Below are positions 1 to 64,000 of a stretch of DNA of 64,000 nucleotides, in pieces; positions within the stretch are counted from its first letter, which is position 1; each line of letters opens with the position of its first letter. The stretch is taken from the NCBI GenBank assembly GCA_008933995.1, contig WARS01003208.1, positions 200,133-264,132 of the forward strand. The letters are read 5' to 3'. The notes below the pieces were generated by a model. It saw nothing but the letters and a program-made list of their open reading frames with translations, was not told where the DNA came from and did no database searches. Both the position numbers and the translations under genes were made by a program. The DNA is from Datnioides undecimradiatus. Its lineage: Eukaryota; Chordata; Actinopteri; Lobotiformes; Datnioididae.

Positions 1-47
1 CTGGTGTTTGATTCTTGTCTTGGGTGGAGTACCTCTCTCCAGCAGTC

Positions 48-3000
48 ATGTCGGGCTTCAATCTGCTGCATCTAATAACCAAGAGCCAGCCTGTAACTCT
101 GAGGTCCTGCAGTCTTCCCTCAGGTCCACTGACTGGGTGCTGTGTGCCTGCTGTCCTTCGCCTCTGTTAAAGCCTTAAAACCTTGCTGGTGTGTCAGCAT
201 GTCTTGACTGTCCTAGTCTGCTTGAGTTCCGAATAACACAAGGTGTAATTTTCTTAAATTTCATCTTTGATCTTATTAGGCAAAAAATACATTTTTGTCA
301 TGAACAATGCTTGACATCTCCTAAATTTACCCTCTTCTAAACCAAGTTGGTTATTGGACCTCAATACTTTTTAAGTAGCAAGTGATTTGTATTTATAGTA
401 CTATCAAAATGTTTCAGATACTTTAATTATTGCACTGAATGCTTACTGGGCAATTATCTAGCTAGTTTTTCTTAAACTAATGTATTCTGGAGCAGGAGGC
501 TGTACATACGGCTGGCTGAATTCTTGGTGAGAGAGAATGAGAAAGTGTTGACAGTTAAGATTAAGCTTAATCGATGACAGCTAAACTAACTGATCAAAAG
601 AGTCTACATTGCAGTATTTGCAGTATTGCAGTATAAAGAGGGTCTTAGTTATTTTCTGAATGTTTTGACTAGACAGAGCTTTGAAGTTATTATCAGGTCT
701 ATGCTGCCCTCTGCTGGGCAACTCCAAAATTCAGTAATAAAATATTAAAAGACTTAGATTGTTAGAACTAGTTGTCAAAATCCGCAGGGTACTTTTTAAA
801 ATGGTTAATATCTCCATTGAGCTCAGCATCACATTTGCTGCTACACCACAATGAAATTTCAAGTGCTCACCAAGTAATCCAATGATTCACTGCTTTGCTT
901 TCCTGCAGCTTGCATGCACTGAATGGTTTTGGTTGCGTTTACAGTAAATGGTAAAGGTTTTTTATTACTCATAGGTTCTCATAGGTGTTTTATGGAAAAA
1001 AAGATGTGTTTTTTTTGTAGTCTCAGTCAGTTAGCCTTACAGAGCATGATCAAACAGTACTGACTGTCCCTTATGTGGGGAGAAGTGTCAGGGCAGAAAT
1101 TGACACTCAAATTCTGTAATTGCATTAATATGTTCTTATCATGTCTAAAGGAGAGTACCATGAACCACATGAAGAAAGCAATGATAAACATGTATACATA
1201 TACTGCTGTGCTCTATGTCACTTCAGGGAAAGATCATCTTTGATAAAAGGCTCAAACCTCTTCTTTGTTAAAATTCTCATTCATAGATCTTTGTTCAAAT
1301 GAGCCTTTTGGTGGGTACAATTTGATTCTAAATTTGAAAAAAAAAATAAAAATGAAAGCGCAGTTTATTGTAGTTAGTATACTGTAAGTAATGTTTTCTT
1401 CCACCTGCTTTTATGTGTATTGTGTATCTGAGCATGATGTTGAGACTGAGGCAAGCGAGATTTAAGGAATAGTATAATATTATTAATAATAATGTTGATG
1501 CAGCTCTTTTTTCTTCCTACTAACATCATTAGAAGATACTGCAATACTGCATAGTTAATATTTTTTGTCTTCTCTTACTTGCCCTTCAGGCGCACGTAGG
1601 ACTAAAAAGACATGGCCAGTATGCTTTACTCAAGAGGATCTTAGGAAACGCCTCACACCAATGCAATACCATGTTACCCAGGAGAGAGGAACTGAAAGGT
1701 AGGACAAACTGCTGTAACCACAGCCCTTTTGTAGTGATCAGAAAATATTTTTCATTGTGATTTTGTTATGAAAACAACTCCTGCATTAATTTTGCTGTAT
1801 TTTGTATGTTGTCTGACTCTCTGATTTTACAGGTACATTTACTTCTTGTAAAGGCTTTGTATTATAATTTTTCACAATGAGAGGCTGCTATAACTTTTTA
1901 ACACTTATTTTCTTAAGTTCCAGTACACTGTAGTACTATCCTTAGAATTTCATTACTTATCCTCAAGTTTGAATGTGTCTGACGGAAGGACTTTCCCTAC
2001 AATTTCCTTTCCACAGGCATCTCAGTTCACTGATATTACTGAGCCCTGCTATCCAGGGACATACACAAACCATTCCATTTTATAATGTTTCCAGTTAGGA
2101 TGGTTTCTATCATTTTCTGTTAAAAATTGACTTGATATGATTTTCATTAAGATTACGATTAATATTTAGGATTCTTTATTTGTCCCACAAGGGGAAATTT
2201 GCTGAGTTGAGAGCAGCAAGAAAGGATAGGTATGAAACAAGAACAGATTTGGAAGAAAGATAAAAACAGTGAAGGTAAACAAACAATCAATTTGGACAAA
2301 ATAATCAATATGTACAGGTAGTTGGAGATAGAGAAGTGTATTGCATGTGAGTGTAGTTTAAATTGCAAATCTGACTCATATAGTCAATTAAAATTAGTGC
2401 AGCATGTCATTGTTTTTGTAATCCAGCACATGAAGCTGGTGTCATCCACAAACAGAGATTACTCTATGTTAGGGTCTGTAGTCAGTAGAGCAGTTTTAAC
2501 AGGGGGGAACTGAGCACACAGTCTTGGGGTTACTGATTGTCATTGTAAGAACACATCAAATACAACATACCAGCCAACTTAGACCCTCACCAGTTGGCTT
2601 TCAGAACCATCAGCTCCACACTTCCCTCGATTCAGTTTTCAAACACCTTAATAATTACATCATCTACATCAGAATGCTGTTTTTTTAAATTTCAACATAA
2701 CATGCAACCACTCCCATGAAACTGACTGGTAAACTTGTCACTCTATACTTGAGAATGATAATGATAGCTATTTTCCACAGTGCCTTCACTGGAGAGTTCA
2801 CTCACCATAAGGATGAAGGGACCTACACTTGTATTGTCTGTGGAGCCATGCTGTTTAGGTAAGAGTTCCACTGTATGTGTGTGAGCCTTTAATCAAAATA
2901 ATCTGTTGCAATGAAAACCTAAAGATAGTGCCAATTCACAATTCTTCACTCAAATGTAAAATAGTAACGTAACAAAGATCAGACAGTTGTTTTTAAAATG

Positions 3001-4302
3001 TGTAATTAGCATTTTTGTAATTGACTTTTTTTTTCTTTTTTTTCTAGCTCTGATACTAAATTTGACTCAGGATCAGGTAAGCTAAACCACTGCAACCCCC
3101 ACTGTGCAGCATCTCAACTGCTTTTTTCTCTGCTCTGTAATCTGTAATAGCTGGGTCTATATTTTTGTATGCAGTGGCTTTTCTGAACCACACACCATGA
3201 ATTTTTCATATCAGGTAATCAAATAAGTGAGTTTATGCAATGCACATACAGTAACTACATCAGTCATGGCTATAACTGATTTCCTCTGTTTGTCTGATTT
3301 TTCTCATGTTTATAGATATATTTTCACATATTAGCCCTGCTGCACTGATTTCTGATTCTGCGCTGATTCTACACTGATATCCAGTGTAAACCAGAGTCCA
3401 ACCTTGTTAGGAGGGTGAACATTTGCCCTGTTTGTTTTGTTGAGATATATGACGTATACAGATGCTGTAACTAATATGAAGTGCTGGATTGTGGATTTGT
3501 TTATGCTTTAAACTGAAGTCTGCACACAGACATAGTAGTCCAATTTCCAGGAGTTCTGAAGAACATCAAACACACAGTATAACTATTGGTGCCTGATAAA
3601 TGATCCCTGACCTCTGCATTCCTATAACTTAATTTGTGTGCTAACATGTTCCTAACATGATATGTTCAGGTTGGCCATCCTTCTTTGACATTGTGAAGGA
3701 GGAGTCCATCAGTACCTCAGATGATTTTTCTTATGGAATGCACAGAGTGGAGACCACCTGCAGCCAGGTACACTAAAAACACTGCTTTGCACCCTAACAG
3801 CATCTACTGTAACTTCTTTACCAGCAAACACCTAACAGAGAAATGAAAACCAACAACCAAAAAAATTTATGAAATAAAAATAAAATAAATCAACAAAAAA
3901 GAGACAATTAAATCAATCTTGATAATGTATTGTTTTGGACCAATAAATGATATTACAGCTAAATCCTGAATCTGGTTCAACCTTTGCCAAAATAAAACAC
4001 AAAGCAATGCAGTGTGCATGTGAGATATACACACAAACCGACATGCTGATGATGCTGATAGTGTATATGAAAAGGTTTTGTTACTAAAATGTCAAGGCAC
4101 TGTATCAGTCTTAATCACTTTATTTCAGTGTGGAGCTCATCTTGGACACCTGTTTGATGATGGACCAAGACCTACAGGAAAACGCTATTGCATTAACTCT
4201 GCCTCATTGGGTTTCCAGCCCAAACACACAGCCTCCTCCACCTCCAGCTCTGCCAATGCGGGAGCTTCAACCTGCTCAGTGGATGGACAGATGGACCTCT
4301 AA
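48..4302 (+). CDS. msrb3: Methionine-R-sulfoxide reductase B3, mitochondrial-type isoform, six coding exons
   Basis: The enzyme reduces methionine-R-sulfoxide in proteins, using bound zinc and a catalytic cysteine. Coding exons read as 48-123, 1590-1698, 2781-2858, 3048-3076, 3670-3767 and 4129-4302, all with AG/GT borders and matching phases, giving 187 aa. The start [16 protein letters not shown] closely matches the N-terminus of mammalian MSRB3 isoform B (mitochondrial). An acceptor-like AG at 41-42 just before the ATG suggests an upstream untranslated exon outside the window. Domain marks: zinc CxxC at Cys79/Cys82 (CIVC) and Cys128/Cys131 (CSQC), the GWPSF block near residue 98, [10 protein letters not shown], and catalytic Cys151 in RYCIN. 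The C-terminus ends QMDL, where mammals have the ER-like KAEL. The first donor reads GTCCAC, which is weak but is supported by the exact family junction (LPSG). Orthology is recognised from memory of the human protein. Confidence 0.96.
124..1589 (+). other. MSRB3 intron 1
   Basis: This AT-rich intron separates the isoform-specific start exon from the first common exon. Apart from A- and T-runs and scattered AT-rich stretches, no coding segment, transposon end or RNA gene was recognised. Confidence 0.7.
2158..2300 (-). repeat. 3' tail of an L2/Rex-type LINE, minus orientation
   Basis: Read on the minus strand, the stretch contains the block TTTCCCCTTGTGGGACAAAT followed by AAAGAA. This kind of 3' end (CCCC, short stem, GGGA, AATAAAG) closes many fish L2-clade LINEs. 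It lies in MSRB3 intron 2. Only the tail is recognisable and no open reading frame survives. Confidence 0.5.
2575..2765 (+). repeat. Degenerate L2-like LINE reverse transcriptase fragment
   Basis: Short pieces in different frames resemble the fish L2 reverse transcriptase segment around LDPHQLAFR, followed by a piece like the IRMLF block. The fragment lies in MSRB3 intron 2, just before exon 3. It is very decayed and no catalytic motif survives, so the call is tentative. Confidence 0.35.
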
Positions 4303-4432
4303 GAGAAAGACTCAAGAAGCTCTGCATGATGACTGTTTCTGAGGACAGATCAGAGTGTACACATAAAATAGTAGGCAGTGTGATTTTGATTCACAATGTG
4401 GAGAAAGAGTAGGTGGTTATATTGAAAAAGAA

Positions 4433-4475
4433 AATAAAGCATGTAGGCATCAGATAGACAGACCAGAGAAATAAA
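4433..4475 (+). promoter_or_regulatory. Candidate MSRB3 polyadenylation signals
   Basis: Two AATAAA hexamers, at 4433-4438 and 4470-4475, lie 130-175 bases after the MSRB3 stop codon. Either could end a short 3' UTR. A longer UTR running into the following AT-rich sequence cannot be ruled out. Confidence 0.5.
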
Positions 4476-4674
4476 CTATATAATCTATCACTAGGCAAGT
4501 CATTGCTTCCAAAACAGCGATTTTGTAGCCACAGTCTGAGACCACATGTATGGAATGCTCACAAATCAATTAATGTGTGTTAAATTCATAATCCTATCAC
4601 TGCCAGTTAAATATCTTTGTATTTCATAGTATACAGTTTGTTTTTTTAAAACGACAAAAGCATGGTGGTGTCAT

Positions 4675-4800
4675 AATTAAGATAAGATAAGATAAGAGTT
4701 CATGTAATTACTCCCATTGCCAGAAGGGGAAAACAGTCCTGTACAATAGAGTTAGATTCATTAGAATTTATTTCAACTTTAAATTTTAGTACATTTTTGA
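4675..4800 (-). repeat. LINE 3' tail with GATAA microsatellite, minus orientation
   Basis: Four units of a 5-base AAGAT/GATAA repeat (4678-4696) are followed by sequence with a GAAGGGGAAAA block. Fish L2-clade LINEs often end in a short 5-base microsatellite next to a CCCC/GGGG hairpin, so this reads as the minus-strand 3' end of such a copy. No coding part remains. Confidence 0.45.
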
Positions 4801-5323
4801 AGGGAAATTTGATACTGAAAGGTTGATTTAACTAAATTGCCAGTCCAAGTGCTCAGCTCTCCAATCAGAAGTGAATGTGCATACAATGACACATTAATTG
4901 TGGTTGAAAGTACTGTGGCCTTTTGGTCACTTTGCTGTATCTGATTCTTCTTTAGTTTTTTATTTCAGGAAATACTTTGTTTTTTCACAGCTTGCATTAA
5001 AACAGTTTATGGATGATTAAAATGTTTAGAAAATTTTTGAAATGTTTGACTTTCTTGTTCAATTTTTAATGCATAAGCATGAATACAGTGTCATGGGTAT
5101 TTTGGAATTAGTAGCTGCATTTGGAAATTAATGCTTCCACAGTTTAAAGCCTGGAGGTGTCCTGTCTGGTCCCACTCCAGTTATCACCAAGACAACTGAA
5201 TGTTTTAATCTTAATTAGTCTTTTTAGCACTAGTGGATGCTACACTTTAAAATTCCAGCTAGACTTTTAGTGACTTGACCTGTTATTTTCATACCTTACC
5301 AAGTTATATCAGATGGGAGCTTT
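4800..5323. other. Intergenic sequence, nothing recognised
   Basis: AT-rich DNA between the MSRB3 3' end and the next transposon. No open frame with family resemblance, no repeat ends and no RNA gene were seen. Confidence 0.6.
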
Positions 5324-5325
5324 TA

Positions 5326-6885
5326 CAGTTTTTCCTAAACAGCTCCACACTTTTCCAAAAACTTAAATTCTTAAATTCTCAAACTATAAACTCTAAAAGT
5401 GAAAATTGTTTTGACGGCCTTATCAAAACTCCACAAATCTCTCACAGCACTCAAAACCATGTTCTCTCTTCTCAAAACTGATTGCTTCCTCCAAAACAGT
5501 AGACACAGCTATTATATCCTTATTTCTTCATCAAATGAACAGTGATATGATAAAATCAAAACATTACTATTCTTCATGAGGCCGTGTTACATATTCAGAT
5601 GCATGTAAGTGTGTGGAGAACTGAACTGAAGATATAAAATGTGATGACAAAAATCACTCTGCATCCCCCCTCTGGTCCTGGTCAGGTCAAAGGACTTCAT
5701 CCACATCAGCTGCAATGCCCCTGCCAAGCAATGGGTGAAAAAACACCTGACATGGCATTTCCGTTTGTCCATTTGTTTCCATAGCACACGTATCCTCTAT
5801 TTCTAGGAGTAGGGACACACACTTGTGGGGTCTGCATTTGAACACTTTCCACCTCTGTGCAAAAAATAATTCCTAAAAGTTCAAGCACTCTCCAAAAAAG
5901 GGACAATGACCATATCAGACCAAAGGCCTAGATGGAGGAATACTGAGGCACACAGTGACATAGCTATACAGAGTAGTAAGAGGATGCCATTTTCACATTT
6001 CTGTATCACTATTAATTCACTAGGTCAGAATTTTGCTCAAGTGGAACACAATGTTTCATTCTCAGCTGGTGATGATTCAGGGCATGGTCACGAACTGATT
6101 TAGTCAGTTTTGCCAAAAGGACATTGTCGTCCAGGACTCTGTCTCCGATTTCCCTCAGGCTAATGCACAATTTTCTTGCTCATTTGTCAATTTCTAGCCT
6201 CTGCCAACTCTTGCTGACTGTCTTTTTGTTCTGTGATAAGTATATACACACTTTATAGGTACATATTTTACTCCATAACTACATAAATGTAAGACAAAAA
6301 ATGACTACTGTGTACATTTCTGTGAGCACTGTATATAATATTAAAAACCATAAAGTTTTGTATGCTGTTATTAATGTAGACAGTACTGTACAATTTCTCA
6401 AGTAGTTAGGCTACAATTGATTACATGGTCCACCAAAGTTGCATGGAAAGAGGTTTGCCTTTGCCTTCCTCACCCTCTTCCTCCTCACCCTTTATGGCCT
6501 CCACAGCGTGCTAGGTCTCCTCTCACTTTTGCTCCTCCTCTGCTCCATCTTCTTGCCTAACACCCGTATGCGTCACTTAAAGCCTCTTTTATACTCCGAC
6601 ATTTGGTTAAAATGTTCCTCCAATTAAGTTTGCACAGTTGCAACACGAGAGAGACTAACTGGTTATCAGGGTGTTGCATTTTGAGTTTCTAGGTACACAA
6701 AGTCTGTTGAAGTATGCAATTTGTGTTCAAAGCTGTGATTTTAATTTATATTTGAGTGACCCTAATGAAATAATGCTTAGAGCTAAGTAGTTTAGATTTT
6801 AGCGGTTTGGAGTCATTTTGTTGATACATTTTTCAGAATTGTGTGCAGAGTTCCAATTTTTGTGTGTATTTAATGGAGAAAACTG
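5326..6885 (-). mobile_element. Decayed IS630/Tc1-mariner-like DNA transposon
   Basis: The ends look like imperfect inverted repeats: CAGTTTTTCC from 5326, and the complement of GGAGAAAACTG ending at 6885. Each is bordered by TA (5324-5325 and 6886-6887), the target site of this superfamily. On the minus strand, around 5640-5770, pieces resemble the C-terminus of the fish IS630-like transposase: an FF-rich segment, then ADVDEVL and an acidic tail. Around 6080-6110 is a DHALNH piece like the helix-turn-helix region. Near 6470-6600 lies a basic Arg/Lys-rich segment where this family has its RG-rich N-terminus. The frame is broken in many places, so the copy is old and inactive. The 1560-bp length fits an otherwise full-size element. 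Confidence 0.55.
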
Positions 6886-6887
6886 TA

Positions 6888-7195
6888 AGCTTGAGCAGGA
6901 AAAGAAATGAAAAATTACAATTTGACAATATTGACTTTTTCTATCATCACAGAGGTTTGGATCATGCTGAATGTGTATCTCCCACTCCCAGTCATTACCT
7001 CCAGAATATTTATTTTTCACCAGCCAAGACATGACAGGCTGAAGGGATGGTCTTTGATGTAAAGCACAGAAATTATTTAGCTGTTCTGCAATCTTCTTTG
7101 GCTATTTGGCTGGGGTGGGGGTTTGGCCAGAGGTCTCAGAGACTAGTGGAGACAGGTTTGAGTGGTGATATGTGAAAAGCAGGATGTCTCGTGTC
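6888..7195. other. Intergenic sequence, nothing recognised
   Basis: A short stretch between the IS630-like element and the LTR-like segment. Its only feature is a G-rich patch near 7110-7130. Confidence 0.5.
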
Positions 7196-7199
7196 TTCC

Positions 7200-7700
7200 T
7201 TTTTTATTTTGAAAACTAACTTCCCTCTTGTTTCAGGTGGCTTGCCCTTCCCCTCGTGTTTCCCCGCCAGTCTGATTGTCTTTCACGCCCTGTTTTCATC
7301 TGTTTTCCCCATTCTCGTATGTATATAAGTCTGCGTCTCCCCTTGTCTTGTGCCAGTTCGTCTTGTCTGATACGTCATCAACTTGCGTCCAATCCATGTC
7401 CAAGTTTTGCCTATTGATTGTTCCGATTTATTTCAGGATTTCTTTGTTACTTTGTATTTTTTCTGATTGCATTTTTCCTCAAGTGATTGAGTTTTTTGTA
7501 TTTTTCCTCGTAAGAGTGATTTTGTGTTATTGTTTAGACCTTGCATTTCCTCATTAGAGTGATTTTTAGTTTGCTACTTTGATTCCTTGAGTGATTTTGG
7601 GTTGTTACTTTGTGTTAATTAACTTGTCAGTTTATGGAGATCATGTCTCAGAGTGGTGCATCTGGGTTCTCTGAACAGTCTTGTCAGCCAGGGTAGGTTG
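7200..7700 (+). mobile_element. LTR-like segment of a Gypsy-type element (fossil)
   Basis: A C/T-rich promoter-like segment with TATATAAG near 7321 is followed by T-rich sequence, then an ATG leading into a short MSQSGASG-like start (7645). This layout resembles an LTR followed by the beginning of a gag region. It is read on the + strand, opposite to the pol remains just downstream, so it probably belongs to another copy. Broken and old; the exact LTR edges are not visible. Confidence 0.35.
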
Positions 7701-7919
7701 AAAACCAAGGTAACCAGTTTGACATTCCAAGAGCCCAGTTGGAAGGTGAGGTTAAAGTCAAGTCAGCCCGAGAATAAAGCCCACGAGTCTGAAGTGAGCT
7801 AAGCTGTCAGGTGGAGGCAAAGGAAGGCTAAGTTCTTGTGGTCATTGATGCCTCTATCCAGTCCCCCCATTTCTTTTCCCTCTTCCCAGCATCTTTGTTT
7901 GTTTTTTTTTCTCTTCTGG

Positions 7920-9160
7920 GGTTAGCTGGCAGGAGAATGCACATGGGTGGAGCTTTTGGTCAACGGGAGAATGTTGAGACAGTAGGGCCCCCACTCCAGA
8001 GTCTGTGTCCACCTCCAGCACAAACACTTTAGCTTGGCAAAAGCATTTTCAGTAGCTGGAGACCAAGCAAAGGAGATCTTAACAGAGGTTAGTTGAGTTA
8101 ATGGGAAAGCTACTCTACTGTAGTTTTGGATGAACCCTCTGTAGAAGTTAGCAAAGCCCAACAACCATTGGAGTCATTTTCTGGTGTTGGAAGTTGGTTA
8201 TTCAGCCACTCCATACTTTTGTAGGGATCAGCCCTAATTTGACTCTCCCCAATGAAACTGAGAAAACTGATGGAAGTGACATGGAACTCAATTCTCTGCC
8301 TTGACAAACAGGTGGTTTCCCAATAGTCACTGTAAAACTAATCTTACATGTTGGACATGTTTCTGAGGAGTGTGGGAGAAAATCAAGATGCCAACTAGTT
8401 ATACAAAAACAAAGTGATTAAGCATTCCACAATTTCCTGCCAAAGGATTAATAAAGTACTATTCTATTCTATTCTATGTCACGTAGACCATCATTGATTA
8501 CTGCTTGGAATAGTCAATTAGTCATTTAGGCCCCTAAAATCAATGCAGGGTTACAGGCTTTTATCTTTTTTTCTTCTTTTTTTTAATAAAGAAAAACCCT
8601 GCTCTGACTGAAGAAGAGGATGGCTGAAGCTAGTGATACAGAGGTACTTCTCCATGTCCTTCTTGTGTGGTTTAGAGACACTGTAGAGCTTATTAGAGGA
8701 AAGAGGAGTGCCCAGGAATAAGATCTATGGCACAGTCATAAGGCCTGTGGCAGCAAGGAGACTGTTCTGTCTTCATAAAACACCTCTCATGTGTCATGAC
8801 AGTCTGAAGGAACCACAGAAAAATCTACAGTTTTAGGGTGGGTTGGCAGGGCTGGAGCATGGGTCTCAACAGCAGAATGCAAACAGTGAAAATGGCAAAA
8901 AAGGCTCCAATTATTAATGGCTGAGGCTGGAGTACCAAAACTAGAGGATTAGTGGGGGATGGAATGAGGTAGTCTGATGGACTCATGATGATTACCAGAA
9001 ATGCACAGTTAAACAGGGGAAGTGTGGTAGATGACTTGGGCCAGGAGCCAATACCTCCTTTTATTCAGGAAGAGGCTCAACAGTTAGCTTGATTTTAGAA
9101 ACTAAGTCAGACTCAGCGAAATTGTCAGCCCCTGAGTCAACCAATACTGATACAGAAAAT
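7920..9160 (-). mobile_element. Ty3/Gypsy pol fossil (protease, RT, RNase H start)
   Basis: On the minus strand, from high to low coordinate, there are a protease-like VDSGAD piece (about 9100-9150), a reverse transcriptase region, and the connection segment before RNase H ([11 protein letters not shown] and [13 protein letters not shown], about 8020-8165). The order protease-RT-RNase H fits Ty3/Gypsy. An L2 LINE tail has landed inside it near 8431-8477. Gag, integrase and matched LTRs are not visible. The copy is broken in many places (more than five) and looks old. Confidence 0.75.
8431..8477 (+). repeat. L2-type LINE 3' tail inside a Gypsy fossil
   Basis: The sequence GGATTAATAAAGTACT at about 8445 followed by ATTCT repeats matches, nearly base for base, the tail of the larger L2 copy ending at 26974. 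Only the last few dozen bases were inserted, which is typical of strong 5' truncation. It interrupts the minus-strand Gypsy RT region, so it came later. Confidence 0.7.
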
Positions 9161-9512
9161 TAGTTATTGGAAGATTAAACTGTAGCTTGCTGTAGAATAT
9201 TGTTTGAAGGAGTCCACCACAGTATGGCTCACCAACGCCCTTCCTTCACCCTACACTAGTTAACTAGTGAGAGTGTTTTTGACCTTATCAGTTAACCACC
9301 TACTTCCTGCTTACTATCACTTCAGAATAATGCATGCATCTGTTTGTATTGTCACATAATGTTTTCTTTTAAAAACAATTAAACTTTTATAGCCTAGTTA
9401 AACACTTTTTATGTGGAGAGGCCATTTTTCATTATTCTGATAAATACCAGCCGTGACTGTAATTGTTTTGCTATAGCCCTGCAGTGGCCAAAACTAAGTT
9501 AAGACATATTTT

Positions 9513-9894
9513 TGTCATGGTTTTGAGTTGAGTTCTTGTTTTGTTTGTTATTTCATGTTTTATTTAGAACAGTTTTTCCCTTTTATGTTTCTGTGTACTT
9601 GTTTCCTGTCCTTGATTAGTTCATTGGTTTCACCTGTGTCTCGTTTGCCTGCACTCCAGTCTATTTAAATTGTGTCATTTGCTTTGGTCTCTGTTGGTTA
9701 ATTTGTTGTGTTTGTATCCATGTGCCTGCCTTGTTTCCTTGTGTTTTCCCCAATGTTCATTGTGATTTTGGATATTTTTTGGGGTTTTTTTGGATTTTGT
9801 TGCCTTGTTTTGTTTGGACTGATTACCCACATTTTGACCCTGACTGCCTAGACCATCAGTAAGCCTATCTAAAATAAACTGGCATACTGTGACA
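9513..9894 (+). mobile_element. Solo LTR-like segment (fossil)
   Basis: A 382-base C/T-rich segment starts TGTCATGG and ends TGTGACA, giving TG...CA ends. It contains a block like those common in fish Gypsy LTRs (TTAGTTCATTGGTTTCACC) and an AATAAA signal near its 3' end (9872). Flanking five-base sequences are similar but not identical. No internal region of matching orientation is next to it, so it is probably a solo LTR. Old. Confidence 0.5.
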
Positions 9895-10880
9895 ATTTGT
9901 TGTTTTATTCTGAGTTCAGAGAATTGGAGATAGGAGATAAAATATTACAAATCATCACATCCCCTTTCTTTGAAGTGAATATTCAACAGGAAAATGTGAC
10001 GTGTGATCAGCGTCCATTTTCTTTAACAGAGTTAACGAGTATCTTGTACAACTCGTGCGCAATATCACATGTTTACTATGCATATTGTGAGCTAATAGTA
10101 TGAACTGAAATCAGATCTGCAAAAACATTCAACTAGACCATCAATTTAAACATATCACCAAAACATTATCAGCCCATTAAATTCAGACCTTTTCTTTTAT
10201 ATTATACAAATAATTACAGGTTCAATCTCTCAGGTTTTCTAATTTTCTTTGCAGAGCTTCATTTCACAATTGAAATTTGTATTGGTCTGATATTCTGTGT
10301 GTGTGTCTGTGTTGCAAATTTCAAAAGAAGTCTATTGACTCTTATCTAATTAAGCTAAATTACTGACAGTGACAGGAAGTAAAATACTACAAACCATCAC
10401 AGCCACATACAAATATGCACATTACCATTTTTGTTAAAGATGGAGATGTTTTATGTTCTGTATCTTGACTGGTAATTATGAAGAATTACTATTTTCCTTG
10501 GGTTTTTGCCTTCTTAAAGAATCTCACTTGTCAGTCTTGAGTATCACAGAGAGAAGCATGGCCGAAGGAATTGTCTACAGCAGAAGGGAACTCATCACAG
10601 GCTCAACAATAAAGCACTGGTGAGTGCTGAGTGTCATTTAACAAGTTAGTTTACTCTTATGACAAACTGTGCATTAAACCCATAGCTTGCTTCACCCAAT
10701 TTTCATAAGCAGTAGCTCATATTATGACATTGTTATTGTTATCCATCCTATCCTTACAGTTGATTTTCCTTTGTTTTTCATGCATTAAAATAAACAAAAC
10801 ATTGCACAAAGGTCAAGTCCAATGCCAAACTACCTCAACTGACATTTTACGCTTATAGCTCTGATAGGTGTGCTACGGTA
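9895..10880. other. Intergenic sequence without recognised genes
   Basis: AT-rich DNA with a short GT-rich stretch near 10287-10305. A short open stretch at 10560-10620 (MAEGIVYSRRELIT...) is followed by GTGAGT but has no supporting partner exon and no recognised family. Confidence 0.5.
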
Positions 10881-11690
10881 ACCATCTAAAGTTTAAAACC
10901 TTGAAAATTCAGGTAAAGGTTCCTCACCTTAGGAAGTGCATTCACTGGACAGGGAAAGGAGTTTGGCTTCCAAGGAAGTGGCAGCAAAACCCTGACTAAA
11001 TCCTTCATGCTTAAAAGACTTACTGACTCCCAGCCTGCTACTCTCCAGCCCAAATCCCAGCCTGCTAGCCTTCGGCCTGCTAACAACCAGCCTAGCTCTG
11101 TACCAGCCAGCTTCACTCCAGATCCCACAAACTCTGAGCAATCCCCTTAGGGAAGTCACCTGGTCATCTCCCACATGTATCTAGGGCTTGGTACCCCTAG
11201 GAGGAAGCAGGGCTCTTGCAGACATTGTGCCTCTAAGCAGCCCCGCAAACCAGAGCCACAGCTGTACATGACCCCAGTGGGTGACACTGTTACCCTGGCA
11301 TCAGGGGTCCAGGCTGGCACTACTCCTGTCTCCACATCGGGGGTCCTACCTGATGTCACCTGAGTTCCAGAGGCAGATCCTGAGTTGGTTGACAGCCAAA
11401 TGACTCCCTCTCCCTGTGGCAGTCTGGCTGACTCCATCTCCAGTTGGCAGCCCACCTAACTCTAGCCTGTAGTGCTTCCAGTGTTTCCTGTGCTTCTAGT
11501 GTCCTATCTGCAGACAGCTGTCTACACTTCCCAGTGCCTCCTGTGCCCCCAGTGTTCCTAGTGCCCAGTTGCCATTTCGACCAATTCCAGCCCCTTAGTG
11601 CACCTAGTGTCCCATCTGCACCTCAGCCAACTCCTGCCACTAGTCCCATAATCTGTCCCACGATCTTAATGTTGCACTAGTGATACTGGT
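10880..11690 (+). repeat. Complex repeat with Ser/Pro/Ala-rich coding-like periodicity, copy 1
   Basis: The stretch has short-period repeats built on CAGCCTGCTA and CCTCTAGTGTTCC-like words (10990-11110 and 11460-11600). The same sequence types occur in the opposite orientation at 46.4-48.05 kb, including a shared block around CTGAGTTGGTTGACA (11380-11394 here). Open frames are low-complexity (SAPSVPSAP-like). I suspect a decayed 3' region of an LTR-type element, but no pol motif is attached, so the class is uncertain. Broken. Confidence 0.45.
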
Positions 11691-12590
11691 GCTACCTCTT
11701 ACTGCATATTAGTTAACTATTAAAGGTCAAAATATCCACTTGTTAAGGAACAGTAACTGTTTATTATTAGTAAGTGCCAAAACACTAGTTAACTGGTGAT
11801 GTGATAATACTAGTTCCCCTAGTTAAACAGTTCAACACATGTCGACTAGTGAGCAATTTTGACACACTAGCAAGATCAAGTTGTCGACTCATGCACCAGA
11901 AATGTCATCTAGTATGACAAAAGACCAACATTTCTGTCAAATGTGGTACTATAGCTGTTCAGGTGCACTGCACAAAGCTCAGACATTTAATGGAGGCCTT
12001 GCATGTGAGGCAATATGTGTTTGGTCAAGCTTTTTACATGTTTGGAATAGAGTTTTACAGTGTCATCCATGAGTTAACTAGGTTGTAAAGTAAATTATTA
12101 TTGTCACTTGCAAACACATGGCTCTTTTTGGACATAAGTAGTTCACTATTAAGACACTCAAGGTGTAAATAGTAAGTTTCAAAAGACCAAAAGTTATGTT
12201 ACTAGTGGACCTTTACTAGTTAACTGGTAAACATTTTGACCATAACAAGTTAACTATTAAGGTCTAAAGAGGAATCATCATCTGCTATGTAGGTCCCTTT
12301 TTAACTAGTGAGCTGAAACGATATCTGACTAGTTAACATGTCCTGCCTTTTACAGGTCACAAGTTAACTAGCAAGAATTTGGGGTGTTACTTGTTAGGTT
12401 GAGGGGACTGCTAGTGTGGTGCACAGTGTTTTTGTTCCCATCTCATTTGAACTACTTGAACAAATATGCCACTAATTGCAGAGAATGAGTGACTGGTAAG
12501 AGTCTTTGTTCCACTGGTACAACAAAGTGCTAAACTAGTGTGGCCAAATGTCCAACTAGTGCTGACAATGACCGAACTAGCAGATGAAAG
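11676..12590. repeat. Dispersed ACTAGTTAAC motif array
   Basis: About fifteen copies of ACTAGT/TAGTTAAC or close variants are scattered at 20-150-base spacing, several with an intervening TTTTGAC or AAGGTC word. Examples lie near 11707, 11785, 11808, 11840, 12071, 12225, 12248, 12303, 12328, 12360, 12535 and 12553. One related pair lies at 9255-9300. The pattern suggests a strongly diverged satellite with units of roughly 40 bases. The core ACTAGTTAACTAGT is itself palindromic. No coding potential. Confidence 0.5.
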
Positions 12591-13054
12591 TCTTTGTCAT
12601 TTGTAGCATTTCAGCACCTCCCCGTGAGTTTTCCAAATGCCTTATCTGTATGTCCCTTTTCTGGTTTTTGACTGTTAAAGTAGACTGACTCACTTATGAC
12701 ACACGTATGTCTGTAGCAGAGCAGCAGTATTTTCTTCCCATAAACCTTTTAGCTGTTTCACAAACATCTGCACACAAAAACCAACCTGTGCTCTGTATTT
12801 CTACTCTTCCTGCTCAGAGATACAATTTGATATTACCGATCCATTGTTGCATATGTTTGTATTGATATCATTAGTAAATATTGAATTAATTCATATCCCA
12901 CAATATGATTAAGGCGTCTATTTAACATTTATTCGCCTAAATGTTTCACGGGATGCAAGGTAAGAGACGCAAAGAAAAGACGCAACTGAAAGGGACAGAC
13001 CGTAAAAGACTTGGGATGTACCTTTTGAGAATACTCCGTATCTGCCGCTGGTCT

Positions 13055-13212
13055 CCTAAAGGGGCGGGCAGTGGAGAAATTCACGTGACACAGATACAGG
13101 AAGTAACTCTGAATGCGCCATTTCTGTTCCAAACAGTCCTAAATTCGGCTTGCGTGGCTGCTGACAGTAATTTAAATATCGGTAGGTTGATAAATACTAC
13201 CTATTCTTCAGG
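13055..13212 (+). promoter_or_regulatory. DERA proximal promoter and 5' UTR
   Basis: Just upstream of the DERA start codon are a GC box (GGGGCGGGC, 13061-13069), a CACGTGAC E-box (13082-13089) and an Ets-like CAGGAAGT (13097-13104). No TATA box is seen in the right place, which fits a housekeeping gene. The transcription start should lie in this interval. Confidence 0.6.
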
Positions 13213-16200
13213 ATGTCGGCTAGGAACCCAGGGACGAAGCTCGGTAAGTAAGCTAAAAACAAATACTGAACCTGCCCTGCAGGAAACTATACTTAATGTA
13301 CGTCAATGTTAGTTCCTTATGAACACGTGTGGTCATTACCGTTTTGCCGAATTACCACAACTTTTCATTTTACCAGCTGTATGTCACTTTTAATCAATAA
13401 TTATGTATTTTACTTTGCACCTTTTATCGCCCTGCACAGCTTGATTTACGATTTATGTGTTTTAGAATAAACAGAATAGCCATTCTAAGTCGTGCATAGC
13501 TTTAAATCCCGACAGTTTAATAAGTAACGTTTTAGAGGTAACTGACCCGCTGAGCATCAGAATGTTGTGTAACCCAACTCGCCAAGCCACTGTCAAGGAC
13601 ACTATAGTGGGTATAGTGTCCTTGACAGTGGGTTGGTGAGTAGGTGTGTATTGGATATTGTAAAGTAAAATAATAAAGTAAATCTAAACTGCTAAGTTAA
13701 ATTAACGCTGTGTGTAGATTTTGTCTTTACCCCAACAAGACGTTATTGACCTTTTGAATCTTAGTAGCAATGAATATTGCAAAATTTTTACTGTTACATA
13801 CATGCAGATAATATACAGTTAGTCAGTGTGATATAGATGCAGTAAGTACAGTCAGAGAGTGACCGCCTAATGGAGAACTCCTGATAGGTCATGTCTTTTT
13901 GCTCAGCTGACTAGTTAAACACAGCACAAAGTATTATAGTACTATAAAACCATTCCTGACATGCCCTGATGTCGACAAGAAATGATTTACAGCCGCTATC
14001 TTGACTGTATGACACAGATTTAATAGTTAACTGTAATTGTCAAATATTTATATGCAACATGTGTATGTATGTAAAAACATAGATGCATAAAATATATATA
14101 TTTGTGTTTGAATAAATAATATTGTACTCTACTACATTTCACTCTAATGGGCGTCAGATCTGGAGTGGATATCGAAAGTGAGAGTGAACACGCAGGCTGT
14201 CCTAAAGAAAGCTCACAACATCCAAGGCCACAAGATCCCCAAGAAACAGTGGCAGGTAGGACTTTCCATTTACTGCGTTCAGTCTGTGCTCCACTGTTGG
14301 ATACTGGGACTTGATGACAACAAGCCCATTCTACTTTAACAAATAATAAATAAAATCAATATGCAATGGCATGTATGTGTCTGTATGCATCAGTATGTTG
14401 AACAACTAGGGATGATGAAAATTTTGGCAACAGTGAAAAATGTTGTGACAATACCATTATTTTCAATTACACAGCATATTTTACCAAAATGCAACATAAT
14501 AAACTTTTGTCACTCCCAACGAGTGCTCTGTGAGAAAACATGCTGTTGATTGTGTGACAAACTGCCTGGGCACAGTCTGTGTGCTTCCAAATTTTGCTCA
14601 AAGGAGCTTAACCATGGCTAGCCTAACTTATGAAAAGACACTTTTATGTTGCTTCTTCTGTCTTTAATAAGACAGGACAGTTATCTTCCTCTAATCTCAG
14701 AGTCTCTTGGCCAAGGGTTGTTTGCAGGCTTTTGGATACCAGTGTCCATTCTGTGTCAATGAAATGCCATTGAGATGTACAGTGAATTTTGCAAAATGTA
14801 TGTTATGAGGGAAAAACCCTCCATTGCTGAGATGGCCTTTTGCAGCTCCCTCTGCGCACAGGTGTAGATTGGCAGGATGGCTGTTGTGAAGACGAGGATG
14901 ACTACTTTTCTACTGCATTGAAAGGCATGACTGCTTTGCAGATATGTATTTTGTCACTGCATTAGTGCATGTATTTGGCTTGACAGGATCAATGTGAAAA
15001 TGCACCTGTTATAGACAGCTATGTGTCTTGACTCGCAGTCAAGCATTTTCCTACAGAGTGCACTTTGGCAGTATCAACCTTGTGGTGCATTTGAAAGTAT
15101 ATGTAGAGGCGTTATCTTTATCAGACAAAGTTGACAAATCGCCCCTTTATTGTTCTTTCCTGCCACTCTAATAAATCATTGTTCAAATTGTTACAAATTG
15201 AGCTAAGTTTTGTGTGCTCATACCAGAGTGAGTAGGGCTTTGGCTTCTCCATCACAGGACATGTAATTTCATATTGCTGTATAGGTGCATTGCATAAAAG
15301 AGTAAGCCCAGTAAACTAAATTTAAAGATGAGACAGTGTGTGATATCAATGGGATATTTTGTCAACACAATTTGACAAACTCTGTCAATAATTTTGTCTT
15401 GTCTCACAGTACATCATCATAATGCTCAACACTATAGATAGCCTAAGAAAACAGGTGCCACACTGTATATCTGACGAAACATCAGTGGGGTTTAGCTCTG
15501 AAGATCAAGAGAAAGTAACTATTAAACTACAGTGGCAAGAAAAAGTATTTGAACCTTTTGGAATTTCATGGTTTTCTGCATTAATTTGTCATAAAATGTG
15601 ATCTGATCTTCATCCAAGTCAAAGGTATTGACAAACATAATGTGCCTAAAATAACACAAAAAAGCTTCTTTTTGTTCATGTCTTTATTGAGCACACTCAT
15701 TCAACATTCAAAATGGTAGTGGAAGAGTAAGAGAACCCTTGGAATTAATAACTGGTTGACCCCCTCCTTGGCAGCAATAACCTCAACTGGGCACTTCCTG
15801 TAGCTGTGGATCAGACCTGCACATCATTCAGTATTTGTTCCTGGCAGAACTGCTTTAGCTTTGTCATATTCTTTGGACGTCTCATGTGTATGGCTCTCTT
15901 CAAGTCATTCCATAGCATCTCTACTGGGTTGTGGTCTGGGTTCTGACTTGGCTACTACCCATCTTCTACAGAATTTCAGCTGATGTACAGACATTCTTAC
16001 ATTATCCTGAAGAATTTTTTGATACACTTGGGAATTACTCTTCCCCTCAATGATTGCAAGCTGGCCACGCCCTGGTGCAGCAAGGCAGGTCAAAATCATG
16101 ATGTTTCCTCCACCATACTTTACAGTTGGGATGATGTTTTCATGATGATCTGCAGTGCCCTTTTTACGCCAGATGTAGTGCTGCCTGTTCTTTCCAAATA

Positions 16201-19200
16201 CTACAGTCTTAGTTTCATTAGTCCACAAACTCCAATACCGCTGTGGAGTGTCAGTGTGCTCTTTTGCAAACTTCAGGCTTGCAGCAATGTTCTTTATACT
16301 AAGCAACGGCTTCCTTCATGGTGTCCTGCCATAGACACCCTGCTTGTTCAATGTTTTACGTACTATAAATTCATGAACACAAATATTAGCTAGTTCCAAT
16401 AGTGTCTGCAAATCTTTGGCTGTCACTCTGGGTTGTTTCTTTACTTCACTGATCTTTGTTGTGCTTTTGGGGTCATTTTGACTCGGCGCCCACTTCCTGG
16501 TAGAGTAGCCACAGTCCCAAAGTGGCTCCATTTGTAGATCATTTGTCTAACTGCAGACTGGTGAATTTCTAAAGTCTTTGAAATCACTTAGTAACCCTTT
16601 CCAGCTTTATGTAAATGAACAGTTCTTGATCGTAGATCCTCTTAAAGCTCTTTTTTGGCGAGGCATGGCTCACATAAATGTATTTTTCTTGTGCAGAGCA
16701 AACTCAAAATGTTTGAGTGTTTTCTTTCCAGTAGCTGTAGTCCACACCTCCAAACTCTTAACAAGACTCCAGGTATGCTAACACCTAACTCCAATTAGCT
16801 TTTTTTTAACTCAAAGGTTCACATACTTTGTCTGCTAGCACTATGAGGTTTTTATGGTTGTTCTCAATTTTTTGTGTATTATTATTTTAGGCACATTATA
16901 TTTAATCAGTACTCTTAACTTAGATGAAGATCAGATCACATTTTATGACAAATTAATGCAGAAAACCATGAAATTCCAAAAGGTACACATACTTTTTCTT
17001 GCCACTGCGTACTATGATGGTGAATGCCATTTCTTTGTGTTTTCTCGCAGGCTGCCTGGCTGCTGAAGGCTGTCACATGTATTGACCTGACAACTTTGGC
17101 TGGAGATGATACTCCATCCAATGTCCATCGGCTGTGTCTGAAAGCTATCCAGCCCATCCGATGCGACCTGCTCAAGAAGATGGATATGCTCAACAAAGGT
17201 ATGCTGCTGCTTCCAGACACAATTATTATGAGATCGTTTTCCTTCTTGGTTTAACTTGGACTGACACCTGAGTGATGATGTCTGGCAGACATAGACATAG
17301 TTGGATTAATAAAGTGTAGCACTAATTTTTGAATAAAAAGCACTTGATTTGCCCTCATCACTCCCAATTCTGTCTGTTTTATTGTCTATACTGAGTTTAG
17401 CTCCATATTTGCTGATGTGTGGGGATTTATGCATCCTTTTTACTATAGTAATCCAGAGAACTCTTCCACAAACACCTCTGCACAAAAAACAAATAAAAGC
17501 ACAGAGAGATGCTTTAAATGTAGCAAATTATGTAAAGCCTAACATTCACTTTTCATTATAGATTATTTCATGAATTTCCTCAAGTATGTAATATGAATGT
17601 CTCATTTTGTCCTACAAAGAGTTAAAACCCAAACATACTGTGTTCACTATTATGTTAATTAGAAGCCAAAACCGTCAAAAATGTCAAAAACCAGTGGATG
17701 TAAATTTCACCTGCAAAGGGTATCACAAACTAGCTAATCACCATGTTTGTGCTCTGTTGCCTATGTTGTGTGTCAGGTGTGACCACAGCAGCAGTGTGTG
17801 TGTATCCATCTCGCGTAGCTGATGCTGTCATGTCACTAAAAGCAGCAAACTCCAGCCTTCCTGTTGCCTCAGGTAAGCTACTTGAAAGTTAATCACACCC
17901 ATTAGTGGTGTACCTACAGAAAATTAATAATACTTGTACTCTTCTTCAAGTGGCCACTGGTTTCCCAGCAGGCCAGACACCACTGGAGACCCGACTGCAG
18001 GAAGTCCGCATGGCAGTGGCTGACGGTGCTACTGAGATCGATGTTGTCATCAACCGGACACTTGCTCTTAAAGGACAATGGAAAGGTCTGCCGTAACCCC
18101 ATAAGGAAGACACACAAAATAATTTTAGCACAGGTTACCTAGAGTGGTAGGTCCCATCTGCTTTGTGTAAAACACTCATTATCAAGCGCAAGAGCTGAAA
18201 GTGTTTTTACTATAGTTTTAGTAGTATAATTTTAGTTAGTATAGTTTTACTAAGTTAATTGAGACTGTATGGTTTGCAATAGCTACAAAGTAAGGGAAAA
18301 CATTAAAACAATTTCAGCTCTTACTCAAAAGTACAAATGAATACTTCATCATGTGCATATTGTAGCTCATGTTGGTTCTTGATGTTCCAAGATTTTTGTG
18401 TACTTCACTCATATGTCTATAACTGTTGGTCTGTGCATTGAAAGACTGCTGAGTGCTGTGTTTTGAGGTTTGGTGATGTGCTGAATTTTTATTCATTCAT
18501 GTGTGCATGTTTTGATCATGATATGTAGAGTAAGTGTTATTTGTCCCCCTCTGCAGCCATGTATGATGAAATCCGTCAATTTCGGGAAGCCTGTGGTGAT
18601 GCTCACATGAAGACTATCCTGGCTATTGGAGAGCTGGGCACATTCACCAATGTCTACAAAGCCGGCCTGGTTGCCATGATGGCTGGTCAGTCTTAGCACA
18701 CGTCAAAAACCTGCTCTGACATGTTTGTTGCAGTTTAATTCTCCCCCATCAAGAAAGAAACAGGAATAGTTTGGTTCAAGTAACATTTTTCAGTTTGACA
18801 GGCCTCTGCTTTATCTTTAGGAGAGTGAGATGATTGTCATCAGTTTGTCTGTGTTAGGTACAGGCAACCTTTTTTTTGGTTTGTTGAATATGGAGATATT
18901 ACATTTTAACAGTAAACTACAATGCCATATTATGTCATATGTGGGTACATTACATAAATATGCCCAAACATATTTTTACTCTTTACTAAAATATTACATA
19001 TTACATATGGGTCTGGTGTGTGTCACTTCCTCTCATTGAAACACTGTAGGTGTGTGAGTGGCACTGTTATTGGGTATTTTCACCATAGGACAAAGGAGAT
19101 AGGGGAGCAGCTGGAAAAGACTGTGACCATACCACTATATAACAGTGGGGTGTCTATAAGCTCTAGTGGTCTTAAAATTTATTTTAGGTCAGTTCATGTC

Positions 19201-22200
19201 TTTAACCTAATGCCAGATGCTCTTTAATGGGTCAGTTGGAAGTAGTTCAGTATACTGTGCCGTCCCAGATGTATATTTCAGTTGGACATCTACTTGTGTC
19301 TTATCTTACTTGTGTGACACTTTAGTTTAATCAGATAAGTAGCCAACATTTACGCATTAACAGGGCTTAAAGTACAATTTGAGCCTTAGGTCTGTTTTCT
19401 GTCATTTACATTGACTTTGTATTGAGTACCTGTGACAGACAGTAAATACTCTGCCTGTGCAGACCTAGGCAGTGTGTATGCTGCTCTGCTAACATGCTTC
19501 TCAGGTTCCACTTCTGGTGAGGACACCAGGAGTGTATAGTTTCTTATTCTTATTTAGAGTGCAGACTGAAGTTTCTCCTCAGAACAGATAAACTTCTGTT
19601 AAACTGTGGTAAGGCGTACGATAGATGAGATGAGATTGTCTGTTTAGGAAAACCCCCAAAGCTGAATATGTTTATATTGGTCCATTTTTTTCAATCTTGT
19701 TACTGCTGACTTTGCACATACCACTGTACCACACTATTGCAGAAAGAGAGACTGGTTTGAAAATGCCACCATACACATGCGTTTGTTGTTAACTGGAGGC
19801 ATTTTTTATGATATTGGTCCAATTTTAATCTCTCTGAAAAAGTTTTTAAAAAAATCCGAAAAAGTGGAAGTGGTGTAATTCCTGCTGTCATCCAGTTTAG
19901 GGCGCTGCTGTCTAGTTTTTCTCCTATCTTTTGAGTGGAGCCTTTTCCCTCTAATGTGCGCATGCACGCGCACACACGTAGTATGCATAACGAGCAATCA
20001 CATAATAAGCAGATTACAGAACCAAATTGTCAGGGGCTCTGATAGAGATCATTATTAAAATGCATTGCTTTTGTCACCACATTCACTCTTTAATCTTCCC
20101 TTGTTCCTATGAATTGCGTATGAGATTCCTGAAATTGAATGATAATTTCACCTATTAATCTCTGATGCAGGCTATTTTACACTGCCGTTCCCTGACAGTA
20201 CACCCATGCCCAGGCAAATGAATAGAGCTTCATTACCGCCACCCGCTTTTAATAACCGTTATCCATTATCTGGTAATTAAGACTCCCCATAACGAATCTT
20301 AAGGATTATGCTAGTTTGAGGATGAGGGGAGAAAGCCTGAAAGACCTCACTGGAAAAATACATAGAACATGTCTTTAATGAACTGGAAAATGTTCATCTT
20401 GCTCTGCTCAGTAATGAACAGTCATTATACGCCAGGGACGCAGAAGGCCTGATTTTATTTTTTTTTCTCCCTGCAGCCCACAGTTTGTGGGTAATCTATT
20501 AAAGAGCTTCATTTTATCTTCTATTTTTATCAGGAAAGCTGATAAAACATAATTGGCTGTGAAGGAACGGGAGGAAAAATTAAGGATTTTATTGATGATA
20601 ATGCGGCTGCCCTCTGTTAGCCATCAGCAGCAGCATATGTTCGTGTCTGGCCGCCATTCATTCTTTGTGCCCTCCTACTTCGTCAGTGACTGTACCTCTC
20701 TGCTTTAGCAGCATGTTGAAACCCCTTGTGCAGTTTTGAATGTGGAGAAGCTGAATAGAAAACATTCGAACAGATAAGGAATGAACTTGACATGACTAAC
20801 ATGCTATACTATGTGTTGTTTCATCAAAGACTATATATTGTGTATGTCTTTGCAGGTTCAGACTTCATCAAGACTTCTACAGGAAAGGAGGCGGTCAACG
20901 CAACTTACCCTGTTGCCATAGTGATGGTGAGGGCGATCCGTGACTACTACTTGTATACAGGTCACAAGGTACAGTACTATTTCTGCCTTGCTGCAGAATG
21001 GGAATCTCATCTGGTTAATTAGGTGATTAAGTGAGCTGAACACTGTAGATTGTTTAGCTAAATGCTTTAAAGTATTAGTTCAGTAACTAGACAGAGAAGT
21101 TCAATTGCCAGGAATTTTTATGTCTGCTCACTAATTTCAGTAATTAGATGTACCAATGTCTGTGGATATCTAGACCAGAATAATTGTTCTAAGATATATT
21201 CAGATCATTACTTGCCTGACATTGACATTTAACCTGGTTTAAACAAAAAACTTCATAACCTCTAATCTCTAAAACTGAATTAAAGGTTGCTGTAGAACAC
21301 TGAAGTGTCAATTGTATCTTGACAAGAACGGTGATTGATATGCTGGGAAGAATAAACCCAACCTATAATGTTCTTTACTACACTGCTATAGTAAAACACA
21401 CTAGTCCAACTAAGGAGTAAAGCATTAATTGAGGTATATTATTTACCATGTTATGTTAAAATGGTATTCTACATAATCCTGTTTCATTATCCTGACATTT
21501 TGCTCAATTGAATACAGACTTGCTAGACATATTTACATTCGTTTTTTGAGCTCACAGTGTATCAAAATGTCATCTAGACATTTCTTGCAAATTCAATTTT
21601 ACCAGTGTAGTAGCTGTAGGGGTTTGATTTTCAGAATTGTATCTAAAACACTTGAATTTTGAATCTTATCCTTATAAACTATTGCAGTCAGTAGAAGTGT
21701 GTCTTTAAACATCTGTTTCCTGTTTAAGAGACAGACACAGACACAGATGTAGAAGTACACAAATTCCCACAATTTGTTCTCGATAATTACATTTTTCACA
21801 TAATTTTTAAATCTGCCTTTAAATGCAACCTGCTTATGTATATCTTGAGTGTACTTCTGTTCTTCCTCCTCCTTCTTACTACTCAAAATGCCAGGCCCCA
21901 ATTCACTGCATTGTAGTGAACTATAATTTCTTATTTTTGTTATTAAGCATTATTTATACAATTTTGCATCCATTAAAAAAGCAAGTCTGTAGCTGTTCTT
22001 TCTGTTCTGTCAATTAAATAGGACACGGTTAAACCACAATCGATGAAAAACATTTTTGCAAACATTTGGCTTATATATAGCAGTCAAACTATTAAATGAA
22101 ATTTATATCCTGTTGACATTGTAGGTGGGCTTTAAGCCGGCAGGTGGTATCCGGACAGCTCAGGAATCTCTGCTGTGGCTCACTCTGATCAAAGAGGAGC

Positions 22201-22416
22201 TGGGCAATGACTGGCTCTGCCCTCTTCTGTTCCGCCTGGGAGCCAGCAGCCTCTTGGCTGACATCGAGAGGCAGGTGGGGAATCAATATACGCTGTACTT
22301 TTTCCAAATCTACTTTTTCCAATTTTGTTTTTCATTTGTTGTTTTGTTTGTTTTTACAGATCTACCATTACGTTACTGGACAGTATGCAGCCTACCATGA
22401 CCTTCCTATGGCCTGA
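13213..22416 (+). CDS. dera: Deoxyribose-phosphate aldolase, nine coding exons
   Basis: The enzyme cleaves 2-deoxy-D-ribose 5-phosphate to glyceraldehyde 3-phosphate and acetaldehyde in cytosolic deoxynucleoside catabolism. Exons read as 13213-13243, 14158-14255, 17051-17198, 17777-17872, 17951-18085, 18557-18685, 20856-20968, 22125-22274 and 22360-22416. All borders are AG/GT with consistent phases, giving 318 aa, the same length as human DERA. The protein is a class I aldolase TIM barrel. Motifs: EIDVVIN with Asp155, FIKTSTGK with the Schiff-base Lys218, and GFKPAGGIR with Lys254, all at the human residue numbers. The C-terminus AAYHDLPMA agrees with vertebrate DERA. Intron 2 carries a Tc1 transposon on the opposite strand, intron 1 a perfect hairpin, and intron 6 a candidate noncoding conserved block. 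No defect is visible, so the gene should be functional. Confidence 0.98.
13244..14157 (+). other. DERA intron 1
   Basis: Apart from the hairpin at 13587-13631, this AT-rich intron has no recognised element. Its proximity to the promoter means that regulatory sites are possible, but none is singled out by the sequence. Confidence 0.6.
13587..13631. repeat. Perfect 20-bp hairpin in DERA intron 1
   Basis: The arm CCACTGTCAAGGACACTATA (13587-13606) is followed by a five-base loop and its exact reverse complement (13612-13631). Similarity of the arms continues outward with a few mismatches for about ten more bases. It could be a small palindromic MITE remnant, a cruciform-prone site or an RNA stem in the intron. 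Confidence 0.85.
14256..15527 (+). other. DERA intron 2, part before the Tc1 element
   Basis: No open frame or transposon end was recognised in this stretch. It reads as ordinary AT-rich intron. Confidence 0.55.
15530..17007 (-). mobile_element. Tc1-like DNA transposon in DERA intron 2
   Basis: Inverted repeats of about 85 bases close the element. The left end starts CAGTGGCAAGAAAAAGTA at 15530 and the right end is its near-perfect complement, ending at 17007. The left flank is TA (15528-15529); the right flank reads CG and then TA. The transposase gene lies on the minus strand, antisense to DERA. Size (1478 bp) and organisation fit a full-length Tc1 element. Good similarity between the two inverted repeats suggests moderate age, but the transposase is disabled (next entry). 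Confidence 0.93.
15890..16540 (-). pseudogene. Tc1 transposase, inactivated
   Basis: Minus-strand frames give an N-terminal DNA-binding part (16316-16531, with SEVKKQPRVTAKDL) and the catalytic core (15905-16306, with FAKEHTDTPQRYW and KYGGGNIM). The first catalytic position reads WTNETK instead of the usual WTDE, so the first Asp of the DDE triad is lost. A PDHNPVE-like third-motif segment lies in another frame near 15920, so at least two frameshifts separate the parts. It belongs to the transposon, not to the host gene. Confidence 0.88.
18686..20149 (+). other. DERA intron 6, first part
   Basis: AT-rich intron with no recognised gene or element. A short alternating purine-pyrimidine stretch lies near 19955-19980 (GCGCATGCACGCGCACAC). 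Confidence 0.55.
20150..20720. promoter_or_regulatory. Candidate conserved noncoding block in DERA intron 6
   Basis: The stretch differs from its repeat-rich surroundings. It is non-repetitive and has several homeodomain-type TAATTA/TTAAT sites, including TGGTAATTAAG near 20271. It also has an inverted GATA pair (TTTATCAGGAAAGCTGATAAA type) near 20526-20548. This texture is typical of developmental enhancers. Conservation cannot be tested from this window, so the call is inference. Confidence 0.35.
20969..22124 (+). other. DERA intron 7
   Basis: AT-rich intron. A few open frames up to 100 codons on the minus strand show no family resemblance. Nothing else was recognised. Confidence 0.55.
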
Positions 22417-22654
22417 CGCTTCATTTCCTGTTGTATTTCCTGATTAGCAGGCAGCACACGGACTTGTGTTCTACTAACCACACTTATGTTCAGTGTTTTA
22501 AAATGTAAAACTGGGACCAATCTCTGACACAACATGGAGAAAACAAGCTTTGTTGCTCTGAAGTAGTTAAGTAATGTACTCATACAGGTGTTATTGTTGT
22601 GAAGTACAAAAAGGTAAACGTACAAACTTTGTTGCAGTATTTGGTACGGGCAGT

Positions 22655-22814
22655 AATAAACCAGTATATCATGTGTGTCAGTGTGAAAAATGTGCTGAAT
22701 TACACTAAATGTTTTTTATGTGAGGCAGGAAAAACTAGTGATTTAGAGTTATGGTAATAATATGAATTAATAAATTTGGTTTTGTCCTTCATATCTGAAG
22801 GACAATACAATAAA
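22655..22814 (+). promoter_or_regulatory. Candidate DERA polyadenylation signals
   Basis: AATAAA occurs at 22655-22660 and 22809-22814, about 240 and 390 bases after the DERA stop. Either would give a compact 3' UTR. Confidence 0.55.
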
Positions 22815-22964
22815 AGGTTCATGTGACTCTTTTCCCCTATTTCTTCACACTAGTACAATATTACACAGAATTATCCTGTAGTTATACTGTATGACTCATA
22901 TATAGAGGACTTTTCATCTGACCACTCAATATTGGTTTTACAATGTCTACGTTCATGTTTACGT

Positions 22965-23135
22965 TCATACAGTGATGGCACCTGCAGAATGGACACATTC
23001 ACATACCAATGAAGCAATTTGGGGTTCAGTGTCTTGCCCAGGGATACTTCAGCATGCAGCTGGGGATTGAACCGCCAATCCTCTGACAAGTGGATGACCT
23101 GCTTTACTGCTGAGCCGCAACGGCTCCGTGTCAGT
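22965..23135 (-). repeat. tRNA-derived SINE, minus orientation
   Basis: On the minus strand there is an A-box-like CGGCTCAGCAGTAAAGC (about 23101-23118) and a B box GGTTCAATCCC (complement of 23063-23073) at normal tRNA-promoter spacing. They are followed by a body with CAAGACACTGAACCCC-type sequence. The same body occurs in the second copy 1.1 kb downstream. It is a widespread fish SINE type; the exact family name is not claimed. Confidence 0.75.
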
Positions 23136-23139
23136 AATG

Positions 23140-24050
23140 CCATCAGGATTGCATAACACTTTTATTACTAAAAAGTTTAAAGGCCTTGCTTAACTTAACG
23201 TTGAAAACTGCTGCCCGGAGTTCAGGCTTCAATTCTGTTTCCATCCAACTAATTTGACAATCGGTATAATATAAATGGATTTCTGGCAACAGGGTGGATA
23301 TTGTCTGTACAAATAAAACAATTGGCTTCTTGTCAATAAATGTGTCTTTATTTGGAGTGTTATTTTCTTTTTAGGAGAACTGTTCATCTAGCACTAGCCC
23401 CAAAACTGACATAGCCAATTTACCCTCATCACCTGACTGCTACCTTTTACACGCTTTAATTGGTAGGCCAGATCCCATCCTTCAGTTCCACTTTCTTTGC
23501 AACTGATGTAGCTGTCACTTATACAGATGTCCTTTAACACCCTTAAAGGTGTGTAGGATGAAGGGGGTCTGCTGGTAGAAAAAGAACTACACCTACACAG
23601 ATATAACCTACAAGGTTGCAAAAACAATGTAGTGGCAGACACTGTCTGTGAAGAGAACCTTCTGACTTTTTTGCTGCAATCACAATGATTCTTCCACATT
23701 TTCGGGGGTAGAGGATCAGTCAAGGTGTGTTCAGTTGGTTGCACATTTTTTCAGGCATTTTTTTTAAGTTGGCAAAAGCCACTGTTGAGTTTCCATCTGA
23801 CCAGAGCATGGTAGCTACAGCTACATAAAGTTGCACACTTACATATTATATCCACTATGCAGCAGTGAATTCGAGCCAGGCATACTGAGATGGAGGCGAA
23901 ACAAGAGGAGGAAGGAGGAAACCCCATCTGCAGAACTGTCTGGACCAAAGTGTCCACTAAACCTTGAAGCCTTGTATCTCTAATTAGCAGAGCACAATAG
24001 CTGAGTATGAGATGCTTATATTGTGTATGAGAGTGATCAGTGATCGTGAT
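23140..24050. other. Sequence between the two SINEs
   Basis: No gene or element was recognised. Minus-strand open frames of 100-116 codons (23394-23744 and 23751-24056) have no recognisable domain and look like chance. Confidence 0.55.
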
Positions 24051-24054
24051 TATC

Positions 24055-24215
24055 ATTCATACAGCCATGGAACAGCCAGCAGAATTAATTCAAGGTTCAA
24101 TGTGTTGCCCAAGGACATTTCGGCATGCAGCCCAAAAGAGCAGGGAATCAACCTACCAATTTTCAGATTAATGGATGACCTTCTCCACCTTCAAGCCACA
24201 GTCACCAGAGTACAG
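24055..24215 (-). repeat. tRNA-derived SINE, second copy, minus orientation
   Basis: The B box GGTTGATTCCC is the complement of 24143-24153, and an A-box-like TGGCTTGAAGGTGG lies at about 24185-24198. The body contains TTGCCCAAGGACATTTCGG, matching the first SINE's TTGCCCAGGGATACTTCAG at 23034. It is more diverged in the A box than the first copy. Confidence 0.7.
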
Positions 24216-24219
24216 CATA

Positions 24220-25335
24220 CTATAATATCAGTATACTACACTGATACTGGCACTCAGCAGTTCCTTTTTTCCTTATGCTTAAATGCCAGTGCTGTTATAA
24301 TGTTTTTTTTTATTTGTTTGATTTTTTTTAATGAAGTAAAATGTAATGGCTGTGCCTTTATTTTTAAGTGTTGGAAGATAATAGGAACAATAAACCAGCA
24401 ATTGGACATTGTTTATTATTTAATTTTCATACATTAAATCCTATAGTGCATACTGCACAAACTGACAGTTCTGTACCTTCTGGGCATACTGAATTGTCAT
24501 GGAAATTTTGTAATAATTTTATTTGTATTCTTTAAGGTTTAAAGTTACGTAGATTTGTTTTCCCAAATATGAGAACAATTGATGTATTTGAATTGCCTAA
24601 AGCCTGTACAAATGGTTTACTTCTCTGTTCATTCACATTGTGGGTAAAAGAGGAACCTAAAAATTAAGGAAATACAAGCAGACATCCTGAGAACCCCAGA
24701 TCACATTCATGAGAGCTCGGGTTTATATTGCTTGTCTAATTCTGTAGATACTTAAGTCTCACTTGTCTCATTGATGTGTAATGAATCTGAAAGCTTCCTT
24801 TGCTTAATTTCATTGGTCGTAAACTCTAACTGAACAGCTCACAAATTTGAAGACAAAAAAAACCCTGTCTTTTTCCTTTTCTTCCTTAATTAAGATAGCA
24901 CAAACCTTGACCTTGACTGGAACAGAGGATGAACAATTGAATTAATTATGGGCATGAACATTTGGTGAAAATAAGTGTAAAACATATGGAGCTGGCTTCA
25001 GGACACTGGTGGAAGGGCTATAAGTGAGGCCACACTCAATTAGGAGTTGCGGGTGGTGGTTAGATAAATAATACACTTTGACAGATGTGCCTTAGTCCTA
25101 GTCCCTAATTTTTGGGAATTTTTTTTTAATTTTATTTTTTGTCTGGTGCTAATTACATTATTTTACCCAACATTTTTCCATTCAGGACTGTGGTCCCAAG
25201 CAATGTATCTTATCCAACTGATTCAGCCAGTTTGCCAATAAAGATGCTTTGGATATTTCTAAACCCGAAAATCATTTTTAAGATTTCATTTTTAATTTTT
25301 TAAATTGGGTCCATCTCCTTGAGTTCCTCCATGTG
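24220..25335. other. AT-rich intergenic sequence, possible regulatory block
   Basis: No coding signal. The part from about 24740 to 25060 is non-repetitive, with ATTGAATTAATTATGGGC and CACTCAATTAGGAG homeobox-type sites, and could be a conserved noncoding element. The rest is A/T runs. Confidence 0.35.
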
Positions 25336-25339
25336 GCAC

Positions 25340-25970
25340 AAATTGTGACATTATGGGGGGACCAATGGACCCAGCAGTCAAAGATTTTGATAACAAGTTC
25401 TATGACTTATGCAACGGACTTGTTTATCTTTACGGAGAAGGTTCCCTATTTGATAGAGGTTTAAAGGCAGCTCTCTGAGTGACAAAGTGGAAGATGGCTG
25501 CTGAACTGTGTTGGAGAGGCATCAGCTCTGCTAACAGCCTGCCTTCTAGTTCTCTTAGCATCACATCGGCAAGCCAGCCGGCCAAAATCTGCTTTACTCT
25601 ATTTTTCTCCACAATGATGCACACAAATTTATTAAGAACTCATACTGTAAACAGTATGAATTTGGTGGATGCATTCACAGAAAATTCTCCCCTCTCTAAG
25701 ACAGACTGGTACAGTCCAAGCATCTGAATGTCTGAATCGGAATTGTGTTTCCTAGTGTTTCATGTCTTTCAGGTCTTCCATTACCTTCTCTCCTGTGTTT
25801 TCCTGTGTGATTACCTGACCCCAGCCTAATGTATTGCGCCTGTGTCTCATTATCTCCCCATACCTCAGGTACATAATAGGTTAGTTCAAGTTGAGTCATC
25901 AAAGAAGCCTGGCTTGCTCTGATGTCATAAACAAATGTCTAATTTATTGGCATCTCACCCTGTACACCTC
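25340..25970. mobile_element. Possible LTR-element scraps (fossil)
   Basis: A C/T-rich segment at 25730-25875 with CTGTGTCTCATTATCTCCCC resembles the U3 part of fish Gypsy LTRs. A shared block near 25915 (GCTCTGATGTCATAAACAAATG-like) recurs at about 30148. No pol motif is present. Broken and old; the class is uncertain. Confidence 0.3.
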
Positions 25971-25984
25971 TGACTTTCAGTATA

Positions 25985-26974
25985 ACACCCGCAGAAGGTT
26001 TCGGATGACTCTGCAGTGGTGGGATGTATCAGGGATGGGCTGGAATCGGAGTACAGGCAGGTGGTGGACAACTTTGTGGAGTGGTGTGGCAGGAATCATC
26101 TTCTCCTGAATGTAACCAAGACCAAGGAACTGGTGGTTGACTTCAGGAGGACAGGGACCAAAGTTGAGCCTGTTAAGATCAGGGGGGAGGAGGTTGAAGC
26201 AGTGGAGCACTACAGGTACCCGGGTGTTCACCTGAACAGCAGGCTGGACTGGAGCACCAACACTGATGCTGTGTACAGGAAGGGGATGAGCAGACTCTAC
26301 TTCCTGAGGAAGCTCAGATACTTCAGTGTCTGCAGCAGGATGTTGGAGGTCTTCTACCAGTCTGTGGTAGCCAGTGCACTCTACTTTGCTGTGGTCTGCT
26401 GGGGGAACAGCATCAGTGCTAGGGACGCCAGCAGGATCAACAAACTGATCCGCAAGACTGGACAGGTTGTTGGACACAATCTGGAGGCGTTTGAGTCAGT
26501 GAGGAACAGGAGGTCACTGAACAAATTGCTCTCCATCCTGGATAATCCATCCCACCCCCTCCATGACACAATACAGAGACAGCGGAGCTCTTCCTCAAAC
26601 AGACTAATTCAGCTCCGCTGTCACAAACAACGGTTCAATGAGTCTTTTCTCCCATTTGCAATTAGACTTTACAATAGCTCACCACTGTGTGACAGATGAG
26701 GCACTCTTTGTCCACCCTCATCTGTTTACTCTAGTTCTCTTAAACATCGCTCGATTTTGCACATCTGTTCTTCTCACACTTATTTATGTAAATTTGTAAA
26801 TATTTTAGTTCTATATTCTATATTCTATTTTTATCTTATTCAGTTTTTATCTTTTGTACTTTTTATGCTATCTCTGTTATGTTATTACTGTTGGTGCTGC
26901 TGTAATAACAAAATTTCCCTCAGGGGATTAATAAAGTACTTCTATTCTATTCTATTCTATTCTATTCTATTCTA
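25985..26974 (+). repeat. L2-clade LINE, 5'-truncated 3' end with ATTCT tail
   Basis: The copy begins inside the reverse transcriptase at an SDDSAVVG catalytic block (about 26000) and stays open to the stop at 26699, giving 227 codons. It includes NVTKTKELVVDFRR, the PGVHLNSRLDWS block and the C-terminal FNESFLPFAIRLYN. The 3' UTR ends GGATTAATAAAGTACT followed by six to seven ATTCT units (26941-26974), the microsatellite end expected for this clade. The long intact frame suggests a fairly young insertion. It cannot move by itself because the endonuclease and most of the RT are missing. Confidence 0.88.
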
Positions 26975-27139
26975 ACTCCCACAAGATTGAGGCGGCTGCA
27001 GATTTGAGAGCCAGGCACAACAGTTGTTCTCCACAAAATGCAAACCCCAGGGCATGATGGGAAACACCTGGCTGCTGTCTAACTAGACAGCTGTTTGACT
27101 CTTGCTTTGTATCTGAAACAAAATGTTTTGTAGGAATTA
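26975..27139. other. Spacer between the L2 tail and the Tc1 element
   Basis: A short stretch with a CCCAGGGCATGATGGGAAAC block of repeat-like look. No gene. Confidence 0.4.
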
Positions 27140-28351
27140 CACTACTCACAATAAGTTAGGGATATTGTTATTTACATGAGTGCTTTTCCTATTTGGTCTG
27201 AATTTTAATGAAATAAGTAAAAGTTCCCTTTGATATTACTAATAATGAATGAGAAGAAACACCATTTTCATTAGTTTAATATTTATTACCCCCAAAATTT
27301 AGACAATAACAAGGATAGCCCCAAATAACAAAAATTGACAATGTCAGTAGTGGGTGTTTCCACCATTTGCCGCAATGACAGCTTGACAGTGACGTCTCAT
27401 GCTCCTCACTAGCCTCATGATGTTGTTCTGAGGCAATGCGTTCCACTCTTCCACAGTGCTACACGCAGTTCTGCCAGGTCACGTGGGGGTGGGGTACGAT
27501 CATCCAGTCTCTGCTTCAGCTGGTCCCAGATGTGCTCTATGGGGTTCAGGTCAGGGGACATTGCTGGCCATACCATATGAGGCACTCCGACTTCCTGAAG
27601 TCGAGCTGTGACAATTCTGGCACAATGTGGTGGAGCATTATCATCCATGAACAGAAAGTTGGGGGTGTGCTGGCGGAATTGGGGGATGATGATGGGTTCT
27701 ATGATGTCTCTGAGGTAAGAACGTGCAGTGACTGAGCCATCTACAATAACCAAATCTGTTTGGCGCTGACTGGTGATGCCTGCCCAGACTGTTGCACCTC
27801 CTCCACCAAAGCGAACCCCGGGGACCATGTTGACCTCGGTGTATCGCTCACCTCGCCTTCTCCAGCAACGCTGACGACCATCATTTCTGTGCAAGGTGAC
27901 CCGACACTCATCAGTGAACAGGACGGTAGACCACTGCTGCATTGTCCAGGTCACATGGTCTTGTGCCCACTGCAAACGTTCACGGTGGTGTCTGGTGTCA
28001 GTGGAGTCACCTGCAACGGTCGTCTGGCATTCAAGCCAAAGCGGTGGACTCGGTTGCGAATGGTTTGTCTGGAAACCCTAGTACCCCTCACATCTCAAAA
28101 ACGGGCCTGCAGCTGTGTGGCAGTTGCATAACGATGTCTGAGTGCATAGGTCCTTAGGTACTGGTCATCGTTGCGGTCTGTCCCTCGTGGGGCTCCACTC
28201 CTGGGTCTGTCACGAACTCTGCCAGTAGTTCTGTGTCTATCACCCCAATACAATTGCCTCCCTATCCCAAAAATCTCTGAAGTGAAACAAACAATGTATG
28301 TATGACATCCACTGAGTCTTTCACAATATCCCTAACTTATTGTGAGTAGTG
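27140..28351 (-). mobile_element. Full-length Tc1-like DNA transposon, well preserved
   Basis: Inverted ends are CACTACTCACAATAAGTTAG at 27140 and its exact complement ending at 28351. Both are flanked by TA (27138-27139 and 28352-28353), the duplicated target. The inverted repeat matches over about 28 bases without mismatch. At 1212 bp, with one transposase gene on the minus strand, the element is structurally complete and comparatively young. Confidence 0.96.
27415..28210 (-). pseudogene. Tc1-like transposase with intact DDE core
   Basis: The catalytic core reads openly at 27415-27975. It has [11 protein letters not shown] (first Asp), [14 protein letters not shown] (second Asp) and [15 protein letters not shown] (third acidic residue), plus the [10 protein letters not shown] glycine block. 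The N-terminal helix-turn-helix part (TATQLQARF, then [20 protein letters not shown]) lies upstream on the minus strand (about 28000-28150). It carries one stop codon and a frame change before the core, so the copy is disabled but only lightly damaged. Confidence 0.9.
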
Positions 28352-28559
28352 TATTTAAATACTCTAGATTGTAAGTTATTATTCTTATGTTGTACAGGTT
28401 TAATCTCTTAAAAAGCATATCCTTCCTATTATTACGATTGCTAATGGCAATAATGTTTATTTATATAGCACTCAAAACAAGCAATTACAAAAGACAGACA
28501 AACGTAAACAAAACCAAACCACACACATTTCTACATAGTACTATAATTAGGCATACGTT

Positions 28560-28900
28560 TATCACCCAGAGAAATTGAATTTAATCCACGAGTTCATGAT
28601 ATCTAACTGAAGTGACAGAGAACCCTGGCTATTGAAGAACAGTTGTTTGGAGTCTCACCATATCTTTGACTAAAAGAAACCTATGATGCCATTATTGTTG
28701 CTTTTCCTTCTCATAAGGAGTCTTTGTATGTAGTATGTAGTATGTAGTGAAAATGTTTCGACTGCTGATTCAGTCCCTCTGTTTCTTTGGTTTAGGGTGG
28801 TATGATTTTTAATTGACAATGAACTGGTCTGCACATCAAGGTGTATTATTAAGAACATTATAAATCTTGTTATACATCAATCAAACAAGTCTGTTTGGTA
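28560..28900 (+). repeat. Repeat pair, copy 1, with about 195 extra bases
   Basis: The segments CAGAGAAATT...GACAGAGAACCCTGGCT (about 28567-28630) and TCAAGGTGTATTATTAAGAA (about 28838) match, in order, a contiguous block at 30256-30378. Here they are separated by about 195 bases that copy 2 lacks. The two copies flank a Gypsy pol fossil and could be parts of its repeats or of an older element. Broken. Confidence 0.45.
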
Positions 28901-28989
28901 ACCTACTACTACTACATATGATTTTGCATCAACTTCAGGTATTTGAATTCAATATCACAATCTGACTCACATCCACAGCAATTCAGGCA

Positions 28990-29470
28990 GCTGACCACCT
29001 TCTGGACACCAGGGGATTGTTCCAATTTACAGTCATTTCCTTTGGACTGCTTGGGGCCCCAGCAACATTTCAGAGACTAATGGATCAGGTGTAATGTCTC
29101 AGATTTTGCAGCAGCTTATTTGGATGACGTTGTCGTTCACAGTAATACTTGGGAGGAGCACCTCAAACAAATGGAGAGGGTGCTGGAGAGTCTTCAGGCT
29201 GCCGGGCTGACTATTAATCCATCTATATGTGCCTTTGCAAAGGCTGAAACAGAGTACCTGGGGTTTGTCATTGGAAATGGTATGATGAAATGGTATAAGG
29301 AAACAACTTGGCAAACAACATGGCAGGATTCCATCATTGGTTCATTCCCCATTTCTCTGCCAGGGCAGCTCTTCTCACTGATTTAACTGGCTCCAGGAGT
29401 CCCAACCAAGTTCAGTGGACAGCAGAGGCAGAGGAGACCTTTCACAATAATCAACAGTCACTCAGTAAGA
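28990..29470 (+). mobile_element. Ty3/Gypsy reverse transcriptase fossil
   Basis: Plus-strand pieces include the FGLLGAPATFQRLMDQ-type block (about 29043-29090), a YLDDVVVHS catalytic block (29115-29142), a LQAAGLTINPSICAFAKAETEYLGF segment split here only for description, and the connection segment (about 29308-29460). The order is that of Ty3/Gypsy RT. RNase H and integrase are not visible. The copy is broken in several places and looks old. Confidence 0.8.
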
Positions 29471-30250
29471 AGCCAAAGGCTTTCTCTTTTCCAGCTCTAC
29501 AAGCTCGTTGCCCAAGCAATCAACCAAGCTCTTGCAGAGTATCCACTCTTTCAGGGCTACACTCCTGCTGCACTTGCCTGCTGGTAGGACCAAAAAAGCC
29601 TGTCCCTGCCAAATTCCTCATCCTTAAAGGCCACAGTTTTTTCTTATCTTCCCCTTCTTCTACCATTTCTAATGTTAGATCTGCCCATTCTGCCTTGCCC
29701 TCTATCTGCAGTTCCCACCCCTTTAACCTGCTTCCGCTGCTTGTGGCCTTCTATCCTGTGTGTGTGTGTGTGTGTGTGTGTGCTTTGTATGCTTGACTGT
29801 TTACAGGTGTGCTGGAGTTGGAGCAGGGCCTCACCAAATGGATCCTGCTCAATCATCAGTTCCTGTATAAATGGCCAGCATCTCCACAGCCACACTGCCA
29901 GACTGTAGCTGAACATTGCACCCTATCCCTGAGGACCTGTCCTGTCCTGCCACTTTGTCTGCCTGCAAACTCTGCCATAGTTCCTGCTCGTCAGCTCTCA
30001 GCCTTCAAGCCTACTCTGTGCTACTACCAGGCCAGTGATTAGGCTTGTTTGAGATGAGGCAGGCCTGTGCAGAATCGATCACCGGCAATCGCTGCACAAT
30101 GCATGCTGGTTAGATTTCTGTCTGACTTGAGCCCGACTTGCTCTGACATCATAAACAAATGGACAACAAAGTGGGATCAAGATCAAGGCGCCCGCAGGTT
30201 TTACAGCCAGGTGCTGCAGTTGCTCTCCCCTGACTTCAAAACCCAAAACG
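29470..30250 (+). mobile_element. C/T-rich sequence following the Gypsy fossil, possible LTR remains
   Basis: A long pyrimidine-rich tract with a GTGTGT microsatellite (29758-29781) and a TATAAATGG box near 29866 is consistent with a decayed LTR or 3' region. Low-complexity open frames here are not convincing genes. Class uncertain, broken. Confidence 0.3.
29757..29782. repeat. (GT)n microsatellite
   Basis: Twelve uninterrupted GT units lie within the pyrimidine-rich tract. Confidence 0.95.
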
Positions 30251-30400
30251 TTGATCAGCCAGAGAAATTCTTAATATATAACTGTTGTGAAGGTGTGAAG
30301 GGACAGAGAGCCCTGGCTGTACTGCAGGTCAAGGTGTATCATAAAGAACATTATAAATGTCATCATACATCTATGGTGTAGACAGATCTGACAGGATGTA
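30250..30400 (+). repeat. Repeat pair, copy 2
   Basis: This block matches the two separated parts of the repeat at 28560-28900 in the same orientation, without the extra 195 bases. It lies about 1.7 kb downstream. Confidence 0.45.
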
Positions 30401-30787
30401 AAACACCCCTGAGACTTCCTGCAGCCTGTTTTCTGTGAAAGCTGCTGAAAATTGTCCAACTCAACTGCAGCTTGTTGTTGTGGCCCCCTGCTGCTGCTGC
30501 GTCCACTTTCCAGGCAAGGCGCAATTCATCTCGAACAAGCCTATTTAATAAACCCACATTGTTTGCAACTGAAACTGCCTCTATGTTTCCACTGGGTTAA
30601 CTGTCTCCTTACATCTTATCCGTTAAAGCAAAATTGAATGAGTCTCATTCTGCACTTCCCAGTAGGATTGTAAGCAGGGAAAACATCACTGCATTTCTTG
30701 AAGTGACAAATACCTGGTAAAACAGATTTACATATCTGTTGTTTTCATGTATCTTTCAGCATTTACCATTTCATATTTTTTCTTAAA

Positions 30788-31421
30788 GGGGATATATTAT
30801 GACAGCTGAAAGCTGTTTTAAACAGGTCCTGGATGTCTCAAAAACAAGCTTTTGAAATTTTTTGCAAAAAAAAAATAAATTGAAATTCAACCTCTGAGGA
30901 GGGTCTGCAGTCTCCCATTCTCTACCTTCATTATCTATGCGGAGTTCTGAGTGGGTGGGGAGGCTATGATAATGAGGCGCTGTGCTGATTGGCTGCCTGA
31001 ATGATGTATGGAGGGGGAGGGTGCAGAGCGGTGCAGGACCAGTATGGCCAGCCCTCCCAATGAACAGCCTATGGCTATACACTATGACCCCAAATAGCGG
31101 GAGGAAACGGTTGAAAATTTTTTTAAAAACGACATCGCAACACACCATTAGCTTACCGGTGGAAACAGCGAATTTCCCCTAGCGTGATGAATGCCCCCTC
31201 TCAGCAGTTTCACTCAGAGGAGGACAGCCTATGTAAATCACTCTTGTCATTGCGTAACAACAGGAGCTGAATCTGAATGGTCTGTAGAAGCCCCATTTTA
31301 CTAGTGGGTGGGCTGTAGAGATGATGTCAGCCTTCCTCATTCTCTGAGTTGGGAGGCTGAGGGGGGATTAGTTTAAATATGTATAGCCAAGAAAAAAACG
31401 TGTTTTTCTTAATGTGTCCCC
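30788..31421 (-). mobile_element. THAP-family TTAA element (Kolobok-like), internally deleted copy
   Basis: The ends are GGGGATATATTATG at 30788 and the complement of GGGGACACATT ending at 31421. Each is bordered by TTAA or TTAAA (30783-30787 and 31422-31426). The body is a diverged copy of the element at 50305-51002, in opposite orientation. It lacks the short segment that codes for the THAP-like finger there. TTAA targets combined with THAP proteins are a hallmark of the Kolobok superfamily. The assignment is inference from these two traits. Confidence 0.7.
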
Positions 31422-31426
31422 TTAAA

Positions 31427-33412
31427 CATGTATGTATTAGCTCTAATGAGAAATGTCATTCTGAAGTACGTGAAGAGTATTTTCCACTAATATCGCAATT
31501 CCTTTTCACAAAGACACCCAAATTAATCTTGCCTGGACTGGTCAGTTTTGGACACCTTGTTATTAGCGCAGAATGCAGGAGGTGCTGAGAATTTTTTCCT
31601 CCTTCATTTCATGAATGTGTCAACTGCCAATTTGTGTCACATCTCATCTCCGAGTTAGGTACTTTGTTTTGTTTTCTGGTGTTCATTTATTGTGTTTCCT
31701 GTTTTACTTTGTTACTCACCTGGGGTTTATTCCATCAAGTTGGATTAATGCAAATCCTGAGAGATCTGTTCCATGACTCTGTCTTATATAATTTCCTGCT
31801 CAGTAACAACGGTAACTTATACTGCTCAACTAGCCTGTTCCATGGCAGGCTAACTGTCAAGCTTATTTTAGCTGTGTATATAAAACAAAATTAATAATAT
31901 ATAAAATATATTATTTCCCACCTAACAAAATAAACCTCACAGCCAACACACCTTGTTCTCCACCAGTGTTTCATAAGGGGAATCTATTCCTATACACAGC
32001 TAAACATGACCATAAAAGCTGGTAAAATAAAATGATGCTGAGCAGATCTTGTAATCTAAAATTGAATATTTTGGTAGAAAATAAAGTAATTCCATTCTGG
32101 GTTTTTTTTAAAATATTTTTGAGACATGTAAGATGTGTTTATTATCAGTATTTTATTATTTAGTATAAAATCTAAGTGTTAAAACATTACATACAAAACA
32201 TTCACATTAGTGATACACCAAGCTAATTTCTTGGAAGAAGTAGAATACCTTATTAATTCTTTTTAAAATTAGTATTTAAACATTAAAAAAACAACAAAAC
32301 ATTAAATTGAATGCAAGAATGTAAAGATTCTGAGTTTCAAAATCACGTGTTACAATGAAAAACACTGCCTGTGAAAGCACATGGTCTCAGACAGAGGTCA
32401 GTATTTGTATGTGCACTATAATACACTGTACATCACACTAAATTGTTTCCTTAGTAGCAACAATGTGAAGCATGTTGTACTGCTATGTGTTGAACTTTGT
32501 TGTATCTTCAGGCCAGTATCCTGCAACCACACAGCTTTTATCACAGCTGAAAAGCTTCTTTATTACCAACAAAGCCAGTCTGTGTTCAAATATCCAAGCA
32601 GAGCCTGATTCAAGGTTGGGGCAGGTGAAACTCAAAGAGAGAATAATTGGTCCTCAGATTGCAATGATATTAATGATACAATTAGAGCAGGTCTTTGGTT
32701 TGCTCAGTGGCAGAAACAGATAGTGATACCGGGGGACTTCACTGGTGTCAGTCTGATCTTTGTGATGGTGTACTGATCCCACAAAAGTGGTAGGCTGGCA
32801 CACACTCTCTCAGGCTTATTTCCCATGGTGCACCCTGCCTTTGAGTGCTGACCTTGGTTGGAGGCTCCCTTGTGGTGAGAGAAGAAATGGAATACATGTT
32901 TGAAAGATCAAAACAATTCCAGCTCACCTGCCTTCACAGACACTGGCACACAGCCCATGTTCATCATAGCAGTTGATCAGCATTGATTAATCCCAGCTCC
33001 AAGACACAGCTTTACACTGTACAAATTGACACAGTTTACTGGCACCTACAAAGACTTACTCCATATTAATAGTTTACTCAGTCTATGTGATTTTTTGATA
33101 AATTCTGGAATAAAATGTCAAAAGAAAAAAGACTCCATCTATTGTGACCAGAGACCAATTTCTCTTTGACCTAACTGATCATTGTAACTAGTTTTTCTTT
33201 TTCTGCTTCATTATGAAAAGAACATGCACATTTATGTAAACAATATAGAAAATGATCAAATTATGCATAGCATAGACAAGTTACCTAAAAAAAGAAAGCC
33301 TATATAATATAGATCCCCATTCCTCCACCAAATAATACAGTGGACATACATTTATCTGTATCTGCAAGCAAGCAAATAACACATAACAGTAATATGGCTG
33401 CTCTCTCTATAT
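31427..33412. other. Gene-poor AT-rich intergenic DNA
   Basis: No gene or element end was recognised. There are a short AT palindrome near 31893-31915 and long A/T-rich runs. The segment 32380-33010 is less AT-rich and non-repetitive and could hold regulatory sequence. Confidence 0.5.
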
Positions 33413-33413
33413 A

Positions 33414-33778
33414 CAGTACTACCCGGAAAATTAGAATATCATGTAAAAGTTGTTTTATTCAGGCAATCCAACATAAAAGGTGAAACCAATACATTTTATA
33501 GACTCATTACATGCAAAGTGAGATATCTCAAGCATTTTTTGTTGTAATTTTGCTGATTATGATTTACAGCTTATTAAAACTTCAAACCCAGAAACTCAGA
33601 AAATTAGAATACTGTGAAAAGTTTCAGTATTGTAGGCTCAAAGTGTCACACACTAATCAGGTAAGTAATCCAAAACACCTGCAAAAGGGTCCTGAGCCTT
33701 TAAAAAGTCACCTTTAAAAGTTGAGTTACAGAAATGCATGCACTTTTTCAGGATATTCTAATTTTCCGAGTAGTACTG
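33414..33778. mobile_element. Tc1/mariner-type MITE
   Basis: The inverted repeats begin CAGTACTAC at 33414 and end with the complement at 33778. One mismatch occurs in about 28 bases, through CGGAAAATTAGAATATC. TA flanks both ends (33412-33413 and 33779-33780). The 365-bp element has no coding capacity and must have been moved by a partner transposase. Confidence 0.93.
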
Positions 33779-33780
33779 TA

Positions 33781-36700
33781 TATTCGTTTTGTTGAGGACA
33801 CAGTTGTCTTGTTTGAATAACAATGTACAGAATAAATAATGACACACATTGTTTACCCAGCTTAAGGAAATAATGACAATGTTGCAAAGTATAATCAAAC
33901 AAAAATTGCATGTGCATATTGGATATATAAATTGCATATGATGAAATCAGGTGAGGGTAAGTTTTTACATGTCTGTAGATAACAGCAGCAGTTATCCCAA
34001 ATAAAGTTATAGTAATTCTTGTACAAAAAACAGTAGTGCCAAAGTAGCTTTTTTGATCTACCAAACAGTATTGTGCAATATTTTGACCATTTCAAACAGT
34101 GGTGATTGAGCAGCTGATTTTAAAATTGACTGTTATTACTGAAATTCAATGCAGTGCAGACTTATCAAATGAGTCTACCCTAACAAATTAAGGACCACAT
34201 TATGTTATAGATTATTGTTCATCATCATGATGATTTTCATTGTATAAAAGGAATAAAAAGCATTGGCTGAAATCTAGAAAAAAGCTAATATGCATTTGAT
34301 CATAACAATATAATAAAATACTAGTATAATGTTTCATTAGTACAGAAAAAAAAGCCATCTGGATTTCTGAGCTTGCCTGCACAGTAAACAATTGCCTGTA
34401 ATGCAACATATCTGTGGGCTAGATTAGTTTCAAACTTTACCTGAGAGTCCTCCAGCAATAATCTGAAATTCAGAATAAAGAAAGTTGATGCATTTATTTA
34501 TTCAGCCATGTTTACTCAGTTACATTTTTCCTCCAGGACATGGCTGCAGCAACTGTGAGTCTCAGCGTGGGTGGTAACCTGAGGGAGGTATGCTGTGTTG
34601 TAGTGAAGCTGCTTTTAAACACCAGCCCTTGTTCTCACTGGTTGTTTGTGTGGGGCCTTTGCTGGACCATAGCTAGGGAGACTTCACAATGCCTTCCTGT
34701 GGCAATAGAAAAGCTTTCTTATCTATTTTGGATGATACAGCCACGCACCATGAAAGACCCCCTAGCCCATGTGGATAACCAAGGTACAGAGGCCATAGAG
34801 GTTGTAGGATTTCAGAGAAAGAGGGTAAAGGTGCAAGAAGAAATTGTGAGTTATAAGTTACATAGTAGTTGTGGAAAAACTATCCAAAAACTCAAAAATG
34901 TGAATATGCCAAGCATAGTTCTAAATCTCCTACATCTAAACCCTCTAATCTACACTCTACTCGTGACTGAGATGTTTTGAATTAAATTTGTTTCTAGATC
35001 TCTGTGTAGAACATAATCTATATTCAGCTCAAGGTTTGGGTCAATAACATAACCTCAAAGCACAAGAAACCACTGAGACAGAGATATTTGATTCATGGAA
35101 AAGTGGTATAAATCTAGAGAACTTTCTGTCAAAGAACCATGGATAGAATAATTGTTTTCAATGGGAAATCTCAATGGAGTCTTCAGAGCTCATTTTGAGG
35201 CGTTTGAAGTGAGTGCTGATATTGGAGAAACTCAAGGGCAAGGAGGGAACGAGGGGCCTATCAAATGAAGAAACATGGGGCTTTCCTAAGAAATTTTAAG
35301 CAGTACTTGGTGCCATCAAATTTGTTAATAAACTGAGGCAAAGGAGGGGGATGGGAAGGGAACTCTTAAGTGAAGGAAAACCTTGTGAACATTTTTAAAA
35401 AATAGCCAACTTGCTAACAACTTGCACAGTGGTATACTGATGTGGTCTTAACAGCACAGATTTGGTATAGAACCATGTAATTCTCTTCCATACAGGACAG
35501 TTGTATGAAAAAACAGAGCTGGAAGGTGAAGAGATGAACATACCTCTATTATAAAACACAATATAAAAAAGTTGAATTTGGAAAACGATTTGGGAAAGGA
35601 TTTGTTATCAAATGTTTTGAAGGCACTCCATAGAAACAGCACAGACAGGATTTGGAAATAACTCACTTAATTCTCAAGAGGAATTTTATGTCTTGCTGAA
35701 TCTGGGCTTCAGAGGAGTCATAGCATTGTTGTCTTTCCTGAAACATCGAACTTTTATTTTAATATAAACCATAAGATATAAATGAACAAAATGGTTAAAA
35801 CTGAAAGGAAACCCTATCAAGCAGATAATGTTCTGATAACTCTAAGAAATTAAGCTGCTACGATCAAACAAAAATCTAGGCAGCTTAATGAATCTGTCTG
35901 GAATATGAAGAAACTTTTTTTTTCAATCATAGCTATGACAGAATTGTCACAGTTTGTTTGAAGTCTGCAGCAGGACTCAACAAGGGACCCTGAATGAGTG
36001 AATAAAACATGCTGCTTTACTTTGCAGTACTAGTTAATAGGGCAGAATTCTGATCAAAGAACATTAGCTTTGATTAATCAATTAATACCCTGGTGACCTC
36101 GGTCCTATCTATTGATCTGCAAGCTGTATGGAGGTCAGCATTTGACTAAGCAGCATGTGAAATGCGCAGCTGTATTTTTCACACTAGCCTGCTCAAGAAA
36201 AAAAACAGCTTTCATTGATTTTCCTTTCATTTCTTTAAATTGTTCATATCTATAGGGATGGTTAAAGTAAAAATCTCTAGCTGAGAAAACCAGTATATTT
36301 AGAATTACAGAAGCATTAGTAGTTTCAATATCAGGCTATATCAGACTTTGAACAATAGGACAATTGCTATATGTAATGCTACACAATGTTCCAAGTTTGT
36401 CTTGTAGACATTAGACATTAGAAGTCTGTCTTAATTTCACTTTTATTTATATAAATGAGTAAACAGTTTTAATAATTGTAGTCTTTCTGCAAACTGCAAA
36501 AAGTTGGCACTGAATACATTTGCAACACATTCACTGGTGATGGACAAACATAGATGTAACACTGATTGCTCTTTGGTGATATGGTAAATAGATGGTTAAA
36601 TAGCAACTGTGAGAAGAATAAAGAGGTATCAAAGATACCCATTAAGAGGTTCAAAATTATTTCTAAATACAGTAATGTTCAAACTGTACAAGAAGGTGTG

Positions 36701-37480
36701 GGTGTCTATACAGTCATGAGAGTACCCAACCTTACTGTGATAACAAAACTCTCCACTCAACTTAAAAGTGTGTTTAGTAAATGTGCTCAGATGTATTTTG
36801 CTGATAAATAGTTCCAACACAGAATTCCTTCTCAAACCACAAACTAGATTTTTTAAACTTCTATTTGTGTGCATATTGAACAATATTCATATTAAATATC
36901 AAACCAGATACACCATGTTAATCAGTGAGCTTTAGAGGTTGCATTTCATACAGACATATGACATGTACTGGGCTTTCAACTAACTCCAATATAAACCCAT
37001 CTGCAGCAATTTTAGATGCTTAGTGCAAATCAGGTCACATGATATATTAAGCAACAAAGTCAGCAGGAGGTTAGGGTAGTTGGATGGGTCAAACACAAGA
37101 CTTCTACCCATTAGATCATTTTCATTTCTAGTTAAAAAACAAAATAATTTGGCAATATTGGTTTATCTTAATTAATTAATCTTAATTTGACCAAACATCA
37201 TATGACCTTACTGGCATCATTCACTTAACTGATGTAACTGATGTATCTGTTTTAATCCAAACGGCAATCTTTTCCTAAACCTTAGCAAAACTCACTGTTT
37301 CCTCCTGCCAGGGTAGGTTAACTATTTCCTGACTCTAGCTCCATACTCAACACAGAGTGTATATTTGAATCTCAATGCAATGTCATAGTGACGGCATGGA
37401 CTGAACATTGTTTAATAATTATACTCCTGAATAGTGTTAGTGAAGCAGTGGAGGAAGGCAAAACTATAGAAGCAATATGG
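33781..37480. other. Gene-poor AT-rich intergenic DNA
   Basis: No convincing gene. The longest open frame (34540-34980, 146 codons) has no recognisable domain, and its codons read like random AT-rich DNA. No transposon ends were recognised. Confidence 0.55.
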
Positions 37481-37489
37481 AGAACTTTC

Positions 37490-38890
37490 TGCCTCTCTGG
37501 AAATACAGATTGTTTAAAACACTGCAGGGGTGATCACTAGACAGCTCATTGAAGTGCTCAAAGGTTTCATTGCAAAGATGCATTGCATCTCTTAATACCC
37601 CGCTTGGTGGCATTGTTGCTTTTCATGTGGTACCATTTTCTCAGAAAATGCAAATGAGTGTTATTTCAAATGACAAGGAAAGTAAACTTCTTTTCTGAGT
37701 TGAGTGTGCAAGGTTCCCTGTGGGGGACAGGAAGCAGAGAAAACCCTGCTCTAATTCTGTCATTGTCAAACTTTGACATAAGCGATTGTTCAGTTGCTTT
37801 TGTTGAGTGATACAACGGGTAACAGGGTCCCAATACCACTACGTTAATTTTTTAAAAGAAAGCTCAAGACATGTATTCCTTGAAGAAATGTTTGGCACTG
37901 CTTATGCTAAATATTATAACATTCTGGCATTGATGCCTTTTGTTTTTTTTCCTCTTTTATCTACGCTTATCCACAGGAGGCCTTTACCTTTGCCACTGAG
38001 CCTCATAACAGCATCTCAGAAATAATTCAACTAGCTGTTTTTTAAAAAAAAAATGAAACACTAAGACAAGTAGGAAGAATTTAGATTCAAGATCAAAGTT
38101 TGCAGCTGTCTCTTCAGCAACGGTGATGGCTGATTTCTCCATCTTTCTTTCTGACAATACATGATGATCAAGCACACTGTTTTGTTAAAATGCCTGTCCT
38201 GAATTCACTGTTCACACACACTTGTAAATATGCAGCCATGTGTGTTGTTGGCAGATCTTGGGAATTAAGTGTCAAGTTGAGTGATGTTTTCTGATTACTG
38301 AAGCCACACAATAGATTTATAACATTCTGCCACAGCAGTAGAGCAGGTTTATCATTGTGAATAACGTACATACATTATGAGCAACGGCTATTTTGTCACT
38401 AGTACTTTTTGTTTTCAATGATATGAGCTGGACCTCAGGCTTGATGCCAATTTCACAACATTAACACTTAACACACTTTTATGGAGCCAGATTACTACAG
38501 ATGGAAGAAGTTTCTTAGATTTTGAGGTACTTTTTCTTTTTCTCCCCAGTTACATAAATCTGGGGAGAAATCTGGATGATAAATTTCACAGGAAAAAAGT
38601 TCTTTAATTTCATCAGCACTCCTGACTGACAAGCATCATTATGGATAAAATTATCTTGGTAATTATCTTGCCCAACGGAGATTTATATCCCTTTGTGAGG
38701 GCAAAGAGGAAAAGCATGGAATGTTGAGCTGCAGTTACATGCCTCTGCAGCATAGACAGAAAGTGCTTTGTTAAAATAGTGCCCTAATGAGGTGCTCTCA
38801 CCCAATCTTGCTGTGTAGGATGTGTGCTTAGCCTGATCATCCAGAGTACTTTGCTTTGGGCCTGGCAAACAGTGTTGAAGACAGCCTACC
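37490..38890. promoter_or_regulatory. Candidate regulatory DNA (two non-repetitive blocks)
   Basis: Blocks at about 37490-37700 (with an ATGCAAAT octamer near 37649) and about 38660-38890 (with TAATGAGGTG and TGATCATCCAG) are non-repetitive and closer to balanced base composition than their surroundings. They resemble vertebrate noncoding conserved elements. Conservation is untested; inference only. Confidence 0.3.
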
Positions 38891-39479
38891 AACAGTTTTT
38901 GTTCAGTTTTGTTTATGTTAGGAAGCCTATTAAAAATGTTGTTGTAGTATGAAAATATGAAATATGAAAACAAAGTAAATGAAAATCACTGTCTTTTTTT
39001 AAAAAAAACAACCCCAAAACAAGCCAGTTTTCTCACGTTTTAGCACTAAAGATGACATAAACCTGACTATGTCTTTAAATTGAGTTTGTGTGGGTTGTTG
39101 TTTAGCTGAAGTTGATTCAGTTTCCTCAGATTCCTCAGTTTGCTTGACATGCCAAATTTAAAATGATTATATCTTACTGACATACATTAGCATTAGTACA
39201 TATTTAGCATGGCTACCACTACCACAGAGTACTATTCAGCTGTGAAACAAGCTCACTATATACATATATATAGTAAACTCAAGCTCTTTTAATGTCTGGA
39301 AAAATGCATTTAATTGCATTTCAATTCAGAACAGTAGAAAAAGAAATATCCCTGGCCTAAACTGAACAGACCTAAAATTAAAGTGCCATTTTAAGTACTT
39401 TAAGTACTTTTTCAGGAAAGTATTGACTTTAAACTCCAAGTACCCTTAGCACAAATTATTTTGTACATTAGGCTATAAC

Positions 39480-39858
39480 AAATTTGGTCCTGAAGCCAGT
39501 CATTTGATCGAGTTTGGGCTGCCGACACCTCTTGTTCATACTTGGACTGGGACTGCTAGCACTAACAGCTCCGGCGGTTTCTGTGCTCGCTGCAACATGC
39601 TTTGCATTTAGATGGTAGTGCAGGGTTGACGTGAATCAGTCCTAGCAACACACTTTTATCCAATTCCTCCTTTTTGGCAGCCGTTAGCCGAGCTCTGACG
39701 TGTGCATCAGTGTAATCGGTGTACTCAGAAATCGTGCACTGACAAACGTTCTGCTTTGTTTGAAATGCAAACTGCGGTTAAATGCGTTAATTTTTTTAAC
39801 GCGTTAATTTTTTGTAATTAATTAATCATAATTAACGCGTTAAAGTCCCACCCCTAAT
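39480..39858 (-). mobile_element. hAT-like element end (ZBED-type), minus orientation
   Basis: Read on the minus strand, the segment starts AGGGGTGGGACTTTAACGCG. It continues with repeated TTAACGCGTTAA words and then a moderately GC-rich stretch. This is the look of the 5' end of a common fish hAT family with AGGGGTGGGA termini. The other end and the transposase were not found, so it is a fragment. Confidence 0.45.
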
Positions 39859-40185
39859 AGATATATAGATAGATACAGATCCAAGACTATGCATTATCAT
39901 ATCTATCTGCCCACTATCTATCTGCCCACTAACAAGGGAGACACATCTCCCAGCATGCAATAGAGAAAATAATGCTTATTCATGAAAATGAACTGAATAG
40001 CCAGCTGAAGGCCTAGAGTAAAGTAAAGACAAGGAATGCTTGATGCCACACCCAGAAACATTTAGAACCCAAAGAAGGGACAGCTCATTTAGGTTGTGTA
40101 TACATTTCTGCCTGTCAACCTTCTTTAAAGTATTAGTACAAGATGTTGCTCTTAGCAATATGCCTCCCTCACAGTGTATGCTACA
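39859..40185. other. Intergenic sequence with TAGATA/TCTATC simple repeat
   Basis: Short tetranucleotide-like repeats (TATCTGCCCAC twice near 39902-39928) are followed by unremarkable sequence. No gene. Confidence 0.5.
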
Positions 40186-40189
40186 CAGA

Positions 40190-40445
40190 TTAGAAATAAC
40201 TGGACAAGCACAGTCAAGCTGGTGGTGTAGACAGGGCAGCTGGCTGACTTGTTTCTCGCAGTAGTTTGACGGTGCTGCTCTGAGAGATCACTGGAGCCGC
40301 AGAACACTAGAAGTTTTCAACACAACACAAAGTCAGCAATGAAGCACTCATCTGAACTGAGTATCTGAACACAAGGAATGGAAAGGGTCAACTTAAAATT
40401 AGGTAGCAGATTTACTGTCAGCACAAGAAGTCGTGGGAGAATAAG
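40190..40445 (+). mobile_element. LTR-element leader/gag-like fragment (fossil), copy 1
   Basis: The stretch is clearly homologous to 62075-62300, sharing AGCTGGTGGTGT-type, TCACTGGAGC(C/T)GCAGAA, GTCAGCAA(T/C), AAAGCACTC, GAACACAAGGAATG and TACTGTCA blocks in the same order. The second copy precedes Gypsy gag and pol remains, so this is probably an isolated 5' internal fragment of the same family. Broken, old. Confidence 0.5.
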
Positions 40446-40618
40446 ACTTAGTTCTATCACATGTGGTGCCATGCAGTTTTCTCTATCTGGCAGTGCAGTA
40501 GAAGAAAGACTGGACTTTTATAGTGGAGTTGATGAGGTGGAGGAGGCCCTATACTAGATGCTGTTTGGGGGCCCCTAGTTTGTCAAACTACGATGGAGAG
40601 ATTCCCAACCCTTTAGAT

Positions 40619-41524
40619 CAGGGGTCACCAACGCGGTGCCCAAGGTCGCCCGCAGCGATCACGTGAGTCGCCCGCCGGACTGTTCTAAAAATAGCACTAG
40701 CCCAGGGGTTGCCAACACATAGCCCAGTGTCTCGCCAAGGGGTCAATAATATAATAAGACAAATTTGATTTGTCACTTGGTAAAACCGGTCTAAATTTCC
40801 ATCCAATCAAAATTATAGGTGCCCCGACCCCTGCCCGAGATGAAACGATTGTTTGTCAACTAGCCGTCAATCAAACATTTCCGCTGTGCTGCTGTCAGTC
40901 ACTGGAGCAGGTGGGGGGCAGGCTGCCACCGTGCCAGGCAGTTAGCGGGCTAGCCTAGCAACAATGACAGCAGCAGAGTTCAGAAACGGCCCTTAACTGA
41001 TGGCGGGATCATTAAAGAGGCTCTGACCGCTGTGGCGGAGTCATTATTCCAGGACCATAAAATTAAGACGGAGAGTCTGTCCGCTATTGGTGTCTAGCTT
41101 GGTGTGAACACTGTGCCGCGGAGGGTGTGTGCGCTGTCTGCGGATGCGGTCAGACAGCTGGAGTCGGACCTGAACAGGTGCTTCTGGTTTTCACTCCAGT
41201 GTGATGAGTCTGTGGCCTCCAGTGATATAGCATTGTTTTCACACGGATGCTGTTTGCACAAATGAACATACTGCTGTATATTATTTGGTTTTTTGATACA
41301 GTATTCCATTTCATAATTTTTGAAATAGAACATAGAAATAGAATACAACATGCACATGCTTATGAATTTAAGTTATTATACACAATATGCGTTCTGTATT
41401 ATCATTTTTGAATGTGTTATATGCAAAACAAGCATATTCACTTGTTCTATATGGAAATTAGCTATGTGAATAAATGTTACTAAACATGAGTAGCTCTCAG
41501 AATATAAAAGGTTGGAGACCCCTG
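40619..41524 (+). mobile_element. hAT-family DNA transposon with perfect 8-bp target duplication
   Basis: The ends are CAGGGGTCACCAAC at 40619 and the complement of CAGGGGTCTCCAACC ending at 41524. The direct repeat CTTTAGAT flanks both sides (40611-40618 and 41525-41532), the 8-bp duplication expected for hAT. The 906-bp length is far below that of autonomous members, so it is internally deleted. A piece of transposase survives inside. Confidence 0.96.
40985..41240 (+). pseudogene. hAT transposase fragment
   Basis: Plus-strand reading gives IIKEALTAVAESLFQDHK-like sequence, then LSADAVRQLESDLNRC and FSLQCDESVASSD. The last resembles the FSLALDEST block that precedes the catalytic domain in ZBED/Charlie-type hAT transposases. 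One stop lies in the middle, and everything downstream has been deleted. Confidence 0.6.
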
Positions 41525-41532
41525 CTTTAGAT

Positions 41533-42425
41533 GATTCATGAAGATACCACAATCTATTACACTTCACGAGCACAACAGGCTACAGTCATGATAACCTCTC
41601 ATATTAAAATTAAACATCTTAAGTTGAGCTACTCAGGCAAGTTAAACTCATAAAAAATGATAATACAAGGAAAAACACCCCAATCCTTTATATGTCATAA
41701 AACAGATATGTTTAAAAATGTTTAATTTACAATTTGAAATCCCGGACTATAAATACAATTAACCAGCATCTATTTTAAAGTGCAACAATAAAAACAAGCC
41801 AACACTAAAAATAATACTACAGTCACAGTCTCACACTCATCAACATCACACTTATGTATTTAACATCAGGAGGAGGTCCTGAGGAAGGTCCTGGCTTCCT
41901 GGTCAGGAAGTTCTGAAGACCCCTCTACTTCAATGCCTGTAGCTCCAAAACATTTAAGAATTTCTCCTGCAAAGACAAAGCTCCTCAGATTACCAAGCAA
42001 ATTAGATCATAATGGGTAGTTATCATGATGGGTAGTTATCAATCATTCCCATCATACCTGTTGGCGGCCCGCAGTCACTCACTGTGGGACAGTGCAGTAC
42101 ACCGATTTTGACATAATTATGCCATAAAACCCCTAGCCACAGCTTATCACTGCAGCTTATTTTATTTATATCCTACATTTATTTTTTTAAGCATATAAAG
42201 GATATAATAAACACATGAGATAGCTACAGATAAAGACAGCTCATTTTAATTCTCCTCATATGAGTCTGAACTTGCAGCTTTGGGGCCCCCTGTTGGCTGA
42301 GGGGCCCTAAGCATTCACATAGTGCGCATATAGCAAGAAACAGCTCTGATCCCATGGAGATAGGCGTGCCTTGTTGCTGCTCTAGGAACAGCTAGCCATA
42401 CCCCCATGCATACACACACAGCCTG
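41533..42425. other. Intergenic sequence
   Basis: No gene recognised. Two adjacent near-copies of ATGGGTAGTTATCA lie at 42010-42041. A block GGGGCCCCCTGTTGGCTGAGG at about 42281 looks repeat-derived. Otherwise AT-rich. Confidence 0.45.
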
Positions 42426-42426
42426 T

Positions 42427-42650
42427 AGGACCTGAAAGGGGAGGGAGAAGGAGAGGAGAACAGAGACAACCAAAAACAGAAAACTGTGCCAGAACACAAC
42501 AGAATCATCACAAACTCATTTATATCAGAACTAATAACAGGACCTGAAAGGGGAGGGATAAGGAGAGGAGAACAGAGACAACCAAAAACAGAAAACTGTG
42601 CCAGAACACAACAGAATCATCACAAACTCATTTATATCAGTATATAACTA
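42427..42650. repeat. 112-bp tandem duplication
   Basis: Copy 1 (42427-42538) and copy 2 (42539-42650) differ at very few positions. Both contain GGGGAGGGA...GAGAACAGAGACAACC and end with CATTTATATCAG-type sequence. The near identity indicates a recent duplication. Confidence 0.93.
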
Positions 42651-42678
42651 ATAACTAATAACAGGGCACTACTCCAGA

Positions 42679-42800
42679 GATTGACTATGTCAATGATTCC
42701 AACATTGACTATGTCAATGATTCCAACATTGACTATGTCAGTGATTCCAACATTGACTATGTCAGTGATTCCAACATTGACTATGTCAATGATTCCAACA
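42679..42800 (+). repeat. 24-bp minisatellite, five units
   Basis: Five consecutive units of ATTGACTATGTCARTGATTC plus CAAC differ only by an A/G at one position (units 3 and 4 carry G). Because 24 is divisible by three, they give a repeated eight-residue frame, but there is no sign of a gene. Confidence 0.95.
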
Positions 42801-42814
42801 GGAATCAGATGTTG

Positions 42815-42858
42815 TCCTAGATGTTGTTATTGTGTCTCCACAATAACAACATCTAGGA
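42815..42858. repeat. Perfect 20-bp hairpin next to the minisatellite
   Basis: The arm TCCTAGATGTTGTTATTGTG (42815-42834), a loop TCTC, and the exact reverse complement (42839-42858). A smaller palindrome, GATTCCAACAGGAATC, lies at 42791-42806, at the edge of the last minisatellite unit. Confidence 0.92.
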
Positions 42859-42869
42859 GTCAATGTAGT

Positions 42870-43680
42870 GATTGTTTGACTAATAACAGCTTTTGCAACA
42901 AAAGCTCTTTTTACATACATCCTTAATAGATCAGAAAAGAGATCCTAACAATCAGGGAAATTTGTTTATGTCAATCACACTACTGGAACTGTATGAATTA
43001 TTGGGCATCAAATCAATTCAGAATAGAACTGCATATTGCCTTTTTTATCAGTTGCCCTAAATGCTCAGACAAGTGTGTGATCTTCCTGACGTATAACAAA
43101 CAAAAAAGAAAAGAACCCTGAAATAATTCACTATTAGTAACATAAAAAAATTAACACAAAACAATGCAAAACAAAACAAACAAAAAGACTACCAAACCAT
43201 GATTACATAAGCCTGCAAATCCTACTCAGCTAATACTTTTTAAAAGGACCTTCAGCAATGATTACAGCAGCAAGTCTTTAAAAATTAGTCTTTATTAATT
43301 GTTGGGTAACTCTAGACTTATATCGCCAACCTTCTTTGCAAAAAGGTAATATTCCTTCAAACTGCATGGTAATCTCTTGTGTACAACACTTTTACATGCG
43401 TGAATACATCTTTTGGCATAATTGTTGAATGGCTCTTTGGTCAAAAAGCTAACCCATATGCAAGACATGTGCAGGATATGGGAGATTGTTGTCACACGCA
43501 GGACTAAGCAGTTCCTGACAAATATTTTTGCATTTCCTTCAGTCTTGCTGTTGGCCAGTTTACTGGTAGAGTCATTAACAAGTTTTTTTCCCTTCATCTT
43601 TTCCAATTTTTTTTCAAATAAGCTTTGAGCAGATCTTAAAGATCTTAATTAATGTGACAGGGATACAACATTTGTTGTAA
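42870..43680. other. Intergenic sequence, nothing recognised
   Basis: AT-rich. The 103-codon minus-strand frame at 43295-43606 shows no recognisable domain. Confidence 0.5.
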
Positions 43681-43689
43681 ATATTGTAG

Positions 43690-44200
43690 TAAATATTCAG
43701 GGATACTGATGTAGAGGCAAGGTTTTGAGCAAGTAGCCTTTCTCCGTACACAGAATGAATAGCAGGTTTATTGGGTTCACGGAACTGCAAGGAATTTCAA
43801 ATAGTTTGCAAGGATAATAAACAGATAGCAGTGAAATGCAGTGTGTCATTGAAGTAAGGGGTCATGGCGATGAGATCAAATCTGTGGGAGTGAAAGAAGC
43901 AGCAAGAACACGGCTTCTGGTGTCCAGGCAATACAAGGATGTTATATCTGGAGTAGAGGCAGGCTGACAGCAAGTCTGAGGTAAGGCAGCGGTCTTGAGG
44001 ATGTTGTGGAGTACCCAGCAGTTCCACCATGAGCAAACACTTTGCAACAGTGGCAAGGAAAAACTTCCTTTTAACAGGCAGAAACCTTGAGCAGAACCTA
44101 GCTCTAGGTAGGCAGCCATCTGCCTTCACCAGCTGGGGGAAAGGGAGAGAGAGAGAGAGAGAGAATGAGGGAGATGATGATGAGACTGAATGACGGTAAG
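43690..44200 (-). repeat. Fish interspersed repeat of unknown class
   Basis: The block around 44050-44130 (GGCAAGGAAAAACTTCC, TTTTAACAGGCAGAAACC, GCAGCCATCTGCCT) belongs to a sequence I recognise as widespread in fish genomes. I cannot assign it to a transposon class. A GTTTATTGGGTTCAC stretch at about 43770 looks like the minus-strand polyadenylation region of an element. A GA microsatellite follows. Confidence 0.4.
44143..44165. repeat. (GA)n microsatellite
   Basis: An AGAGAG run of about 20 bases closes the preceding repeat. Confidence 0.9.
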
Positions 44201-44830
44201 GTTATACTGAACTCAAAGTGCATTTAGCGAGGGATCTTCGAAGCTCATTGGCAAGATGAAAGGACTAAAGGTGCTACACCACCGATGGAGCTTCAGGAAC
44301 TGGCCATTGAGTTTTTAAGCCTTTGTTGATGTCTATAATAGCAAGGTTATCTGTGTATGTGAGGCCTGATTCTCTGGCATCTCTGTGCTGTTCATGGCCC
44401 TTAGAATAGCTGTGGCTATTATGTTATTGCTCCCTACGATAGCAGAGAAAGCTGCCTAGCTTTCTCTTGTGAGCTGCTGGGGTCATTCTGCAAACCCCCA
44501 AACCCGTCATTCAACAAATGGATTTGGTTATTTTTAGGGAGGAAAGTGATCCTGTTCCAGTTGTCGTGGGAGTTGGGCAGTTGATGGAGTTTGCCATGGC
44601 TTGGACTGTTGAGAAAGACACAAGTTGAGAGTGAATTGACTTCTTTAATTAGTGACTGGATCTATAGATACCAGTTAATATTCTGGTTGATATTTTGCAC
44701 ATGAAAGAGATGCACCTTTAAATTGACATTGCAGGGTGGGAACCCTTCTCTAATTCCCTTGCTGAGAAGATTGTTTAAAGAGCTGCTTAAGCCGGAATGT
44801 TACCGGGTGTAGGCATACAGGTCTAGGCGT
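44200..44830. other. Intergenic sequence, nothing recognised
   Basis: No gene or element end recognised in this stretch of mixed composition. Confidence 0.45.
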
Positions 44831-44839
44831 CCTGATGCT

Positions 44840-45085
44840 GGGAGCTCCAGCTAGCTCTGACTGCTGTGGATGGTGGGTGTGGGTAGCTGGGACCGCTGGC
44901 ATCCTGGTGCCAGGATCGCCAGCTGAAGCTGCCTGTTGCAGCTGGTGAATGTGGGCAGCAGGGAGTGCTGGCATCCCGGTGCCAGGAGCCCTGACTAAAT
45001 AAGCTGTTGTGTTTTTAGTGAATGTGGGTAGCTGGGAGTGCTGACACACCAGTGCCAGGAGCCCCAACTAAGCTGGCTGCGGTGG
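44840..45085 (-). repeat. 72-bp minisatellite, about three and a half units
   Basis: Units share GGTGCCAGGA, GAATGTGGGYAGC and GGGAGYGCTGRCA blocks. On the minus strand they give a 24-residue repeat (APGTGMPALPAAHIHQLQQA and DPGTRMPAVPATHTHHPQQS) that stays open for 105 codons. Unit length divisible by three and an open frame suggest that it once lay in a coding region, probably of an LTR-type element. No family could be assigned. Confidence 0.6.
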
Positions 45086-45089
45086 TTAA

Positions 45090-46530
45090 TGGATGTAGGC
45101 AGCAGGAAGCAGTGGCCTGAAAGAGTTGGAAAGGTGCAGCAACTGTGAAGAACTGATTTTAACTTTAAGGGCATGTGGAGAAAGGATAAGCCAGTGGACT
45201 ATGAACGACAGCAAGACGGTTTAGTGGTTTTTCTGGTCTTGCCTGCTTCCTGGATTTTTCCTTCCTGGACAGATGTATTTTTGCAGTGACGGCTTGAGGA
45301 TAGAGGTGGTGGAGAAGTTTGCGGCCTCTGATTGTGGGTCTGCTTGCATTGGTGGGTGAAAACTTTTACAGCAGTCACCTTGATTTTGTTCGAAATTCTC
45401 ATCACATGAGGATGGTGAGATGGATTTTGAACTCAAATGAGGTGAGTGGATGATCACTTAGTCCCTTGTGGTGATCGTATTGTATTTGAAGCGATGTTAC
45501 TCTGTCTTGGTTGACTTGTTGAATGCGAGAGCAAAAGAGGGGAGAGAGGGTTAGGAGGGTATTTATAGGGGAATGGTGCATTGAGGTGTGGTTCTGCTCC
45601 TGAAACTTGCTGGTAGCTCCAAGTATACAGACATATTAAAACAACAAAGTGATATTCCATCAAAGCGGATAACAAAATCTGTGAAAAAGTGAAAAAGACT
45701 TAGCTTTGACTTCCACTCAAGGGTCAAGCTGTTCTATGAACACAAATTAACTGTGTTAAGTCATTACTAACTCTCGCCAGGCTTGAAGTATCTTGGACTG
45801 AGCTCACTCACAGAGTACAGAAGCAGGCAAGACCAGTCAAAGATGATAAAATACAAACAAAAAGAAAAAGGAGAAACTTCTTAGCAGCAGAACAAATACT
45901 GCTAACAGAATAAAATGAGACAAACTAAGAGGTTGTCAAACATGCAGATGGACTAAAAGCATAAACTAGCTAACATATTGTTTTGTGTTTTCTTATAAAT
46001 GAACATTCAAATCATGAGACAAAAGTGTTGCTAAATATGGAGGCCATTTTAGTATATTGATTTTTTGACAGAAATCTTTATTTTTCATTTTGATTTGTCA
46101 GCAGTATAGGTTGTTGTGAATGTGGGTGGAGAGAGTGATTATAGGCACAGGTGTGCTGGGTTTTGATTTTGTCTTGTGGAGTCAGTGGGGGCCACTTGCT
46201 AAATGTTCTTTGATCATGTTATGTCACTAAGTTGTATGATTTACGTGGAAAAAATTGCCTGTGGAAAGCTGGACTGACTCTAATAAACGGAGAAAGTATA
46301 TAGTGCCATTTAAAGTTGTTAAAAATGCCACTACACTATATCATTAGTAGGCTAGATTGTATCAACAGTTAACAGCCTGTTGCCTGTATCTATTGTTCGC
46401 ATTGCTACATTGCAACTAAAATCAGCTACTCTCAAGACCTCAAGAAACAAAAAGTCACATGAAACAGCCAACAAGGAAAAAACTAAGGAAACCAAGAAAT
46501 TCTCCAAAGAGAAAAAAGAAAGACTCTGGG
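45090..46530. other. Unassigned sequence, probably repeat-derived
   Basis: Several minus-strand open frames (45199-45675) of low complexity continue from the minisatellite. The rest is AT-rich without recognised motifs. No host gene seen. Confidence 0.4.
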
Positions 46531-46539
46531 AAACTACTG

Positions 46540-48050
46540 ACTGGATGCTAGGGGCACTAGAAATACTAGAAATAGAGGTGAAACCAGGGGCACAAGAAAC
46601 ATAGAAGGCACTAGGGACACCAGAAACAAAGGAGGCAATAGGGACACAGAAACTTAGGAGGCACTAGGGGTACAGAAACACAGGAGGCATAGGAGCAGAA
46701 GTTGGTCAGACCACTGACAGTACACTAGAAGAGATACTCACACTAGAAGTACCAGGGGCAATAGGGGCACTGGAGACTAGATTTGGGGAGGCTGCCGACA
46801 GAGACCTAGAATTCAGCTGGACTCTTGATGGGACACTAGTGGCAGGAGTCCACTGACGCACCTACTGGACACTAGGGGCACAAGGAGCACAAGGAGCACA
46901 GGAAACACTAGAGGCACTGAGAGCACAGGAAAAACTAGAGGCATTGAGAGCACTAGAAGCACCATTAACACTAGAAACACTGGAAGCACTGGGAACTAGA
47001 GTTGGACGGGCCACTGACAGAACCAGAAGCCAGCCAGACCCCCAACAGGACACTAGACTGACTGGAAACACTAGGAGCACTAGAAGCACTGGGAGCACTA
47101 GGAACAGGAGTCAGCCGGGGCGCCGACTTGACACTAGGAGGACTAGGACCACTGGGAGAACTAGGACCACTAGGACTGCTCGGATGACTGAAGGGACTAG
47201 AAACACTGGAAACTAGCATGAGACGGGCCAACACCAACTGGATGGATGGAGCTGGAGTGGGACGGGCCACTGCCGCCACCGACTGGACATGTGGAGCAGG
47301 AATCAAATCGACCGCCACTGCTGTCTGGACCTGTGGAGCAGGAGTCCAACAGACAGCCGCTGCTGACTGGACCCGTGGGGCAGGAATCGGATGGACTGCC
47401 GAATGGAGGATCAGGAGTCAGTTGGATGTCAACCAACTCAGAGCCAACTTTAGGAACAGAGTTTGTGAGAGACCGAGCTGGCAAGTACGAGGAACACAGG
47501 TTGATTTTCACAAAAGGCAGGGTTTTATTTACCCCCCAAAATGCAAAAATATATTTTAACAAAAATATATATGTTGGGCCCATAAAGGAGGTCAACTCAA
47601 CAGAACTTACAAACTCAGTTAACTAAACAGACTAACTGACCAACAAAAGACAAACAGACCTCCCTAAACTGAACAACATATATAATGGTTGATCAGGCCA
47701 TTTTCTAACACAAAGGGGTATTACAAACATCAAACACTACCACTTTACAGAAAACAAAACCGGACAATCAGCCTGTCAGTAAAAAATAAATCAACAAATA
47801 GTCTAAAGAAATACTAAACTGCTAACCCCCCCCAATCCCCTTTGGACCCAGCCTCACAGGATGCAGCACCAACAGTACACTCTGCACTGGAAACCCAAAT
47901 TACCCAATAAGGGTTGGGAGGCAGGCTACCAGCAGAATTGATGTGATCAGGCTGGACACCGAGTTGCAGGCTGTTAGCAGGCTGGGGACTGGGAAGCAGG
48001 CTGCTCGTGGAGTCTCTGCTAGCAGACAAGGAAACAGGCTGTAGCGATTG
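46540..48050 (-). repeat. Complex repeat with short-period and 42-bp tandem arrays, copy 2
   Basis: From 46540 to 47220 runs an imperfect short-period array of GGCACTAG/GGAGCACTAG words. From about 47238 to 47410 lies a 42-bp repeat (GGACCTGTGGAGCAGGAGTC type) of about four units. From 47425 on, a block TCAACCAACTCAG and, at 47940-48010, CAGGCTGTTAGCAGGCTG-like words are the reverse complement of copy 1 at 10.9-11.7 kb. Minus-strand frames are Ser/Ala/Pro-rich. Probably a decayed 3' region of an LTR-type element. Broken; class uncertain. Confidence 0.5.
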
Positions 48051-48059
48051 TTTGAGTCA

Positions 48060-49365
48060 GACATACCAAAATATATTACTAAAAATTAACAGTTAATTTT
48101 GTCTAAAATGTAGTTTTATTATTCAAGTTTGTTCCACAAAAGAAAATACGTATTTGATTAACACATTTTATTTTTAAAGTATCCTTATATTTTTCAGTTA
48201 TTTCATTTAGTTTCAGTTATTATCCGTATATTTTTTCAGCGAGGGAGTAATTTTAATGATCTGATTCAAGAACAACAATTTTATTCCACATTCCACATAA
48301 ATGTTCTAAGTCACCAACAACTTAATAAATTGAGTGTGGAAACATCATCATGTGAATGCAAAGGGAATGTGCTCTGGAGAGCTCTGACCTCTACCTGCAC
48401 TTGTGGACATGACCAAGACGCCGCAATGGCTGCAACCATGTGGAAACCTCTGTGTCAAATCTGGTCAGTAACCAGTTAGCAAAAGTAATGAAATAGTGAC
48501 GCTGTCATTCAGCTAAAACAACTTCAGGCTGTATTTTTTAATACTGTTGTGGCCATGCTGTGGTGTGTTAGCCAGCTAGTTACAGCTGCATGTAATGGCT
48601 CCTTTTTAATAAATGACTTAGATAAGGCACGATCAATACCGCTGTCTAAACTTACCAATGTTAGAAATGCTTGTTCTAATACCGCGCAGTGTGCACCTGT
48701 ATGTTAGTTTTTCCATTGTACTTTCCTGTGTGTCTGTGCAGTCTCCATTTGCATGGCCAACCATGACTGCAAACTAATGTCTGCCTGGTGTCTCAGCCAG
48801 CTGTAACTAGCTGACAGACATGCCATGACAAATCCCAGGGTCAAATAATTCCGTGTTTTGGCCCTGTGTGTGTCACCGCCATCTCTGTTCAATACAGGAG
48901 AGAGAGTTGCTGACCTTTTAACGCTAACCTGAAACAATATAATGGGACTGCATTTGGTACAGTTCGTCATTGTAAGTTGCCTTTGTGGAAAAGTAATGCC
49001 AGACGATGTGTGGGCTGGATTTAAAAGCATAAATAAAGAATGACATTTTGAATGTCATCATGAAACTAATAACGTCACTTTAAAATTCCAGTCCCCAAGG
49101 ATTACATATTTAAACATAGAAACAAGGATTTCAGTAAAGATTTTATTTATTCAAGTTTGGGTATGCATTTACAGAGCAACATGTTTTAGACCTTACTTTT
49201 CCTCCCTACTATAATACTACATCATCCTCTTTTTAGTTGGTATCTTATGGGATAGCGATGTCCGTAGGTCCGTACATTTGTGGCTTCATCAAAAGGGGTA
49301 CTTCTCAAGCATTATTGAGTGAAACATGGTACCTTTGGTCGTGGATATTCAGTACCTTGTCTTTA
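48060..49365. other. Unassigned intergenic sequence
   Basis: AT-rich at the start, more balanced from 48360 to 49030. A minus-strand frame of 108 codons (48704-49030) shows no recognisable domain. A mobile element of unknown type is possible because the composition changes sharply at the edges. Confidence 0.35.
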
Positions 49366-49370
49366 TTTAA

Positions 49371-49788
49371 CCCGTTTGTGCCCAAATTTTTTTCAGAGTT
49401 GTAAGGCATATCATTTTATCAGTTGAGTCCCTCTGAATCATGTTATGTATTTATTTTTTCCATTTTGTACTTGTTTTGAAGAAAATAGCATTTTTATGAC
49501 TGGCAACAATTGTTGCCAGTAGTCACAGCTTGTCACTAGGTCAAATGTCACCTAATAATAATAATAGAGAAATTATAATAATAATATAATAATAACAAAA
49601 TGACAATATAGTCATAATAAATAATAACAAAAAGGTGGAGCCTCAGGTTCCCCCTGTACCTTTGTCTAAGTTGTCTACTAGCATATAAGTGGAAAAGTTG
49701 CATTAGTACCTTTGAGATTTTTTATTGTGAGTCAAAAATGACAGTGATACACTTTGGCAACAATTGTTGCTAGTGGGGGAAAAATGGG
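49371..49788. mobile_element. piggyBac-like MITE with internal palindromes
   Basis: The element starts CCCGTTTGTGCCC and ends AAAAATGGG, with TTAA on both sides (49367-49370 and 49789-49792). TTAA targets and CCC...GGG ends are the piggyBac signature. Near the two ends are subterminal palindromes: CTGGCAACAATTGTTGCCAG, exact, at 49500-49519, and GGCAACAATTGTTGC near 49756. Its 418-bp length leaves no room for a transposase. Confidence 0.82.
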
Positions 49789-49989
49789 TTAAGCTTTATT
49801 TTATCCCAATACAAAAGACTATTTTGAGCATAATCACACTTGAAAAGACATGAAACCATAGAGTGTGCTTTTGATGGATGTGATTTCAACATATATTCAA
49901 TATATATTAGTATTTACTGAAAAAGAAATTCAGTCTCCAGTTTTGAAATCACATGGCCATGAGGACATACAACCTCCTTAGAATCAGAT

Positions 49990-50303
49990 TGTGAGAGAAA
50001 TGCACCAAGTAAAATAGTGAAAAATATTCTAAATGTTCTCTCTTGTTTAAATTGTAAAGTGTCTATAATGTCTCTGGCAAATGTCTTGATGACTTGTGGA
50101 ACAGCTTCAGTTTATCTGCACGTCATCAGCTCAGCATATTCCTGTTCAATGATGACATCTTTACAAGAAAAAAACTGTGCTGTTGATGAAGAAGTTAGTG
50201 AATTAGTAGACAAACTCTGTCACTTTAATCCTCTTAGCAGAGCCTTTCGTCCTGATGGCCCATTTTCCATTTTCTCAAAATTTAAGAGGGAAAAATATTT
50301 TAA
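49990..50303 (+). pseudogene. Unclassified teleost multicopy unit, part 1 (N-terminal side)
   Basis: An open stretch (50017-50304) has CGTASVYLHVISSAYSC, VDELVDKLCHFNP-like and FRPDGPFSIFSKFKREKYF segments. From memory this fits the region upstream of the central domain of a protein found in many copies in fish genomes and some invertebrates. It ends exactly where a THAP-family TTAA element is inserted (TTAA at 50300-50303), and the next part of the same protein follows that element. Broken. Confidence 0.5.
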
Positions 50304-50304
50304 A

Positions 50305-51002
50305 GGGGACATATTATGAAAAACACTTTTTATTTAAACTAGTCCTGCATCGTCTCTAAAGCCCACCCACTGGTAAAATGGGGCTCCAACATGCCGTTCA
50401 GATTCAGCTCCTGTTGTTACATTACGACAGGAATGATTTACATAGGCCGCCCTCCTCTGAGTAAAACCACTCCCTTGAGGAGTCTGAGAGGGGGTGTTCA
50501 TCCCACAAGGTGAGGTTCGCTATTTCCAGCGGTAAGCTAGCGGTGTGTCACATTCAAATTGCTCTGTTGCTGGTTGTAAAAACCAACACAAATGCCTATA
50601 TTCTGTCCCAGCCCCAGAAGATCAGAGGAGACCGTGGTTGCATTTTATTTTTTATTTTTCTCAACCATTTCCTCCCACTGTTTGCAGTCAGATTCTGGAC
50701 TATAGCTATAGTGTACAGCTGCAGGCTTTCATTGGGAGCACTAGCTGTGTTGGATACTGGTCATGCACTGCTTTGCACCCTCCCCGTCCATACATCATTC
50801 AGGCAGCCAATCAGCGCAGCGCCTCATTATGATAGCCTCCCCGCCCACTCAAAACTCTGCATAGATAATAAAGGTAGAGAATGGGAGACTGCAGGCCCTC
50901 CTCAGAGGCTGAATTTCTGATTTTTTTGCAAAAAATTTCAAATGCTTGTTTTTGAGACATCCAGAACCTGTTTAAAACAGATTTCAGTTGCCATAATATG
51001 TA
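50305..51002 (+). mobile_element. THAP-family TTAA element (Kolobok-like), copy with finger segment
   Basis: It starts GGGGACATATTATG after TTAA(A). Its right end has lost the last bases but keeps the inner CATAATATG. The body is the reverse complement of the element at 30788-31421. Between about 50545 and 50660 it adds a segment reading NCSVAGCKNQHKC, LYSVPAPEDQRRPWLHFIF. This is the C-x4-C start and the Pro/Trp core of a THAP zinc finger, the DNA-binding domain of Kolobok and P-type transposases. A TTTCCAGCG/GTAAGC donor-like site sits just before it. The rest of the transposase is missing. Confidence 0.72.
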
Positions 51003-51059
51003 TATTGTGGATCCAGAGGAGAACTGCAGTTTTAAATATGCGCCTCTTCTTCAATCTTT

Positions 51060-52017
51060 GCAGCACTAATTATAGTGAAGACTACGAAGACTAAGAACTA
51101 TGTCTTGACCAAACACTTCACAGTTGGTATCCTACCATGATGGTAAATAATTCAAACTAAATGAAATTCATGCTATTGAAGAGTTCTCTATTTCACTTAT
51201 ACTCTATATAGATGATCTTGAAATCTGTAATCGTCTTGGAACGTCACAAAAAAACTCCCACAAAGTCACAGCACTGTATTGGGTGCTTGCTGAAGTACCA
51301 ACAGAAATGAGAAGTACAAACATCAATTTATTTGACCCTCTGTTGCAAAGCAAATGATGTAAAAAAGTTTGGCTATGAAATTAAACTGGAACCTCTTTTA
51401 AAAGATCTCACAACATTGGAGAAGGAAGGAATTTTTTTGCCTCAGGTTGGTACAAATATCAGAAGCACAGTTTTTTGTGTTTCAGCAGACATTCTTGGTG
51501 TTTATTCCTCGAGTGGACTTATTGAAAGCTTCTCTGGCCATTATATCTGCAGGTTTTGTTTTGGGGATCATTTTGATTATCAGCAAGAGGAAGTGGGTTT
51601 GGGAGCTTTTCCACCAAGAATGAAAGAGAACTATGATTTACATGTTAAGCATATAAAGGAAAATCCTGCTCTGCTGCACTGTTGTGGTGTAAAGAAGGGT
51701 TGTCCTATAACAGGGAAATTGAGTTTCCATTTTGTAATGGGGTACCCACTAGATGTTCTACATGACCTTTTTGAAGGCGTAATTCCTTTGGAATTGGCAC
51801 TTTGTCTTAATGTGTTTATCGGCAATCAGTATCTTACCTTGGCAGAACTTAACAAATCCATAACTCAATTTCCATACAGATAGACTGATGAAGACGGATC
51901 ATCCTCAACCTATACCTCCAAATTTTGTCTTTCACAAAAGTACTGGGGGAAAAGCACATGAAAGCTGGACAAGATTATTATCATTCATTATAGGTGCCAA
52001 AATTCTTGGACTATGAT
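51060..52017 (+). pseudogene. Unclassified teleost multicopy unit, part 2 (central domain)
   Basis: Pieces include SLILYIDDLEICNRLGTS (about 51195-51245) and then a 183-codon open frame (51332-51883) with NDVKKFGYEIKLEPLL, CVSADILGVYSSSGLI, the ICRFCFG CxxC finger, and LDVLHDLFEGVIPLELALCL. After it comes a piece like GKAHESWTRLLSFIIGAKI. The order agrees with what I remember of the family. The acidic and histidine motifs (SADI, HDLFEG) may be catalytic, as in Tnp2-like transposases, but this is a guess. Broken. Confidence 0.6.
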
Positions 52018-52760
52018 GTTTGCGGATGACATTGTGATCTGTAGTGAGAGCAGAGAGCAGGTGGAGAAAAATCTAGAGAAGTGGAGGTTTGCTCTGGAAA
52101 GAAGAAGAACGAAGCTTAGCCGAAGCAAGACTTAATATATGTGTGTGAATGAGAGGGACCTGAGTGGAACGGTAAGGTTACAAGGAGCAGAGGTACAAAA
52201 GGTGCAGGACTTTAAGTACTTAGGGTCAACAGTCCAGAGCAATGGGCAGTGTGGAAAAGAGGTGAAGAGGCGTGTGCAGGCAGGATGGAATGAGTGGAGA
52301 AAGGTGTCTACCAGCAAGACTGAAAGGAAAGGTATACAGGACAGTGATGTTGTATGGTTTAGAGACAGTGGCTTTGTGAACACAGGAGGAAGAGCTGGAG
52401 GTTGAAAGATGTTGAGGTTTTCTTTGGGTGTGACCAGAATGGATAGGATCAGGAATGAGTACATTAGAGGGACAGCTCATGTGAGATGTTTCGGAGATAA
52501 AGGCCAGGTTGAGATGGTTTGGACATGTTCAGAGGAGGGATAGTGAATATATTGGTTGAAGCATGAAGGATGCTGAGGTAAGAGCTACCAGGCAGGTGGT
52601 CTAGAGGAAGACCAAAGAGGAGGTTTATGGATGTACTGCAGGAGGACATGAAGGTAGTTGGTTTTTAGGGAAGAGGATACAGAGGATAAGGTGAGATGGA
52701 AGCAGATGATTCACTGTGGCAACCCCTTAAGGGAACAGCTGAAAGTAAAAGAAGAATTTC
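52018..52760 (+). repeat. RTE-like LINE, 5'-truncated 3' end
   Basis: The copy starts at the reverse transcriptase FADDIVICSESREQVEKN block, which contains the catalytic ADD. It continues with YMCVNERDLSGTVRLQGAEV, FKYLGSTVQSNGQCGKEV and RRVQAGWNEWRKV, all of a common fish LINE protein. Later parts lie in other frames, and the 3' end closes with GGGAACAGCTGAAAGTAAAAGAAG-like sequence. A stop after SRSKT and several frameshifts inactivate it. The RTE clade assignment is tentative. It is inserted in the multicopy unit. Confidence 0.7.
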
Positions 52761-52939
52761 GCTGAATGAGTTTGAAAGATATTACTGAGTTTGTAATAGC
52801 TCCTGTTCATACCGAGAAAAGTATTTATTTATGTATAATGATGGTGCCCACCCGTACAGCCGCCTGTTACAGCAGCTCTTAAAATTTTTCTGAACTTTTC
52901 TTCTTTTTGCACTTTTTTAATGTTTCTTAGTTTACTTTT

Positions 52940-54785
52940 TCTAACTGTGTTCAATCTTTGAGGTCTCTATTTACACTATGGATGTCAGGCGTACAAAGTT
53001 TGCTTGGGCAGTTCGTCACCTTTTCAAACACTTTCACATAGACAATGCACCGGAGACGCAGAGACAATGCGGCGCGGACCCTGCGCGCTGCATTGTTTAC
53101 AGTAGAGACTGGCTCTTAGCACTCTGCACCACTGCTGCGCTGACCGCTGAGAGGCCCTGTGACCCCCTGGAACTACGGAGGAGGAGCAGGGGATGCCCTC
53201 ATGCTCTTCACGGAGACATGGCTGACATCACTACACCCGGACTCAGACGCGATATATTAACTGGTGAGGGCGGACAGGACGAAGGAGAGTGGTAAGAGGA
53301 AAGGTTGAGGTCTGGCAGTGTTTGTGAACAATAGATGGTGACACATTACTATTAAAGAACAAGACTGTAGTAAGGACATTGAACTGTTAGCGGTTGGTAT
53401 GAGGCCGTACTATCTACCACGGGAATTTTCTCTGCCAACGCCAGCACAGCTTGTGATGTCCTGCTTTCAGTCACCAGCAGGCTGCAGACACAGCACCCAC
53501 ATGCTCTCCACCTTATCTCTGGGGACTTTAATCATGCCTCTCCATCCGCCACACTGTCCACCTTCACTCAATACATTACCTGCCACACCAGAGACAACAA
53601 AACCCTGGACTTGTTGTATGCCAACACTAAGGAGGCATACACATCATCTCCTCTCCCTCCTCTGGGTAGATCAGAGCTTAACCTGGTTTACCTCCAGCCA
53701 GTGTATAGGCCTGTGTACACAGACAACTGATCCGCACAGTGAAGAGATGGTCCGAGGGGGCTGAAGAAGCTCTTCAGGACTGTTTTGACTCAACTGTGTG
53801 GGATGTATTCTGTGAGGACCATGGGGAGGACATTGACAGTCTCACTCACTGCATCATGGACTATATAAACTTCTGTGTGGAAAACACTGTGCCCATCAGG
53901 ACTGTGCAGTGTTTTCCAAACAATAAACCCTGGATTACTCCTGACATAAAGGCTCTGCTTAAGGACAAAAAGAGGGCCTTTAGGTCAAGAAACAAGGAGG
54001 AGCTGAAAGGAGTGCAGAAGGAGCTGAGAAGGAAAATTAGAGAGGGGAAAGACTGTTACAGGAGGAGGGGATGAGGGGTGGGTCAACGACCTGAACATCT
54101 ACTTCAATAGATTTGAGCAGGCATCAACCCCACCCGGGGGTGAACCACCACCTCACATACTGGATTTTGGATTATTTGACCAACAGGCCACAGTATGTGA
54201 GGGCATGGGACTGTGTGTCGGACACTGTTGTCTGCAGTACAAGAGCACCACAAGGGACAGTTCTGGCTCCCTTCCTTTTCACGGTCTACACTGCAGACTT
54301 CACCTACAACACTGAGAACTGCCACCTGCAGAAGTTCTCTGACAACTCTGCAGTTGTCATCCTTATCACAGATGGGGACGACAGGGAGTACAGAGAACTC
54401 AATAAGGACTTGACTGGTGCCAGTGAAACCACCTGCAGGTCAACACTGGGAAAACCAAGGAACTGGTGGTGGATTTCCGCAGGCACAGAACCATCTCTCA
54501 CACACTGGTGAACATCCAGAGGATGGACATTGAGACTGTGGACTCTTACAAATACCTGGGTGTTCACCTGAACAATAAACTGGACTGGTCAAACCATGTA
54601 AATGCTCTGTGTAAGAAAGGCCAGAGCAGACTTCATCTGCTGCGGAGACTGAGGTCTTTTGGGGTGCAGGGAGCACTGTTGAAGTCCTTTTATGTCTCTG
54701 TGGTGGCATCAGCTATCTTTTACGGACTAGTCTGTTGGAGCAGCATCACAACTGCAGACAGGAACAGACTGAATACTGATATCAG
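52940..54785 (+). repeat. L2-clade LINE with internal deletions
   Basis: The N-terminal region reads IVYSRDWLLALCTTAALTAE and DPLELRRRSRG (52978-53200). Next come endonuclease remains (LRPYYLPREFS and a GDFNHAS-type block near 53520), then the linker ALQDCFDSTVWDVF and NNKPWITPDIKALLKDKKRA (53739-54074). The reverse transcriptase follows, with APQGTVLAPFLFTVY, FSDNSAVV (the usual SDD changed to SDN) and YLGVHLNNKLDWS (54466-54864). Segments are missing between the TWLTS-type block and the endonuclease, and between the linker and the RT. The 3' end is lost. Frames shift several times. Confidence 0.85.
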
Positions 54786-55743
54786 AACATTGCCACAGGC
54801 TATTGGTAGTTTTCCCAGAGGAAAAATTAACTTAATCCAAAGCACCAAAAATATCCTGATTTGATAAGCTTCTTTAGTTAGCCTATGGACTATGCACTTT
54901 GAGGCAAAATAAAGTTTCTTTAACAGAGTTGACAGATGCACAAACAGATTCAGAAATGTATTGATGTCATTTGCCTCAAAGCACCAAATGATGGTAGCAT
55001 ACTATTCACAAGCAAATGTTTTAAAACCAGCAACATGTGTCACTAAACTATCATCTCTTCCATTAGAACTGCTTAATATGGAAATACAACAATCCTTCAA
55101 GAAAGTTTATCCAACACAAACCTCTGTGAAGTTGACTAATGTAGTGACACATTATGGAACTAAATATGCTGCTGGGATGATTTTGCCCTATGGATCAACT
55201 GATTTACATGATGATGATTTTATTGAGATTTCACAGGTTGTTCTTGTAGTCAACGAGCTCAGTTTTATTGTGAGATTACTCAATAGCTGGTATGATGAAC
55301 ATTTTTGGGCATTTATGTGGGAAAATGGCAGTACTGCAGCATAGTGAACCTAATGACACATCCCTTGGCAGCATATTTTCTGGGAGGCAAACATATAGTG
55401 ACATGGAAATGCCACATTATTTGCCAGTGTTAGGTGACAAGATTGAGACTACATGTTGTTGAATTTTCTATTTTTATCTAGATGGATTTGGTTGCCTTGA
55501 AAGTTATTGTAGAACACTGCAGTGAGAGGCTCACAATGTCCTCTGGAATACCAAGCATTGTGGCAGAGTTACATGAGACTGTGAAGGAGACATTTGGACT
55601 CACTGAAGATTTTACACTGCATTATTTGGATGACGACTTCGGTGATTACTTCACACTGCATTCTACAAACCAGACCAGACATTTTCACATACAGTAGTAC
55701 CTACTAAAAATAATAAAGTAAAAATGTTTCGCCAAAAAAAAAA
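54786..55743 (+). pseudogene. Unclassified teleost multicopy unit, part 3 (C-terminal side and PB1-like frame)
   Basis: The frame at 54961-55344 has MSFASKHQMMVAYYSQ, TSVKLTNVVTHYGTKYAAG and LSFIVRLLNSWYDEHFWAF, followed by a PLAAYFLGGKHIV piece near the end of the protein. About 60 bases later a separate frame (55482-55697) has MDLVALKVIVEHCSERLTMS and FTLHYLDDDFGDYFTLHST. This reads like the start of a PB1/ubiquitin-fold domain that I associate with the second protein of the same family. AATAAA (55712-55717) and a ten-A tract (55734-55743) close the copy. Broken. Confidence 0.55.
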
Positions 55744-55904
55744 GTACAGCTTAGTATAGGTTTCTAGAGTGTAATGCACTTTTCTTGAATTACATGCTGT
55801 GCTTTTAAAAAAAGTTCACTCTATAACACGGGTGTGTTATTGAGCAGAGAATTATATAAACCATAGTTATGAAAAGGATTTCTCACTTAAATTAGCAAGG
55901 TTTG

Positions 55905-56400
55905 TTCAAAGGCCAGGTCTTTTATTACCCCTGTTGAGGGAATACTCCTTTGGGTAGGACTCAAAACCGCTATGCAGACACATGAATACATAAACACAAT
56001 ATTCTTCAATGTGACAGCAAGGAAATTCAGTCCATGTGAGGTTAATCAAAAACCAGATTAGACTGGCAACAAAGCACAATAAAAAACTCACAAGGGAAAC
56101 TGCAGGAACAATTATAACACTGGACAAATGTGCATAAAAGGGAGGAAAGACTGACATTACATACGCTGCAGGGACAGGAGACGGTAGACAAAAGTGCAAC
56201 ACATTAGGAAGGAGTAAAGAAAGACAGGAAGGCAGGAGGTGGGGGATATAAAATGAGACAACAGGTCAGAACAAAAGTAAAAAAGGAACAAGGATGTAAA
56301 ACACTAGGAAACAGAAAAACACTTAACTTAGACATGAGAAATGACACCCATGCAATTGAAATACATATTAACAATGGAACAATCCTGACTTTTACATAAT
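55905..56400 (-). mobile_element. LTR-like segment, minus orientation (fossil)
   Basis: Read on the minus strand it is pyrimidine-rich (TTTCCTCCCTTTTATGC, TTGTTCCTGCAGTTTCCC). It ends with GGGGTAATAAAAGACCTGG, a polyadenylation signal placed as in the R region of fish Gypsy LTRs. It could be the 3' LTR of the minus-strand Gypsy fossil at 57.8-59.4 kb, but integrase is not seen between them. Old. Confidence 0.45.
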
Positions 56401-56419
56401 TGGGGTTTTTTGTCATCAC

Positions 56420-57210
56420 ATTTCAAAAATCTGTGACTAAAGATGTGACTTTTTATAGTGGCAAGTTAGGGCTCAAAGTTGTCTGTGGCTGCAGTAAAGG
56501 AGACAGCAGCTATAATTATCCACATACAGCCTATATTTGGACCTGTGCACCTGCAAACAAAAAACATTTCCTGTGGTAGTAGGAGAAATACATTTAGTAC
56601 GTCAGCAAGATGTTCAATCTGCTCTTGCCCTTATGCTCCATGTAATAATTTTAAAGTGCAGATATGACTGTATGCATCTTGAGATTTTCAAATCCCTCCT
56701 CATATATAGAGTCATAAAAATCACCCCCTTAGATCCTATTAAAATTGGCTGGTTATAACTGTCTCACCATGCCCTGGTTAACAAAAATCAACCAATTACC
56801 AGTGTTGTGGCTTCAACCATCAATTTGCTGTCCATCTATCCAGTTGATATAATTCTTTATTTTGTGGTTTACACTGAACAAATGACTCTTTCTCCTGCCT
56901 GGGTGCTGGTGTGATTTCTTATTTTCCTTCTGCCCTTGGGCCACAAACATGTGAATAGGGTTAGACGAATCCTATGTGGACAAGTTTATCACACATATCT
57001 ATGGTTTATCCAACAGGCTGCAGTGAAAATGCTAGTACTTGTCAATTCTGTCACTTGTAGTCACTGGCCAAAACTGGAATTTATCCTGGCAAATTTATTG
57101 CCCTTCACTGTGCCTATGCAATTCGATGCACTCAGCACACTCCTGTCATTGATTGTCTGCAGGTGACAGTGCTCAAAGTAATGTAAACACTGCCACTGAT
57201 CAATAAAAAA
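56420..57210. other. Intergenic sequence, nothing recognised
   Basis: AT-rich DNA. Open frames shorter than 80 codons show no family resemblance. Confidence 0.5.
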
Positions 57211-57214
57211 ATGT

Positions 57215-57570
57215 AAGTTCCGAGAGCCTGGGAGACATTTTGTAATTAAATCAATAGCTGAGCTTGGCTTCGGGCGTTAAGATCATTGGCATGGCTATTA
57301 TTTATCATTGTTGTCGTACACCAGCAGCATAACCTGACTACCATAAGTAATCAATGGCAACATATTGCAGCCAGCATCCCAATTACTTGCAGTTCTGGCA
57401 AGGATGCAATGCAGCTGATTTTTCTTGGTGAGTCTGCTGCTCAAAGGATGTTGCCTGGCTGTTAATAATTAAGAGCCATCTGAGGTGCTTAGCTTCCATT
57501 TCATTTGGGCTGGACTCAGAATGGAATAAAGAATTATATCAACAGCAGATTGTGAATAAAGCAGGGAGAA
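57215..57570. promoter_or_regulatory. Candidate conserved noncoding element
   Basis: A non-repetitive block bounded by repeat-rich DNA. It contains TTGTAATTAAATCAATAGC (about 57240), AACCTGACTACCATAAGTAATCAATGG-type text, CCCAATTACTTGC and TTAATAATTAAGAGCC. Homeobox-type ATTA sites at close spacing, with tracts of balanced composition between them, are typical of developmental enhancers. Inference; conservation was not tested. Confidence 0.35.
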
Positions 57571-57804
57571 AAACTTCTATTTTGCTGCCAGACTGTGACA
57601 TTCATTATTTTTTGTTATTTTTTGTTTGTGTTCATGTCAAATGAAATTAAATGTTGCCGCCAAAAATCTCCATATAATATAGTCTGAGGATAGTACAACT
57701 AATAGGTGATACAAATTCAGCAAGGGTATGGGTTTATAGAACTATACTGAAAAATGAATAACTGGCTCCAGGGTTGAACAATGTGTGTTTGTAGCCAGCC
57801 TGAC

Positions 57805-59380
57805 TGGATTAGCTTACTTTTCTCCCCCACTCTAAAACTTTGGACAGGAAAGACTGAGGAACAAACAGGCGGTTAGGAGGACAGTTATCAGGGGGTGGAT
57901 GAGAGTTTTGGGCCTCCTGAGCTTCTTTCTCAATCTCCCAGGTGATTATGCCCACTACACAGGATGGGGAGCTCAGAGGTGGGCTTCTCAGGAGTATACT
58001 GACGACAAAGCACATCATGTTTGGTGTTGCATGAACCAGGTCTGTAGGTTAAGGTGAAATTAAACCTTCCCAGAAATGAAGCCAGCCGAGCCTGGTGAGA
58101 GTTAAGTCTTTTGACAGAGTGAAGGTAAGCTAGATTTATTATCAGTCCAAACCACAAATGGTTGCTCAGCCCCCTTCAGCCGGTGCCTCCACTCCTCGAG
58201 GGCTAGAACCACAGCCAAAAGTTCTCTGTTCCCTACATCGTAGCTGCACTCAGCTGGAGAAAGGTGCTGGGAGAAAAAGGTGCCTGGGTGCAGTTTAGAA
58301 TCTTGAGGGGACCGCTGAGAGAGGACAGCCCCAATTCCAGTGTCTGAGGCATCCACCTCCACCACAAATTGTAAGGAGGGATTGGGGTGTGTGAGCAAAG
58401 GAGTCGATGTGAACAGCTGTTTCAGTGTGGAAAAAGCGGAATCAGCCTCAGGTGACCAAATAAACAGGACTGCAGGAGAAATGAGTTGAGTGAGGGGGGC
58501 AGCCACTCTGCTGTAATTTCAAATGAATCGTCTGTAGACATGAGCAAATCCCAGGAACTGCTGCAACTGCTTGTGTGTTGGAGGTGTATGCCACTCTGCT
58601 ACAGCTTTCACTTTAGCCGGAACTGTGTTCACCTGCCCCGGCTTGATGATGAAGCCCAGAAAACTCACTGATGTCACATGAAATTCACACTTCTCTGTCT
58701 TTACTAAAAGTTAATTCTCCAGAAATCGACATAGCCAGCCTGACATGTTTAACATGCTCTGCCATGTCCTGGGAGAAGATCAGGATATCATCCAGACAGA
58801 CAAAGACAAAGATTAAAGGGTTGACTATGTCTTGGAGGATGTCATTAACCATGGCTTGAAACACTGCATGGGTATTGGTTAGGCCAAAAGGCATCACCAA
58901 ATATTAAAAATGGCCCAGGATGAATGCTGTTTTCCATTCATCTCCTTCTTGGATCCTAATGAGGTGGTAAGCATTGTGGTGGTCCAGTTTAGAAAAAACA
59001 GTGGCTTTGTGTAATGGCTCAAAAGCTGGGTCAGTGAGAGGGAGATTCTACTTGTTTTTAATTGTGATTTCATTTAGTCCATGGAAGTCTATACAGGGAC
59101 GGAGGGTGTGATCCTTTGTTTTTCACAAAAAGAATCCTGCACCAACTGGAGAGGAAGGGGGTCAGATTAAGAAGCTAGAGAGTTGTGAATGTATTTTTCC
59201 ATGGCCTCTCTTTCAGGGTGAGAAAGATTATGAGACGGCTAGTAGGTAGGGGGTGCCAGGGAGCAGATCAATTGCTCAGTCATACGGCCTATGTGGGGGA
59301 AAGGTTTGTGCCAGCTGTTTACTGAACACCTCCCCTAAATCATGGTACTCTGAAGGAACTAAAGAGATCAGATGACTCAA
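57805..59380 (-). mobile_element. Ty3/Gypsy pol fossil (RT and RNase H)
   Basis: On the minus strand, from high to low coordinate, there is an RT region with [20 protein letters not shown] and LDDILIFS (about 58790-58900), the connection segment with [15 protein letters not shown] (about 58430-58480), and RNase H with [17 protein letters not shown] and [13 protein letters not shown] (about 58190-58375). The order is typical Ty3/Gypsy. Integrase is not visible downstream. Broken at several points (roughly five or more) but better preserved than the fossil at 8-9 kb. Confidence 0.88.
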
Positions 59381-59439
59381 TAGTGGGTGCTGTGTGGCTC
59401 TTTCTTGGTGCTATGTTTGTGTTTTTTGTATTTGGTTTT

Positions 59440-61210
59440 CGATGTTATGTGTTCAAACCTCTGCTACAGCCGACAGGAATTACTGGATCTTGGCTTCCTT
59501 CTCAAATCTCCAGTCACAGACGACTCTCGGTGCTCATGTAACATCCCAGACGAGATAGTGAGACACCCGGGATCCCTGTGGATTGTTGTCGGATCCAGCA
59601 GGCAGAGGAGACAGAAAAGGGAGAGAAAGCAAAAGCGAGGCTGCTGCTCCGGCCTATTAGCAAGACTGAAGAAGAACCCGCACAAAGTATGTTCCTCACC
59701 AACGTGAGATCCCTGGTCCACAACACGGACGAATTGGAACTACTCGCCATTGGAAACCGATACATTCGGGACTGCTGCGTTCTCATAATATTCTTCATCT
59801 GCTGATTCCCAATGCAGCTGTGCAGCTAGCAGGCCGCACAGTACACTGCGGGGACCGTAACAAAATCTCCGGTAAGAGCACTTATAGACAAACACTGCTC
59901 TCCAGACCTAGAATACATCTCAGTTAAATGCCGCCCTTTTTTCCTCCCCAGAGAGCTGACAGTAGTGATAATCACAGATGTTTACATACCACCATCTGCT
60001 AACGTTAGCACAGCCCTCCCCATACTACTAAATGCCATGAACACACAGCAGAGGGCTTACCACAGTGATGTCCACATCATAGCTGGGGATTTTAACCAGG
60101 CCAATCTAAAATCTGTCCTGTCCGGATTTCATCAGCATGTTAAGTGTCCCACCAGAGGGGATAACACCCTTGACCACGTATACACTAATATTAAACAGGC
60201 ATACAGAGCCATACCTCTACCTCACCTAGGTCAGCCAGACCACCTCTCTCTGCTCCTTACCCCTGCATACACCCCTCTCAGGAGAAGCAGACCACCACTG
60301 TCCAAGACAATCACCACATGGCCTGAGGATGCACTTTCTCAGCTTCAGGACTGTTTCTCACACACCGAGTGGGATGTTTTTGAGCACCACGACCTGGCTG
60401 CTCATACGGAGGCTGTACTTTCTTACATGAAGTTCTGTGTTGGAAATGTCACAGTGGAAAAATGTATCCAGGTGTTTCCCAGCCAGGAGCCCTGGATGAA
60501 CAGCCAAGTCTGGATGCTCCTAAAGCCCCGCAATGCTGCCTTCAGGTCAAGGGACAGAGCCCGATATGGCGCTGCCAGAGCTGACCTGAGGAGAGAAATC
60601 AAAAAGGCAAAGGCGGACTACAGAAGGAAACCGCAGGAAAGCAGATGGACTGGATGGGATACCTGGGAAGGTACTCATGGCTTGTGCCAACCAGCTCTCA
60701 CAAGTCTTCTCTACCATCTTTAACCTCTCCCTGGCACAGATCACTGTTCCATCCTGCCTGAAGTCCACGACAATCATTCCGGTGCCAAAAAAATCACCCA
60801 CAGACAGCCTAAATGACTATCACCCCATAGTACTCCCGCCCATCATCGCCAAGTGCTTGGAGTGGCTGGTCCTACAACACATCAAATCCTGCCTACCCCC
60901 CACCCTCGACCCACACCAGCTCACCTACAGAGCGAACCGATCCACTGAAGACACAATAGCCATAGCCCTTCGCACTGCGCTGAGCCACCTGGATCAATGG
61001 GAGCGCTACCTCAGGATGCTCTTCATTGATTCTTCATTCAACACAATTATCCCAGAGATCCTGATCAACAAACTGTCTCACCTGGGACTCCCTCCACCCA
61101 CCTGCTCCTGGGTCGGTGACTTCCTTATAAACCGGCCTCAGACAGTAAAACTAGGACCCCACTCCTCCTCCACCTGCACACTCAGCACAGGCTCCCCTCA
61201 GGGATGTGTG
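59440..61210 (+). repeat. L2-clade LINE, endonuclease and part of the reverse transcriptase
   Basis: Starts near YSRQELLDLGFL (59460). It then has MFLTNVRSLVHNTDELELL (59690-59745), a 252-codon endonuclease/linker frame at 59965-60723 (VYIPPSANVS, IIAGDFNQANL, NTLDHVYTN, LGQPDHLSLLL), and an RT frame at 60677-61208 with PVPKKSPTDSLNDYHPIVL, LDPHQLTYRANRSTED and GSPQGCVL. It breaks off at GCVL before the catalytic FADD, where unrelated sequence begins. Two long open frames suggest moderate age. There is an internal deletion where the two frames meet (about 60640-60680). Confidence 0.88.
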
Positions 61211-61469
61211 CTGATATATATCGCTGTTTATAGTCTGTGGAAACAGCTGGTGATTTTGCACTTTGTATTGTGCAAAATGCCACACTGGCACAGTGCCATT
61301 GTTAAGTTGGGTGCCAAACTGGGAAGTGGGAACACAAGGGATAGGACCCAAATGTAGACACTGGACTTGGGGCAGGTGGTTCAAACGCATCTACTAGTAT
61401 TGTGAAGTACTGTAAGTCATTCACTGACTTGAGCATGTTTATTCACATACACATCATTTAAGTTAAAAA

Positions 61470-61900
61470 GGGCCATTAAAGAGTCTGTTTACATCTCTCT
61501 CCAGGATGGTAAGAGAAAGTGTGAATGAGGAAGCTCTGTCGTCAGCTTCTGCTGTGAGGGGGGAGATAAAACTGATGGGCAGGATCTGACAGAGGATGTC
61601 ATTGTGGGTGGTCACAGGAATATCCCATTGCCTTTCAAATTGACAGTAAAACTCATTTACTCTGTTGTCCAGGCAGAGGTCATTTGTGGCATCGGGAACT
61701 TTTATATAGATTTGTAGTTTGTGATCTGTTGGAGCCCTGTCCAGACAGAAGAGAACAGTTCTTTTATTTTGTCAGAGTAAACCCGACAAGCTTCCCTCCG
61801 TGCCTTGTAAACATGACTCTTTGAACCTGACTCGGTCTCCACTCTACTAAATGCATTCTCATTCTCCCACTTTAGCTGTCTAAGTTTAGTTGTCCTCACA
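61470..61900 (-). repeat. L2-like LINE linker fragment, minus orientation
   Basis: On the minus strand 61702-61899 gives RQLKWENENAFSRV, YKARREACRVYSDKI and FSSVWTGLQQITNYK. This is followed, toward lower coordinates, by a LDNRVNEFYCQFER piece and a later segment ending RDVNRLFNGP (about 61480). This is the endonuclease-RT linker of L2-type ORF2. The fragment is opposite in orientation to the L2 copy just upstream, so it is a separate insertion. Confidence 0.7.
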
Positions 61901-62070
61901 GAAACTGATTTATGATGTCACAGCTTGTGTGTACTCATCCAGACTGTTGGTAGCATATCTCAGTCACTATAGTCCAAACAGGCATGGACTATACAAGCAA
62001 AAGTGAACAAAACTATGTGCACCAAAATGCGATTTTGCACCATCTTAGATTTCTTTTCTCATCTCTTCGT
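61900..62070. other. Short unassigned spacer
   Basis: No motif recognised between the LINE fragment and the Gypsy fossil. Confidence 0.4.
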
Positions 62071-62074
62071 CAGT

Positions 62075-64000
62075 TTTCTCAAGCAAGCTCAGTCAGGCTG
62101 GTGGTGTGTGGCTGCTAATTTCCACAGAAGGTGGCTTCTATGGCAGCTCACTGGAGCTGCAGAATACGAGGAGCTATTAAACCTGAAGACTCAGGGCAAG
62201 GTCAGCAACAAAGCACTCAGGAGAATGTGAACACAAGGAATGAGAGCGTCAACTGAGAACCAGGTAGTAGGAAATACTGTCAACAGAAGAAATGGCAGCC
62301 ATGGAGCTACAATCTGGAGAACAGCAAAGGACAACTGCAGACCAGCCAGCCAAGCAGCCGCTGGTGTGAGTAAGTGTCCCACAGGGGACAGCCAGCCTGC
62401 TAGCAAGCCATTAAGGTAAAAGGCCCATTTGTTATCTCTGTGGTGTAGAAGGCCATATAAAACCCATGTGCCCCAAAAACCTGGCTAAGATGATACAAAT
62501 GTGCTTTGTGCCCCACTCTCATGTGGAACCTGAGCTTAAGAGGGATCAGTCGATTAAATATTGGAGTTTTTGATAACTTGCCTTTCCCTGTTGAGACTTT
62601 CCAGTGCTCTTTGATCTTGAGTCAGATCAAAGTCAGAATTGTTATGTTGCAGTAACCAGGGCACAGGCAAAACAATCCAGTTACCACTCTGAGTCTCTCA
62701 GTGCACTGCCTTTCTATAATGATGAGTTGGAGACAACACCCGGGAAATCTCGCAGACACAAGCGGCAGGAGACGTTCAAACACAGTTATGAAACCACCAA
62801 CCTTGCCTGAGCCAGAGTTATCTTTAGGATTTCAAATGCCAGTCAATATCATTGAAATGCAGAAAACTGATCCATCTTTAGTGTCTCTCTTTCAGAAATT
62901 AAAGGAGAGAGGAGCTGAGCTGGACTTCAGCAAGGAGTGGGTTCTGCAGAATGGCCTCCTCTACCAACAGCAAGGGTCAGTAATGCAGCTAGTGGTCCCC
63001 CAAGCAGCTAGAGATACCATACTCACCTTGGGGCATTCAGTTCCCTGGGCTGGCCACCGAGGTAAGCAGAAAACCACAGCACGCATTAAACAGCATTTTT
63101 ACTGGCCCAGTGTGCGCAGGGATGTGGCCCAGTTCTGTAGAAGTTGCCCTCAGTGCCAGATAACATCTGCTAAGACTCCCTCCAGAGCTCCACTCCAACC
63201 ATTGCCCATTATTAACACCCCATTTGAGTGGCTGTAGATGGATATTGTAGGCCCGGTTGAAGGGAGTAAAGCAGGAAACTGTTACATGTTTGTTAAAACA
63301 GACTATACTACAAAGTACTCTGAAGTCTTTTTACTCAAGCCAAATCAGTTGCATTCTGTTTGGTGCAGTTCTTTTTCAGAGTGGGTTTCCCTCATGAAAT
63401 ACTGACTAATCAGGGGACTAACTTCATGTCTACTCTGCTAAAACAGGTGTACCAGCTACTTGGAATGAAGAGTCTGAGGACCACTCCATATCACCCCCAA
63501 ACTGATGGACTGACAGAGCACTTTAACCAGACCCTAAAACAAATGCTTTGGAAGTTTGGGAACAGCAGTGGTACAGTGGATCAGTGACTGCCATACCTAC
63601 TTTTTGCATACAGGGAAGTACCCCAAGCCTCCACAGGCTTCTCTTCATTTGAACTACTGTATGGGCATGAATTAAGAGGACCTCTCTCCCTGTTGAGAGA
63701 GATTTGTATCTTTTGTTGTGCAGATGAGCGACAGATTGGAGAAAATGAGTGAACTGACACAATCACACATGGCAGAGGCCCAGCAACAGCAGAAGTCCTA
63801 GTATGATCAGTCAGCCTGGCAGAGATCCTTGACCATGGACAGAAAGTGCTAGTGTTCCTCCCCAGTGATGATAACAAGCTTCTAGCAAATTGGCAAGATC
63901 CTTTTGGGAATCTGAAGAGACTGGGGCCCACCACATATAAGGTGTCAACATGAGGACAGCCGTGGTCAAGCAGGATACTGCATAAAAGTCTCCTTAAGGA
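62075..64000 (+). mobile_element. Ty3/Gypsy fossil: leader/gag piece and integrase region, runs off the window
   Basis: A leader-like block (62075-62300) is shared with 40190-40445. A gag zinc knuckle CYLCGVEGHIKPMC lies at about 62429-62470. The pol part has the integrase H2C2 finger (HSVPWAGHRGKQKT..., CRSCPQCQ; 63025-63160), the core with MDIVGPVEG (63238) and TNQGTNFMS (63408), and TPYHPQTDGLTEHFNQTL (63486-63540). The end of pol continues past the window edge. Protease and RT are missing between gag and integrase, so there is a large internal loss plus several small breaks. Of moderate age. Confidence 0.9.

Follow-up and report, generated by a model that had tools for sequence, protein, structure and literature searches.

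A very probable dead copy of a two-gene EnSpm/CACTA transposon in Datnioides undecimradiatus, with PB1-like and RAG1-like predicted folds

The stretch of Datnioides undecimradiatus DNA analysed here (the window, 64,000 nucleotides of contig WARS01003208.1) contains what is, with high probability, a dead copy of a two-gene element of EnSpm/CACTA (CMC), a superfamily of cut-and-paste DNA transposons. The three separated blocks from which the unit was recognised are the broken remains of one decayed transposon copy, and its two frames, a large transposase (ORF1) and a second protein (ORF2), are a long-standing pair. The original prediction had described an uncharacterised transposon type of no settled class; this has to be given up, since the ends, the 2-bp target duplication and the C(2)C and H(4)H motifs alongside DDE fit EnSpm/CACTA, and a class once thought unassigned is now settled. 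The class being already known, it may be the domain make-up of this fish CMC-EnSpm copy that is newly noticed.

Layout of the window copy

DNA comparison with F_L027 (genome contig C307, about 36.83 Mb), a long relative used as reference, resolves the window copy into nine collinear pieces of 76.6 to 86.5% identity, and the three blocks are indeed parts of one unit. Their proposed start at 49990 is not retained, as homology begins about 1.9 kb earlier, at 48043, and includes an extra 56-bp piece. The 5' terminus of F_L027 is at 4627, so that homology in the window begins 83 bp in from the 5' end of the element. The parts are:

48043 to 48198, + strand: 5' subterminal part of the unit (piece 1; 77.7% identity to F_L027 4710-4865)
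49225 to 49417, + strand: N-terminal C2H2-like zinc-finger region of ORF1, decayed (piece 2, 49225-49370)
49798 to 50303, + strand: ORF1 stretch preceding the catalytic core, containing the first block originally noted (pieces 3 and 4, 49798-49889 and 49915-50303)
50304 to 50999, + strand: inserted element with a THAP-like frame, foreign to the unit (absent from F_L027 and F_L021)
51000 to 52004, + strand: ORF1 catalytic core, frameshifted (pieces 5 and 6, 51000-51486 and 51677-51997)
51998 to 52770, + strand: inserted LINE fragment, reverse transcriptase (absent from F_L027)
52771 to 52826, + strand: ORF1 remnant that separates the two LINE fragments (piece 7; 56 bp, 85.7% identity to F_L027 9728-9783), missing from the blocks first listed
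52827 to 54774, + strand: second inserted LINE fragment (absent from F_L027)
54775 to 55462, + strand: C-terminal part of ORF1 (piece 8, 54775-55316), with the catalytic Glu and a region that by predicted fold is BAH-like in an intact relative
55482 to 55697, + strand: ORF2 exon 1, PB1 domain only (piece 9, 55542-55674; 86.5% identity to F_L027)

By tblastn, intact ORF1 residues 22-67 match 49280-49417 with one stop and residues 106-282 match 49834-50304 with two, a 118-residue frame being present at 49963-50319. The core, matched by residues 278-412, 401-595 and 592-631, carries the first Asp (YIDDLE), the second Asp (SADILG), CRFC and HDLFEG; YIDDLEICNRLGTS lies within 51151-51357, and the CxxC/HDLFEG frame spans 51311-51883 (183 codons counted from 51332). 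In the C-terminal part (residues 668-685, 702-857 and 868-889; frame 54913-55344) the catalytic Glu is kept in MHFEAK, FEAK being kept in the alignment, with a stop directly after. The large protein is followed by the short PB1-like frame just where the two had been placed, the latter beginning 19 bp past the preceding stop at 55462; homology of ORF2 exon 1 to F_L027 stops at 55674, and across 44 codons the dN/dS between the two is 0.07.

The nested arrangement holds as well, with the THAP-like insertion in the first gap and two separate reverse-transcriptase fragments in the second, F_L027 being free of them. The Pfam matches to THAP (E 0.011, 50304-50999) and to RVT_1 in the first (E 5.1e-5, frame 51962-52135) and second (E 0.009, 54095-54511) LINE fragments are below cut-off, and ALKBH8_N is matched at E 3.6e-5 in 54427-54864, in the region of the second. 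The THAP-like insertion shows one inverted pair of 10 nt, 50309-50318 with 50992-51001. After transposing, the window copy would have received these three insertions and decayed.

Copies, termini and class

The search space was the window's own genome (581 Mb). The unit is beyond chance because the 183-codon frame alone gives 62 genome matches at E <= 0.001, itself included as one. At least 58 ORF1 loci and at least 41 ORF2 loci are dispersed in this genome, as befits the proposed multicopy mobile unit, against which confinement to a single locus had been named in advance as evidence. At 29 of the 41 ORF2 loci ORF1 lies upstream on the same strand, so that in this one genome the PB1-like frame does adjoin elsewhere; a partner was not found for the other 12 ORF2 loci, nor for 29 of the 58 ORF1 loci.

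Shared terminal inverted repeats and target duplications, also anticipated, are present in all four copies with both ends resolved, as CACT[G/C]...[G/C]AGTG ends and 2-bp duplications (TT, TG, TA and TA; 3 bp in none). 3' ends were chosen by a CACT-type pattern close to where homology stops; that of A_L011 is without confirmation from a second copy, and that of L009 could not be fixed. Ten of the 15 mapped 5' boundaries start with CACTG or CACTC and five are without CACT (L019, L020, L028, L021 and the window copy); for the window copy itself no terminus, CACT or other, was found. The window copy belongs to subfamily F, in which the terminus of F_L027 is CACTCTAAAAAATC. For subterminal repeats, a CACTA hallmark, end scores exceed the interior median in all four copies tested, 18 to 32 of 300 interior samples are equally high, and none of the four gives a significant signal against these samples. 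In 14 recent copy pairs dN/dS is 0.22 to 2.40, indicating weak constraint at most and too noisy to show it.

PMC12730594 defines the EnSpm/CACTA transposase by DDE in which C(2)C and H(3-4)H lie between the second D and E; the present family has these residues as well as CACT termini, a 2-bp duplication and two proteins. For zebrafish CMC-EnSpm, PMC11202377 likewise gives two proteins, and a 13-bp terminus, CACTCAAAAAAAT, that subfamily D of the present family shares unchanged at its 5' end; the likeness is one of termini and protein number rather than of aligned proteins, and the window copy is a degraded member of subfamily F. SmTRC1 and the animal TRC elements, placed within the CACTA superfamily in PMC1636069, are alike in a CxxC near the second Asp, in having ends with 2-bp direct repeats and in similarity to Transposase_21, which here stays below cut-off. 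However, according to the same paper their termini start with CCC rather than CACT and their Glu is proposed at a different position.

Two other readings of the unit fare poorly. That it represents a new, unclassified superfamily is very unlikely: the Pfam transposase matches are below cut-offs and a sequence-only search finds no transposase among solved structures, but the ends, the 2-bp duplication, the DDE residues with C(2)C and H(4)H, the RAG1-like fold and the published 13-bp terminus all fit EnSpm/CACTA, and CMC-EnSpm is a group already named, in PMC4746887, as 4.69% of the zebrafish genome. Still further from credible is a non-mobile host multigene family with the two frames as exons of one gene; ORF2 does run on in several exon-like pieces and some ORF2 loci are without ORF1, but this family is rejected because copies lying at unrelated sites have the same defined ends and 2-bp duplications, and many of those examined bear stops, frame breaks or nested insertions, internal-deletion copies (C189 and C4) also being present.

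The transposase and its RAG1-like core

ORF1 of the EnSpm/CACTA unit reads as a finger region followed by DDE, C(2)C and H(4)H residues, with ORF2 next. These residues are conserved in nearly all alignment rows with letters there; the window copy keeps D, D, CxxC and E, its His stretch being missing. The comparison with Transposase_21 (tnp2) that had been called for gives no match above the model's 28.6-bit cut-off where shown: five of 37 rows match at E <= 1, the lowest E being 0.0045, and four of 10 pieces scanned singly also match, each short of the cut-off. Plavaka is matched at a best E of 0.0016, below the curated cut-off where shown.

In the predicted structure ORF1 residues about 283-711 fold like RAG1, which ranks first by VIA, and structural alignments to RAG1 and Transib, which share the RNase H-like DDE core, are at 12-15% identity. 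RAG1 is not found by sequence search alone with ORF1, and Foldseek gives no match at E 0.001 or better, RAG1 being missing from its best 50 rows. The active site lies outside the model because prediction is poor around the Glu and the first Asp (block pLDDT 37 and 53, respectively). The second Asp and Glu are 256 residues apart in ORF1, and two His residues precede the Glu by 25 and 20 positions, compared with 254 residues and the same His positions in mouse RAG1. Unlike the 2-bp duplication found here, that of Transib is 5 bp.

The BAH-like domain and the PB1 partner

ORF2 opens with PB1, after which more exon-like pieces follow. As had been proposed, the second gene begins with a PB1 fold, its first 79 residues being predicted as a PB1-like beta-grasp. 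The matches are to PB1 of NBR1 and Par6, and ubiquitin-like chains score within 1 Z of them, so that fold alone does not choose; unlike those two, the domain here belongs to a transposon protein. Pfam PB1 is matched by the window frame at E 0.0013 (19.1 bits against a cut-off of 23.6) and, among 20 ORF2 rows of which 9 hold none of this region, by 8 at E <= 1 (lowest E 4.8e-5); intact L009 ORF2 has no Pfam PB1 match, and ORF2 exon 1 finds nothing at E <= 1 in a sequence search of solved structures.

The last 130 or so residues of an intact ORF1 are predicted to fold like a BAH domain. This could, with a lesser but appreciable probability, reflect a mere common beta-barrel arrangement unrelated to BAH domains or chromatin: 11 rows match three Pfam families at E <= 10, none of them BAH, which is likewise missing from PDB sequence matches at E <= 10, identity in the fold matches is 4-11%, chains named BAH reach E 0.019 at best in Foldseek, and the fold comes from whole ORF1 rather than the domain alone. 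Yet all 21 of the 50 best fold-match rows that are neither RAG nor Transib are proteins with a BAH domain, as their titles state or, in the case of DNMT1, ZMET2 and SHL, as is well established; the best has an rmsd of 2.6 over 99 residues, several BAH chains have a Foldseek probability of 1.00, and block pLDDT is 85-89 for residues 821-860. As to ORF2, a scaffold for the transposase complex, the role with which the second protein is usually credited in plant CACTA elements, is nearly an even call, and no less so is a regulator, repressor, anti-silencing factor or chromatin adaptor whose PB1 contacts host proteins instead. PB1 domains serve host signalling scaffolds, some ORF1 loci are without any ORF2 found, and ORF2 contact with ORF1 or DNA is purely conjectural, all of which suit the latter; the co-divergence of ORF2 with ORF1 and their conserved adjacency fit a transposase partner, yet also a cis regulator.

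Were ORF2 a scaffold, it might assemble through PB1 into chains or dimers and so keep ends and transposases in one complex, in the manner of the plant CACTA second protein. The ORF1 zinc fingers would bind the end regions of the element, the RAG1-like core would cut both ends and join them to the target at positions staggered by 2 bp, and the BAH-like domain may guide the complex to chromatin. Should the BAH-like and PB1 assignments prove right, they hint at how an abundant fish transposon group might choose chromatin targets and assemble its complex, and offer a RAG1-like system with a PB1-type partner in place of RAG2. In RAG1 with RAG2 the chromatin reader sits in the partner RAG2, to which a BAH-like reader within the transposase would be a parallel.

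The fullest form of this idea, that fish CMC-EnSpm is RAG1-shaped and two-gene, with a C-terminal BAH-like chromatin reader and a partner combining a PB1 polymerisation domain with a SAMD3-like multi-exon region, is rather unlikely. The multi-exon region of ORF2 may resemble the vertebrate gene SAMD3, a label used in fish annotation, and SAMD3 could, if so, be a domesticated transposon gene. Of 203 SAM-domain candidates 150 were scored, and none of the 98 matches listed is found less than 70 kb from any of 47 ORF2 last-exon matches; the SAMD3 link, which nothing found here supports, was dropped. PMC7232394, in which the word SAMD3 occurs, is unrelated.

PB1 is described in the review PMC8616336 as "usually not associated with TEs". 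The MUSTANG-B genes of flowering plants, treated in the same review, are alike in joining PB1 to a transposon-derived protein; there it is carried on a domesticated MULE transposase, whereas here it is on the separate second protein of a CACTA-type element.

Identity and ends of the element

The two-frame unit, in which an upstream frame for a large transposase-type protein (ORF1) is followed by a second frame that begins with a PB1-like domain (ORF2), is very probably a member of the EnSpm/CACTA (CMC) transposons. The start of its subfamily D, as read in the copies D_L016 and D_L026 (the leading letter of a copy name gives its subfamily), is letter-for-letter identical to a CMC-EnSpm terminus of zebrafish published in PMC11202377, and CMC-EnSpm elements are already listed for the zebrafish genome, at 382,820 copies or 4.69%, in PMC4746887. 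Comparison with the animal TRC elements described in PMC1636069 shows that a CxxC motif and 2-bp repeats are common to both; however, TRC elements end in CCC, whereas the element here ends in CACT. The mobile two-gene unit proposed in the original prediction is thus borne out, and its view of the family as one without a settled class was mistaken.

Element boundaries were taken as the points at which similarity between copies of the same subfamily stops. Of the 15 copies whose 5' boundary was mapped, ten start with CACTG or CACTC and then run into A-rich sequence, and the dinucleotide preceding CACT is TA in six of these ten; in C_L013 the CACT sits 8 bp ahead of the shared boundary. The CACT start is missing at the mapped 5' boundary in the remaining five (L019, L020, L028, L021 and the window copy, the last a member of subfamily F). 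3' ends were located by a CACT-type pattern close to the point where homology stops, and a second copy backs the ends in subfamilies B and F, not that of A_L011; no 3' end could be fixed for L009, the locus with the intact ORF1. All four copies with both ends resolved have inverted CACT ends and identical 2-bp flanks at both sides, and in none of the four does flank identity extend to 3 bp.

Copies with both ends resolved: length and the 2-bp flank found at both sides
B_L012, 8485 bp, TT
B_L015, 8068 bp, TG
A_L011, 11631 bp, TA
F_L027, 11330 bp, TA

Copies and pairing of the two frames

Searches covered the window's own genome (581 Mb in 497 contigs, the window lying at C250:200133-264132). 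The 183-codon frame of the window copy gives 62 matches there, the self-match counted, and the longest open frame around any of them is the intact ORF1 of locus L009, 891 aa (P0006). Used as a query P0006 gives at least 67 matches in the genome (51 of 242 candidates scored), and P0007, the ORF2 frame that follows it, gives 71. With same-strand matches less than 3 kb apart merged into one locus, the 129 matches of the 183-codon-frame and P0006 searches correspond to at least 58 ORF1 loci, and ORF2 is found at no fewer than 41; these counts are lower bounds that include loci on the contigs C288/C289 and C417/C418, which look like mutual duplicates. Twenty copies and extensions, three ORF2 loci and two last-exon loci were read.

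At 29 of the 41 ORF2 loci the 6 kb upstream contain an ORF1 in the same orientation, most often (22 of the 29 pairs) at a spacing of 100 to 900 bp. The genome-wide search found no partner at the other 12 ORF2 loci and at 29 ORF1 loci. At one of the 12, L039, a finger segment of ORF1 immediately precedes ORF2, though this search overlooked it; at L037 no ORF1 was found upstream within the stretch of sequence read.

Two copies with the same ORF2 match scores, at G000:C189:179089-180108 and C4:1837768-1838808 of this genome, have an N-terminal piece of ORF1 (residues about 80-210) joined directly to mid-ORF2, as after an internal deletion. A further subfamily comprises L040, L041 and the copies at C477:1031932 and C467:8384470; its last ORF2 exon recurs in several copies whose match scores are equal. 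L041 has 2.6 kb in common with L040 (95%) and is without the ORF1 piece of the latter; it is perhaps a non-autonomous derivative. In L014 (oriented 76-4512) a long LTR-retrotransposon open frame, gypsy-type by eye, adjoins a D-subfamily copy.

Possible roles of the domains

The two genes, the catalytic residues, the ends, the target duplications and the protein folds can each be read from sequence or from a model, and they suggest a scheme in which the fingers would bind the element ends, cutting and joining would proceed in a RAG1-like manner with a 2-bp stagger, and a BAH-like domain would contact chromatin. The model of the L009 protein predicts a BAH-like fold at the transposase C-terminus (ORF1 residues about 747-884). 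The PB1 domain would act as a scaffold, a guess by analogy that draws on PB1 biology and on the role usually ascribed to the second protein encoded by CACTA elements of plants; a regulatory role instead would fit about as well.

In the open-licence literature, covered by titles, abstract starts and term counts, no description of PB1, BAH or SAMD3 in an EnSpm element was found among the matches listed. The only "PB1 domain" paper among those matches reports PB1 in plant MUSTANG genes, which are domesticated (PMC8616336).

The window copy

The separated blocks and the frames attributed to the unit in the original prediction are present in the window as described there, and the last of these frames, the PB1-like ORF2, is matched by the Pfam PB1 profile with an E value of 0.0013, a match below the curated cut-off. 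The copy is interrupted by three insertions:

a THAP-like element
a first LINE fragment
a second, separate LINE fragment

A 56-bp remnant of the unit separates the two LINE fragments. Stops and frame breaks occur in several pieces and a terminus was found at neither side; the copy appears unable to move on its own. On the - strand, 664 bp past the right end of the window (G000:C250:264796-265245), there is a second, decayed ORF2 remnant that is 35% identical to residues 125-273 of P0007.
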